From contig JAFMIA010000024.1 in assembly GCA_017854255.1 (NCBI GenBank), forward strand, positions 1 through 39,712: DNA of 39,712 nt, in the 5' to 3' direction. Within the stretch, counting starts at the first letter, position 1; each line of letters opens with the position of its first letter. The stretch is from Pseudomonadales bacterium. GTDB lineage: Bacteria; Pseudomonadota; Gammaproteobacteria; Pseudomonadales; Azotimanducaceae. Under the pieces are notes generated by a model that saw only the letters and a program-made list of their open reading frames with translations, had not been told where the DNA came from and did no database searches. This document shows, one piece after another, positions 1 through 39,712 of this stretch. Made by a program: the position numbers and the translations under genes.

Positions 1-1
1 A

Positions 2-484
2 GAAGGCGAGCTGATTGGCGAAGCTGGGAAAGGCGCTGAGGTACTGGATAAAGCTTTGGATATTGGGCGAGTGCTGCTCGCCGCTGAAATGCTGGGTGGC
101 GTTCAAGAGTGTTTTGAGCGAACCGTTGAATACCTCAAGGTTCGAGAGCAGTTCGGCGTCCCAATCGGGTCATTTCAGGGTTTGAAGCATCGAGCCGCGC
201 AAATGTTTTGCGAGGTTGAGTTGTCTAAGTCAGTGGTTTTAGAGGCCTTGGCGGCTTTGGATGAGGATAGTGACGAGATCGCTGAACTGGCGAGTCTTGC
301 CAAAACCCGGCTAAACGACACTTACAATTTGGTGAGTAGCGAAGGGGTCCAGATGCACGGCGGTATCGGGATGACAGACGAGTACGAAATTGGTTTCTTC
401 ATGAAGCGCTCACGGGTTTGTGAACATGCTCTGGGGAACAGCGCGTTTCATCGTGATCGTTACGGTGTGCTTCAGGGGTACTAA
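2..484 (+). CDS. Acyl-CoA dehydrogenase, C-terminal part (5' end outside window)
   Basis: The reading frame is open from base 2, so the gene began upstream; about 160 C-terminal residues are present. The segment matches the C-terminal helical domain of FAD-dependent acyl-CoA dehydrogenases. It carries the REQFGVPIGSFQ segment followed by KHRAAQM, and near the end EGVQMHGGIGMTDEY, the region that helps bind FAD of the partner subunit. Family members oxidise acyl-CoA to 2-enoyl-CoA and pass electrons to ETF. The catalytic glutamate lies outside the visible part or cannot be placed, so substrate class is unknown. A TTG at 56 could be mistaken for a start, but homology-like sequence continues upstream of it. 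A strong terminator follows 60 bases downstream, so this is the last gene of its transcript. Confidence 0.9.
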   Translation, partial: EGELIGEAGKGAEVLDKALDIGRVLLAAEMLGGVQECFERTVEYLKVREQFGVPIGSFQGLKHRAAQMFCEVELSKSVVLEALAALDEDSDEIAELASLAKTRLNDTYNLVSSEGVQMHGGIGMTDEYEIGFFMKRSRVCEHALGNSAFHRDRYGVLQGY

Positions 485-832
485 GGCGTCAAAGCGGTCA
501 TCGGGTTTGACCCTGGCGCTTAGCCAGAGCACAACCTAGTCTTAAAAAGCCGGGCATTGCCCGGCTTTTTTGTGGGCGGGTTATGGGCCAGGTAAATCAT
601 TTTTGCCGATATAGGCCGTTAAGCAGGTGAAAACCTGACTTCGTGATCATTGGGATATGCAATCATTGGGTTATGTCATCACAATTGATAATTTGGGTCA
701 TGGTGACGGCGGTAAAGCGGCGCTGGACGCCTGGGCGTGATGGCGTTGGGCGGCTGGTAAATGCGAAGATTTTCGGTCACCTCGCGCGCCTATTTATCAG
801 CGAGTCCAAAAATCAAGTCGGAGGTAGAGGCG
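485..832. other. Intergenic region, 348 bases
   Basis: It holds the terminator at 544-571, a small hairpin CAGGT-GAAA-ACCTG (624-637) with a GNRA-type loop, and the ribosome binding site of the next gene (GGAGGTAGAG, 820-829). An open frame at 643-951 overlaps the ABM gene out of frame and has no recognisable product. I see no convincing gene here. Confidence 0.6.
544..571 (+). terminator. Rho-independent terminator after the acyl-CoA dehydrogenase
   Basis: A perfect hairpin: AAAAAGCCGGGC (544-555), loop ATT, then GCCCGGCTTTTTT (559-571). The GC-rich stem followed by a T run fits an intrinsic terminator on the plus strand; the A run on the left means it could also work on the minus strand, but no minus-strand gene ends here. 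Confidence 0.93.
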
Positions 833-1135
833 ATGGCTGTGGTCTTAACCGGTTATATCAAGGTGTCACGGTCAGAGCGCCGCGTCATTCAGCAGCACCT
901 TGCTCAGCATATCCAAAACACGCGCCAGGAGGCCGGTTGTCTGGCGTTTGAGGTTAACCAAAGCGCCGAGGACGACTGTGTCTTTACGGTATTTGAGTGC
1001 TTCAAAGATCAAGCCGCCTTTGAGTCCCATCAAGCGCGCGTTAAAGTCAGTCTTTGGGGCGAGATCTCGCGCAATGCCGAGCGGGTCTACAGCATTGAAA
1101 CCCGGGACGCGGCTACCTCGGTGAAAGCGCTCTGA
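833..1135 (+). CDS. Antibiotic biosynthesis monooxygenase (ABM) domain protein
   Basis: A 100-residue protein that looks like a single ABM/YgiN-type ferredoxin-like domain. Visible family features are the N-terminal strand (VVLTGYIKV), a helix with repeated acidic/basic residues, CLAFEVNQ and VFTVFECFKDQAAFESHQ, and then a C-terminal strand. These small dimeric proteins act as cofactor-free quinol monooxygenases or in detoxification; the substrate cannot be told. The frame is open upstream to 761, but the ATG at 833 has a GGAGGTAGAG ribosome binding site and the fold begins right after it, so 833 is chosen. It stands alone between a terminator and a convergent minus-strand gene. Confidence 0.75.
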   Translation: MAVVLTGYIKVSRSERRVIQQHLAQHIQNTRQEAGCLAFEVNQSAEDDCVFTVFECFKDQAAFESHQARVKVSLWGEISRNAERVYSIETRDAATSVKAL

Positions 1136-1331
1136 GTCGTGATTGGCGTTCGCGGTTTGCGCATCAAGCGGGCTAAAGTTGCTGGTAAAGCCTGCGTTAC
1201 CGGGCTAAACGAAGGCCTGCCGGAATGTTTGCAGGGCTGTCCCTGGGTAGACCTGAGGCATCTTCTGAAGACGATAGGGGCGCAGGACGCGCGTTTTGAA
1301 ACAACGCGCCCCGAACCCTGCTAGGTTCCCG

Positions 1332-2102
1332 TTAAGGCTTTACGAATAAGAGGGTAAACCGGTCGGTGTTACCGGTGACCGACTTGCGGCCCACTTCATA
1401 ACGCAATTCGTCATCAGGGCGATAGTGCAAGTCGGAATAATCCAATAATTGAAAGCCAGCGGCTTGAATTTCTTGAATGGCTAAAACCGGATCAAGCCTG
1501 CGCCAAACTTCAGTGGAATCGCCTTGCATATGTCGTCGGGTGTGATCCACCACGCCATACAAGCCCCCTTTCTTGAGGGTGTCGAAAACCGCTTTGTTCA
1601 TGTGTTGCCGGGCCTCTGGGGTTAGGTTATGAAGATTTCGAAAGGTTAGCGCAAGATCTACTTTTTTAACGCCGAGACTAAACGCTGGCATGATCATCGC
1701 CCGCGATGTGGTTGATCGGGTAATGTTCGAGCGATCAAACGGAATCAGTTCAGTGGATTCAAAACCGGGTTGGCCGATCAGGCGCTCAGCGGTGCGCTCT
1801 GCGCCGATGGTCAGCAGTAGGCGGCCGCGCTCGGCCAAGACTGGGCCCAAAATGGTTGTATACCAACCGCCGCCTGGCATGATCTCTAGCACCGTCATAT
1901 CGTCTTTTAGACGAAAAAACTCGAGCGTCTCGAGCGGCTTGCGGTTTTTATCTCGATCGATCTCAGCTGGTGAGCGGCGTTCGTCCTTGAGCGCGGCTGC
2001 GATTTTCTCACTGGTCGTTGGGGATTCAGCGGACAGTGCAAGGCTTGTGAACAGGCCTAACGTCAGCAGGCTGAATAAACGAATTAAGGGGTTTTTCTTC
2101 AT
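1332..2102 (-). CDS. Exported methyltransferase-like protein (COG4798 type)
   Basis: A 256-residue protein with an N-terminal signal peptide (KK, then a hydrophobic stretch to about residue 24, ending ALSA before ES). The core resembles class I SAM-dependent methyltransferases: VLEIMPGGGWYT near residue 71 is the glycine-rich loop, KKVDLALTFRNLHN corresponds to the middle motif, and a GGLYGVVDHTR strand follows. Similar exported proteins are found across proteobacteria without known substrate. A SAM-dependent enzyme in the periplasm is puzzling since SAM is cytosolic, so the fold may have another role. The gene is divergent from the VOC gene, with 85 bases between the starts, and converges on the ABM gene. 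Fold assignment is good; activity is unproven. Confidence 0.8.
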   Translation of the reverse strand: MKKNPLIRLFSLLTLGLFTSLALSAESPTTSEKIAAALKDERRSPAEIDRDKNRKPLETLEFFRLKDDMTVLEIMPGGGWYTTILGPVLAERGRLLLTIGAERTAERLIGQPGFESTELIPFDRSNITRSTTSRAMIMPAFSLGVKKVDLALTFRNLHNLTPEARQHMNKAVFDTLKKGGLYGVVDHTRRHMQGDSTEVWRRLDPVLAIQEIQAAGFQLLDYSDLHYRPDDELRYEVGRKSVTGNTDRFTLLFVKP

Positions 2103-2156
2103 GCTTTCGATCTCTTAAAGGTTCGCGTCAGAGACCCAATTGTACGGTTCAAGCGC

Positions 2157-2180
2157 TATAATGCGAGCTTTACTCGGAGG
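2157..2180 (+). promoter_or_regulatory. Possible -10 box and ribosome binding site of the VOC gene
   Basis: A perfect TATAAT sits at 2157-2162 and a CGGAGG ribosome binding site at 2175-2180, 7 bases before the ATG at 2188. No good -35 element is seen at 16-18 bases upstream, so the promoter call is tentative; the ribosome binding site fixes the start. Confidence 0.4.
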
Positions 2181-2187
2181 CATCCTA

Positions 2188-2916
2188 ATGTTGATACGAC
2201 AAGTGGCGGTTGTGGCAGGGGACCTTGTTCAAGCCGATGCCGCGTTGAAAGCGCTGTTAGGGGCAACCCACGCGTATACCGATCCAGGGGTTGGCGAGTT
2301 TGGGTTGCACAATACGGTGATTGCGACCGGTCACTCGTTTGTCGAGGTGGTATCACCCCGGTTAGCGCAGGACCCAATTCCAACGGCGGCTGGGCGGATG
2401 CTTGAGCGGCGCGGCGGTGATTGTGGCTATATGGTCTTGTTCCAAGTCGACGACTTAGCGCCGGTCAGAGCGCGGGTCGAGGCGGCGGGTATTCGCATCA
2501 TCTGGGAAACCGAGCGGCCCGAGGTATCGGCTTTTCATGTTCATCCCAAAGATGTGGGTGGCGCCATTGTCTCCTTCGATGAGATGCGGCCCGCGGATGA
2601 TTGGGTTTGGGCTGGCCCGGATTGGCGGGCGCAACGGGCTGCAAAGACCGGCGATTTGAGAAGCTGTTTGATCGAAGTGGATGACCCGAGTGCGACCGCC
2701 GCGGTTTGGGCCGGCTTACTCGGAACGCAGGTCGCGTATCGGGGCGGGTTGGCGGTGATTATCATGGACGATGGTGCTGAGGTGCGGTTTTCGAGCGCGA
2801 CGGATCACCCGCCCAGAGGATTAATTGGGTTTAGCCTGGCAAGCCGCTTGCCGCAACAAAGCATTTCCACAGTTGCGGAGTTTTGTGGTGTTGAGGTCAG
2901 TATCGCCGCTGATTGA
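2188..2916 (+). CDS. VOC (glyoxalase/bleomycin resistance-like) family protein
   Basis: A 242-residue protein with two VOC-like halves. The first runs from MLIRQVAVVAGD through GDCGYMVLFQVDDLAPVRAR and ends near GGAIVSFDE (about residue 130). The second begins around LRSCLIEVDDPSATAAVWAGLLG and is shorter and less conserved. VOC proteins are metal-dependent lyases, dioxygenases or binding proteins; no substrate can be assigned, and the usual His/Glu metal ligands are only partly evident (HVHPKDVGG near residue 110). The frame extends upstream to 2140, but the ATG at 2188 has a CGGAGG site. It converges on the serine hydrolase with 19 bases between the stops. Confidence 0.75.
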   Translation: MLIRQVAVVAGDLVQADAALKALLGATHAYTDPGVGEFGLHNTVIATGHSFVEVVSPRLAQDPIPTAAGRMLERRGGDCGYMVLFQVDDLAPVRARVEAAGIRIIWETERPEVSAFHVHPKDVGGAIVSFDEMRPADDWVWAGPDWRAQRAAKTGDLRSCLIEVDDPSATAAVWAGLLGTQVAYRGGLAVIIMDDGAEVRFSSATDHPPRGLIGFSLASRLPQQSISTVAEFCGVEVSIAAD

Positions 2917-2935
2917 GCAAGCAACTTGTATCGGC

Positions 2936-4105
2936 TTAGGCTCTGAGGCAGTTGACGGCTTTACTGGACAGACTGACCCCACGTCGACCTTGGCGAAAAG
3001 GGTTCCGGTCGTGACCATTCGTCAGGTAAACAAAACTAAGGCCTGACACAGGGTCTGCCCACGCAATTTGGCCACCAGCGCCGCCGTGACCAAAGCTTGT
3101 CGCTGTGCTGCCATGACCAAAGCCGCGAAGGTGTTGGTCTCTCTCGCCCGCAATCACAATACCGAGCCCTCGCAAAACATCAAACCCTAAGTAGGGATCT
3201 TTTAAACCGTGAGTTCGTATCGTGCGCGCACTGAGCAGCGTCTCGGCTTGCCAGGGGACCTGCGTAAAGTCGCTCGAGTCCCCGGAATACCCTAAGAGTC
3301 CTTGATAAAACAGCGCCAAAGTTGCCGCGGTCATAAACCCACCGCCGCCGGGCGTCGGGACTGCTCTGACGTCGGCGGTATTAAAATTATCGATGGCGGC
3401 CTCGGTGACTTCGCTAACGGGTGGCGGTTGCATTTTTCGCTCGGCGTAGTCCTGCGCGGTGGGGGGTGCGCCGACATGTGAAACTGGGACGATCTTGTGG
3501 TGTTCGCTGCTCGGGCAACCCACAAACAGTTCGGGTAGGCCGAGGGGTTCGGCGATCTCTGTTTGAATCAACTCGGCGAAAGCCCTGCCATAGATTTGTT
3601 CGAGAATCTCGGCTAAAGCCCAGAGGCTTGAAGTTGGATGGTATACAAAGCGGCTACCGGGCGGCCATTCCAGCCGCCATTGCTGAAAGCGTGCTTGGCG
3701 CCGCTCAACATCGAAGTAGTCGGTGGGCCGAAAAGGTGCATTGGGGAAGCCCGCGGTGTGAGTTAGTAAATGCTGAACTGTGACCAGAGACTTATCGCCT
3801 TCTTTAAAAGCGGGAATCCAGTTGGCCACAGGGGCCTCTAAGTCCAAGGCGCCCGCTTGCATGGATAACCAGGATAGAGCGGAGGTTATGGCTTTGGTCG
3901 CGGAAAAAATGGGGTACAGGGCTTGATTGCTGGCCGCACCGAAGGTTTCAAAAGCAATCAGTTGGCCTCGATAGGCCAGTGCAAATTGCGAGGAAGGCAA
4001 AAGGCCTGTTTCGATTTCTTGCTGTACCCGAGTCCTAAGGGTCTCAAGGGCGACCGGATCAATTGCGTCGGGCAAGGCGCTGGCGAGGTCTTGATCATAC
4101 GTCAT
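2936..4105 (-). CDS. Serine hydrolase of the beta-lactamase / class C-like esterase family
   Basis: A 389-residue protein of the penicillin-binding-protein-like fold. The SxxK motif is SATK (S68, K71 counted from the chosen start), followed by the usual LTHTAGFP segment. The second motif position reads YHP (Y155) where class C enzymes have YxN. GHGGAGGQ near the C-terminus stands for the KTG/HxG motif. These features suit a family VIII esterase or peptidase-like hydrolase rather than a true beta-lactamase. No signal peptide is visible from the chosen start; a longer start at 4153 would add a short Cys-rich hydrophobic segment with no better ribosome binding site. The gene is divergent from the GG-leader peptide gene. 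Confidence 0.85.
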   Translation of the reverse strand: MTYDQDLASALPDAIDPVALETLRTRVQQEIETGLLPSSQFALAYRGQLIAFETFGAASNQALYPIFSATKAITSALSWLSMQAGALDLEAPVANWIPAFKEGDKSLVTVQHLLTHTAGFPNAPFRPTDYFDVERRQARFQQWRLEWPPGSRFVYHPTSSLWALAEILEQIYGRAFAELIQTEIAEPLGLPELFVGCPSSEHHKIVPVSHVGAPPTAQDYAERKMQPPPVSEVTEAAIDNFNTADVRAVPTPGGGGFMTAATLALFYQGLLGYSGDSSDFTQVPWQAETLLSARTIRTHGLKDPYLGFDVLRGLGIVIAGERDQHLRGFGHGSTATSFGHGGAGGQIAWADPVSGLSFVYLTNGHDRNPFRQGRRGVSLSSKAVNCLRA

Positions 4106-4208
4106 AAGGGGCGGCTCCAAAGACTCAAGCCAAAATAGTAGCACGCAACACACGCGGCAGGGGGCAATCCGATTTTGAGATGATGCCGGATGGGCAGGGC
4201 AATGACCT

Positions 4209-4247
4209 ACGCCGCGCGGCGCTGGTGATAACCGTTCAGCGCGGCGT
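4209..4247. promoter_or_regulatory. Inverted repeat upstream of the GG-leader peptide gene
   Basis: ACGCCGCGC (4209-4217) and GCGCGGCGT (4239-4247) are exact reverse complements separated by 21 bases. An alternative pairing GCGCTG (4219-4224) with CAGCGC (4237-4242) is also possible. There is no T run, so it is not a classical terminator. It lies between the divergent hydrolase and peptide genes and could be an operator or a structured leader. Confidence 0.4.
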
Positions 4248-4316
4248 CATCGCACTCTCGATACAGGGTTTAGGGTCAAAATCGCGACTCCACAGATAAC
4301 CAATATAGGAGTAACC

Positions 4317-4481
4317 ATGCGAACACTAATGGATGAGGAACTAAAGGATGTGCAAGGGGGGCTAGATTTGGTGGATGCGGCAGCAATGATCGCGTCGGTT
4401 GCAACGTTTTCACCGGTCACGATGGCTTTTGGTTATCCGATCGCGGCCGCGCTCATCACGATTGATGTGCTGTCGGAATAA
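4317..4481 (+). CDS. Double-glycine leader peptide, microcin V / class II bacteriocin-like precursor
   Basis: A 54-codon gene. The ATG at 4317 is 5 bases after AGGAG (4307-4311) and the TAA at 4479-4481 is followed by a hairpin terminator. The first 15 residues, MRTLMDEELKDVQGG, match the double-glycine leader of class II bacteriocins and microcins: MR-L start, hydrophobic residues spaced through an acidic helix, EL four to five residues before the end, and GG. They closely resemble the microcin V leader known from E. coli. Cleavage after GG would release 39 residues that are hydrophobic and Ala-rich, without cysteine and net acidic (LDLVDAAAMIASVATF, then a Pro/Tyr/Gly turn, then IAAALITIDVLSE). 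Such leaders are normally cut by the C39 peptidase domain of a dedicated ABC exporter. None is in this window, and no immunity gene is recognised beside it. It may be a bacteriocin, a signalling peptide or another secreted peptide. Confidence 0.72.
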   Translation: MRTLMDEELKDVQGGLDLVDAAAMIASVATFSPVTMAFGYPIAAALITIDVLSE

Positions 4482-4496
4482 CGTTGATGCCAAAAA

Positions 4497-4533
4497 AAAG
4501 CGGGGATCTGGCTGCTCGCTAGATCCCCGCTTT
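4497..4533 (-). terminator. Terminator of the pnt operon, probably shared with the peptide gene
   Basis: AAAGCGGGGATCT (4497-4509) pairs perfectly with AGATCCCCGCTTT (4521-4533) around an 11-base loop. On the minus strand the stem is followed by a run of eight T, which makes it a strong terminator 33 bases beyond the pntB stop. On the plus strand the T run is only three, so for the peptide gene it would be weaker. Confidence 0.9.
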
Positions 4534-4565
4534 GATTCTACTGCGGCGTTAAACGCAGCATCGGG

Positions 4566-5936
4566 CTAGCCAAATTCGCCGATAACGCCCGAGATGCTTT
4601 CTTTTGCATCGCCAAACAACATTCGGGTGTTCTCGCCGAAGAAGAGCGGGTTATCAACACCTGAGAATCCTGAGGCCATGGAGCGTTTTAGCACAAACAC
4701 GGTTCGCGCCTGGTCGACATTGATGATGGGCATGCCGTAAATCGGGCTATCTGGGTCCTCGCGTGCGCTGGGGTTAACCACGTCATTAGCGCCAATCACG
4801 ATTGCAACATCCACGTTCTCGATGCGCGGGTTAATGTCATCCATTTCGACCAACTGTTCATAGGGCACGTCGGCTTCTGCTAATAGCACGTTCATATGCC
4901 CCGGCATCCGACCGGCAACCGGGTGAATCGCGTAGGAAACTTCACAGCCGTTGGCTTCGAGAATCTTGCCGAGTTCTTTCACCACGTGCTGTGCTTGGGC
5001 AACTGCCATGCCATAACCCGGTACGAAGCAGACATTCGAGGCCGCTTCCAAAATATAGTAGGCGTCTTCAACCGAGATCGGTTTGACTTCGCCCTCAACG
5101 GCTTTGGCGGTCTTGGCTGCGCCAAACCCGCTAAAGAGGACGTTGGCTAAGGAACGGTTCATCGCCTTACACATGATATTGGTTAGGATGATGCCAGAGG
5201 CGCCAACCAATGCGCCAGCAACGATCAGAATATTATTGCCGACTGCGAATCCAGCTGCGCAAGCTGCAATACCGGAATAGCTGTTCAATAAAGAAATGAC
5301 AACCGGCATGTCGGCGCCGCCAATCGGAATCACGGCCATTACGCCGAGTAACAAGGCCAGCCCAAGCAAGGCATAGAGGTAAACCGAGGTGGCAGAGGGA
5401 TCCATACAGAAAAGATAGGCACAAGCCACGATGGCAAGTAAAAGAGCGCTGTTGAGAACCCGTTGACCAGAAAAGACCAATGCCGCGCTATTGATACGCT
5501 CGCTCAGCTTGCCATAGGCGATCAAGCTGCCGGTAAAGGTCAAGCCGCCAATCAGGATCGCCAAGACAATGGTCGCGGCTGTGAAGGTCGGCACGACATC
5601 GCCTTCAAAGTAATACAGGGTAGCCCAACCTACTAGCAGGCTGGACGCGCCGCCAGAACCATTAAACAGTGCCACGAGCTCGGGCATGCTGGTCATTGCA
5701 ACCAAGCGTGCTGAGAGTGTCCCGATCAGTGCGCCAACTAACATGCCAACAACGATGACCTCGTAACTCACGGCCTGACTGCCGATAAGACCTGCGATGA
5801 CCGCAATCAGCATGGCCATCGAGGAGAACGCGTTACCGCGTCGAGCGGTTGCGGGTGAGCCCAGCATTTTGAGGCCGAAGATGAACAAGGCCGCAGCAAC
5901 GATGTAAGCAAGATTGGTATAAATTGCGATATCCAT
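4566..5936 (-). CDS. pntB: NAD(P) transhydrogenase subunit beta
   Basis: A 456-residue protein, the usual length of PntB. The first 260 residues or so hold many membrane helices, with family segments such as PELVALFNGSGGASSLLVGW and IGGADMPVVISLLNSYSG. The C-terminal part is the NADP(H)-binding domain III, with PGYGMAVAQAQH, HPVAGRMPGHMNVLLAEA, GANDVVNP and GMPIINVD. The enzyme couples proton re-entry to hydride transfer from NADH to NADP+, giving NADPH. It is the last gene of a three-gene operon, 2 bases after pntAB, and ends before a strong terminator. Identification is secure. Confidence 0.97.
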   Translation of the reverse strand: MDIAIYTNLAYIVAAALFIFGLKMLGSPATARRGNAFSSMAMLIAVIAGLIGSQAVSYEVIVVGMLVGALIGTLSARLVAMTSMPELVALFNGSGGASSLLVGWATLYYFEGDVVPTFTAATIVLAILIGGLTFTGSLIAYGKLSERINSAALVFSGQRVLNSALLLAIVACAYLFCMDPSATSVYLYALLGLALLLGVMAVIPIGGADMPVVISLLNSYSGIAACAAGFAVGNNILIVAGALVGASGIILTNIMCKAMNRSLANVLFSGFGAAKTAKAVEGEVKPISVEDAYYILEAASNVCFVPGYGMAVAQAQHVVKELGKILEANGCEVSYAIHPVAGRMPGHMNVLLAEADVPYEQLVEMDDINPRIENVDVAIVIGANDVVNPSAREDPDSPIYGMPIINVDQARTVFVLKRSMASGFSGVDNPLFFGENTRMLFGDAKESISGVIGEFG

Positions 5937-5938
5937 GA

Positions 5939-6223
5939 TTATTGCCCTCGCTTACTTTTGAACATACCGAGCATGCGATCGGTCACGAGATAACCGCCAA
6001 TGACGTTGATGGTAGCAAACGCAACGGCGGCGCCGCCCAACCAGCTGGCCATGTCATTATCGGTTGCACCAGCGGCTAAAAAGGCGCCGGCCAAGGTGAT
6101 CCCAGAGATGGCATTTGCACCGGACATTAAAGGGGTGTGTAGGGTTGCGGGCACTTTTGAAATCAATTCAAAGCCCAGAAACACTGACAAGACAAGAATG
6201 AAGGTAAGAAATATAATTTCCAT
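5939..6223 (-). CDS. pntAB: NAD(P) transhydrogenase subunit alpha 2 (membrane part)
   Basis: A 94-residue membrane protein equal to the C-terminal membrane segment of fused PntA. Three hydrophobic helices are visible, with the conserved TPLMSGANAISGI segment and a Gly/Ala-rich helix, ending in a basic tail. It forms part of the proton channel with PntB. It sits 3 bases after pntAA and 2 bases before pntB. The split alpha subunit is the arrangement known from Rhodospirillum rubrum and many other proteobacteria, unlike the fused E. coli PntA. Confidence 0.96.
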   Translation of the reverse strand: MEIIFLTFILVLSVFLGFELISKVPATLHTPLMSGANAISGITLAGAFLAAGATDNDMASWLGGAAVAFATINVIGGYLVTDRMLGMFKSKRGQ

Positions 6224-6226
6224 GAT

Positions 6227-7369
6227 TTAGGCTCCCTGACCTCGTATCGATTGAATTGCTGCATTCACCAGGGCGCCGCCATGGGTAATCACGCAACCTT
6301 GTAAAATATCGTCTTCCATATCCAAGTTGAAATGCTTGGTCTCACCGTCCCAGTATTCCGAGACTAAATTCACCAGATTTGACGAGTACATCTGGCTGGC
6401 ATCCTTGCAGACTTGAGCCGGCAGGTTGGCCATGCCGATAATCGAAACACCGTTAACATCGACGGTCTGATCCGGCTCTGACCCTTCAACATTACCGCCG
6501 GAGTCAACGGCCATATCGACGATTACGCCACCCGGTTTCATCGCAGCAACCATATCAGCCGTAATAATTCTAGGCGCGGGGCGACCAAATAATTGGGCTG
6601 TGGTGATCACAATGTCGGCTTGGCTGATGACATCCTTCATGCCTAAGCGTTGCAATTCGAGTTGTTCTGGCGTCAGCGCATTGGCATAACCATCTTTTGT
6701 TTGGCCAGTCTCTCCAAGATCAATTTCAACAAATTTCGCGCCGAGCGATTGCACCTGTTCTGCAACCACTGCTCGAGTATCAAACGCCTCAACGCGCGCA
6801 CCGAGGCGCTTGGCGGTCGCAATGGCTTGCAATCCTGCAACCCCCGCGCCAATAACAAAGACCCGCGCCGGACTCAGGGTTCCGGCGGGCGTCATCATCA
6901 TCGGTAGAATTCGGTCCAACTGTTGGGCCGCGAGAATGACCATCACGTAGCCAGCAAGATTGGCCTGCGAGCTGAGCGCATCCATCTTTTGAGCGCGCGT
7001 GGTTCGCGGAATCATCTCCATGCTGATGGCGGTGATGTTGGCGGCTGCCAGCGCATCGACCAGGCCCGCTTCATTATAAGGGTCTAGGTAGCTGACATGA
7101 ATTGCACCAGACTTGAGCTTTGTCACATCCTCTAAACTCGGTTTACGAACGCGTAGAACCAAATCAGCGCTAGCAAGCAGGGCTGTTTGGTCGTTTTGAA
7201 TGTGCACGCCAACGGCTTCGTAGTCGGCATCGGCATAGCCTGAGCGCAGCCCCGCGCCGGACTCAATATGAACATCAAGGCCCGCACGGACCAATTTTTT
7301 GGCTGCATCCGGAATCAACGCGACGCGCCGCTCGCTGGGCAGGGATTCAGATGGAACTGCAATCTGCAT
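6227..7369 (-). CDS. pntAA: NAD(P) transhydrogenase subunit alpha 1 (soluble NAD-binding part)
   Basis: A 380-residue soluble protein related to alanine dehydrogenase. The N-terminal domain starts MQIAVPSESLPSERRVALIP, the typical AlaDH/PNT opening. The NAD-binding Rossmann segment is VFVIGAGVAGLQAIATAKRLGA with D/R residues following in EAFDTR. The RVEAFDTR and GGNVEGS segments are family hallmarks. It takes the hydride from NADH and hands it to the PntB domain. It is the first gene of the pnt operon; an AAGGA-type ribosome binding site lies just before the ATG. Length agrees with split-type PntAA. Confidence 0.97.
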   Translation of the reverse strand: MQIAVPSESLPSERRVALIPDAAKKLVRAGLDVHIESGAGLRSGYADADYEAVGVHIQNDQTALLASADLVLRVRKPSLEDVTKLKSGAIHVSYLDPYNEAGLVDALAAANITAISMEMIPRTTRAQKMDALSSQANLAGYVMVILAAQQLDRILPMMMTPAGTLSPARVFVIGAGVAGLQAIATAKRLGARVEAFDTRAVVAEQVQSLGAKFVEIDLGETGQTKDGYANALTPEQLELQRLGMKDVISQADIVITTAQLFGRPAPRIITADMVAAMKPGGVIVDMAVDSGGNVEGSEPDQTVDVNGVSIIGMANLPAQVCKDASQMYSSNLVNLVSEYWDGETKHFNLDMEDDILQGCVITHGGALVNAAIQSIRGQGA

Positions 7370-7723
7370 AATGGAGTCCTTATACGAATAAAACGCTAGG
7401 TGGAGTTTTTATTGAGTGCAATGTGCTCTGCGCACATAGGGTTGCCTTCCTCGATTCGCTCGAAAATAGCATGTTCCCAATGGTCTTGCTAGATTTGTCT
7501 CGGCTGTTACGGAAAAAAGATTGAAATTGTTCAGGCAGTACCACTTTTAAGCAATGATGACTGGCCGCAGTTTGCAGCCCAATGTTGGTTTGCGCGGATT
7601 AGCGGTATGAATTCGAGTGGTCGTTCACTCGATAAGGGCGCCTCGTTTGTTTTATGCTGTGTCGGCAAGCGGATCTGCAAAATTGGATCCGGTTCGTTGT
7701 CGACGTTTTTAGGAGGCTGGACG
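7370..7723. other. Divergent intergenic region between pntAA and the carboxyltransferase gene
   Basis: It must hold promoters for both directions, but no clear -35/-10 pair could be fixed. Two inverted repeats stand out: ATGTGC-5-GCACAT (7421-7437), close to pntAA, and TCGAGTG-6-CACTCGA (7613-7632), upstream of the carboxyltransferase. The AGGAGG at 7711-7716 is the ribosome binding site of the latter. The frame of the carboxyltransferase is open back to 7607, but that extension is not conserved-looking sequence. Confidence 0.6.
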
Positions 7724-9280
7724 ATGTCTTGGGAAAAAGAAGTACTAGAAATTGAGCAGCGAAAAGCGCTGGCGTTAGCCCAGGGCGGCTCTGAGGCGAT
7801 TGCGGTTCAGCATGCTAAAGGGCGGTTAACCATCCGAGAGCGAATCGATGCGGTCTTAGACGTTGGAACGTTCGTCGAGCACGGCCCCGGTGCCGGATTT
7901 GCAACCCAGTCGGAGGCGGGGGAGATCACGGATTTTAGTCCAGCGAACTATGTGGTTGGATTTGGCGCGGTACAGGGCCGGCAAGTGGTTGTCGGGGGCG
8001 AAGACTTTACCTTAAAAGGTGGCTCGCCGAATGCGGCCGGATTGCGCAAGAGCGTTTACGCCGAAGAGTTGGCGCTGCATTACAAGATCCCGCTGATGCG
8101 ATTGCTCGAAGGCGGCGGCGGAAGTGTGTCAGCGCCGAGTGGATCAGGACCGAAAACCGTCGGCTCGCCGGTTTTTGCTGAGCCACGCTTTAAAGTGATC
8201 GCGGATACCCTCGGGGTCGTGCCGGTTGTTTCAGCCGCATTAGGGCCCGTGGCCGGCTTTCCAGCGGGTCGGCTGGCAGCCTCCCATTTTTCCGTGATGG
8301 TGAAAGACGTGTCACAAGTCATGGTGGCAGGCCCTGCCTTGGTTGAACGCGCCCTTGGCCGACGGCTCAGCAAAGAAGCATTGGGGGGGTATCGGATTCA
8401 TGAAAAAAGTGGTGTTGTTGATGCGGTGGTCGAATCCGAAACCGAAGCCTTCGCGGCGATGCGCCAGTTTTTGAGCTATCTGCCCCAGAACATTTATGAG
8501 GTGCCGGAACGAGGAGGCTGCGAAGATCCGGTTGACCGAGCGGATGAGGCGCTTTTAAGTATTGTGCCCCGGGACGTCAGACGGCCCTTTGAAATGCGTA
8601 AGGTGATAGAAGGGGTGGTTGATGCGCAGTCGTTTTTTGAACTGGCACCAAAATATGGACGAGGTCAAATCATTGGGCTGGCTCGGTTAAATGGGCTCGC
8701 GGTGGGGGTGATCGCGAATGATTGTCGGCACTATGCGGGTGCCATGACGGCGTCGGGTTCTCAAAAAGCCAAGCGGATGATGGAATTATGCGAAACCTTC
8801 CACCTTCCGATCGTGAATTTCTTGGATGAGCCGGGCTTTATGCTTGGCCCCGATGCGGAAGCTTTAGGCACCATTCGTTATGGCATGAGCGCCGTTGCGG
8901 CTGCCGTTCAATCAACGGTGCCCTGGGCCACCGTCGCCATTCACAAAGCCTTCGGCGTCGCGTCGGCTGCACATTTTGCGCCGAATACCTACAAGTTGGC
9001 CTGGCCGTCGTATGAGTTAGGTGCCTTGCCGGTTCAAGGCGGCGTCGCAGTTGCCTTTAGGCGTGAAATAGAAGCGTCAGAGGATCCGGAGGCAACCCGA
9101 GCAGAACTTGAAGCAAAGCTCCTTGCGGGCCGCTCGCCATTCCCCTTAATGGAAAGTTTTTCGCTGCACGAACTGATAGACCCAAGGCAAACAAGGCTTA
9201 AATTATGCCAATGGACACAATGGATCGAGCCGGGTTTAGCCGCGCTCAAAGGCCCGGCGACCTGGGGCTACCGACCGTGA
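7724..9280 (+). CDS. Acyl-CoA carboxylase carboxyltransferase (beta) subunit
   Basis: A 518-residue protein of the biotin-dependent carboxyltransferase family, the size of propionyl-CoA carboxylase beta. It has two crotonase-like halves. The N-terminal half includes KGRLTIRERID, GGSPNAAGLRKS and the glycine-rich LLEGGGGSVS (127-136) that forms an oxyanion hole. The C-terminal half includes GVIANDCRHYAGAMTASGSQKA and then the segment NFLDEPGFMLG. It would transfer carboxyl from biotin-BCCP to an acyl-CoA. No biotin carboxylase/BCCP gene is in the window, so the partner is elsewhere. The ATG at 7724 has a perfect AGGAGG at 7711. The stop overlaps the GTG start of the next gene (GTGA). Acyl substrate is not determinable; the glycine-rich loop differs from classical PccB. 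Confidence 0.88.
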   Translation: MSWEKEVLEIEQRKALALAQGGSEAIAVQHAKGRLTIRERIDAVLDVGTFVEHGPGAGFATQSEAGEITDFSPANYVVGFGAVQGRQVVVGGEDFTLKGGSPNAAGLRKSVYAEELALHYKIPLMRLLEGGGGSVSAPSGSGPKTVGSPVFAEPRFKVIADTLGVVPVVSAALGPVAGFPAGRLAASHFSVMVKDVSQVMVAGPALVERALGRRLSKEALGGYRIHEKSGVVDAVVESETEAFAAMRQFLSYLPQNIYEVPERGGCEDPVDRADEALLSIVPRDVRRPFEMRKVIEGVVDAQSFFELAPKYGRGQIIGLARLNGLAVGVIANDCRHYAGAMTASGSQKAKRMMELCETFHLPIVNFLDEPGFMLGPDAEALGTIRYGMSAVAAAVQSTVPWATVAIHKAFGVASAAHFAPNTYKLAWPSYELGALPVQGGVAVAFRREIEASEDPEATRAELEAKLLAGRSPFPLMESFSLHELIDPRQTRLKLCQWTQWIEPGLAALKGPATWGYRP

Positions 9281-11361
9281 TCCAGCGGTTGATCTCAAGG
9301 GGTCTTGTCCTTGCGTGGCTACTCGGGGCGACGCCTTGGGTACAAGCCGCGGAGTCTGTTTGGGTCTCATCTGGTATGGCCAAGGCCAGGATCATCACGC
9401 CAGCCAGTGGCATTGTCTCTGGTGAGGCCCTTGACGTTGGGGTCGAGCTTGAATTACCGGAAGGTTGGCACACCTACTGGCGCAACCCCGGCGATTCTGG
9501 TGAGCCCGTTTCATTAACCTGGTCGGGTCAAGGGCTTAAAAGCAGTTCAAAGATTCGATGGCCCATTCCAGATCGCATTCCTTATGGTCCCTTGGTGAAC
9601 CTAGGCTATAAAGAATCGGTTTTATTAACCCAGCGTCTCGCCTTCGAAAACCTTGTAGGCGTTGATGCGATCGAACTCACGGTATCAGGCCGCTGGCTCG
9701 TGTGCGAAGCCGTTTGTATACCCGAAACCAAAGTCATGACCCTGACCCTGCCGGTTGTCGAGCAGGCCGCGGTAAATCCAGAACTGAAGGTTCGGTTCGA
9801 CCAACTGCCGCTGCCCCAGCGTGCAGCGGGGATCAGCGAGACCCGTTGGCTGAGTCAAACTGATCTTGAAATTCGATTAAATTTTCCGGGCATTGATCTG
9901 AGCCGCCTCGATGGTCTTTATTTTTTGCCGTTTGAAGAAGGTGTGCTGGACCTTACCGTTGCGCCCACGGCGGTGGTTGAGGCAGATCAGATTGTCCTCG
10001 GTGTCGGCTTTGAAGATGCAAGCCGTGCGCGTTATGACGGCTTGCTTTGGTTTCAAGAATGGGTCAACGGCGAACGGGTCACGGCGGCCTTTATGATTGA
10101 AGTGCCCTCCCCAAATGACAACAGTGGGGGGCTGGCTTTTCTCCAAGCCATCTTAATGGCGCTGCTCGGTGGGATGATCTTGAATCTGATGCCCTGCGTC
10201 TTCCCCGTACTTTCGATCAAAGTATTAGGCCTTATGGCGGAGGCCGGAGGCAGTCAGCAGGCGCAACGCCAGCAGGGTTGGTGGTATACCTTTGGGGTTA
10301 TTGCAAGCTTTGTGTTGATCGCGCTGGTGTTAATGGTTCTGCGCGCTGTCGGTGAGCAGATCGGGTGGGGCTTTCAATTACAGTCCCCGGTCGTTGTCGC
10401 CTTGCTTGCCATCTTGTTTTTACTGCTGGGTTTGAACTTGTCGGGTTTTTATACGATCGGCAGCGGCATCAGCGTCAATGTTGGTCCCGAAAAAGGCCGT
10501 CTTGGCGCGCTATCAAGTGGTGTGCTGGCGGTGGTGATTGCAGCCCCCTGCACAGCACCCTTTATGGGCGCGGCACTAGGGTATGCGTTGGTCCAGCCGC
10601 CGCTCATCGGGTTAACGGTGTTTGCAAGTCTGGGGCTTGGCATGGCGCTGCCGATGTTGCTCTTGTCCTATTCGCCAGGCCTGCTCGCGGTCCTGCCGAG
10701 GCCCGGTGCTTGGATGAACCGGTTTAAGGAAGGCGCGGCGTTCTTGATGTATGCAACCATGATCTGGCTGCTCTGGATTCTGATTCAACAAGCTGGCGAG
10801 TTTGGTTTTGTTCTGACGGCGTTGTCGGCGTTGCTGGTCGTGTTTGCCGTTTGGTTGTGGCAAGCCTTTAAACCGACTGGGTTACAACGGGTATTGCTGC
10901 TATTGAGTGTACTCGGGGCAGGTTGGGCGATTAGCCAGATTGCGGTCTTGGCGCCCACTATGCCTCGCCCGGAACAGGCCCGCACTGGCGATGGTGGGAT
11001 CCAAAGTGAGCCGTATACCGAGGCGTTGTTGCGCGCCGCAAAGGCCGAGGGGCCAGTGTTTGTGAACTTCACGGCAGATTGGTGCATTACCTGTAAGGTC
11101 AATGAGGTGGTTGCCATTGACACCGAGGGCACTACAGACTTATTCGAGACACTGGGCGTGCGTTATTTGAAGGCAGATTGGACGCTTGAAGATCCAAAAA
11201 TTACGGCGGCGTTAGCCCGTTTTGGTCGAGTAGGGGTGCCGTTGTACTTGGTGTATCACAGAGGTTCTGAGACCCCTTTGATTTTGCCGCAGATATTAAC
11301 GGGCGAGATGATCCGGCAGGCGCTTCAAACGAGGGCACCTGCCGAAATCAATGACGCCTAA
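9277..11361 (+). CDS. DsbD/ScsB-like protein-disulfide reductase
   Basis: A 694-residue inner-membrane protein in three parts. After a signal peptide (cleavage near VQA|AES) comes a periplasmic domain of the ScsB/DsbD-alpha type, with WLVCEAVCIPE carrying C143 and C147. The central domain of about eight membrane helices has the paired cysteines in NLMPCVFPVLSIK and VIAAPCTAPFMG. The C-terminal thioredoxin domain has ADWCITCK (C603, C606). It carries electrons from cytosolic thioredoxin to periplasmic substrates. The GTG start at 9277 overlaps the upstream stop as GTGA and directly precedes the signal peptide; an upstream ATG at 9205 would bury that peptide. The pairing with a carboxyltransferase is probably transcriptional convenience. 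The gene converges on the MaoC gene with 7 bases between stops. Confidence 0.92.
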   Translation: MIQRLISRGLVLAWLLGATPWVQAAESVWVSSGMAKARIITPASGIVSGEALDVGVELELPEGWHTYWRNPGDSGEPVSLTWSGQGLKSSSKIRWPIPDRIPYGPLVNLGYKESVLLTQRLAFENLVGVDAIELTVSGRWLVCEAVCIPETKVMTLTLPVVEQAAVNPELKVRFDQLPLPQRAAGISETRWLSQTDLEIRLNFPGIDLSRLDGLYFLPFEEGVLDLTVAPTAVVEADQIVLGVGFEDASRARYDGLLWFQEWVNGERVTAAFMIEVPSPNDNSGGLAFLQAILMALLGGMILNLMPCVFPVLSIKVLGLMAEAGGSQQAQRQQGWWYTFGVIASFVLIALVLMVLRAVGEQIGWGFQLQSPVVVALLAILFLLLGLNLSGFYTIGSGISVNVGPEKGRLGALSSGVLAVVIAAPCTAPFMGAALGYALVQPPLIGLTVFASLGLGMALPMLLLSYSPGLLAVLPRPGAWMNRFKEGAAFLMYATMIWLLWILIQQAGEFGFVLTALSALLVVFAVWLWQAFKPTGLQRVLLLLSVLGAGWAISQIAVLAPTMPRPEQARTGDGGIQSEPYTEALLRAAKAEGPVFVNFTADWCITCKVNEVVAIDTEGTTDLFETLGVRYLKADWTLEDPKITAALARFGRVGVPLYLVYHRGSETPLILPQILTGEMIRQALQTRAPAEINDA

Positions 11362-11368
11362 TGGGCTT

Positions 11369-11791
11369 TTAGGCATCAACGCGAGCAGAGGCCTGACCCT
11401 TGATGACCTCAACGCCCTCGCTGTCTTGGGTTGACACTGAAAGGTCTATGAAGTGTTCGCCGTTTTCTTCACGGATTGCGTCGATTGTGGCCGATGCTGT
11501 GAGCGTGGCGCCTGGAAACACCTGCGCGGTAAAACGTACGCCGTACGCCGTAAGACGACCGTCTCCCACATAGTTGGTGAGCATGCGACCGGTCATGCCC
11601 ATGGACAGCATGCCGTGGGCGAAGACAGACGGATAGCCGGCGATTTGCGTTGTGAAAATCTCGTCCGAGTGCAGCGGATTGTAATCACCGGATGTGCCGG
11701 CATACTGCACGATTTGGGTTCTAGACAGATTGTTGCAGACTTCTTCGCGATAGACGTCGCCCACATTGAGATCACTCAGTTTTAAAGGCAT
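11369..11791 (-). CDS. MaoC-like hydratase, HadB-type subunit
   Basis: A 140-residue hot-dog-fold protein. The R-specific hydratase motif is intact: SGDYNPLH with D36 and H41, followed by the VFAHGMLSMG helix. The overall layout (VGD near the N-terminus, AGTSGDYNPLH, AHGML, YGVRFTAQVFPG) closely follows mycobacterial HadB. It probably supplies the active site of a heterodimer with the gene upstream, hydrating 2-enoyl-CoA/ACP or dehydrating 3-hydroxyacyl thioesters. It lies 20 bases downstream of the HadA-like gene on the same strand. The thioester carrier and chain type are not known. Confidence 0.88.
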   Translation of the reverse strand: MPLKLSDLNVGDVYREEVCNNLSRTQIVQYAGTSGDYNPLHSDEIFTTQIAGYPSVFAHGMLSMGMTGRMLTNYVGDGRLTAYGVRFTAQVFPGATLTASATIDAIREENGEHFIDLSVSTQDSEGVEVIKGQASARVDA

Positions 11792-11811
11792 GGAAAAGGC
11801 TCCTTAGGCTA

Positions 11812-12309
11812 TTATGAGGTTGCGGGTCGCTCGGTGCGGACACCGACGCTGGTTGCGGTGACGACCAGTTCACCTGTGAGGTCTCGATACTCAGTGACCG
11901 ATTCACTGAACATCAGCTTGCCGCCACGTCGACCTTCCTTCTCCCAGCTTTTCCCGGGTTTAACCGTTGCGGTGAGGGTGTCACCTGCAACCAACGGCTT
12001 GTGATACACGTAATGCTGTTCCGCGTGTAAACCGCCGCCACTGCCGCCGCCGCTCCCACCGCCTTCTTTCGGAGTGATGCCGGTAGGGCCTTTAGCTGAG
12101 CCGAACCATTCCTGACCAATTTTAGGTCGCAGGAAGTAGTCTGGGTCGAACTGTGCGCTGGCTTGAACGAAGGTGGGCGGCGCCACAACACCGCCAGGTT
12201 CTGTGCCCTTGGCATAGTCTTCGTCATAATAGATCGGATTGGCGTCGCCAATCGAGCGCGCGAACATCATGATGTGTCCAGCTTCGATAGGGAATTTGTC
12301 TACGGCCAT
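11812..12309 (-). CDS. FAS1-like / MaoC N-terminal-type dehydratase subunit (HadA-like) with Gly-Ser insert
   Basis: A 165-residue hot-dog-fold protein of the FAS1-like dehydratase type. The N-terminal FARSIGDANPIYYDEDYA has the GDxNP frame but tyrosine where hydratases have the catalytic histidine, as expected for the non-catalytic, substrate-channel partner (HadA/HadC type). APPTFV follows. Residues 83-93 are an uninterrupted Gly/Ser run (GGGSGGGSGGG) just before LHAEQHYVYHKPLVAGD; it likely forms a flexible loop over the acyl channel. It is the first gene of a two-gene operon with the HadB-like hydratase. Confidence 0.86.
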   Translation of the reverse strand: MAVDKFPIEAGHIMMFARSIGDANPIYYDEDYAKGTEPGGVVAPPTFVQASAQFDPDYFLRPKIGQEWFGSAKGPTGITPKEGGGSGGGSGGGLHAEQHYVYHKPLVAGDTLTATVKPGKSWEKEGRRGGKLMFSESVTEYRDLTGELVVTATSVGVRTERPATS

Positions 12310-12655
12310 GAAAGCCTCCCGGTTTGGTAATGAGTGAATGGGTTAGTGCAAAACAAGGTACAGGCCCGAATTGGCAGGAGTCAAGCACAGAATATCGAAA
12401 ACAGTCTTGCCGACCTAAAGCTTGGGCGCTATGATGCTCGGCCGCGTTGGCTTCTTGCAACCGGGTTGTGTCCGGCCAAACCCGGGGTGATTGGGTTGAA
12501 AGCGCCGGATCAGGCAGCATAGAAGCTGCACGTTAAAAGCGCAGCACAGCGAGGCGCAGTAGGGCCAAGGCGACAGGCGCTATGAACGCGTGACAAACGA
12601 TGATATTGAGTAAAGTGTTAACCGTTTCTAATAGAGCAAGGACTTCCCAGAGCGC
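12310..12655. other. Intergenic region between the hydratase pair and the RAYT gene
   Basis: 346 bases with divergent genes on both sides. It holds an inverted repeat CCGGGTT-11-AACCCGG (12461-12485), the only REP-like palindrome noticed near the RAYT. No other copy of it was seen in the window. Short open frames on both strands here (12334-12522 plus; 12533-12790 minus, antisense to the RAYT) have no recognisable product. Confidence 0.55.
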
Positions 12656-13510
12656 ATGTCTCGACCACCCCGAATAGAGTATCCAGGCGCTTGCTACTAC
12701 CTGACCGGTAGGGCACTCCAAGGTCGTAAGGCCTTTGAGGATGATCTGGATTATCGGACGTTTGAGCAGGTGCTGAGTAGTGTTGTCCATCGATTTAATT
12801 GGTTATTGCAAAGCTATGTTCTGATGCCGGATCACTACCACTTGGTGGTGGAGGTGCCTGAAGCCAACTTGTCTAAAGGGATGCGTCAACTCAATGGCGT
12901 TTATACCCAGCACGCCAACCGTCGTCACAATTCCGAAGGCCCATTATTTCATGGCCGTTTCAAAAGCATTTTGTTCGAAAAAGAAAGTTTCCTGCTGCCG
13001 ATCTGCCGGCATGCCGCGCTGAACCCGAATCGTTTGGGCCTGACGAAAGAGCCAAGCACCTACGAGCAGAGCAGTTATGGGGCTTTGATCGGTCAAAAAC
13101 CCATGCCGGATATGTTGCATCCGGATGATCTCTATCAGCAAGTTTCAAAAAAGCCAAAGCTCGCCCCAGCCGCGCTGCGCGCCTTCGTCGAGACGGATCA
13201 GGCGTTCGAGTCACCGCTTAACGATCGCGCGCATCAAGTGCTATTGGGTACCGATGCGTTTGTTGATCGAATGCAGAGCTTGTTGCTTAATTCCGCCAAG
13301 GCAAAGCAGGCGCCGAAATTGGGTGGTCGTCGTAAGTCGCTGCGAGTTTTGTTTCGAGGTATGCACCAGCTGAGTCGTGCAGAGCGCAACCACCGAATTA
13401 CGCTCGCGCACTTAGAATACAACTATACATTGGCCGAAATAGGCCAGCATTTAGGCCTGCATTACACCACCGTGAGCAAGGTGGTCAACGCGAGCGAAAA
13501 AACGCGCTAG
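12656..13510 (+). CDS. REP-associated tyrosine transposase (RAYT) homologue, catalytic Tyr replaced by His
   Basis: A 284-residue protein of the Y1/HUH transposase family. The HUH motif is LMPDHYHLVVE (H60, H62). GPLFHGRFKSILFE and the CR-x-x-x-LNP motif follow. In most RAYTs the latter reads RYxxxNP with the nucleophilic tyrosine; here it is RHAALNP, with His119 encoded by CAT, one base from TAT. The C-terminal part (LSRAERNHRITLAHLEYNYTLAEIGQHLGLHYTTVSKVV) is a helix-turn-helix found in the longer RAYT group. RAYTs are single-copy chromosomal genes thought to mobilise REP palindromes. With the nucleophile changed and no REP arrays seen, this copy may be inactive in cleavage or kept as a DNA-binding protein. 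The ribosome binding site before the ATG is weak. Confidence 0.88.
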   Translation: MSRPPRIEYPGACYYLTGRALQGRKAFEDDLDYRTFEQVLSSVVHRFNWLLQSYVLMPDHYHLVVEVPEANLSKGMRQLNGVYTQHANRRHNSEGPLFHGRFKSILFEKESFLLPICRHAALNPNRLGLTKEPSTYEQSSYGALIGQKPMPDMLHPDDLYQQVSKKPKLAPAALRAFVETDQAFESPLNDRAHQVLLGTDAFVDRMQSLLLNSAKAKQAPKLGGRRKSLRVLFRGMHQLSRAERNHRITLAHLEYNYTLAEIGQHLGLHYTTVSKVVNASEKTR

Positions 13511-13711
13511 CGTCGGCAAAGGGCATCGCTTTTTTGCATGAGACAAGAATCAAATCCCAGCGTTGTAGTTCAATTCGATACTCGATATGATCCAGCAGGT
13601 CTGGCGGTCTTGAGGGGTTAATGATTCTATGATTACCCCCGATGACGAGCAGTCGTATTCGAAAGACCGAGTGATTACACTCTAAACATCACAGAAAACA
13701 AGGAGACCCAT

Positions 13712-14113
13712 GTGCGCAGACGTAGAGCGATCATCGGCGAAGAAACCGAAGAGATAGATTTAACCCCGATGCTTGACGTCGTGTTCATTATGTTGATCTT
13801 TTTTATTGTGACGGCAACGTTCGTAAAAGAAATCGGTCTTGATGTGAACAGTCCGGACAAAAATCAAAACGTAAAAGATGCTGATAAACAAAGCATCGTG
13901 GTGCAAATCACCAACCGCGACAGAATTCGGATTCGTGGACGTGACATTGATTTCCGCGCGGTGCGCGCCAACATAGAGCGCTTGCATGCGGAAAATCCGG
14001 ACGCGCCCGTTGTCGTGCAACCCCATCCTGATAGCACCACCGAAACCATGATCCACGTCATGGACTCTGCCCGTCAGGCGGGTGTCTACTCGGTTTCAAT
14101 CGCTGCGACTTAG
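13712..14113 (+). CDS. exbD: ExbD/TolR-family energy-transduction protein
   Basis: A 133-residue inner-membrane protein with one N-terminal helix. The typical segment EIDLTPMLDVVFIMLIFFIVTATFV contains the essential proton-path Asp (D21), and a periplasmic domain follows (QPHPDSTTETMIHVMDSARQAG). With ExbB and TonB it uses proton motive force to drive TonB-dependent outer-membrane receptors. The sequence is most like the ExbD of TonB2-type systems. The start is a GTG at 13712, 6 bases after AGGAG (13701-13705); the ATG two bases earlier is out of frame and stops after 15 codons. No exbB or tonB is next to it: the upstream neighbour is the RAYT. A terminator follows. Confidence 0.92.
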   Translation: MRRRRAIIGEETEEIDLTPMLDVVFIMLIFFIVTATFVKEIGLDVNSPDKNQNVKDADKQSIVVQITNRDRIRIRGRDIDFRAVRANIERLHAENPDAPVVVQPHPDSTTETMIHVMDSARQAGVYSVSIAAT

Positions 14114-14140
14114 TCCCAAAACCACAACGTTCGTCTGGAT

Positions 14141-14170
14141 GAGCCGCGTTAATCGCGGCTCGTTTGTTTT
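14141..14170 (+). terminator. Rho-independent terminator after exbD
   Basis: GAGCCGCG (14141-14148), loop TTAAT, CGCGGCTC (14154-14161), then GTTTGTTTT. A GC-rich 8-pair stem followed by a T-rich tract 27 bases beyond the exbD stop; exbD is therefore probably a single-gene transcript or the end of one. Confidence 0.88.
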
Positions 14171-14205
14171 GTTCCCAAACAATCTTCTATTTAGAGTAGT
14201 TTAAT

Positions 14206-14796
14206 ATGGAATTAATCTTGATTCGGCACGGTCTACCAGAAAAAGTCATTCGTTCTGATGGGGGTGCTGCCGACCCCAACTTGTCCGAGCAGGGGCATCG
14301 TCAAGCCGCTCAAGTTGCGGACTATCTGAAAGACGAGCAGATCCACCGACTGTATTCCAGTCCGATGCGGCGCGCGGTTCAAACCGCGGAGCCAATTTCG
14401 AAGACCCTTGATTTGCTGATTGAGCAGCGTGATGGCGTTGCAGAATACGATCAAGATGCCAACGAATATATCCCCGTGGAGCAGCTTAAAAAAGAAAATT
14501 ACGAGGCCTGGTTGCGGTTAATGCAGGGCGACATGGTTGGCGTAGACTTTGAGGCGTTTACCAAGCGAGTCGTTGAGACCCTTGAAACGATTATCCAAGA
14601 AAATCGCGGCAAAACGGTCGCCGTGACCTGTCATGGTGGGGTGGTGAATATTTGGGCGGCGCATGTACTCGGCATGCCGCTTAAAATGTTTTTTAATCCT
14701 TACTATACCAGCGTCAGTCGGTTTCGGGCCGCCAGCACCGGTGAGAAATCGATCGTCACCCTGAACGAGCGGTTTCATGTGCGAGATGAACTCTAG
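14206..14796 (+). CDS. Histidine phosphatase family protein (phosphoglycerate mutase-like)
   Basis: A 196-residue cytosolic protein of the branch 1 histidine phosphatase superfamily. The N-terminal LILIRHGLPE holds the RHG motif with catalytic His8. The second arginine is in SSPMRRAVQTA (about 55-56), the acid residue in GVAEYD (E80), and the second histidine in VTCHGGVV (H143). All four catalytic elements are present, so it should be active. Substrate cannot be read from sequence; members act on sugar phosphates, nucleotides or phosphoproteins. It follows the exbD terminator, so it has its own promoter, though none could be fixed; the ribosome binding site is poor. Confidence 0.9.
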   Translation: MELILIRHGLPEKVIRSDGGAADPNLSEQGHRQAAQVADYLKDEQIHRLYSSPMRRAVQTAEPISKTLDLLIEQRDGVAEYDQDANEYIPVEQLKKENYEAWLRLMQGDMVGVDFEAFTKRVVETLETIIQENRGKTVAVTCHGGVVNIWAAHVLGMPLKMFFNPYYTSVSRFRAASTGEKSIVTLNERFHVRDEL

Positions 14797-15062
14797 GACG
14801 GGACAGATTGCAATTTTGTGCGACTGAATTCTGTGCGGTTAACAGATTCGGGTTGTGCGCTTTAGGGTCTGTTTGTCGACAGCATTGCCCCAAATAACGC
14901 CGGTTATCTTTTGGATGCCGGTAGCACCAAAGCAGTTGGTTTGGCCGCAGGGCTTTGACACGCCCGGTTACTTGCCGCGCCTTGGGATCGACGGCGGATG
15001 AGAAGGCTCGGTCGTTTGACTATGGTATAAAGAGCGAGGAAGCGCACAAATTGGGACTGGGA

Positions 15063-15938
15063 ATGAGCATGAATCGATGGTTCGAGAGGTTAGGAGCAAG
15101 TCGTGCGGCTTGCGTGGTGGGTATTTTGCTCAGCGTGAGTGGTTGCGCCAGTATCGTCTCCAATGCGACGAGCCAATTTGCGGATAATCTGTCCTCGGCG
15201 ATTCTGGGATCAAACGATGTCGCAACAGTGCGGGAAGCCATTCCAGCTTATCTTGTTTTGATTGATAGTTTGGTAATGGGTGAGTCTCCGTCACCAGACT
15301 TGTTACTCGCCGCCGCGCAGTTGAACGGCGCCTTTACCAATTTAGTTGAGCCGGAACGCGCCGGGACCTTGTCGCTGAAAGCGCTCGACTATGCGGCCCG
15401 CGGGGCGTGTCTTAAAAGCGTCACGCTATGCGATCTGTCTCAGCTTAGTTTTGAGACATTTTCTGAGCGCGTTGAGTCGATCTCTCTTAAAGAAGTGGCG
15501 CCGGCTTATCAATTGGCCGTAGCCTGGACTGGCTGGATTCAAGCCAATAGCGGTGATTGGGCGGCCGTGGGTCAACTGGCCCGCGTCAAAGCGCTGATGA
15601 CCCGCGTACTGGTTCTAGCCGATGGGTTCGATGAGGGCGGCGCGCACTTGTATATGGGCGGACTCGAGACGGTGTTGCCGGCCAGCATGGGCGGCAATCC
15701 AGAAAAGGGCAAAGCGCACTTTGAAAGCGCGATTGCGTATTCTGGTGGCCGCTTCCTGATGGCAAAAGTGGTTTATGCCGAGCAATACGCTAAACTCGTT
15801 TTCGATCAGACATTGCATGATGCGCTACTTAACAGCGTCCTGGCCGCCGATCCGGTCGCGCCGAATCTAACATTAATTAATACCCTGGCTCAGGAACGAG
15901 CCAAGCAGCTGATGATGGAGTCCAATGATTATTTCTAA
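15063..15938 (+). CDS. TRAP transporter T-component (TatT) lipoprotein
   Basis: A 291-residue lipoprotein. The N-terminal signal ends in a lipobox (LLSVSGCAS), so Cys is the lipidated first residue. The rest is alpha-helical and matches the TatT family, known from Treponema Tp0956 as a trimeric TPR-like protein that docks onto the TRAP binding protein. Clear family segments include YLVLIDSLVMGESPSPDLLLAAA and HLYMGGLETVLPASMGGNPEKGKAHFE. The start could be 15063 or 15069; both are in frame and both have a GGGA-like site. Its stop overlaps the dctP-like gene by 14 bases, so it is translationally coupled and opens a four-gene TRAP operon. The frame is open back to 14955 without reason to start there. 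Confidence 0.87.
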   Translation: MSMNRWFERLGASRAACVVGILLSVSGCASIVSNATSQFADNLSSAILGSNDVATVREAIPAYLVLIDSLVMGESPSPDLLLAAAQLNGAFTNLVEPERAGTLSLKALDYAARGACLKSVTLCDLSQLSFETFSERVESISLKEVAPAYQLAVAWTGWIQANSGDWAAVGQLARVKALMTRVLVLADGFDEGGAHLYMGGLETVLPASMGGNPEKGKAHFESAIAYSGGRFLMAKVVYAEQYAKLVFDQTLHDALLNSVLAADPVAPNLTLINTLAQERAKQLMMESNDYF

Positions 15939-16959
15939 ACATCTAAAACCCCGAATCAATCGCCTGACACGCGGGTTTGTTTTGTGTCTTGCCCTAGTCG
16001 GCGCGGCCTCGAGCACAAGCGCACAAACGTTGAAGATGGCAACGGTTGCCCCGGACGGGCTCGCTTGGATCAAGCAATTGCGCACGGCAATGAAAGCGAT
16101 CGATCAAGAAACCGAAGGTCGGGTTAAGTTCAAACTTTATCCTGGCGGGGTGCAAGGCGATGATTCGACCGTGCTCAGAAAAATGCGTATTGGTCAGCTG
16201 CAAGGGGGCGCCCTGGCAGCCGGCGCGCTCATTCGGTTTTACACCGATCTTCAGATTTACAACATGCCCCTGCAGTTTAAAAATTCAAACGAAGTACAGC
16301 ACGTTCGAGCCGAAATGGACGACGGTATTATCGATGGGATTAAGCAGGGCGGTGTTCATGTATTCCCCTTGATCGAAACGGGCTTTGCATACTTGTTGTC
16401 AAAAAAGCCGGTGTCCAAGCCTGAGGATATGGCCAATTTAAAAGTTTGGGTCCCCGATGGCGATCCGTTGGGCGAACAACTGGTCAAGCTTTTTAAAGTG
16501 AGCCCCGTGCCGTTGAATATCACCGACGTCTTGGCGGCGCTACAAACGGGCCTGGTAGATGCGGTCGCTGTGCCGCCGCTGGTTGCGATTGCGCTGCAGT
16601 GGCACAACCACGTCGATTACATGATGGATCTGCCGCTGATGTATATCTACTCGGTTTTGGCGGTGGATGGCCGGGCAATGAAGAAGGTGAGTCCTGCTGA
16701 TCAAGCGGTTATTGCAAGCCATCTCGATCCCTTGATGAAAGAAATCGATGGGGTGAATCGGCAAGACAACGTCAAAGCGTTCGAGGCGATTCTGGCCCAG
16801 GGCGTGACCCCAGTACAACCAAGCACTGCGGATTTGGCCGCGTGGAATGCCCTCGCAGTGGAGGCGTTGGCTGCGATGGTTGCCGCTGAGGAGGTCTCCC
16901 AACCCGTTTTGGATCAGTTCCAAGCATCCCTTGAAGCCTACCGGGCTCAGTCGCAGTAG
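15925..16959 (+). CDS. TRAP transporter solute-binding protein (DctP family)
   Basis: A 344-residue periplasmic binding protein. A basic N-terminus and hydrophobic core form a signal peptide that ends before AQTLKMATVAP (about residue 34). The body follows the DctP pattern: FKLYPGGVQGDD, LRKMRIGQLQGGAL, then VWVPDGDPLGEQ and ALQTGLVDAVAVPP. The residue pattern belongs to the TatT-associated subgroup. The usual carboxylate-binding Arg at the centre of the DctP fold is not obvious, so ligands other than dicarboxylates, including hydrophobic ones, are possible. GGAG lies 4 bases before the ATG. It overlaps the TatT gene and is followed 3 bases later by the small permease gene. Confidence 0.92.
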   Translation: MIISKHLKPRINRLTRGFVLCLALVGAASSTSAQTLKMATVAPDGLAWIKQLRTAMKAIDQETEGRVKFKLYPGGVQGDDSTVLRKMRIGQLQGGALAAGALIRFYTDLQIYNMPLQFKNSNEVQHVRAEMDDGIIDGIKQGGVHVFPLIETGFAYLLSKKPVSKPEDMANLKVWVPDGDPLGEQLVKLFKVSPVPLNITDVLAALQTGLVDAVAVPPLVAIALQWHNHVDYMMDLPLMYIYSVLAVDGRAMKKVSPADQAVIASHLDPLMKEIDGVNRQDNVKAFEAILAQGVTPVQPSTADLAAWNALAVEALAAMVAAEEVSQPVLDQFQASLEAYRAQSQ

Positions 16960-16962
16960 CGT

Positions 16963-17460
16963 ATGGCGTCAACTGATCAGTCTGTTATGCCGCGGCTTAT
17001 CAAAGGTTACGCCGCGTTTGAAGATGGCGTCTTGATGCTGATCTTTGCGAGCACCTTAGGTTTGGCTGTGATGCAGATTTTGCTTCGAAATTTTTTTGAT
17101 ATTGGTTTGATTTGGCTTGAAAGTTATCTGCGCATGCAGGTGCTTTGGTTGGCGATGCTGGGCGCCATGGTTGCAACCCGTGAGGGCGGACATATTCGGA
17201 TCGATCTGCTCGCACGGTTTATTCAGGGCAAGCTGATTCGCTATTTTGACGGTGCGGTGGCGGTGTTCTCGGTTTTGGTTTGTGGGGCAGCGACTTATGC
17301 CTGTATCACCTTAGTGCAATTCGAGATGGAAGATAACATGATGGCGTTCGGGCCCGTGCCCATCTGGATGTGCCAGCTGATCCTGCCTTTTGGCTTTGGG
17401 GTGATGACCCTGCGGTTTGCGGAGAAAGCCCGACGGGTGATTTTTAAGGGCGCACTCTAA
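16963..17460 (+). CDS. TRAP transporter small permease (DctQ family)
   Basis: A 165-residue membrane protein with four hydrophobic helices. The conserved DctQ segment is visible: WLESYLRMQVLWLAMLGAMVATREGGHIRID, with helix three over the GAVAVFSVLVCGAATYACI region. It pairs with the large permease. Its TAA stop overlaps the ATG of the large permease gene by one base (TAATG), typical of tight translational coupling. The start at 16963 is the only one that leaves the full N-terminus; an inner ATG at 16987 is also possible. Confidence 0.92.
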   Translation: MASTDQSVMPRLIKGYAAFEDGVLMLIFASTLGLAVMQILLRNFFDIGLIWLESYLRMQVLWLAMLGAMVATREGGHIRIDLLARFIQGKLIRYFDGAVAVFSVLVCGAATYACITLVQFEMEDNMMAFGPVPIWMCQLILPFGFGVMTLRFAEKARRVIFKGAL

Positions 17461-18740
17461 TGGGGTTTCTGGGTTCAGCCGGTCTGATGCTACTGGCGCT
17501 GCTGGGCTCGCCCTTGTTCATTGTGATCCTGGCTGCTGCGATGCTGGGGTTCCTCATCTCCGAAGTGCCGCTCACCGTCATCGGTATTGAAATGTACCGC
17601 ATCGTTGAAACCCCCATGCTGCTCGCGCTACCTTTGTTCACCTTCGCAGGCTACGTTTTGGCAGAATCGGGGATGTCCCAACGCCTGGTTCGCCTGACCG
17701 CGGCGACGCTGGGTTGGTTGCCCGGTGGTCTGGCCCTGGTCGCTTTTGTGACCTGCGCCTTCTTCACGGCCTTTACGGGGGCCTCAGGGGTGACCATCGT
17801 CGCGATTGGGGCTTTGCTGTATCCAGCCCTGCAACAAGGCGGTTATACCGAGCGTTTCAGTTTGGGGCTGGTTACCACCTCAGGCAGCTTAGGGCTACTG
17901 CTGGCGCCGTCGTTGCCGCTAATTTTATATGGGGTGTTGGTGCAGCAAATGGATTTGGGCGTGCAATTTAGCATCCAAGATCTGTTTTTGGCGGGCCTTA
18001 TGCCCGCGGCCTTGATGATTATCATGCTGACCGCGTATACCGTTATCACGCAACCGGGGGTTACGCGCCCAGTCGATGAGGCAAGACCGTCGGTTCGAAA
18101 GGCTGCGTGGGCGATGCGCTGGGAGTTGCCGATGCCGGTGGTGGTGTTGGGGGGGATTTATTCCGGTTTTTTTGCCGTGTCCGAGGCCGCCGCGATCACG
18201 GCTTTGTATGTGTTGATTGTCGAAGTGGGGATCCATCGGGAGATAACGCTTTCGACCTTAGTGCGCATTACCCGCGAAGCGATGGTCATGGTGGGGGGGA
18301 TTTTGTTGATACTGGCCGTGTCGCTTGCGTTCACGAATTTTCTAGTCGACTCAGAAGTTCCCCAATGGTTGTTCGAGCAGATTCAGCAGGTGGTCTCCAG
18401 TCCGCTGACCTTTTTGTTACTGCTCAATATTATTTTGCTCTTGCTGGGCGCGATACTCGATATTTTTTCCGCCTTGGTGATCATGATCCCACTGATCGTG
18501 CCGGTCGCGATGCAGTTTGGGATTCACCCGGTGCATTTGGGCATTATTTTCTTAGCAAATATGCAGATCGGTTACTTCACGCCGCCCGTTGGGATGAACC
18601 TGTTCATTGCCAGTTATCGGTTCAAAAAGCCCGTGGCGGAGTTGTATCGCGCGACGCTGCCGTTCATGGCGGTGCTCATGGTCGCGCTCGCCTTTATTAC
18701 CTATGTCCCATGGCTGAGTCTTGCTTGGATGAGCGAATAA
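17460..18740 (+). CDS. TRAP transporter large permease (DctM family)
   Basis: A 426-residue membrane protein, the standard DctM length, with about twelve hydrophobic segments. Typical DctM features are FTAFTGASGVTIVAIGALLYPAL and TSGSLGLLLAPSLPLILYG near residues 100-155, LLLLNIILLLLGAILD in the C-terminal half, and NMQIGYFTPPVGMNLF near the end. It forms the sodium-driven transport channel with the DctQ-type subunit and receives solute from the DctP-type protein. It is the last gene of the operon and converges on the gamma-glutamyltransferase-like gene with 22 bases between the stops. Confidence 0.95.
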   Translation: MGFLGSAGLMLLALLGSPLFIVILAAAMLGFLISEVPLTVIGIEMYRIVETPMLLALPLFTFAGYVLAESGMSQRLVRLTAATLGWLPGGLALVAFVTCAFFTAFTGASGVTIVAIGALLYPALQQGGYTERFSLGLVTTSGSLGLLLAPSLPLILYGVLVQQMDLGVQFSIQDLFLAGLMPAALMIIMLTAYTVITQPGVTRPVDEARPSVRKAAWAMRWELPMPVVVLGGIYSGFFAVSEAAAITALYVLIVEVGIHREITLSTLVRITREAMVMVGGILLILAVSLAFTNFLVDSEVPQWLFEQIQQVVSSPLTFLLLLNIILLLLGAILDIFSALVIMIPLIVPVAMQFGIHPVHLGIIFLANMQIGYFTPPVGMNLFIASYRFKKPVAELYRATLPFMAVLMVALAFITYVPWLSLAWMSE

Positions 18741-18762
18741 CGGGTACCAAAATGGGCGTGGC

Positions 18763-20346
18763 TTAAAAGCCCGCGGCCAGTCCTTCCTTGCGATGATCAC
18801 TGCCCCCACAATAACCGTTCTCAATACGGGCAATCAGTTGGGCGCCGCCAAAGAGATGTTCAGGCTCGTGGAGTTTAAGCGTGTGGCCCCGAGCGCTCAG
18901 GGACGCAAGGGTGGCATCTGAAAAACCTGATTCTAAGGCGAGGTCACCGGACTCTGTGAGGTGCCATCGCGGCGCATCCGATGCAGCCTGTGGGTTTTGG
19001 TTATGAATGATCACACGCACCATCATCTGCACATGACCTTGCGCTTGCATATGACCACCCATGACGCCAAAGCTCATGAAGGGTTGGTCGTTTAAAAAGG
19101 CAAAGCCAGGAATGATGGTGTGGAAGGGCCGTTTGCTGGGTCCGACACAGTTGGGATGACCCGCTTGGGTATTAAACCCGGAGCCTCGGTTTTGAAGGCT
19201 AATGCCGGTGCCGGGCACCACGATCCCGGAGCCAAAACCGCGGAAGTTCGATTGAATAAAGGACACCATCATGCCGGACGCATCGGCGGCCGTGAGATAG
19301 ACCGTATCGGGGCTCGCGCCCAGCGCGGGTGGCGGGCCTTGGACTTGGTCGAGCCGGATTGCTTGCGCGGCCTGTCGCAAGGTTTCTGGATCCATAAGCG
19401 ATGAAACGCGCTCGGTCATTGTCGTTGGATCCGCAAGGTGCTGCGCAACCTGTTGCCAGGCGTAGCGTATGGCTTCAACCTGCAGGTGGATGGCGTCCGG
19501 GCTGTCCAATTCGAATTGGGTCATGTCCCAATGCTCTAATATTCCGAGAGCGATCAAAGCCATGATGCCTTGCCCGTTAGGGGGTATTTCAAATAGCCGC
19601 GCGCCAGAAAAGGCCGTTGAAATGGGCGCGACCCATTCGGCTTGATGCTCCGCCAAATCTGATTTCGCTAAGGGGTAACCCGCTTGGTTGGCATCAAGAA
19701 TCATGCGTTCTGCCAAATCACCGTGATAAAAGGCCTCACCAAAACTGTCGCGGATTGCCTTGAGGGTCTCGGCATGCTTTGGCAAATTAACCAATGAGCC
19801 GATGTTCGGAGCCCTGCCATCTGGAAAAAAGGTCGCCTGAAACTCCGGGAAATCGCGATAAGTGCGCTGGGCATGCTGCCAGTAGAAGGCGCTTTTGGGA
19901 CCCACCAAATAACCATTTTCGGCGTAATCAATCGCAGAATCGAAGAGCGCTTTAAAGGGTAATCGGCCAAAGCGTTCGGAGAGCGTCGACCAGACATTGA
20001 CAGCCCCCGGCACGGTCACGCTGTGCCAACCTAGGCCCGGCATGCGTTTCAGGCCGAGGTAGTCGCGGCGCTTTAAGGCGCTTGGCGTCCGGCCTGAACC
20101 ATTGATGCCGTGCAGGTCTTTGCCGTCATAGATGAGTGCAAAAGCATCACTGCCAATACCGTTGTTGTTGGGCTCAACGACCGTTAGGGTGATTGCCGCT
20201 GCAAGGGCTGCGTCCACGGCATTCCCGCCGGATCTGAGGGCAGCAAGACCCGCAGCGGTGGCGAGGGGTTGGGACGTGGCGACCATGTTCTGGGCAAAAA
20301 CCGGCTGACGGTTAGCGGGGTAGGGCAGCGCCCAATCAAATGCCAT
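18763..20346 (-). CDS. Gamma-glutamyltransferase family protein (YwrD-like)
   Basis: A 527-residue Ntn-hydrolase precursor. The family opening is present (MVATSQPLATAAGLAALRSGGNAVDAA), as is the NGSGRTP loop. The autocleavage/nucleophile threonine is most likely T348 in SPDTVYLTAADASGMMVS, which matches the GGT pattern T-x-x-x-x-x-x-D-x-x-G. FGSGIVVPGTGISLQNRG and MGGHMQAQGH complete the small subunit. There is no signal peptide, so it acts in the cytosol, as for YwrD-like enzymes. It would hydrolyse or transfer gamma-glutamyl groups, or process a related amide. Its start overlaps the upstream ABC exporter gene by 11 bases, indicating a three-gene operon with a heterodimeric exporter. Confidence 0.92.
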   Translation of the reverse strand: MAFDWALPYPANRQPVFAQNMVATSQPLATAAGLAALRSGGNAVDAALAAAITLTVVEPNNNGIGSDAFALIYDGKDLHGINGSGRTPSALKRRDYLGLKRMPGLGWHSVTVPGAVNVWSTLSERFGRLPFKALFDSAIDYAENGYLVGPKSAFYWQHAQRTYRDFPEFQATFFPDGRAPNIGSLVNLPKHAETLKAIRDSFGEAFYHGDLAERMILDANQAGYPLAKSDLAEHQAEWVAPISTAFSGARLFEIPPNGQGIMALIALGILEHWDMTQFELDSPDAIHLQVEAIRYAWQQVAQHLADPTTMTERVSSLMDPETLRQAAQAIRLDQVQGPPPALGASPDTVYLTAADASGMMVSFIQSNFRGFGSGIVVPGTGISLQNRGSGFNTQAGHPNCVGPSKRPFHTIIPGFAFLNDQPFMSFGVMGGHMQAQGHVQMMVRVIIHNQNPQAASDAPRWHLTESGDLALESGFSDATLASLSARGHTLKLHEPEHLFGGAQLIARIENGYCGGSDHRKEGLAAGF

Positions 20347-22216
20347 CAGGTTGCTCCACGTTAATGGGTTCGGCTTGTTGCCAAAGATTACTCAAACTTT
20401 GTTGTTGAAAGAGGTGATAATATCGGCCTCGTCGCGTAATAAGTTCATCATGATTGCCTTGCTCGATGATGCGGCCGTCATCGATGACCACAATTTGATT
20501 GGCATGGCGAATGGTCGATAATCTGTGGGCAATGATGACGCTAATTCTGTCCTTGAGTAGTGCGCGCAGACCTTGTTCGATCCGAGCCTCGGTTAACGTG
20601 TCAACCGATGAGGTCGCCTCATCCATAATCAGGATCTGTGGATCTGCGAGCAGGGCCCGAGCAAAGGAAATGAGTTGTTTCTGGCCAGCCGAGAGACTCG
20701 ACCCGCCCTCACCAATCACCGTCTCATAGCCGAGCGGCATCGCAATGATGACGTCATGGGCGCCGGCCTGTTTTGCCGCAACGAGAATCTGATCTTGGTC
20801 TGCTGACAAATCTCCGTAGCGAATATTGTCGGCAATTGTGCCAGCAAATAAATGCGAGGACTGTAGCACCACGCCCAGATTCGATTGCAATGCCTGCAGG
20901 CTCCAATCGCGATAGTCCACATCATTAATTAAAATTCGGCCGGCAGTGGGTTCATAAAACCGGGCCAGTAGGCTGATCAAGGTGGTCTTGCCGCCGCCGG
21001 TTGCGCCCACCACGGCGACACTTTGCCCGCGCTGAATCGCCAAATCGATATTGTGCAACACGGGTTTGCCCGTATTGTACCGAAAGCCGACCCCCTCAAA
21101 AGTAATGCGCTCGATCGGTTGGTTAAACGCATCGGGCTCGGCGCCGCGGGTCGTGGGTTGCGCCAGTCTGTCGAGCACCGCTTGGCTGTCTTGTATGTCG
21201 GGTTCAGCTTGGATCAAACTGATGACCCGTTCAGCGGACGCTTGGGCCATTTGCATTTCGGCAAACCAATGGGCGAGTTGCTCTATCGGCTCAAAAAAAT
21301 GCCGAGTGTAGGTTAAGAAAGCGATCAAGGTCCCGGTAGAGATCAGGCCCCAGGCCGACTCAATCCCCCCAACCACGAGGGCAATACCGGTGGCTAGGGC
21401 TGAGAGGGTTAGCACAATCGGTAGATAGATCGCCGCTTGCACCGCATTCGTAATTGAGGCCGCGTGCATACGATCGGTCAAGCGGCCGAATTTATTCAGA
21501 TTGTCAGCTTCTTTCACAAAGACCTTGCTGGTCAAAACGCCCATGATATTCTCGTTGTAGGCGCCGGTGATTCGAGAATTGGTCTGCCGGACCTCCCGTG
21601 CACTGCGCAGGATCCTGGTCTGAAAGTAGCGGCTGATGATTGCCAATAGCGGCAGGCTCAGCAGGATGATCAATCCTAGAACCGGTTCCATAATGAGCAT
21701 CGCGCCCGAAATGCCCAGCATGATGGTGAAGGACCAGAACAGGTCGAGGATGCCCCACGCCATAATATTCGATAACCGTTCGCAGTCTGAGGTCATGCGC
21801 GCCATGAGCCAGCCGACGGGTCGTTCATCATAGTAGGCAAAGGATAACCGCTGCAGATTGGCGAAGCCGTCGCGACGGATGTCGTGGCTCATGTGACTGC
21901 GAAGCTTGCCACCAAACCATAAAAACCCAAGCACAGCGGTGCCTAAGGCAACACACAATACCCCGTACAAGGCGCCATAACCGAGCAGATCGATGTCTTG
22001 GCCATACAGGCCAATATCGTCAATGACCCACCTTGTCACGAGCGGAAAAGAAATCTCAGCGATGCCAACCACGACCGCGCAGAGGGCAAGCAGCACCAAA
22101 TCCTTTGGGTAACGGCGGGCATAGGTTAGTAATTGCGTCCAGACCCCCAGCTTTAAATCTTTGTCGGGCGTGAACTCATCGCTGAAGTTGTCGTCGTCAT
22201 AGAAGGCGTCGCTCAT
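20336..22216 (-). CDS. ABC exporter half-transporter, MdlB-like (consensus ATPase site)
   Basis: A 626-residue fused membrane/ATPase half-transporter. Six helices occupy residues 35 to about 310. The nucleotide-binding domain has Walker A GATGGGKTT (404-412), signature LSAGQ (508-512), Walker B ILIMD (528-532) with the catalytic Glu (E533), and the H-loop AHRLST. The signature deviates from LSGGQ, while the partner has LSGGQ but lacks the catalytic Glu. In the heterodimer the Glu of this protein therefore faces the canonical signature, giving one competent and one degenerate site. It overlaps the partner gene by 4 bases (ATGA) and the GGT-like gene by 11. Substrate unknown; MdlAB homologues are multidrug or lipid exporters. 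Confidence 0.94.
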   Translation of the reverse strand: MSDAFYDDDNFSDEFTPDKDLKLGVWTQLLTYARRYPKDLVLLALCAVVVGIAEISFPLVTRWVIDDIGLYGQDIDLLGYGALYGVLCVALGTAVLGFLWFGGKLRSHMSHDIRRDGFANLQRLSFAYYDERPVGWLMARMTSDCERLSNIMAWGILDLFWSFTIMLGISGAMLIMEPVLGLIILLSLPLLAIISRYFQTRILRSAREVRQTNSRITGAYNENIMGVLTSKVFVKEADNLNKFGRLTDRMHAASITNAVQAAIYLPIVLTLSALATGIALVVGGIESAWGLISTGTLIAFLTYTRHFFEPIEQLAHWFAEMQMAQASAERVISLIQAEPDIQDSQAVLDRLAQPTTRGAEPDAFNQPIERITFEGVGFRYNTGKPVLHNIDLAIQRGQSVAVVGATGGGKTTLISLLARFYEPTAGRILINDVDYRDWSLQALQSNLGVVLQSSHLFAGTIADNIRYGDLSADQDQILVAAKQAGAHDVIIAMPLGYETVIGEGGSSLSAGQKQLISFARALLADPQILIMDEATSSVDTLTEARIEQGLRALLKDRISVIIAHRLSTIRHANQIVVIDDGRIIEQGNHDELITRRGRYYHLFQQQSLSNLWQQAEPINVEQPDGI

Positions 22217-24069
22217 AACAGGTTGCCCTCAGGGGTTCGACTCTGCTGGATATCTCGTTGCACTTGGCCTTGCAATTCACAGAGTTTTCGATAGATCCCG
22301 GGTGTTTGTGACAAAGTCTCATGGGTTCCGATTTGGGCGACTTCGCCATGGTCTAAAACGATAATTCGGTCGGCTTGCATTACCGTGGATAACCGATGGG
22401 CAACGATAACGGTGGTCCGGTTGGCGCGAACCCGTCTGAGATTGGTGAGGATCTGAGACTCAGTGTCGGTATCTACGGCGGACAGCGCATCGTCAAGAAT
22501 GAGGATTGCTGGGTCTTTTAATAGCGCCCTGGCAATGGCGAGGCGCTGACGCTGACCGCCGGAGAGCGTGACACCCCGTTCGCCGACAAGCGCTTCAAAG
22601 CCATTCGGTAAAGCTTGAATGGTGCCCAGTAGATTCGCCGTTGTGACCGCCTCGGTCATGTCAGCAAGGCTTGCTTGGGTTTGACCTATTCGAAGGTTGT
22701 CGGCAATTGAGCCGGCAAACAAAAAGGATTCTTGAAGCACGACGCCCATTTGCGCTCGGACAGACTTTCTAGACAATTGACTGAGGTCAAAGTCATCGAC
22801 CCATAAGGCGCCTTGCTGGGGATCATACAGGCGCAGCAAGAGCTGGATCAGAGTGCTTTTACCCGCGCCAGGTGCGCCCACGAGTGCCACGGTTTCACCG
22901 GCGGCAATGGTAAGGGATAGATTCGATAATACGGGTGGATTACCCGGATGGTGAAAGGTCACGCTATCGAGTTTGATTTGTCCGTTCAGCGGGGCGGTTA
23001 AGGCTTGCTCAAGTTTAGATTCCTCTGGCTCTGACAGAATCTCAGCCATTCGTTTGAGTGCAACCACCGCTTTGCCAGAGTCGGTTAGGACCCGGCCCAT
23101 ATGCCGGATGGGCCAGATGATCATGCCTTCATAGGTGATGAAGGCAAAAAGGGTCCCAATCGTCATGGCATCGGCGAGTACCCAATGGGCGCCAACGAAG
23201 AGAATGAGGCCAACTTGAAACAGGCAGACTATGTCGCTGGCGCCATAGTAAAAGCCTAAAAAACGCATCAAGCGTTGATTTTGATCACGAAACCTTGCGT
23301 TCGCACGGCCAAACTTTTCGGCTTCAAAGTCTTGCCGAGCAAAGGCCCGGACCACGCGAATTCCGGTTAAGTTTTCCTGCAGGACGGTGGTGAGGCTCGC
23401 CTCGGCTTCATCGACCTCTAAGAACATTGCTTTCACGCGATTGAAAAATAACACCGCCGACAGCAGCAAGAGCGGCATCGTGATGAGCGCGACCCCTGTC
23501 ATGGTGACGTCGAGCGACAGTAAAATCGGCGTGACGATCAGTAGCATTAACACCGCGCGACCAATCTCGATGATCTGGCCACTCACAAACACGCGAAAGG
23601 TTTCGATGTCTGAGGTGCAGCGCTGGATCAGGTCTCCGGTATCGGCCTGATGATGAAAGGCGATGGGTAGGTGATTCAAATGGTTCATGAGGGTGTCGCG
23701 CAGGCGCCGCGCCATGCCTTCCGCGGCGACGGCGATTTGTTTCCCCCGTAGGTAGACAAAATAACCGGCAAGGGCGGTGCACAACACAATCAGGATGCCG
23801 GATAATCCCAATTGCATATACAACGCATAATCGTCGCTGAGACCTGAGGGCATAAAGTGCTGAAGCCAGGTTAGATAGGCATCCGGGGCCTCACCGGTCA
23901 AGCGATCGAGCATCGAGCGAGTAATCATGGGTACGGTGAATAGCAGCGCAAAGCTTGCAATCATAGCCAGTAGCGCCATCAGTAAAGGGCCACGAAAGCC
24001 GGCCGAGATGGTTACAAATAGCGGCCAGAGCGCAGGGGTTTTAGGGTGGGTTGAAGCGGTAGCATGCAT
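22213..24069 (-). CDS. ABC exporter half-transporter, MdlA-like (degenerate ATPase site)
   Basis: A 618-residue half-transporter and first gene of the operon. Membrane helices fill residues 28 to about 320. The ATPase domain has Walker A GAPGAGKST (398-406), signature LSGGQ (502-506) and Walker B ILILD (522-526), followed by Asp527 instead of the catalytic Glu (LILDDALSAVD), as in E. coli MdlA and other degenerate-site subunits. The H-loop reads AHRLST. There is no N-terminal peptidase C39 domain, so it does not process GG-leader peptides. It forms a heterodimer with the next gene. It is divergent from the glutathione transferase gene with 190 bases between the starts. Confidence 0.94.
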   Translation of the reverse strand: MHATASTHPKTPALWPLFVTISAGFRGPLLMALLAMIASFALLFTVPMITRSMLDRLTGEAPDAYLTWLQHFMPSGLSDDYALYMQLGLSGILIVLCTALAGYFVYLRGKQIAVAAEGMARRLRDTLMNHLNHLPIAFHHQADTGDLIQRCTSDIETFRVFVSGQIIEIGRAVLMLLIVTPILLSLDVTMTGVALITMPLLLLSAVLFFNRVKAMFLEVDEAEASLTTVLQENLTGIRVVRAFARQDFEAEKFGRANARFRDQNQRLMRFLGFYYGASDIVCLFQVGLILFVGAHWVLADAMTIGTLFAFITYEGMIIWPIRHMGRVLTDSGKAVVALKRMAEILSEPEESKLEQALTAPLNGQIKLDSVTFHHPGNPPVLSNLSLTIAAGETVALVGAPGAGKSTLIQLLLRLYDPQQGALWVDDFDLSQLSRKSVRAQMGVVLQESFLFAGSIADNLRIGQTQASLADMTEAVTTANLLGTIQALPNGFEALVGERGVTLSGGQRQRLAIARALLKDPAILILDDALSAVDTDTESQILTNLRRVRANRTTVIVAHRLSTVMQADRIIVLDHGEVAQIGTHETLSQTPGIYRKLCELQGQVQRDIQQSRTPEGNLL

Positions 24070-24259
24070 GATGATGGTGCGTCCTCTAGACGATTTAGGT
24101 CAAAGTCGCATGAGGCGTAAACCTCCAGCAAACCGTCCTTGTTTAAAGTGCTGAGGCATTATGCCGCTGCGTAAAACAAATAACAAAGCCGCCTCCAACA
24201 CGCTGGAGTTCAAGACGCCTCTTCTGTATAAAAGGGGTTCTCATTGTTAAGGAAGCGTT

Positions 24260-24871
24260 ATGAAATTTTTTAATTCTGTCGGACCTAACCCCCGCGTTGT
24301 TCGGGTTTTCATGAGTGAACTGGGTCTGACGATGGATCAAGACACGGTTGATATCATGGCGGGCGAAAACCGCCAGCCGGCCTACCAAGCGGTTAACCCT
24401 GGGGCTCAGTTGCCGGCCTTAATGCTAGATGATGGCGCCGTGGTGTCTGAGATCACGGCTATTTGCGAGTACCTGGCCGAGCACGCAGGCGGCACCAGCC
24501 TGATTGGCGACACGATGCAGGAGCGCGTGGAAACCAGAATGTGGGTTCGCAGAATTGATCTCGGAATCGTTGAGCCCCTAGCCAACGGTTTTCGCTCTTC
24601 AGAAGGCGCGCCGATATTTAAAGATCGCATGCGCATCATTCCGCATGCGGCGGATGATTTAAAGGCGCTCGCGCAAGACAAGATTCAATGGCTAGACGGC
24701 CTAATGGGCGATAAAACCTACATCTGTGGCGATCGCTTCAGCTTGGCAGACATTATGCTCTGCGTGTTCCTTGAATTTGGCGCATCGGTCGGACAACCCA
24801 TTGATCCAAACAATGCCAACATCGTTGCCTGGCATAACCGTGTAAAAGATCGCGCAAGTTTTGCTGCTTAG
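24260..24871 (+). CDS. Glutathione S-transferase family protein
   Basis: A 203-residue protein with the two-domain GST layout. The N-terminal thioredoxin-like domain starts MKFFNSVGPNPRVVRVFMSELGL and contains the cis-Pro segment NPGAQLPALML and the glutathione-binding SEITAICEYLAE. The C-terminal helical domain contains ICGDRFSLADIMLCVFLEF, the conserved N-capping box of the family. It would conjugate glutathione to or isomerise an electrophile; the substrate is unknown. An AAGGAAG ribosome binding site lies before the ATG. It stands alone, divergent from the ABC exporter operon. Confidence 0.92.
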   Translation: MKFFNSVGPNPRVVRVFMSELGLTMDQDTVDIMAGENRQPAYQAVNPGAQLPALMLDDGAVVSEITAICEYLAEHAGGTSLIGDTMQERVETRMWVRRIDLGIVEPLANGFRSSEGAPIFKDRMRIIPHAADDLKALAQDKIQWLDGLMGDKTYICGDRFSLADIMLCVFLEFGASVGQPIDPNNANIVAWHNRVKDRASFAA

Positions 24872-25359
24872 GCCTGGCTAAATGGGGTCTTTGTCTGATT
24901 TGACCCATCCTAAATAGGTTTGCGCGTTGCGGGTTGGTCGAGCGTTGCGTCATGCTTGAAGGTCAAGCCGATAAGGCGCCTGGCTGATGGGTTTGGCCCG
25001 CGCTCGATTTGGTTACAGGATCGGGTTGCTGAAGGCATGAGGAAGGCCTATGAACAAGCGGCGCCATCTGTTGGGCGCCATGGGTCGTAGAACCTATTCG
25101 GGTTGGGGCTTAAAGCAAAAGGGTAACCGCAGATAACAGCCCCCAAAGCAACTTTTGGGCGCGGCAGTTTGGCGTCAGAAAGCGCGGGGCGCCAAGACGG
25201 TCGGCAGATCGGGAAGATGGCGCCGGACGACAGCAATGCAATGCCTTGGGATAGAATCTATCAGCGCGGATTAGCGCAGGATATGACGGAGCAAGGTTAA
25301 AAAAGCGTCACAACGAAGAGACCTGTTCGATGGAGAGCAGAAGGGATTAAGGGCAAACT
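24872..25359. other. Long intergenic region (488 bases) before the acyl-CoA dehydrogenase pair
   Basis: No protein-like frame or known RNA family was recognised. It holds a palindrome-flanked GGCGCC-8-GGCGCC (about 25061-25080) and the sequence GCGCGGATTAGCGC (25264-25277), whose first 13 bases recur upstream of the carboxyltransferase gene (7592-7604). A 29-codon ATG frame at 25050 has an AGGAAGG site but no recognisable product. The region may be a regulatory leader or a decayed gene. Confidence 0.5.
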
Positions 25360-26490
25360 ATGTTTCAAGGAATGAATTTTGCGCCCGCGCAACTGCCGGG
25401 TGAACTCGAGGCGTTACGGACCGAGGTCCGGGAATTTCTGAACGCCGAAACGGACTGGCATCCAAATTCGGACTTTAATGCAGGCGCGTCGCCCGAGTTT
25501 TCCAAACGCTTTGCGGCGAAAGGTTGGATTGGCATGACATGGCCAAAAGAATATGGCGGCGGCGGTCGGAGCTTTCTTGAGCGCTATGTTGTGACCGAAG
25601 AATTGCTGGCTGCTGGCGCGCCTGTAGGATGTCATTGGATTGCCGATCGGCAGAGCGGGCCTCTGCTTTTAAAATTTGGAACCGAGGCGCAGAAGCAAGC
25701 GTTCTTACCCGGGATCATCTCCGGAGAAAGCTTTTATTCGATCGGGATGTCGGAGCCCGACACGGGATCTGACCTTGCTTCGATTCGCACGAGTGCCGTA
25801 CAAGTGCCTGGGGGCTGGTGTTTGAATGGCAGTAAAATTTGGACGAGCAATGCCCACCTGAATCATTTTATGGTGACTTTGGTGCGAACAGCCCCCGCAA
25901 CTGAAAATCGTCACGAAGGCATGAGTCAATTTATCGTGCCGATTCATGCCGATGGTGTCACCGTGCGGGGTATTGATAACTTGGCCGGCGAGCAGGATTT
26001 TAATCAAATCTTTTTCGATGATGTCTTTGTCCCGGATGACCATGTCGTGGGAGAGGCCGGCAATGGTTGGGCCCAGGTCATGAGTGAGCTGGCCTATGAG
26101 CGCAGTGGTCCTGAGCGCTTTTTAAGTGCCTTTCGCGTACTGGCCGAGTTTGGAAAAAGCCTGCAAAACGACGCGACGGAGTCCCAAGCACGGCTTTATG
26201 GTCAGCTGGTGGCGCACTTGGTCGTTCTGCGGCGGATGTCGATCTCGATTGCGAGTTTGCTTGAGAACGGGCTGATGCCGGATACGGAAGCCGCGCTCAT
26301 TAAAGATCTCGGTAACAGCTATGAGCGCCTGGTGCCGGAGGTGGTTCGCCTGTACTTGCCGGGACAAGTGCCGAAGGGTTTGGCCCAAGCGCTTGAAGAA
26401 TGCGTACTGCACGCACCCTCATTTACGTTACGGGGTGGTACCCGGGAAATTTTACGCGGCATGATCGCCCGTGGTTTGGGCTTGAGGTAG
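25360..26490 (+). CDS. Acyl-CoA dehydrogenase, catalytic subunit of a heteromeric pair
   Basis: A 376-residue FAD-dependent acyl-CoA dehydrogenase. Recognisable parts are the N-terminal WPKEYGGGG, the FAD-contact SIGMSEPDTGSDLASIRT (127-144), the middle-domain GSKIWTSNAHLNHFMVTLVRT, and YERSG (246-250), where E247 is the likely catalytic base, as in ChsE4/FadE26-type subunits. The C-terminal end RGGTREILRGMIARGLGL is typical. Its companion 4 bases downstream is a shorter, dissimilar dehydrogenase. The pair resembles the alpha2beta2 enzymes known from sterol side-chain degradation and related acyl-CoA pathways. Substrate inference is only by analogy. Confidence 0.93.
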   Translation: MFQGMNFAPAQLPGELEALRTEVREFLNAETDWHPNSDFNAGASPEFSKRFAAKGWIGMTWPKEYGGGGRSFLERYVVTEELLAAGAPVGCHWIADRQSGPLLLKFGTEAQKQAFLPGIISGESFYSIGMSEPDTGSDLASIRTSAVQVPGGWCLNGSKIWTSNAHLNHFMVTLVRTAPATENRHEGMSQFIVPIHADGVTVRGIDNLAGEQDFNQIFFDDVFVPDDHVVGEAGNGWAQVMSELAYERSGPERFLSAFRVLAEFGKSLQNDATESQARLYGQLVAHLVVLRRMSISIASLLENGLMPDTEAALIKDLGNSYERLVPEVVRLYLPGQVPKGLAQALEECVLHAPSFTLRGGTREILRGMIARGLGLR

Positions 26491-26494
26491 CACG

Positions 26495-27529
26495 ATGAAT
26501 GAAGAACAACAGCTGATTGGTGAGATGGCGCGCCGCATGTTGGACGACCATTGCGGTCCCGCCGTCGTTGACGCAGCAGAGCAGGGCGATTACCCCTCGG
26601 CGCTATGGACGCTGCTGGTTGACAATGGCCTCACAACGCTTGGTATTGATGAAGCGCTCGGCGGCGCGGGTGGCACGTTTGGCGATGCCCTAGTTGTGTT
26701 GCGAGAAGCGGGTCGAAAAGCCGCGCCCCTACCGCTGGCAGAAACGCTGCTTGCGGGACAATTATTGTCAAGCCTTGAACAGCGCTTGCCTACGGGCCCG
26801 ATGTGTTTCGTACAAGGTGATGTGAGCCTGAATGAATCGGGTCAATTGCAGGGGTCGGTGCACGGCGTGAAATTTGCCCGGCATTGCCAAACACTCTTAG
26901 TTGCGGCGCGGCGCGGCGAGGACCCAGTGATTTGCCACATTCCAGCGGGAACGGTTGCGGTCACGCAAGGCAAGGATCTCGCGGGTGAACCCAGTGATGA
27001 TCTTGATTTGTTTGTCCAGGTTCAACCGCAGGCCTGCTTTGAGATTGATGAGGCGAAGCTCGATGCCGTGTTGGTTTGGGGCGCGGCAATGCGGTCTGTC
27101 ATGATGGCAGGCGCCTTAGAAGAAGCGCTGGCGGCAACGGTTGGCTACGCACTGGAGCGCAAACAGTTTGGTAAGGCCATCGCGAAATTCCAGGCGATTC
27201 AGCAACAGTTAGCGGTGTTTGCAACGCAGGTTGCAGCGAGTACTCGGGCGGCTGAGACGCTTATGGTTCAATCTGAGATTGCCAGTATCGATGTGGCCAT
27301 CGCCAAAGCCCGCATTGGTGAGGCTGCCGGTATTTGTGCAGAGATCGCGCATCAGGTGCATGGCGCGATTGGCTATACCCGAGATCACCGGCTCAATCAT
27401 CTCACACGAAGGTTGTGGGCCTGGCGTGATGCGTTTGGCCATGAGGCCTATTGGCAGGAGCGTCTTGGGCGAACCCTGTTGGCCGATCAAACCGGGGATC
27501 TCTGGCAGCAGGTCACGGCGCTGGGTTAG
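26495..27529 (+). CDS. Acyl-CoA dehydrogenase, second subunit of a heteromeric pair
   Basis: A 344-residue acyl-CoA dehydrogenase-like protein. The N-terminal domain begins MNEEQQLIGEMARRMLDDHCG and holds GIDEALGGAGG. The middle domain is shortened and poorly conserved. The C-terminal domain keeps YALERKQFGKAIAKFQAIQ and EIAHQVHGAIGYTRDH, the FAD-binding parts from the partner face. A Glu at the position expected for catalysis is not evident. It fits the beta subunit (ChsE5/FadE27-like) of a heterotetramer that shares FAD sites with the alpha subunit. Four bases separate it from the upstream gene. Confidence 0.92.
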   Translation: MNEEQQLIGEMARRMLDDHCGPAVVDAAEQGDYPSALWTLLVDNGLTTLGIDEALGGAGGTFGDALVVLREAGRKAAPLPLAETLLAGQLLSSLEQRLPTGPMCFVQGDVSLNESGQLQGSVHGVKFARHCQTLLVAARRGEDPVICHIPAGTVAVTQGKDLAGEPSDDLDLFVQVQPQACFEIDEAKLDAVLVWGAAMRSVMMAGALEEALAATVGYALERKQFGKAIAKFQAIQQQLAVFATQVAASTRAAETLMVQSEIASIDVAIAKARIGEAAGICAEIAHQVHGAIGYTRDHRLNHLTRRLWAWRDAFGHEAYWQERLGRTLLADQTGDLWQQVTALG

Positions 27530-27864
27530 GGCGCCTCCGGGGTGTAAGGCGAAGGCGCCGCAAGGGTGATCCGGGGTGAGATCCGGTTGGCGCTGAAGTC
27601 TTCAGGGGTTTCTGTTCTTAGGGCAGCACTTACGCGGTGCAGCTCGGTTGGGTTGATTGAGGACTTGCCTTTAGACCTTGCAGTAGGGCTTGGCGCAGTT
27701 TTGATTGCGAGCGGGCAGGCAAGGGCTGGCATTCATTAAGGACCGGATCAACCGTTGCAACCCAGCGGCAGCAGGGCCTTTGGATTTCGCCCTAGCAGAG
27801 CGCGTAAAAAATGCCTGTTTGCCCCCGCGGCGCACCCGGATGATGGCGCGCACAAGCGATCTTT
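27530..27864. other. Intergenic region between convergent genes (335 bases)
   Basis: It lies between the stop of the second dehydrogenase and the stop of the MBL-fold gene, so convergent transcripts end here. No terminator hairpin with a T run was found. Several open frames exist on both strands (27526-27732 and 27671-27853 minus, 27705-28094 plus) but none shows family features or a ribosome binding site. Confidence 0.5.
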
Positions 27865-28773
27865 TTAATCAGACATTAATCGGAAATCAGAAGCAGTACT
27901 CACGGGCTGCGTGCTGCTCACAACGCCTTGGTCAATCAGGCGAATCATCGCGCTTAAAACAGACCGCTCGGCGGCGGGGAACATTCTCGGATCAGTGGTG
28001 GTGTACATCACGGGCACCATGTCCGGAATCCGCGTCAGGCCATCTTTTAAACAGGCTAAAATTTGCTGCTCGCGCTCAAGCCGATGATCGATAAAAGCCT
28101 GCACAAAGGGTTGAACCTCGCGAATGGCGGTGCCATGGGTTGGCCAGTAAACCTGGTCGTCCCGTTGCTGCAGTTTTTCAAGGCTTTCCATGTAGGCGGT
28201 CATATCGCCATCGGGTGGGCCAATAACGCTGGTTGACCAGCCCATGACATGATCGCCGGTGAAGAGGGCCTTTTCTTCCTTGAGTGCAAAGCACATATGG
28301 TTGGAGGTGTGCCCTGGGGTGTACACGCACTCAATCGTCCAGCCATCGCCTTTAATCACTTGGCCATCTTGAATCAGATGATCTGGCACAAAGTCCATAT
28401 CACCACCTTCTTCAATCGGCGTGCCCGAGGCGATTTTACCGGCGCCATGCGGGCCATAACCATAGGTGGGTGCTTGCCAGAGCTGTTTGAGCGGGGCCGC
28501 AGCAGGAGAATGATCCATATGGGTATGGGTAATTAGAATATGGGTAATAGTCTCGCCGGCGAGGGCATCGCTGAGCGCCGCAATGTGCTCATCAATCATC
28601 GGGCCTGGGTCAACAACCGCGACGTTGCCGTGACCGATCACGTAGGTACCCGTGCCATTAAACGTAAACCCGGATGGGTTGCGCGCCGTCATTCGGCGAA
28701 CAAGGGGCGATACGGTTTCAAGCGTTGCATAAGCAAACTCGTACTTGTAAACATAAGGGATTGCGACAGCCAT
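27865..28773 (-). CDS. MBL-fold metallo-hydrolase (LACTB2-like)
   Basis: A 302-residue metallo-beta-lactamase-fold hydrolase. The metal-binding motif is HTHMDH (83-88), followed by TPGHTSNHMCF, GDHVMGW (the bridging Asp) and THG near residue 210, so the dinuclear site looks complete. The C-terminal 80 residues (RLEREQQILACL...SVLSAMIRLIDQG) form the winged-helix cap typical of LACTB2-like proteins. Likely a thioesterase or nuclease-type hydrolase; the substrate is unknown. The start at 28773 has a GGAGA site; an in-frame start at 28794 adds only seven residues. It is divergent from the HD-GYP gene. Confidence 0.9.
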   Translation of the reverse strand: MAVAIPYVYKYEFAYATLETVSPLVRRMTARNPSGFTFNGTGTYVIGHGNVAVVDPGPMIDEHIAALSDALAGETITHILITHTHMDHSPAAAPLKQLWQAPTYGYGPHGAGKIASGTPIEEGGDMDFVPDHLIQDGQVIKGDGWTIECVYTPGHTSNHMCFALKEEKALFTGDHVMGWSTSVIGPPDGDMTAYMESLEKLQQRDDQVYWPTHGTAIREVQPFVQAFIDHRLEREQQILACLKDGLTRIPDMVPVMYTTTDPRMFPAAERSVLSAMIRLIDQGVVSSTQPVSTASDFRLMSD

Positions 28774-28876
28774 AAGGGTCTCCAGTTGAAGCAAAATGAT
28801 ACCAGAAACCCGATGTGGGTATTGGATGCGATACCTTTTGCATTTTGCAGCAAATTGTCCATTATTGGGCCTAAGT

Positions 28877-28890
28877 ATTAACCGGTTAAT
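28877..28890. promoter_or_regulatory. 14-base perfect palindrome upstream of the HD-GYP gene
   Basis: ATTAACCGGTTAAT is a perfect palindrome placed directly before the GAGGAA ribosome binding site (28891-28896) of the HD-GYP gene, in the intergenic region shared with the divergent MBL-fold gene. It is a good candidate operator for a dimeric regulator; no regulator is identified. Confidence 0.4.
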
Positions 28891-28899
28891 GAGGAAACT

Positions 28900-30666
28900 A
28901 TGACCACAGATTCAAGCTCGGCGAATCGATTAATTGAAATCGGTATCGCCCTCTCGGCAGAAAAAGACACGACGGTCTTGATGGAAAGAATTCTGCTTGA
29001 AGCGATGGATATCTCACAAGCCGATGGCGGGACCTTGTACCTGCGCGATGAAGATTTCTTGAAATTCGAAATTGTGCGAACCAACTCTCTCGAGATTGCG
29101 CAAGGCGGGACCACCGGTGGTGAAGTGACTCTGCCGCCCATGGCGTTAAAAAATGCCGAAGGCTTGCCGAATACGCACAACATCGTGACCTATGCTGCCA
29201 ACGAGGGAAAAACCGTGAACATCCCGGACGTCTATCTCTCGGATGATTTTGATTTCACGGGCACCAAAAAGTTTGATGAGGCGTTTGGGTTCAAAGGGTT
29301 TCGATCCACGTCTTTTCTCACGGTCCCAATGAAAAACAATGCCGATGAAGTGATTGGCGTCCTGCAGCTATTGAACCGAACGGATCCCGAAACCAAAGTG
29401 GTGGGTCCCTTTGACGGCGGGATCCAGCCCATTATTGAAGCACTGGCGTCTCAAGCTGCCGTGGCCTTGGACAACGCAACCTTATTGAAGGAAATGACCG
29501 AGTTGCAGCAGGCGTTTATTCAGTTGTTGGCCAATGCGCTTGATGCCAAGTCACCCTATACCGGTGGGCATTGCCAACGTGTGCCGGAACTTGCACAAAT
29601 GCTGACTGAGGCTGCGAATTCCGAAACAACCGGCATATTTAAAGATTTCAATTTGTCCGAAGAGGATCGCTATGAGCTGTATGTGGCGTCCTGGATGCAT
29701 GATTGCGGTAAGGTGGTCACCCCTGAGTATGTCGTCGACAAATCGACCAAGCTCGAAACCATCACCGATCGCATTCACGAGGTGCGGGTGCGGTTTGAGG
29801 TGCTCAAGCGCGATGCCGAAATCGATTGTCTAAAAGCGATTATTGCTGGCGGCGATGCGGCCGCGTTGCAGGCTGCGTTGACAGCACGGCTCGCTGAAAT
29901 TGATGCGGACTATTACTTTATTGCAGACACCAATGTAGGCGGCGAGTTTTTAGATGACGACGCCAAAGCGCGGGTGAAGACCATCGCGGAACAAACCTGG
30001 ACGCGCACCTTGAACAATCGGGTGGGCATCTCCATCGAGGAGCGCAAACGCTTCGAACGGACGCCCGCACCAGAATTACCGGTTGTTGAGCCGCTCTTAA
30101 TGGACCGTGAAGACCATCTCATTCCCTACGAGGTGCAACCGTTTAGCGCAGACCCCGATAACCCTTACGGCTTTAAGGTGGATGTGCCCGAGTACAAGTT
30201 CAACAAGGGTGAGGTGTATAACCTGAGCATTTCACGTGGCACGCTGACCAATGAAGAACGCTTCATTATCAATGACCATATTGTGCAAACGGCGGTGATG
30301 CTGGAGAACCTGCCGCTGCCGAAGGCGCTCAGACGGGTGCCAGAGATTGCCTGTGGTCATCATGAAAAGATCGATGGCACGGGTTATCCTCGCAAGCTCA
30401 CCGGCGATCAAATGTCGGTGCAAGCACGGGTTATGGCCATCGCGGATGTGTTCGAAGCGCTGACCGCGGCGGACAGGCCTTATAAAGATCGAAAGACGTT
30501 GTCACAAAGCCTTCGCATTATGTCCTTCATGGCAAAAGACAATCACATGGATCGAGATTTGTATCATCTCTTCCTCGACAGCGGGGTGTATCGCGACTAC
30601 GCCGATAAGTTCCTGCTGGAGGACCAAATCGATGAGGTGGATATCGAGGAATACCGGGTCGCCTAA
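28900..30666 (+). CDS. GAF / HD-GYP cyclic-di-GMP phosphodiesterase-like protein with a large insert
   Basis: A 588-residue cytosolic signalling protein. Residues 10-195 are a GAF domain (LLEAMDISQADGGTLYLRDE, then FLTVPMKNNADEVIGVLQLLNR). Residues 210-560 are an HD-GYP domain: SPYTGGHCQRVPELA (216-231), WMHDCGKV with H267 and D268, and GHHEKIDGTGYP (486-497) with the GYP motif intact. Between them, roughly residues 285-448, lies an extra stretch that canonical HD-GYP domains lack; it is helix-rich and contains DADYYFIADTNVGGEF. The catalytic metal ligands appear complete, so it likely hydrolyses c-di-GMP or a related dinucleotide when GAF binds its ligand. It probably has its own promoter near the palindrome. 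Confidence 0.92.
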   Translation: MTTDSSSANRLIEIGIALSAEKDTTVLMERILLEAMDISQADGGTLYLRDEDFLKFEIVRTNSLEIAQGGTTGGEVTLPPMALKNAEGLPNTHNIVTYAANEGKTVNIPDVYLSDDFDFTGTKKFDEAFGFKGFRSTSFLTVPMKNNADEVIGVLQLLNRTDPETKVVGPFDGGIQPIIEALASQAAVALDNATLLKEMTELQQAFIQLLANALDAKSPYTGGHCQRVPELAQMLTEAANSETTGIFKDFNLSEEDRYELYVASWMHDCGKVVTPEYVVDKSTKLETITDRIHEVRVRFEVLKRDAEIDCLKAIIAGGDAAALQAALTARLAEIDADYYFIADTNVGGEFLDDDAKARVKTIAEQTWTRTLNNRVGISIEERKRFERTPAPELPVVEPLLMDREDHLIPYEVQPFSADPDNPYGFKVDVPEYKFNKGEVYNLSISRGTLTNEERFIINDHIVQTAVMLENLPLPKALRRVPEIACGHHEKIDGTGYPRKLTGDQMSVQARVMAIADVFEALTAADRPYKDRKTLSQSLRIMSFMAKDNHMDRDLYHLFLDSGVYRDYADKFLLEDQIDEVDIEEYRVA

Positions 30667-30676
30667 TCTCGGCGAC
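30658..30676 (+). terminator. Weak hairpin overlapping the HD-GYP stop codon
   Basis: GTCGCC (30658-30663) pairs with GGCGAC (30671-30676) around a 7-base loop that contains the TAA stop. It is followed by TTGATT, too poor in T to be a confident intrinsic terminator. Confidence 0.3.
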
Positions 30677-31011
30677 TTGATTCTGAGGGTCCCATAGACG
30701 GTAGTGTCGTCTGGCGCCCGGAGCAGGTAATAGCGCGGTTATCGAATCAAGGGACCCATGGCGCCTGCGTTAAAAGCTTGGTGAGATGCTGGTTTATAAG
30801 GTTGTCGGCGATCGGTGAATCGCGGTGCTTGCAGCGGCATTAGCGCCCCCGCTGGCGCTGCTGCACTTGATCAGACCCGCGGCGCGGGGGTCTCGTTGTT
30901 GCTCGATGGGCTGAACGGGCCAATAAGCGCATGGGTCGACGTTTCAAAACCCCGGTCAGGTCTTTGCAGGGCCTAGGCCATCCAGCATGATAAAGCGCTC
31001 TAATCCGTGAC
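30667..31011. other. Intergenic region between convergent genes (345 bases)
   Basis: It lies between the HD-GYP stop and the stop of the GS-like gene. Apart from the weak hairpin at its start it contains a pair GGGTCCC / GGGACCC about 60 bases apart (inverted), and no gene that I can support; a minus-strand frame at 30840-31073 overlaps the GS-like gene end and looks like a shadow. Confidence 0.5.
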
Positions 31012-32409
31012 CTAAGACGCCGCGAAGTATCGTTGAAACTCCCAGAGCCCCGGTACCGGGCTGTCTGGGTCATTCCCAGCGCGGTGAAAGGTCATCCATT
31101 CATGGCGCCGAGATTTGATCCAATATTCAACATCCTCGGCCACCAGTTCTTGCTTTAAAGCATCGCAAGCCTCTAGCGTTTTTGCCGCGGTCATAATATC
31201 GGAGGGCAAGCGTTCCACGCTGGCTGGAATACCCCAGGCTAAATCGGTAAATTCTGGCGGGGGTTCTTGCTTTGCCGCGAGACCCGTGAGCCCGCCCGCT
31301 AAGATCGCTGCAAGGGCGTGATAGGGGTTCAAGTCGCCGGCGCCAACGCGATGCTCGATCCTCGCTGTTTTTGGTCCGTCGCAAATGAGGCGAATCCCGG
31401 TTGATTTATTTTCTTCACCCCAAGTCGCTGTGACCGGCGGCGCTGCAAACTCCCGCAAGCGCCGGTAAGAATTAACGGAAGGACACAGGTAGCTGACGGT
31501 CGCAGGCATGGTCGTAACCAGGCCGGCTAGCCAATGTCGCAGCAATTGCGAACGGTTTTTGGGCGCGCCGTCATCATAAAATTGCGGGTCGCCGGCGCGG
31601 AGCAGGGAGTGATGAATGTGCATGCCGTTCGAAAACCCGGGCTGAGGGTGGGCCATAAAAGTGGTCGATAAGCCTTGTTCAACGGCGGTTTCAAAAATAA
31701 TTTGTTTGGCACGCACCACCCGATCCGCCATCACGACGGGTTCGTCAGGCACCAGGTTCAATTCGATCTGCCCCATGCCATTCTCGTCGTTCCAGGCTTC
31801 CCATGGAATGCCGTAGGCTTCAAGTCGGCTGAGGACATGATTCATAAAGGTGACGGCCCGAAAGGAGTCTTTCAGCAGGTAAATGGTTTGTAGGGGCGAG
31901 GCGCCGACCGGGCTCAAGTTTTGATATTGCTTGCGTTCGGCGTCGTCGAAGGAATTGTCATACAAGAAAAATTCAAGCTCGAAGGTGCACTTAACGCTTA
32001 AGCCGAGGTCATCGAGTTTTTGGACCTGCTGTTTGAGTTTTGTTCTAGGGCAGAGCGAGATGGGGCGACCATCTAAAAACGTAAAATCGCAAATGACTTG
32101 GCCCAAGTCGGGGTCTTGGCCGTCGGGAACAAGGGTTGAAAGATCTGGGGTTAATGCGATGTCGCCTAAAACGCTGCGCCGAAAGGAATGCCAAAACCCC
32201 AAATGGGGCGTGCTTTCGCTGTCGGATCCGAGCGCCACATCGGCGAGGTTATGGCCGATGGGTAGGCCCTTGGTGAACTTTTCGCGGGCACAATATTTGC
32301 CCAGCGCAAAGCCGTCGAGATCGGTGGCCATCGTCCGAACGCGTTTGACATGATGCCGGTCGAGCCATTGATCGAGGTTAACCTCACCTTTAAACATTTT
32401 GTCTGTCAT
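31012..32409 (-). CDS. Glutamine synthetase-family gamma-glutamyl ligase (PuuA/GlnA3-like)
   Basis: A 465-residue protein of the glutamine synthetase fold. Catalytic-site features are present: TFELEFFLYD (first metal Glu), ENGMGQIELNL (second), SNGMHIHHSLL (glutamate/metal His loop) and KTARIEHRVGAGDLNPYHALAA near the C-terminus. The adenylylation Tyr region of GlnA is absent. Members of this divergent group join glutamate to amines such as putrescine, methylamine or aromatic amines rather than ammonia. The ATG overlaps the upstream stop as ATGA (32406-32409), which fixes the start over a longer frame at 32478. It is the last gene of a ribBA-unknown-GS operon. Amine substrate cannot be named. 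Confidence 0.92.
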   Translation of the reverse strand: MTDKMFKGEVNLDQWLDRHHVKRVRTMATDLDGFALGKYCAREKFTKGLPIGHNLADVALGSDSESTPHLGFWHSFRRSVLGDIALTPDLSTLVPDGQDPDLGQVICDFTFLDGRPISLCPRTKLKQQVQKLDDLGLSVKCTFELEFFLYDNSFDDAERKQYQNLSPVGASPLQTIYLLKDSFRAVTFMNHVLSRLEAYGIPWEAWNDENGMGQIELNLVPDEPVVMADRVVRAKQIIFETAVEQGLSTTFMAHPQPGFSNGMHIHHSLLRAGDPQFYDDGAPKNRSQLLRHWLAGLVTTMPATVSYLCPSVNSYRRLREFAAPPVTATWGEENKSTGIRLICDGPKTARIEHRVGAGDLNPYHALAAILAGGLTGLAAKQEPPPEFTDLAWGIPASVERLPSDIMTAAKTLEACDALKQELVAEDVEYWIKSRRHEWMTFHRAGNDPDSPVPGLWEFQRYFAAS

Positions 32410-33038
32410 TGCAGGTCCATCCAGTACTCGGTTGTGGCATCGGTGATGATCGCGATCGTGCGCATGCTGGCTTGGCACTGAATCCGACCTTTTAAAATAT
32501 CATCAATCAAGAGGGCATAACCGTTGTAAAGGTGACTGAGGGTTGCCCCCTGACCAAGGATAAGGGCGCGTTCTGGGCCATGACCCCAATGGTGCCGGAT
32601 GTCCGTGTCTTCGCTATAACTTTCGATGGTAAATTCGTTCGGGTCCAGCAGGCTGGTCGCCTTATAAAAAGCCTCCGCGGCCGTTTCCCAAGGCGTCAGA
32701 GCAGGTTGAAAGAGTTGCGTAAGTCTGCGTTTTAACAGGGGTTTTCGCCATGCGCCGCGGAGCTTAAATTTTGGCGGCTCGCCGCTAAAGGGGTCAAAAA
32801 GGCCCTCAATCAACGCGGTTTCTGTTTTACGGGCTCTGGAAATTGTGATCCCGGTCTTGGGATCAACGACGAGGCGCAGCTTAAGGCGCGTTTTGGTGTC
32901 CTGTAAAATAAGGGTGCTGGGTAGACCAGCTAATTGCCTCCCGCCAGTTTGACGGAGACTGGTCCTCAGAATTCGGGCTAGATTGAGCTCCATGGGCGCA
33001 GCATTGGATTGCGTCATCACCGAAAATAATTGTGCCAT
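32406..33038 (-). CDS. Protein of unknown function between ribBA and a GS-like ligase
   Basis: A 210-residue soluble protein that I do not recognise. It has no signal peptide or membrane helix. The N-terminal half (ARILRTSLRQTGGRQLAG, ILQDTKTRLKLRLVVDPKTG) looks like a strand-rich domain, and the middle is strongly basic (FKLRGAWRKPLLKRRLTQLFQ). The C-terminal third (GHGPERALILGQGATLSHLYNGYALLIDD) is hydrophobic with small residues. Its stop overlaps the GS-like gene by 4 bases (ATGA), so the two are translationally coupled and probably act together. A second possible start (Met16, 32993) exists. The 40-base gap to ribBA suggests one operon. It may be a partner or substrate-delivery subunit of the ligase; this is speculation. 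Confidence 0.7.
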   Translation of the reverse strand: MAQLFSVMTQSNAAPMELNLARILRTSLRQTGGRQLAGLPSTLILQDTKTRLKLRLVVDPKTGITISRARKTETALIEGLFDPFSGEPPKFKLRGAWRKPLLKRRLTQLFQPALTPWETAAEAFYKATSLLDPNEFTIESYSEDTDIRHHWGHGPERALILGQGATLSHLYNGYALLIDDILKGRIQCQASMRTIAIITDATTEYWMDLQ

Positions 33039-33078
33039 GGGTTAACCGTCCGCCAAAGGATTGCTGCGCATTAAGGAT

Positions 33079-34191
33079 TCATTCTGCTTCAATAAACTCT
33101 ACCACTTCAAGGCCGAAGCCAGACAAAGCATTGTATCGGGAAGGGCTTGATAAAAGACGCATTTTGCCGACACCGAGCGCGCGTAGGATTTGTGAGCCGG
33201 CGCCGATGACGCGATAGACACCCGATTCCGCAACCGATCGATCGGCTGCCGGAATATCGGGAAACGACTGGATCTGCGCCAGTTCTTGATCGGTTTGGTA
33301 GGGTTGACCAACAATCACGAGAACGCCTTGATCTGCCGAGGCCAATGCTGCGAGCGCATCTTTCGTCGACCAGGACTGCTTAAAGCCGGGGCGGGTCGCG
33401 CCCAGAATGTCGCGTAAGGTGTTGATGGTTTGCACGCGAACCAGGCAGGGGCTCTCTGCGCTGATCGTGCCTTTGGTGAGCGCCATATGAATTGCGTCAG
33501 AGGTCGTGTCGTTATAAGTGTGCAGCTGGAAGGTGCCCGCTTCTGTGTCGATGTCGCGTACGTCGATTTCATTGACAGTCTTATCATTTAAAACCCGATA
33601 CTCGATCAGATCGGCAATTGTGCCGATGCGAATGCCATGTTTTTGGGCAAAAACCTCGAGTTCTGGCCTTTGGGCCATGGTGCCATCTTCATTCATGACT
33701 TCAACAATGACCGATGCAGCTTCGTATCCGGCCATTCGTGCAAGATCGCAACCGGCTTCGGTATGACCGGCGCGACTGAGCACGCCGCCGCGGTTTGCGA
33801 TGAGGGGGAAGATGTGGCCGGGCATCACGATGTCTTTGGGGGTGGCATTCTTGGCAACCGCCGTGCGCACGGTACGAGCTCGGTCGGCGGCAGAGATGCC
33901 GGTGGTGATGCCATCGGCGGCTTCAATTGACACGGTAAAGTTGGTTTCGTGCTGAGAGTTATTGTTGTCTACCATGAGGGGTAGTTGTAACTGGGCTGCC
34001 CGGGATTCGGTGACGGTGAGGCAGATTAGGCCGCAAGCTTCGCGGGCGAAAAACGTAATGTGGGCAGGGGTGACAACCTCCGCTGCGATGACCAAATCGC
34101 CTTCGTTTTCTCGGTCTTCATCATCCAGAATCAGCACCATTTTGCCTTGTCGGAAGTCTTCAAGGATCTCATCGGTCGTGTTGAGTTTCAC
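33079..34191 (-). CDS. ribBA: 3,4-dihydroxy-2-butanone 4-phosphate synthase with a degenerate GTP cyclohydrolase II-like domain
   Basis: A 370-residue protein. Residues 1-200 form an intact DHBP synthase: the acidic loop [10 protein letters not shown] (23-32) and [12 protein letters not shown] (140-151), with H143 as expected. It makes the four-carbon riboflavin precursor from ribulose 5-phosphate. Residues from about 205 on resemble GTP cyclohydrolase II, but the segment that should hold three zinc cysteines reads [25 protein letters not shown]; the CxDxxxSLRCDCG part is gone and no GTP-binding arginine motif is visible. The domain is therefore probably not catalytic, like the RibBX-type proteins described in other proteobacteria. 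A separate RibA should exist elsewhere. It leads the minus-strand operon with the next two genes. Confidence 0.92.
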
Positions 34192-34238
34192 ATTACGCTC
34201 CTAATTTCAGTTGCCAGTATATCCTAGAGCGCGGTTCG

Positions 34239-34268
34239 TTGGGCCTTTGAGGCGGTTGGCCCTATAAT
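34239..34268 (+). promoter_or_regulatory. Likely sigma-70 promoter of glcDEF
   Basis: TTGGGC (34239-34244), an 18-base spacer and TATAAT (34263-34268). Transcription would start near 34275, which rules out the TTG frame start at 34275 and supports ATG 34296 for glcD with the GGTGGG site at 34285-34290. Confidence 0.55.
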
Positions 34269-34295
34269 GCGTTATTGCACAGATGGTGGGTCAGC

Positions 34296-35747
34296 ATGCT
34301 TTCGGAGGCGATCACAAGCAGTTTACGTCAAATCGATGACCTGGAGTTGATCGAGGACCCCAGCCGTCGGAAGGTTTATGAAAGCGATGGGTTAACGGCG
34401 ATTGCGCAGATTCCGCCGTTGGTTGGGCTGCCCAATTCTTTGCAAGCCTTGCAAGAGACCCTGCGGGTTTGTCATACCCATGGGGTCCCGATGGTGGCGC
34501 GAGGAGCCGGCACGGGCCTGTCGGGTGGGGCAACGCCCTTGGCGGATGGCCTGCTGATTGGGCTTGCAAAATTCAATCGTATTCTAGAGATCGACCCCGT
34601 CAAAATGACGGCGCGGGTTGAGCCGGGCGTCACGAACCTCGCTATTTCAAAAGCGGTGGCCAGTGCGGGTTTGTTTTATGCGCCGGACCCGTCCTCCCAG
34701 ATCGCGTGCACCATTGGCGGCAATGTCGCCGAAAATTCCGGCGGCGTGCATTGCTTAAAGTATGGTTTAACCCTACACAACGTGTGCGCCTTAAAAATTA
34801 TGCTGGCCGATGGGGAAGTGCTGAGCCTGGGTGGTACCGGTCTTTGGGAAGATGGCCTTGATCTGCTCGCGCTCTTGCATGGCTCGGAAGGCCTGCTTGG
34901 GCTGGTGATCGAGGTCACCGTTGCGCTTCGGCCCCTGCCGGAAGCAGTGACCGTGCTGATGGCGGGGTTTAGTGATACCAATGCGGCTGCCAACGCCGTG
35001 AGCGCCGTGATTCAAGCGGGCGTGCTGCCGGCGGGACTTGAGATGATGGATCGGCTGGCGATTCAGGCGGCCGAAGATTTTGTGCACGCCGGCTATCCTT
35101 TAGAGGCCGAAGCCTTGCTGCTGTGCGAGCTTGATGGGAGCGGGGCGGAAATTGCAGCCCTCAGCACGGCAGTTCAAGGCGTGCTGCAAGCGGCCGGGGC
35201 GCAATCCTTGGTTGAAGCCAGTGATGCAGCGGCTCGCGCCCGGTTGTGGTTGGGCCGTAAAGCGGCGTTTCCTGCCGTTGGCCGCATCGCGCCGGACTAC
35301 TACTGTATGGATGGCACGATCCCCAGGCGGCATTTGGCCGAGGTCTTGGCCGCCATTGCCGATCGATCAGCGCACTATGGGTTGCCCGTGGCCAATGTAT
35401 TTCATGCCGGGGACGGGAATTTACATCCACTGATTTTGTACGATGCCAATGATTCGGATCAGTTCCAGCGGGCTGAGGCCTTTGGCGCTGATGTTCTGGC
35501 GATCTGCTTACGCTTTGGGGGCACCATTACCGGTGAGCATGGTGTGGGTTTAGAGAAAATCGACCAAATGTGCATTCAATTTACGTCCCTGGAGCTGGGG
35601 GTTTTCCATGCTGTAAAGGCGGCGTTTGATCCGTCGGGCTTGCTCAATCCGGGCAAAGCCATCCCAACGCTCAATCGGTGTGCGGAATTTGGCGCCATGC
35701 ATGTCCATCAGGGTGCTGAAAAGCATTCAGAGCTGCCGAGGTTTTAA
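34296..35747 (+). CDS. glcD: Glycolate oxidase FAD-binding subunit
   Basis: A 483-residue FAD-linked oxidase. The PCMH-type FAD domain is clear: PMVARGAGTGLSGGATPLADG near residues 67-90, then RVEPGVTN and CTIGGNVAENSGGVHCLKYG. The C-terminal catalytic domain has NVFHAGDGNLHPL and GGTITGEHGVGLEKI, with the histidines that contact substrate. GlcD oxidises glycolate (or a similar 2-hydroxy acid) to the 2-keto acid. The gene is followed by glcE after 1 base and by glcF, the standard order. No GlcC regulator is next to it. A closely related D-lactate dehydrogenase cannot be fully excluded by sequence, but the DEF arrangement favours glycolate oxidase. Confidence 0.93.
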   Translation: MLSEAITSSLRQIDDLELIEDPSRRKVYESDGLTAIAQIPPLVGLPNSLQALQETLRVCHTHGVPMVARGAGTGLSGGATPLADGLLIGLAKFNRILEIDPVKMTARVEPGVTNLAISKAVASAGLFYAPDPSSQIACTIGGNVAENSGGVHCLKYGLTLHNVCALKIMLADGEVLSLGGTGLWEDGLDLLALLHGSEGLLGLVIEVTVALRPLPEAVTVLMAGFSDTNAAANAVSAVIQAGVLPAGLEMMDRLAIQAAEDFVHAGYPLEAEALLLCELDGSGAEIAALSTAVQGVLQAAGAQSLVEASDAAARARLWLGRKAAFPAVGRIAPDYYCMDGTIPRRHLAEVLAAIADRSAHYGLPVANVFHAGDGNLHPLILYDANDSDQFQRAEAFGADVLAICLRFGGTITGEHGVGLEKIDQMCIQFTSLELGVFHAVKAAFDPSGLLNPGKAIPTLNRCAEFGAMHVHQGAEKHSELPRF

Positions 35748-35748
35748 G

Positions 35749-36777
35749 ATGGATCAGAGTGACGCCTTACAACGCGTTGTGCGCGCGGCAATTCGTCAGA
35801 GGCAGGTGGTCCAGCCGGGTGGCGGCGGCACCAAGGGGTTCCTGCACCCGGCCGCGACGGATGCGGTGTTGGTCTCCACCGCCGAGCATGATGGGATACT
35901 GCATTACCATCCGGATGAGCTGGTGATTCGCGTACGATCCGGCACGCGCCTGGTTGAGCTACAAGAGACCTTACGCGAGGCCGGGCAGTATTTGCCCTGC
36001 GAGCCCCCGAGCTTTGGTTCAGCGGGAACGGTTGGCGGGATGGTGGCGGCCGGGTTGGCAGGGCCTAGCCGGCCGTATGTCGGCGGCGTTCGGGACTATG
36101 TGTTGGGTATGAAGCTGATATTGCCCAGCGGTGAGATCGCCGCTTTCGGCGGAGACGTTATGAAAAACGTCGCGGGCTACGATATCACGCGACTCAATGT
36201 TGGCGCCCGTGGGAGCTTGGGGCTGATGCTCGAGGTCGCGTTAAAGGTACTGCCAATACCCGAGGTCGTGCAGGTTTACGGTCTAGTGTGTGATCCAAGT
36301 CTTGCCCAACAGCACATGTTAGCGCAGCGCAGGCTCGCGGGCTTAAGCGCGAGTGCCTATTGTGATGGCGCGCTTCTTGTGCGCTACCAAGGCAGCGAGC
36401 AGGCCAAGCCCACATTTGAACAGGCCCTGGGCCAAGGGTTTCAGCCAGTACCCAACACCGGTCTTGCGGCGGTGCGGGATTTGAGCTTTGCGCATACCGG
36501 GCACTTATGGCGCTGGGATGGCGCGGTGGATGCGCCCGTCAGCGGTCAGCTGGTGGCTATGGATTGGGGCGGCGCTCTGCGGTGGTTCGCCTCGGATGCG
36601 GCGCCTCTTGGTGCAGCGGATGGGGGCGTGATTACCTGGTTCAAGCAAGGCGAAGGCGCCTTGCCGGGCTTAACTGAGCGAGCCGATGGCGTTGGCCTGC
36701 TGCAGCAGCGGGTGAAGTCCGCGCTCGACCCCAATGGAGCCTTTATTGGTTATCCCGGTTTGAGGCCAGTGTCATGA
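35749..36777 (+). CDS. glcE: Glycolate oxidase FAD-binding subunit E
   Basis: A 342-residue protein with the FAD-binding PCMH domain and a reduced C-terminal part. Key segments are VVQPGGGGTKGFLH (23-36), FGSAGTVGGMVAAGLAGPSRPYVGGVRDYVLG (a Gly-rich FAD contact) and FGGDVMKNVAGYDITRLNVGARGSLG. GlcE is needed together with GlcD and GlcF for activity. The frame is open upstream to 35626, but ATG 35749 sits directly after the glcD stop with a GAGG site. The stop overlaps glcF by 4 bases (ATGA), indicating translational coupling. Confidence 0.93.
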   Translation: MDQSDALQRVVRAAIRQRQVVQPGGGGTKGFLHPAATDAVLVSTAEHDGILHYHPDELVIRVRSGTRLVELQETLREAGQYLPCEPPSFGSAGTVGGMVAAGLAGPSRPYVGGVRDYVLGMKLILPSGEIAAFGGDVMKNVAGYDITRLNVGARGSLGLMLEVALKVLPIPEVVQVYGLVCDPSLAQQHMLAQRRLAGLSASAYCDGALLVRYQGSEQAKPTFEQALGQGFQPVPNTGLAAVRDLSFAHTGHLWRWDGAVDAPVSGQLVAMDWGGALRWFASDAAPLGAADGGVITWFKQGEGALPGLTERADGVGLLQQRVKSALDPNGAFIGYPGLRPVS

Positions 36778-38018
36778 AAACAAACCTTGATCCGAATTTT
36801 TTGGCGCCGGCTGATCTTGCGCGCGCGGACACGATTTTAAGAAGCTGCGTGCATTGCGGGTTTTGCACCGATGGGTGTCCAACCTATCAATTACTGGGTG
36901 ATGAAAACGACAGTCCGCGGGGGCGTATTTATCTCATTAAAGACATGTTCGAGACCGGGCAGGTAAATGCGGCTCAGGTCACCCATTTAGACCGCTGTTT
37001 ATCCTGCCGGAACTGTGAAACCAATTGCCCCTCTGGCGTGGCCTATACGGATTTACTGGATATTGCTCGCGGCGCCATCGAGCAGCAACAGACCAGACGC
37101 GTGACCAGCCGAGTCGGGCGCTGGTTGTTGCGTCGCGGCTTAGGGTTGCCGAGATTATTAGCTGCGGCTTTTAGTCTCGCGCGCCAAATGGGTCGTTGGC
37201 CAGGATTGGCCAAACGCCTGCCGGTTCGACTTTCTCAAAAGCGGTCATCGGGCTCGGTGGTCATCACGCAGCCAACCCCACAGAAGGTGTTACTCCTGGC
37301 CGGTTGTGTGCAGCAAGCCGCTACCCCCAACGTGAACCTTGCCGTTGAACAACTGCTGGCGGTTTCCGGCGTTGAGGTTGTGCGGGTCGCGAAAGAGTCT
37401 TGCTGTGGCGCGCTCAACTATCATTTGGGTGACCATGCAGCCGGTCTTGCTGATATGCGGCGCCTGCTGCACACGCTTGATGCTGCAGGACCAGACGCTG
37501 CGCCCATTGTGTCGAGCGCCAGCGGTTGCGGTGTTACCCTAAAAGATTATCCCAGCCATTTTCCAGTCGGTGATCCGGATCATGAACTGGCCCATCGAAT
37601 CGCGGCTCGCATGGTGGATGTGGTTGAGCTATTTAATGATCACACGATTAAGGCCGCGCCGATGCGGGTTGCTGTGCATACGCCCTGCACGCTAAGCAGT
37701 GGACAACAGCTGGTCACCAATGTGGCGGATGTTTTGACTCGGGCAGGGATCGACGTCGTCGCATTGGGGCCCCATTTGGCCTGTTGTGGCTCGGCCGGAA
37801 CCTATTCGGTGCTGCAACCTAAATTAGCGAGGGCGTTACAAGCGAAGATGGTCACAGCGCTGACGACGCATTCGCCGGAGGTGATCGTGACGGCCAACAT
37901 TGGCTGTCAAATGCATCTGGGCGCGGGAACAGACGTTCCTGTTCTGCATTGGGCAGAATTGTTGTGGCAGCAGCATGAAGCGCTTTTGGCAGCCCCTGAT
38001 TTGGTCCCGGACCGGTAG
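36774..38018 (+). CDS. glcF: Glycolate oxidase iron-sulfur subunit
   Basis: A 414-residue protein. Two N-terminal 4Fe-4S motifs are intact: CVHCGFCTDGCP (C25, C28, C31, C35) and CLSCRNCETNCP (C75, C78, C81, C85). Two CCG-type domains follow, marked by LLAGCVQQAATPNVN with ESCCGALNYHLGD, and then TPCTLSSGQQ with LACCGSAGTYSV; these bind a further cluster or mediate contacts with heterodisulfide-reductase-like proteins. It moves electrons from the FAD subunits to the membrane quinone pool. It overlaps glcE by 4 bases. It converges on the DUF1330 gene. Confidence 0.94.
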   Translation: MKTNLDPNFLAPADLARADTILRSCVHCGFCTDGCPTYQLLGDENDSPRGRIYLIKDMFETGQVNAAQVTHLDRCLSCRNCETNCPSGVAYTDLLDIARGAIEQQQTRRVTSRVGRWLLRRGLGLPRLLAAAFSLARQMGRWPGLAKRLPVRLSQKRSSGSVVITQPTPQKVLLLAGCVQQAATPNVNLAVEQLLAVSGVEVVRVAKESCCGALNYHLGDHAAGLADMRRLLHTLDAAGPDAAPIVSSASGCGVTLKDYPSHFPVGDPDHELAHRIAARMVDVVELFNDHTIKAAPMRVAVHTPCTLSSGQQLVTNVADVLTRAGIDVVALGPHLACCGSAGTYSVLQPKLARALQAKMVTALTTHSPEVIVTANIGCQMHLGAGTDVPVLHWAELLWQQHEALLAAPDLVPDR

Positions 38019-38050
38019 TGCGGCCGTTCTGGGCTGATGCGCCTGCCGAT

Positions 38051-38341
38051 CTACCCTAAGCCGTGAACCAATATCACGTTGCCCTCGCTGCCCGCTAGGC
38101 GGTGCTGCATGAGGCTTTGATAGTCATCCGAGTGATACCAAGCCTGGGCCTTGGCCTCTGACTCAAAACGTAGAATCACTTGCCGTTGGCCCTTGGTTGC
38201 GCCCTCAAGGGCACAGGCTTGTTCATCAACGGCTAAAATCTCGCCCTCAAACGCCAGCAAAATGGCCATAAAGCCAGCTTCGTACTCGGCGTAGCGCGCC
38301 CGATCGGTGATGAGAATATCCGCAACAACGTAACAAGCCAT
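38051..38341 (-). CDS. DUF1330 family protein
   Basis: A 96-residue protein with the DUF1330 layout: MACYVVADILITDRARYAEYEAGFMAI at the N-terminus, GATKGQRQVILRFESEAKAQAWYHSDDYQSL in the middle, and a C-terminal strand. The fold is ferredoxin-like (dimeric alpha+beta barrel), as in ABM proteins; no catalytic function is established. The ATG at 38341 follows the transcarbamylase-like gene stop by 8 bases on the same strand, so the two form an operon. A functional link with the transcarbamylase is possible but unproven. Confidence 0.85.
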   Translation of the reverse strand: MACYVVADILITDRARYAEYEAGFMAILLAFEGEILAVDEQACALEGATKGQRQVILRFESEAKAQAWYHSDDYQSLMQHRLAGSEGNVILVHGLG

Positions 38342-38349
38342 GCTGATCC

Positions 38350-39279
38350 TTAGGTATTGGCGACGAGTAGCCAATACAGCAAACCCTTTTGGGCGTGCAG
38401 ACGGTTGGCCGCTTGGTCAAAAATGATGGAACGCGGATCACGCACCGCGACTTCGGTAATTTCATAATCATTGTGAATCGGCATGTCGTGCATGATTTTT
38501 AGTTCATGACCGGCGACAAGATCGGAATTGATCTGAAAACGCTGCATTTGCGCAACCAAAGCCGTTTTTTCGGCATGCTTGGTTGGATCATTAAAATACT
38601 GCATGTCGATCCAGGTATCGGTGTAGATAAAATCAGCGCTGGCGATGGCGTCGCGAGGGTCCTCGACGCGCTGAATGCTTGGGTTATCCATGATCATCGC
38701 TTGCAAATCGGCATCAAAGCTTTCTTGCGTCTCCTCGGGTTCAGGCGTTGCCAAGGTCAGTGAAAACCCAAGCCGGTCGGCCATCAAAACCAACGAATTC
38801 GAAACATTGTTTTGAACCCCTGTGTACAAAAGATGCAGCGCCCCGAGCGGTTTGTCGCTGTGCTCGGTCATGGTGAGCACATCGGTTAAGGCTTGGCAGG
38901 GATGATAGCGCTCGCAGCAGCCGTTAATCATCGGAACTTGGCTGGCCGCAGCCATGGTCAGAAAATCGCTGTTGTGGAGGAGTCTCGCCATGATGACTTG
39001 GACGTTGCGCGACAAGTATTCGATCTCGTAGGCGAGATCCGTCAGAATAAAGTTCGAGCTTTGCCAATCCAGGAACAGGGCGTGGCCACCGAGTTCGGTC
39101 ATCGCCACCTCAAAGGATACGCGCGTTCGAGTGCTCGTTTTTTGAAATAACATGGCCAGGCTTTGGTTTGACAGCGCCGAGCGAAAGTCATTGGGATTGG
39201 CTTTAATGGCGCGCGCCCAAGACAAAATTTCCGTTAGGTCTTGGGTGGAAAAATCTTTTAAATGATTAACATGTGGCAT
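38350..39279 (-). CDS. Aspartate/ornithine carbamoyltransferase-family protein with a non-canonical HDMP active-site loop
   Basis: A 309-residue protein of the transcarbamylase fold. The carbamoyl-phosphate motif is intact: KTSTRTRVSFE with STRTR at 49-53, and HPCQALTDVLTM (126-137) is the HPxQ motif. FDQAANRLHAQKGLLYWLL closes the C-terminus. The substrate side differs: ornithine carbamoyltransferases have HCLP and aspartate carbamoyltransferases HPLP, but here it is MHDMPIH (H264, D265, M266, P267). The ornithine-binding DxxxSMG loop reads DTWIDMQ (221-227). It should use carbamoyl phosphate with an amino acceptor that I cannot name. GGAG before the ATG at 39279 supports this start rather than a TTG at 39291. 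It is followed by a DUF1330 gene. Confidence 0.85.
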   Translation of the reverse strand: MPHVNHLKDFSTQDLTEILSWARAIKANPNDFRSALSNQSLAMLFQKTSTRTRVSFEVAMTELGGHALFLDWQSSNFILTDLAYEIEYLSRNVQVIMARLLHNSDFLTMAAASQVPMINGCCERYHPCQALTDVLTMTEHSDKPLGALHLLYTGVQNNVSNSLVLMADRLGFSLTLATPEPEETQESFDADLQAMIMDNPSIQRVEDPRDAIASADFIYTDTWIDMQYFNDPTKHAEKTALVAQMQRFQINSDLVAGHELKIMHDMPIHNDYEITEVAVRDPRSIIFDQAANRLHAQKGLLYWLLVANT

Positions 39280-39521
39280 GCTGGGCTCCAAGCCTCGTTT
39301 GGTTTGAGAGGCAGTGTATGAAGCTGCGAAAGTCTAGGTGAGATTCTGGGGTTTGTCTATTTTGGATTGCAATCGGCGGGCTGTGATCCGCTGAGATTGA
39401 GCAAGGCTCAAGGTCGTTATTAAAGCGAGGCAGGCGCATCCAGGCAGCCTTTGGCGAAAAGCACTACGCCTGGTAATGAGCAGTGGTGTGGCCCGCGCAC
39501 TGCGTGAAGTTAGGATTTGGT

Positions 39522-39537
39522 CTTTAAAGCTTTAAAG
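39522..39537. promoter_or_regulatory. 16-base perfect palindrome overlapping the SRAP ribosome binding site
   Basis: CTTTAAAGCTTTAAAG is a perfect palindrome (and tandem repeat of CTTTAAAG). Its last bases merge into the AGGAGG (39536-39541) of the SRAP gene. It could be an operator that also masks the ribosome binding site. It does not match the LexA box CTGT-N8-ACAG. Confidence 0.4.
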
Positions 39538-39547
39538 GAGGTTTGGC

Positions 39548-39712
39548 ATGTGCGGCCGGTTAAATGTCATTGACGCGCCCATTGTTGCGTTCTTAGCGGA
39601 ATTTTTGGGCGAGGTGCCTTTTGTCGAATCCCGCGGCAATGTCGCGCCGACCGAGCCTGTGCTGGCGCTGCGCGCGGAAACCTCCGGCTATAACGCCGCG
39701 TTAATGCGCTGG
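39548..39712 (+). CDS. SOS response-associated peptidase (SRAP/YedK family), N-terminal part
   Basis: 55 codons are visible before the window ends. The protein begins MCGRLN, the invariant SRAP opening: after Met removal Cys2 forms a thiazolidine cross-link with abasic sites in single-stranded DNA and shields them. The stretch NVAPTEPVLAL is the next family motif (usually RYNIAPTQ). AGGAGG lies 6 bases before the ATG. Only the N-terminal quarter can be checked; the rest of the active site (Asn, Glu, His) lies beyond the window. Confidence 0.88.
   Translation, partial: MCGRLNVIDAPIVAFLAEFLGEVPFVESRGNVAPTEPVLALRAETSGYNAALMRW

Follow-up and report, generated by a model that had tools for sequence, protein, structure and literature searches.

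The peptidase-containing ABC transporters (PCATs) PCAT1, ComA and CvaB, together with their double-glycine (GG) leader substrates, are the closest described counterparts of the system considered here, and they are alike in the C39 peptidase with its invariant Gln, Cys, His and Asp residues, in the membrane domain and in the leader code. Gram-negative peptidase-containing ABC systems likewise possess a HlyD adaptor. C39 domains recognise Leu(-12), Glu(-8), Leu(-7) and the residue at position -4 of the leader, according to the parts of PMC6363468 and PMC6959990 at our disposal. Functional neighbours are found among GG peptides that serve purposes other than the killing of competitors. The available text of PMC4997328 describes EbfG1-4 of Synechococcus elongatus, which act with PteB, as small proteins that bear a GG motif, have a part in forming biofilms and need the C39 cysteine to be secreted efficiently. 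The Nap peptides of Neisseria resemble bacteriocins and have no detectable antimicrobial activity, as stated in the accessible portion of PMC11798529. NapP (PMC11798529) and FapD (PMC5557850) are, in the excerpts of both reports, stand-alone C39 peptidases serving small peptides or amyloid subunits, a likeness to the peptide described below. The relatives of PCATs termed C39-like domain transporters have lost the peptidase and keep the ATPase (PMC10986499, in part).

The system described here differs from the PCATs in that its C39 protein lacks the Walker A, signature and Walker B motifs and any Pfam ABC_tran match, and in that the gene of the presumed substrate lies at another locus. Judged from its sequence, the C39 protein falls outside the PCAT definition in the ATPase part only. 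It appears as the mirror image of the C39-like domain transporters, which have likewise lost one of two activities, to the extent that PMC10986499 was accessible. The mature parts of the EbfG proteins have no homologues in other cyanobacteria, whereas the mature part is conserved through the genus here, and the excerpt of PMC4997328 mentions no dead ATPase in the EbfG/PteB system. In the Nap and Fap systems, as far as the excerpted reports go, the C39 protein is paired with an outer-membrane channel of the FapF type, and FapD resides in the periplasm, whereas the C39 protein here is an entire former ABC exporter whose motor is dead. What is new is the putative partner, a C39 protein with a dead ATPase, and the unusual degree to which the mature peptide is conserved. 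We met no ATPase-dead PCAT in the literature searched, which does not prove that none has been published.

The window, the whole stretch of 39,712 nucleotides analysed here, contains an open reading frame of 54 codons with an ATG start at exactly the position where an earlier annotation made from the letters alone (the sequence-only reading) had placed a small gene with a good ribosome binding site, and the site is present as described (Table 1). AGGAG-, AAGGA- or GAGG-like sites precede each of the 11 other copies in the genus. The leader is followed, again as claimed, by 39 hydrophobic, acidic and cysteine-free residues (net charge -4, GRAVY +1.34, mass ~3970), for which the AlphaFold2 model of the peptide suggests two helices with a break near F-S-P; with a mean pLDDT of 73 and a pTM of 0.49, it is only a moderate prediction. 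A promoter scan returned none. Across 40 simulated windows (first-order Markov, with the base steps of the window), a single leader-bearing frame with ATG and ribosome-site match occurred, i.e. 0.025 per window, so the frame by itself is already improbable by chance. It is conservation that decides the matter. A protein search (E<=0.01) matched the peptide in 12 of the 15 genomes of the genus, no stop codon interrupts any of the 12 matches, and the frame-disrupting differences that were to speak against the gene are absent from every copy. The interval 4317-4481 is a real gene.

Table 1. Features of the peptide gene, its neighbours and the rhomboid gene of three relatives (window coordinates unless a locus is named)
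Feature	Position	Strand	Basis or remark
Gene of 54-aa double-glycine-leader peptide	4317..4481	+	Homologues in 12/15 genus genomes, the window's own included
Ribosome binding site AGGAG	4307..4311	+	5 bases 5' of ATG; read from sequence
Leader, 15 codons: M(-15), L(-12), E(-8), L(-7), V(-4), G(-2), G(-1)	4317..4361	+	12-copy alignment
Predicted mature peptide, 39 residues, hydrophobic, acidic	4362..4478	+	Alignment, selection counts, AlphaFold2 model
16-bp hairpin between peptide gene and pntB, A-run on left side	4497..4533		Folding
Beta-lactamase-family serine hydrolase, left neighbour	2936..4153	-	Pfam PF00144; not claimed as the peptide's partner
pntB, right neighbour	4566..5936	-	Pfam PF02233; not claimed as the peptide's partner
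Rhomboid gene	L042:8434-9615 (+), L040:8436-9614, L039:1915-2808	Same as peptide gene	PF01694 in L042

The leader has the features given for GG-leader precursors in the excerpted sources, namely Leu(-12), Glu(-8), Leu(-7), a hydrophobic residue at -4, and Gly followed by Gly, Ala or Ser at -2/-1. Among the 12 copies, Met1, Leu4, Val12, Gly14 and Gly15 are invariant, position 9 (-7) is Leu or Ile, position 8 (-8) is Glu in nine, Gln in two and Asp in one, Arg2 is nearly invariant, and the remaining leader positions vary. The fixed positions are those recognised by C39 domains, which is the pattern expected if a C39 peptidase reads the leader; cleavage itself is a prediction. The textbook C39-type leader of the sequence-only reading is therefore borne out, and the GG motif is conserved in close relatives, where its loss would have told against the claim. 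By its leader, we assign the peptide as a new member of the GG-leader (C39-type) precursors.

The peptide gene sits at the same place in every locus examined. The serine hydrolase adjoins it on the left in all 11 relatives' loci, and pntB follows on the right in 10, the eleventh contig (L041) ending first; these relatives are metagenome-assembled Gammaproteobacteria or Pseudomonadales with isolate names such as MED698 and SI034, which we take to suggest an origin in sea water. The gaps beside the peptide gene in the 12 loci measure 48-222 bases on the left and 69-380 on the right, and no conserved second frame of immunity-gene size with a ribosome site was found in them (window and 11 relatives). 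The hairpin between the peptide gene and pntB (a 65-base stretch, -34.4 kcal/mol, z -7.3) resembles a terminator of the leftward pnt genes and perhaps also of the peptide gene, a putative role; the consensus scan did not list it. In the three sister genomes whose exporter has kept its ATPase intact (G003, G002 and G007), the gene of a rhomboid-family membrane protease lies between the peptide gene and pntB, starting ~270 bases 3' of the peptide gene; a search of four other relatives' loci did not detect it. Elsewhere in the window, two adjacent ABC half-transporters with Walker A (21287-23868, - strand) possibly form a heterodimer.

The 12 proteins of the genus align without gaps, and 27 of the 54 columns are invariant. 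Pooled over all pairs of copies, pS is 0.69 vs a pN of 0.16, and pN is 0.285 in the leader vs 0.112 in the mature part; the mature part is thus more strongly conserved than the leader. In the four closest relatives of the window's species, not one of the 39 mature residues has changed, although 52-61% of the synonymous sites of the mature part differ from the window copy. The three genomes of the genus without a match can be explained by assembly, and we rejected true absence: no left neighbour of the peptide gene turned up in G004 or G011, and in G008 the contig stops right beside that neighbour. The peptide is therefore present in 12 of the 12 genomes in which the place is assembled. Beyond the genus it is rare. 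A family-wide search found it in 14 of 200 genomes, the 12 of the genus and two weak relatives in other genera, and an order-wide search with the peptide alignment (390 genomes) gave a full-length match in the window's own genome alone; three further hits spanning 15-23 residues were not accepted as relatives. A phage collection searched with the peptide gave no match. One of the two weak relatives, L030 (L105:5525-5824, - strand), is a 95-aa GG-leader peptide of microcin-like look from another genus of the family, which has GG-x-(D/E)-x-(V/I)-D-A and T-M-A-x-G-Y-P-x-A stretches in common with the window peptide and lies beside a small hydrophobic, membrane-protein-like frame (5853-6197, - strand). 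The other, L029 (L104:1384-1599, + strand), is shorter and more distant, comes from a further genus and has a GG leader and then S-P-A-T...G-V-P-I-A. Neither the 10.5-kb contig of L030 nor the 3.9-kb contig of L029 has a C39 or HlyD match.

These conservation data bear on the possibility that the peptide is an ordinary bacteriocin of the class II microcin type with its immunity and export genes elsewhere. Its leader, size and hydrophobic, helical mature part, the weak Bacteriocin_IIc and cerein-type matches, and the microcin-like relative in another genus would fit such a peptide. However, the scores of 14.9 bits for PF10439 (curated cut-off 27.1) and 13.5 for TIGR03949 (cut-off 21.5) leave it outside the Bacteriocin_IIc and cerein families by their own thresholds, and its neighbours are a serine hydrolase and pntB in place of the adjacent immunity gene of class II microcins. 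The stronger constraint on the mature part than on the leader, the identity of the mature part in five species and the presence in every genome with the place assembled also speak against a bacteriocin, which we consider very improbable. The proposal of a new bacteriocin is weakened accordingly, and the description as microcin V-like holds for the leader and fails for the mature part, which is conserved instead of diversified and has no immunity-type gene adjacent. For an arms-race toxin the mature peptide is conserved too well, and an action in the envelope or in signalling is more likely; its role is probably that of an envelope or signalling peptide.

The genome of the window (G000) contains a single C39 match (E<=0.001), on contig C98, where the gene of a HlyD-type adaptor directly precedes the C39 gene on the same strand. 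The suggestion of an orphan precursor working with a distant exporter is thus partly right: a distant C39/HlyD locus exists, as the genome search proposed by the sequence-only reading was to reveal, but it does not encode an ordinary exporter because the ATPase motifs are absent. That the window itself holds no C39 exporter stands, the sole match being on another contig; the accompanying claim about an immunity gene concerns the whole window, and our check covered the surroundings of the peptide gene. C39 matches occur in 13 of the 15 genomes of the genus. The surroundings of the C39 locus were compared in 12 of these 13 (all except G005), and 11 of the 12 have the same gene order as far as the contigs reach, the adaptor being flanked by what we read as a gene of short-chain dehydrogenase type and the opposite side by one of transporter type; the 4-kb contig of G008 shows the transporter-type flank alone. 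This shared order indicates that the locus was inherited, and since it surrounds ATPase-intact and ATPase-dead forms alike, we rejected horizontal replacement of the exporter. A second, ATPase-intact C39 transporter in G003 adjoins a 1005-aa ABC-like protein (L043, G003:C40, 5450-11834), an arrangement presumably reminiscent of NHLM-type RiPP exporters.

The protein on contig C98 has an N-terminal C39 peptidase domain (PF03412, E 1.3e-25) and an ABC transmembrane domain (PF00664, E 3.3e-13), and the motifs of an ATP-binding domain (Walker A, signature, Walker B) are not recognisable in it. Walker A is missing from the C39 proteins of nine genomes (G000, G004, G006, G008, G010, G011, G012, G013 and G014), whose frames comprise 659-713 codons from stop to stop, that of G012 being cut by the contig end. 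The motif is present as GPSGCGKS at the same locus in G002, G003 and G007, and LLLLDES is found in G003 and G007, with one letter ambiguous in G002. In the alignment, the nine dead forms have other residues at Walker A, signature and Walker B, and the region between these motifs and the rest of the domain align. Pfam found C39 in all eight C39 proteins scanned, and ABC_tran in none of six dead proteins vs both intact controls; PF00664 was not listed for two of the six dead proteins (G004 and G008). The peptidase residues Gln9, Cys15, His88, Asp103 and Asp104 are invariant in eight aligned dead proteins. The best solved-structure matches of a profile made from eight dead proteins are the PCAT1 chains 4ry2 and 4s0f, and positions 9-429 and 528-616 of PCAT1 (4ry2) are matched, with 430-527 unmatched. 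Outside the genus, all 17 C39 loci returned from the 59 matching family genomes carry Walker A, as do 26 of 29 loci in the order-wide search (46 of 390 genomes matched, the window's own included, with some overlap with the 200-genome family set). The notion that ATPase-dead forms are widespread was thus not borne out in the loci seen. The three order loci without Walker A have frames of 264 (L132), 368 (L149) and 414 aa, the last cut by the contig end; L132 and L149 belong to other families of the order, and their C39 frames are too short for a whole ABC exporter.

The residual nucleotide-binding domain is still under purifying selection. Among five dead genomes, pN/pS is 0.17-0.26 in the C39 domain, 0.28-0.37 in the membrane domain, 0.43-0.63 in the former Walker A stretch, 0.15-0.37 in the residual core of the nucleotide-binding domain and 0.26-0.38 in HlyD. 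In a tree of 12 genus proteins and nine family outgroups, built without G005 and without the second C39 protein that G003 and G013 each have, the nine dead forms are separated from the outgroups by a branch with 100/100 support, G008 and G004 being long branches. One supported group together with purifying selection suggests that the ATPase was, most simply, lost once and that the protein has been kept since. Members of the dead group have as little as 27-32% identity to the C39 protein of the window's genome.

The loss of the ATPase could mean that the exporter is a decaying relic without which the peptide works, the 54-aa product being a small protein of the membrane that is perhaps uncleaved or is cleaved by another protease. 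The state of the locus in two genomes and the slower evolution of the peptide relative to the exporter are consistent with decay: G005 has a C39 gene split across two frames, and G001 has remnants of the C39 protein only, with the C39 domain absent, yet an intact peptide gene. In G001, the start of HlyD adjoins the end of an ATPase-dead C39 protein (L119:13087-14087, - strand) with no ambiguous bases there; the gap could be a true deletion or an assembly error, and as both G001 and G005 are metagenome assemblies, either defect could be an assembly error. Decay is, however, difficult to reconcile with the purifying selection on the C39 domain and on the residual nucleotide-binding core in a group diverged to such low identities, and the leader positions read by C39 domains are fixed in G001 too. 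We regard a relic as quite improbable.

A C39 protein retained without its own motor could instead be the inactive half of a heterodimeric ABC exporter, in which the other half-transporter hydrolyses ATP and export proceeds through HlyD and an outer-membrane channel. The genome has nine other ABC_membrane matches, each in a frame with Walker A, HlyD is under selection, and the remnant of the nucleotide-binding domain comprises the stretch immediately preceding the former signature as well as the part that follows it. In ABC exporters such parts contact the membrane domain. However, in none of the 12 loci is there a second ABC protein less than 6 kb away from the C39 gene, to the extent that the contigs cover this distance, and both Walker motifs and the signature are gone, which is more than the usual asymmetric ABC pairs lose. 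We therefore think that such a heterodimer is rather unlikely.

The pairing of the peptide with the C39 protein has both fits and misfits. The only Bacteriocin_IIc-like match in the genome is the peptide gene itself (E 0.27, below the cut-off), so that by these searches the peptide and the single C39 protein are each other's sole candidate partner. No further small frames with the leader pattern were found in the exporter loci retrieved. The leader scan, which was confined to the retrieved DNA and has a pattern that misses L029, returned, besides the peptide copies and L030, pieces of pntB, one with a chance ribosome-site match, and two more frames, both without such a match. Nine of the 12 peptide-bearing genomes have a full-length or nearly full-length C39 protein; besides G001 and G005, G009 yielded neither the C39 protein nor its flanking gene. 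In none of the 10 genomes with both genes do the two share a contig. In the family, exporter matches are found in 72 of 200 genomes vs 14 for the peptide, and this co-occurrence is therefore not specific. The exporter also evolves much faster, with 70% identity between G000 and G014 against 98% for the peptide. The loose co-occurrence with a commoner and faster-evolving exporter leaves room for another processing partner of the peptide, or none.

With somewhat better than even confidence, we propose that the peptide and the C39 protein are an ancestral maturation and export pair, in which the C39 protein would now act as an ATP-independent membrane peptidase and the peptide in the envelope or in signalling. 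The ancestor would have been an ordinary peptidase-containing ABC exporter with a HlyD-type adaptor. In the lineage to which the window's species belongs, the nucleotide-binding domain would have lost its motifs for ATP binding and hydrolysis, most simply once, while selection continued to act on the peptidase, on the membrane domain and on the remainder of the C-terminal domain. The genome's sole C39 protein, now presumably a membrane-anchored maturation peptidase, would use its peptidase domain to remove the 15-residue leader behind GG. The accessible text of PMC10986499 states that HetC needs both peptidase and ATPase residues, which counts against an ATP-free reading. In PCAT1, as described in the excerpt of PMC6959990, ATP binding inhibits the protease and cleavage takes place in the inward-facing state; losing ATP binding thus does not predict losing cleavage, and the C39 protein should remain cleavage-competent without it. 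The 39-residue helical peptide might then be released at or into the membrane or its cavity, or be passed to another ATP-driven partner; the exit routes considered are by itself, through HlyD, and with a second ABC protein. More tentatively, and with somewhat less than an even chance, this marine gammaproteobacterial clade may have kept the C39 peptidase, membrane domain, pseudo-nucleotide-binding domain and HlyD as an ATP-free peptidase and conduit specialised on one near-invariant, genus-wide helical 39-mer, which would act on or in the envelope of the cell that makes it.

PCATs couple cutting with ATP-driven export, and a selected natural form that keeps cutting alone would split the two steps by evolution instead of by mutation. 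Such a form would test the view that ATP is required for transport and not for cleavage. The conservation pattern of the peptide argues for a role other than killing, and its gene is a clear example of a conserved, likely functional gene under the usual gene-size limits in uncultured ocean bacteria.
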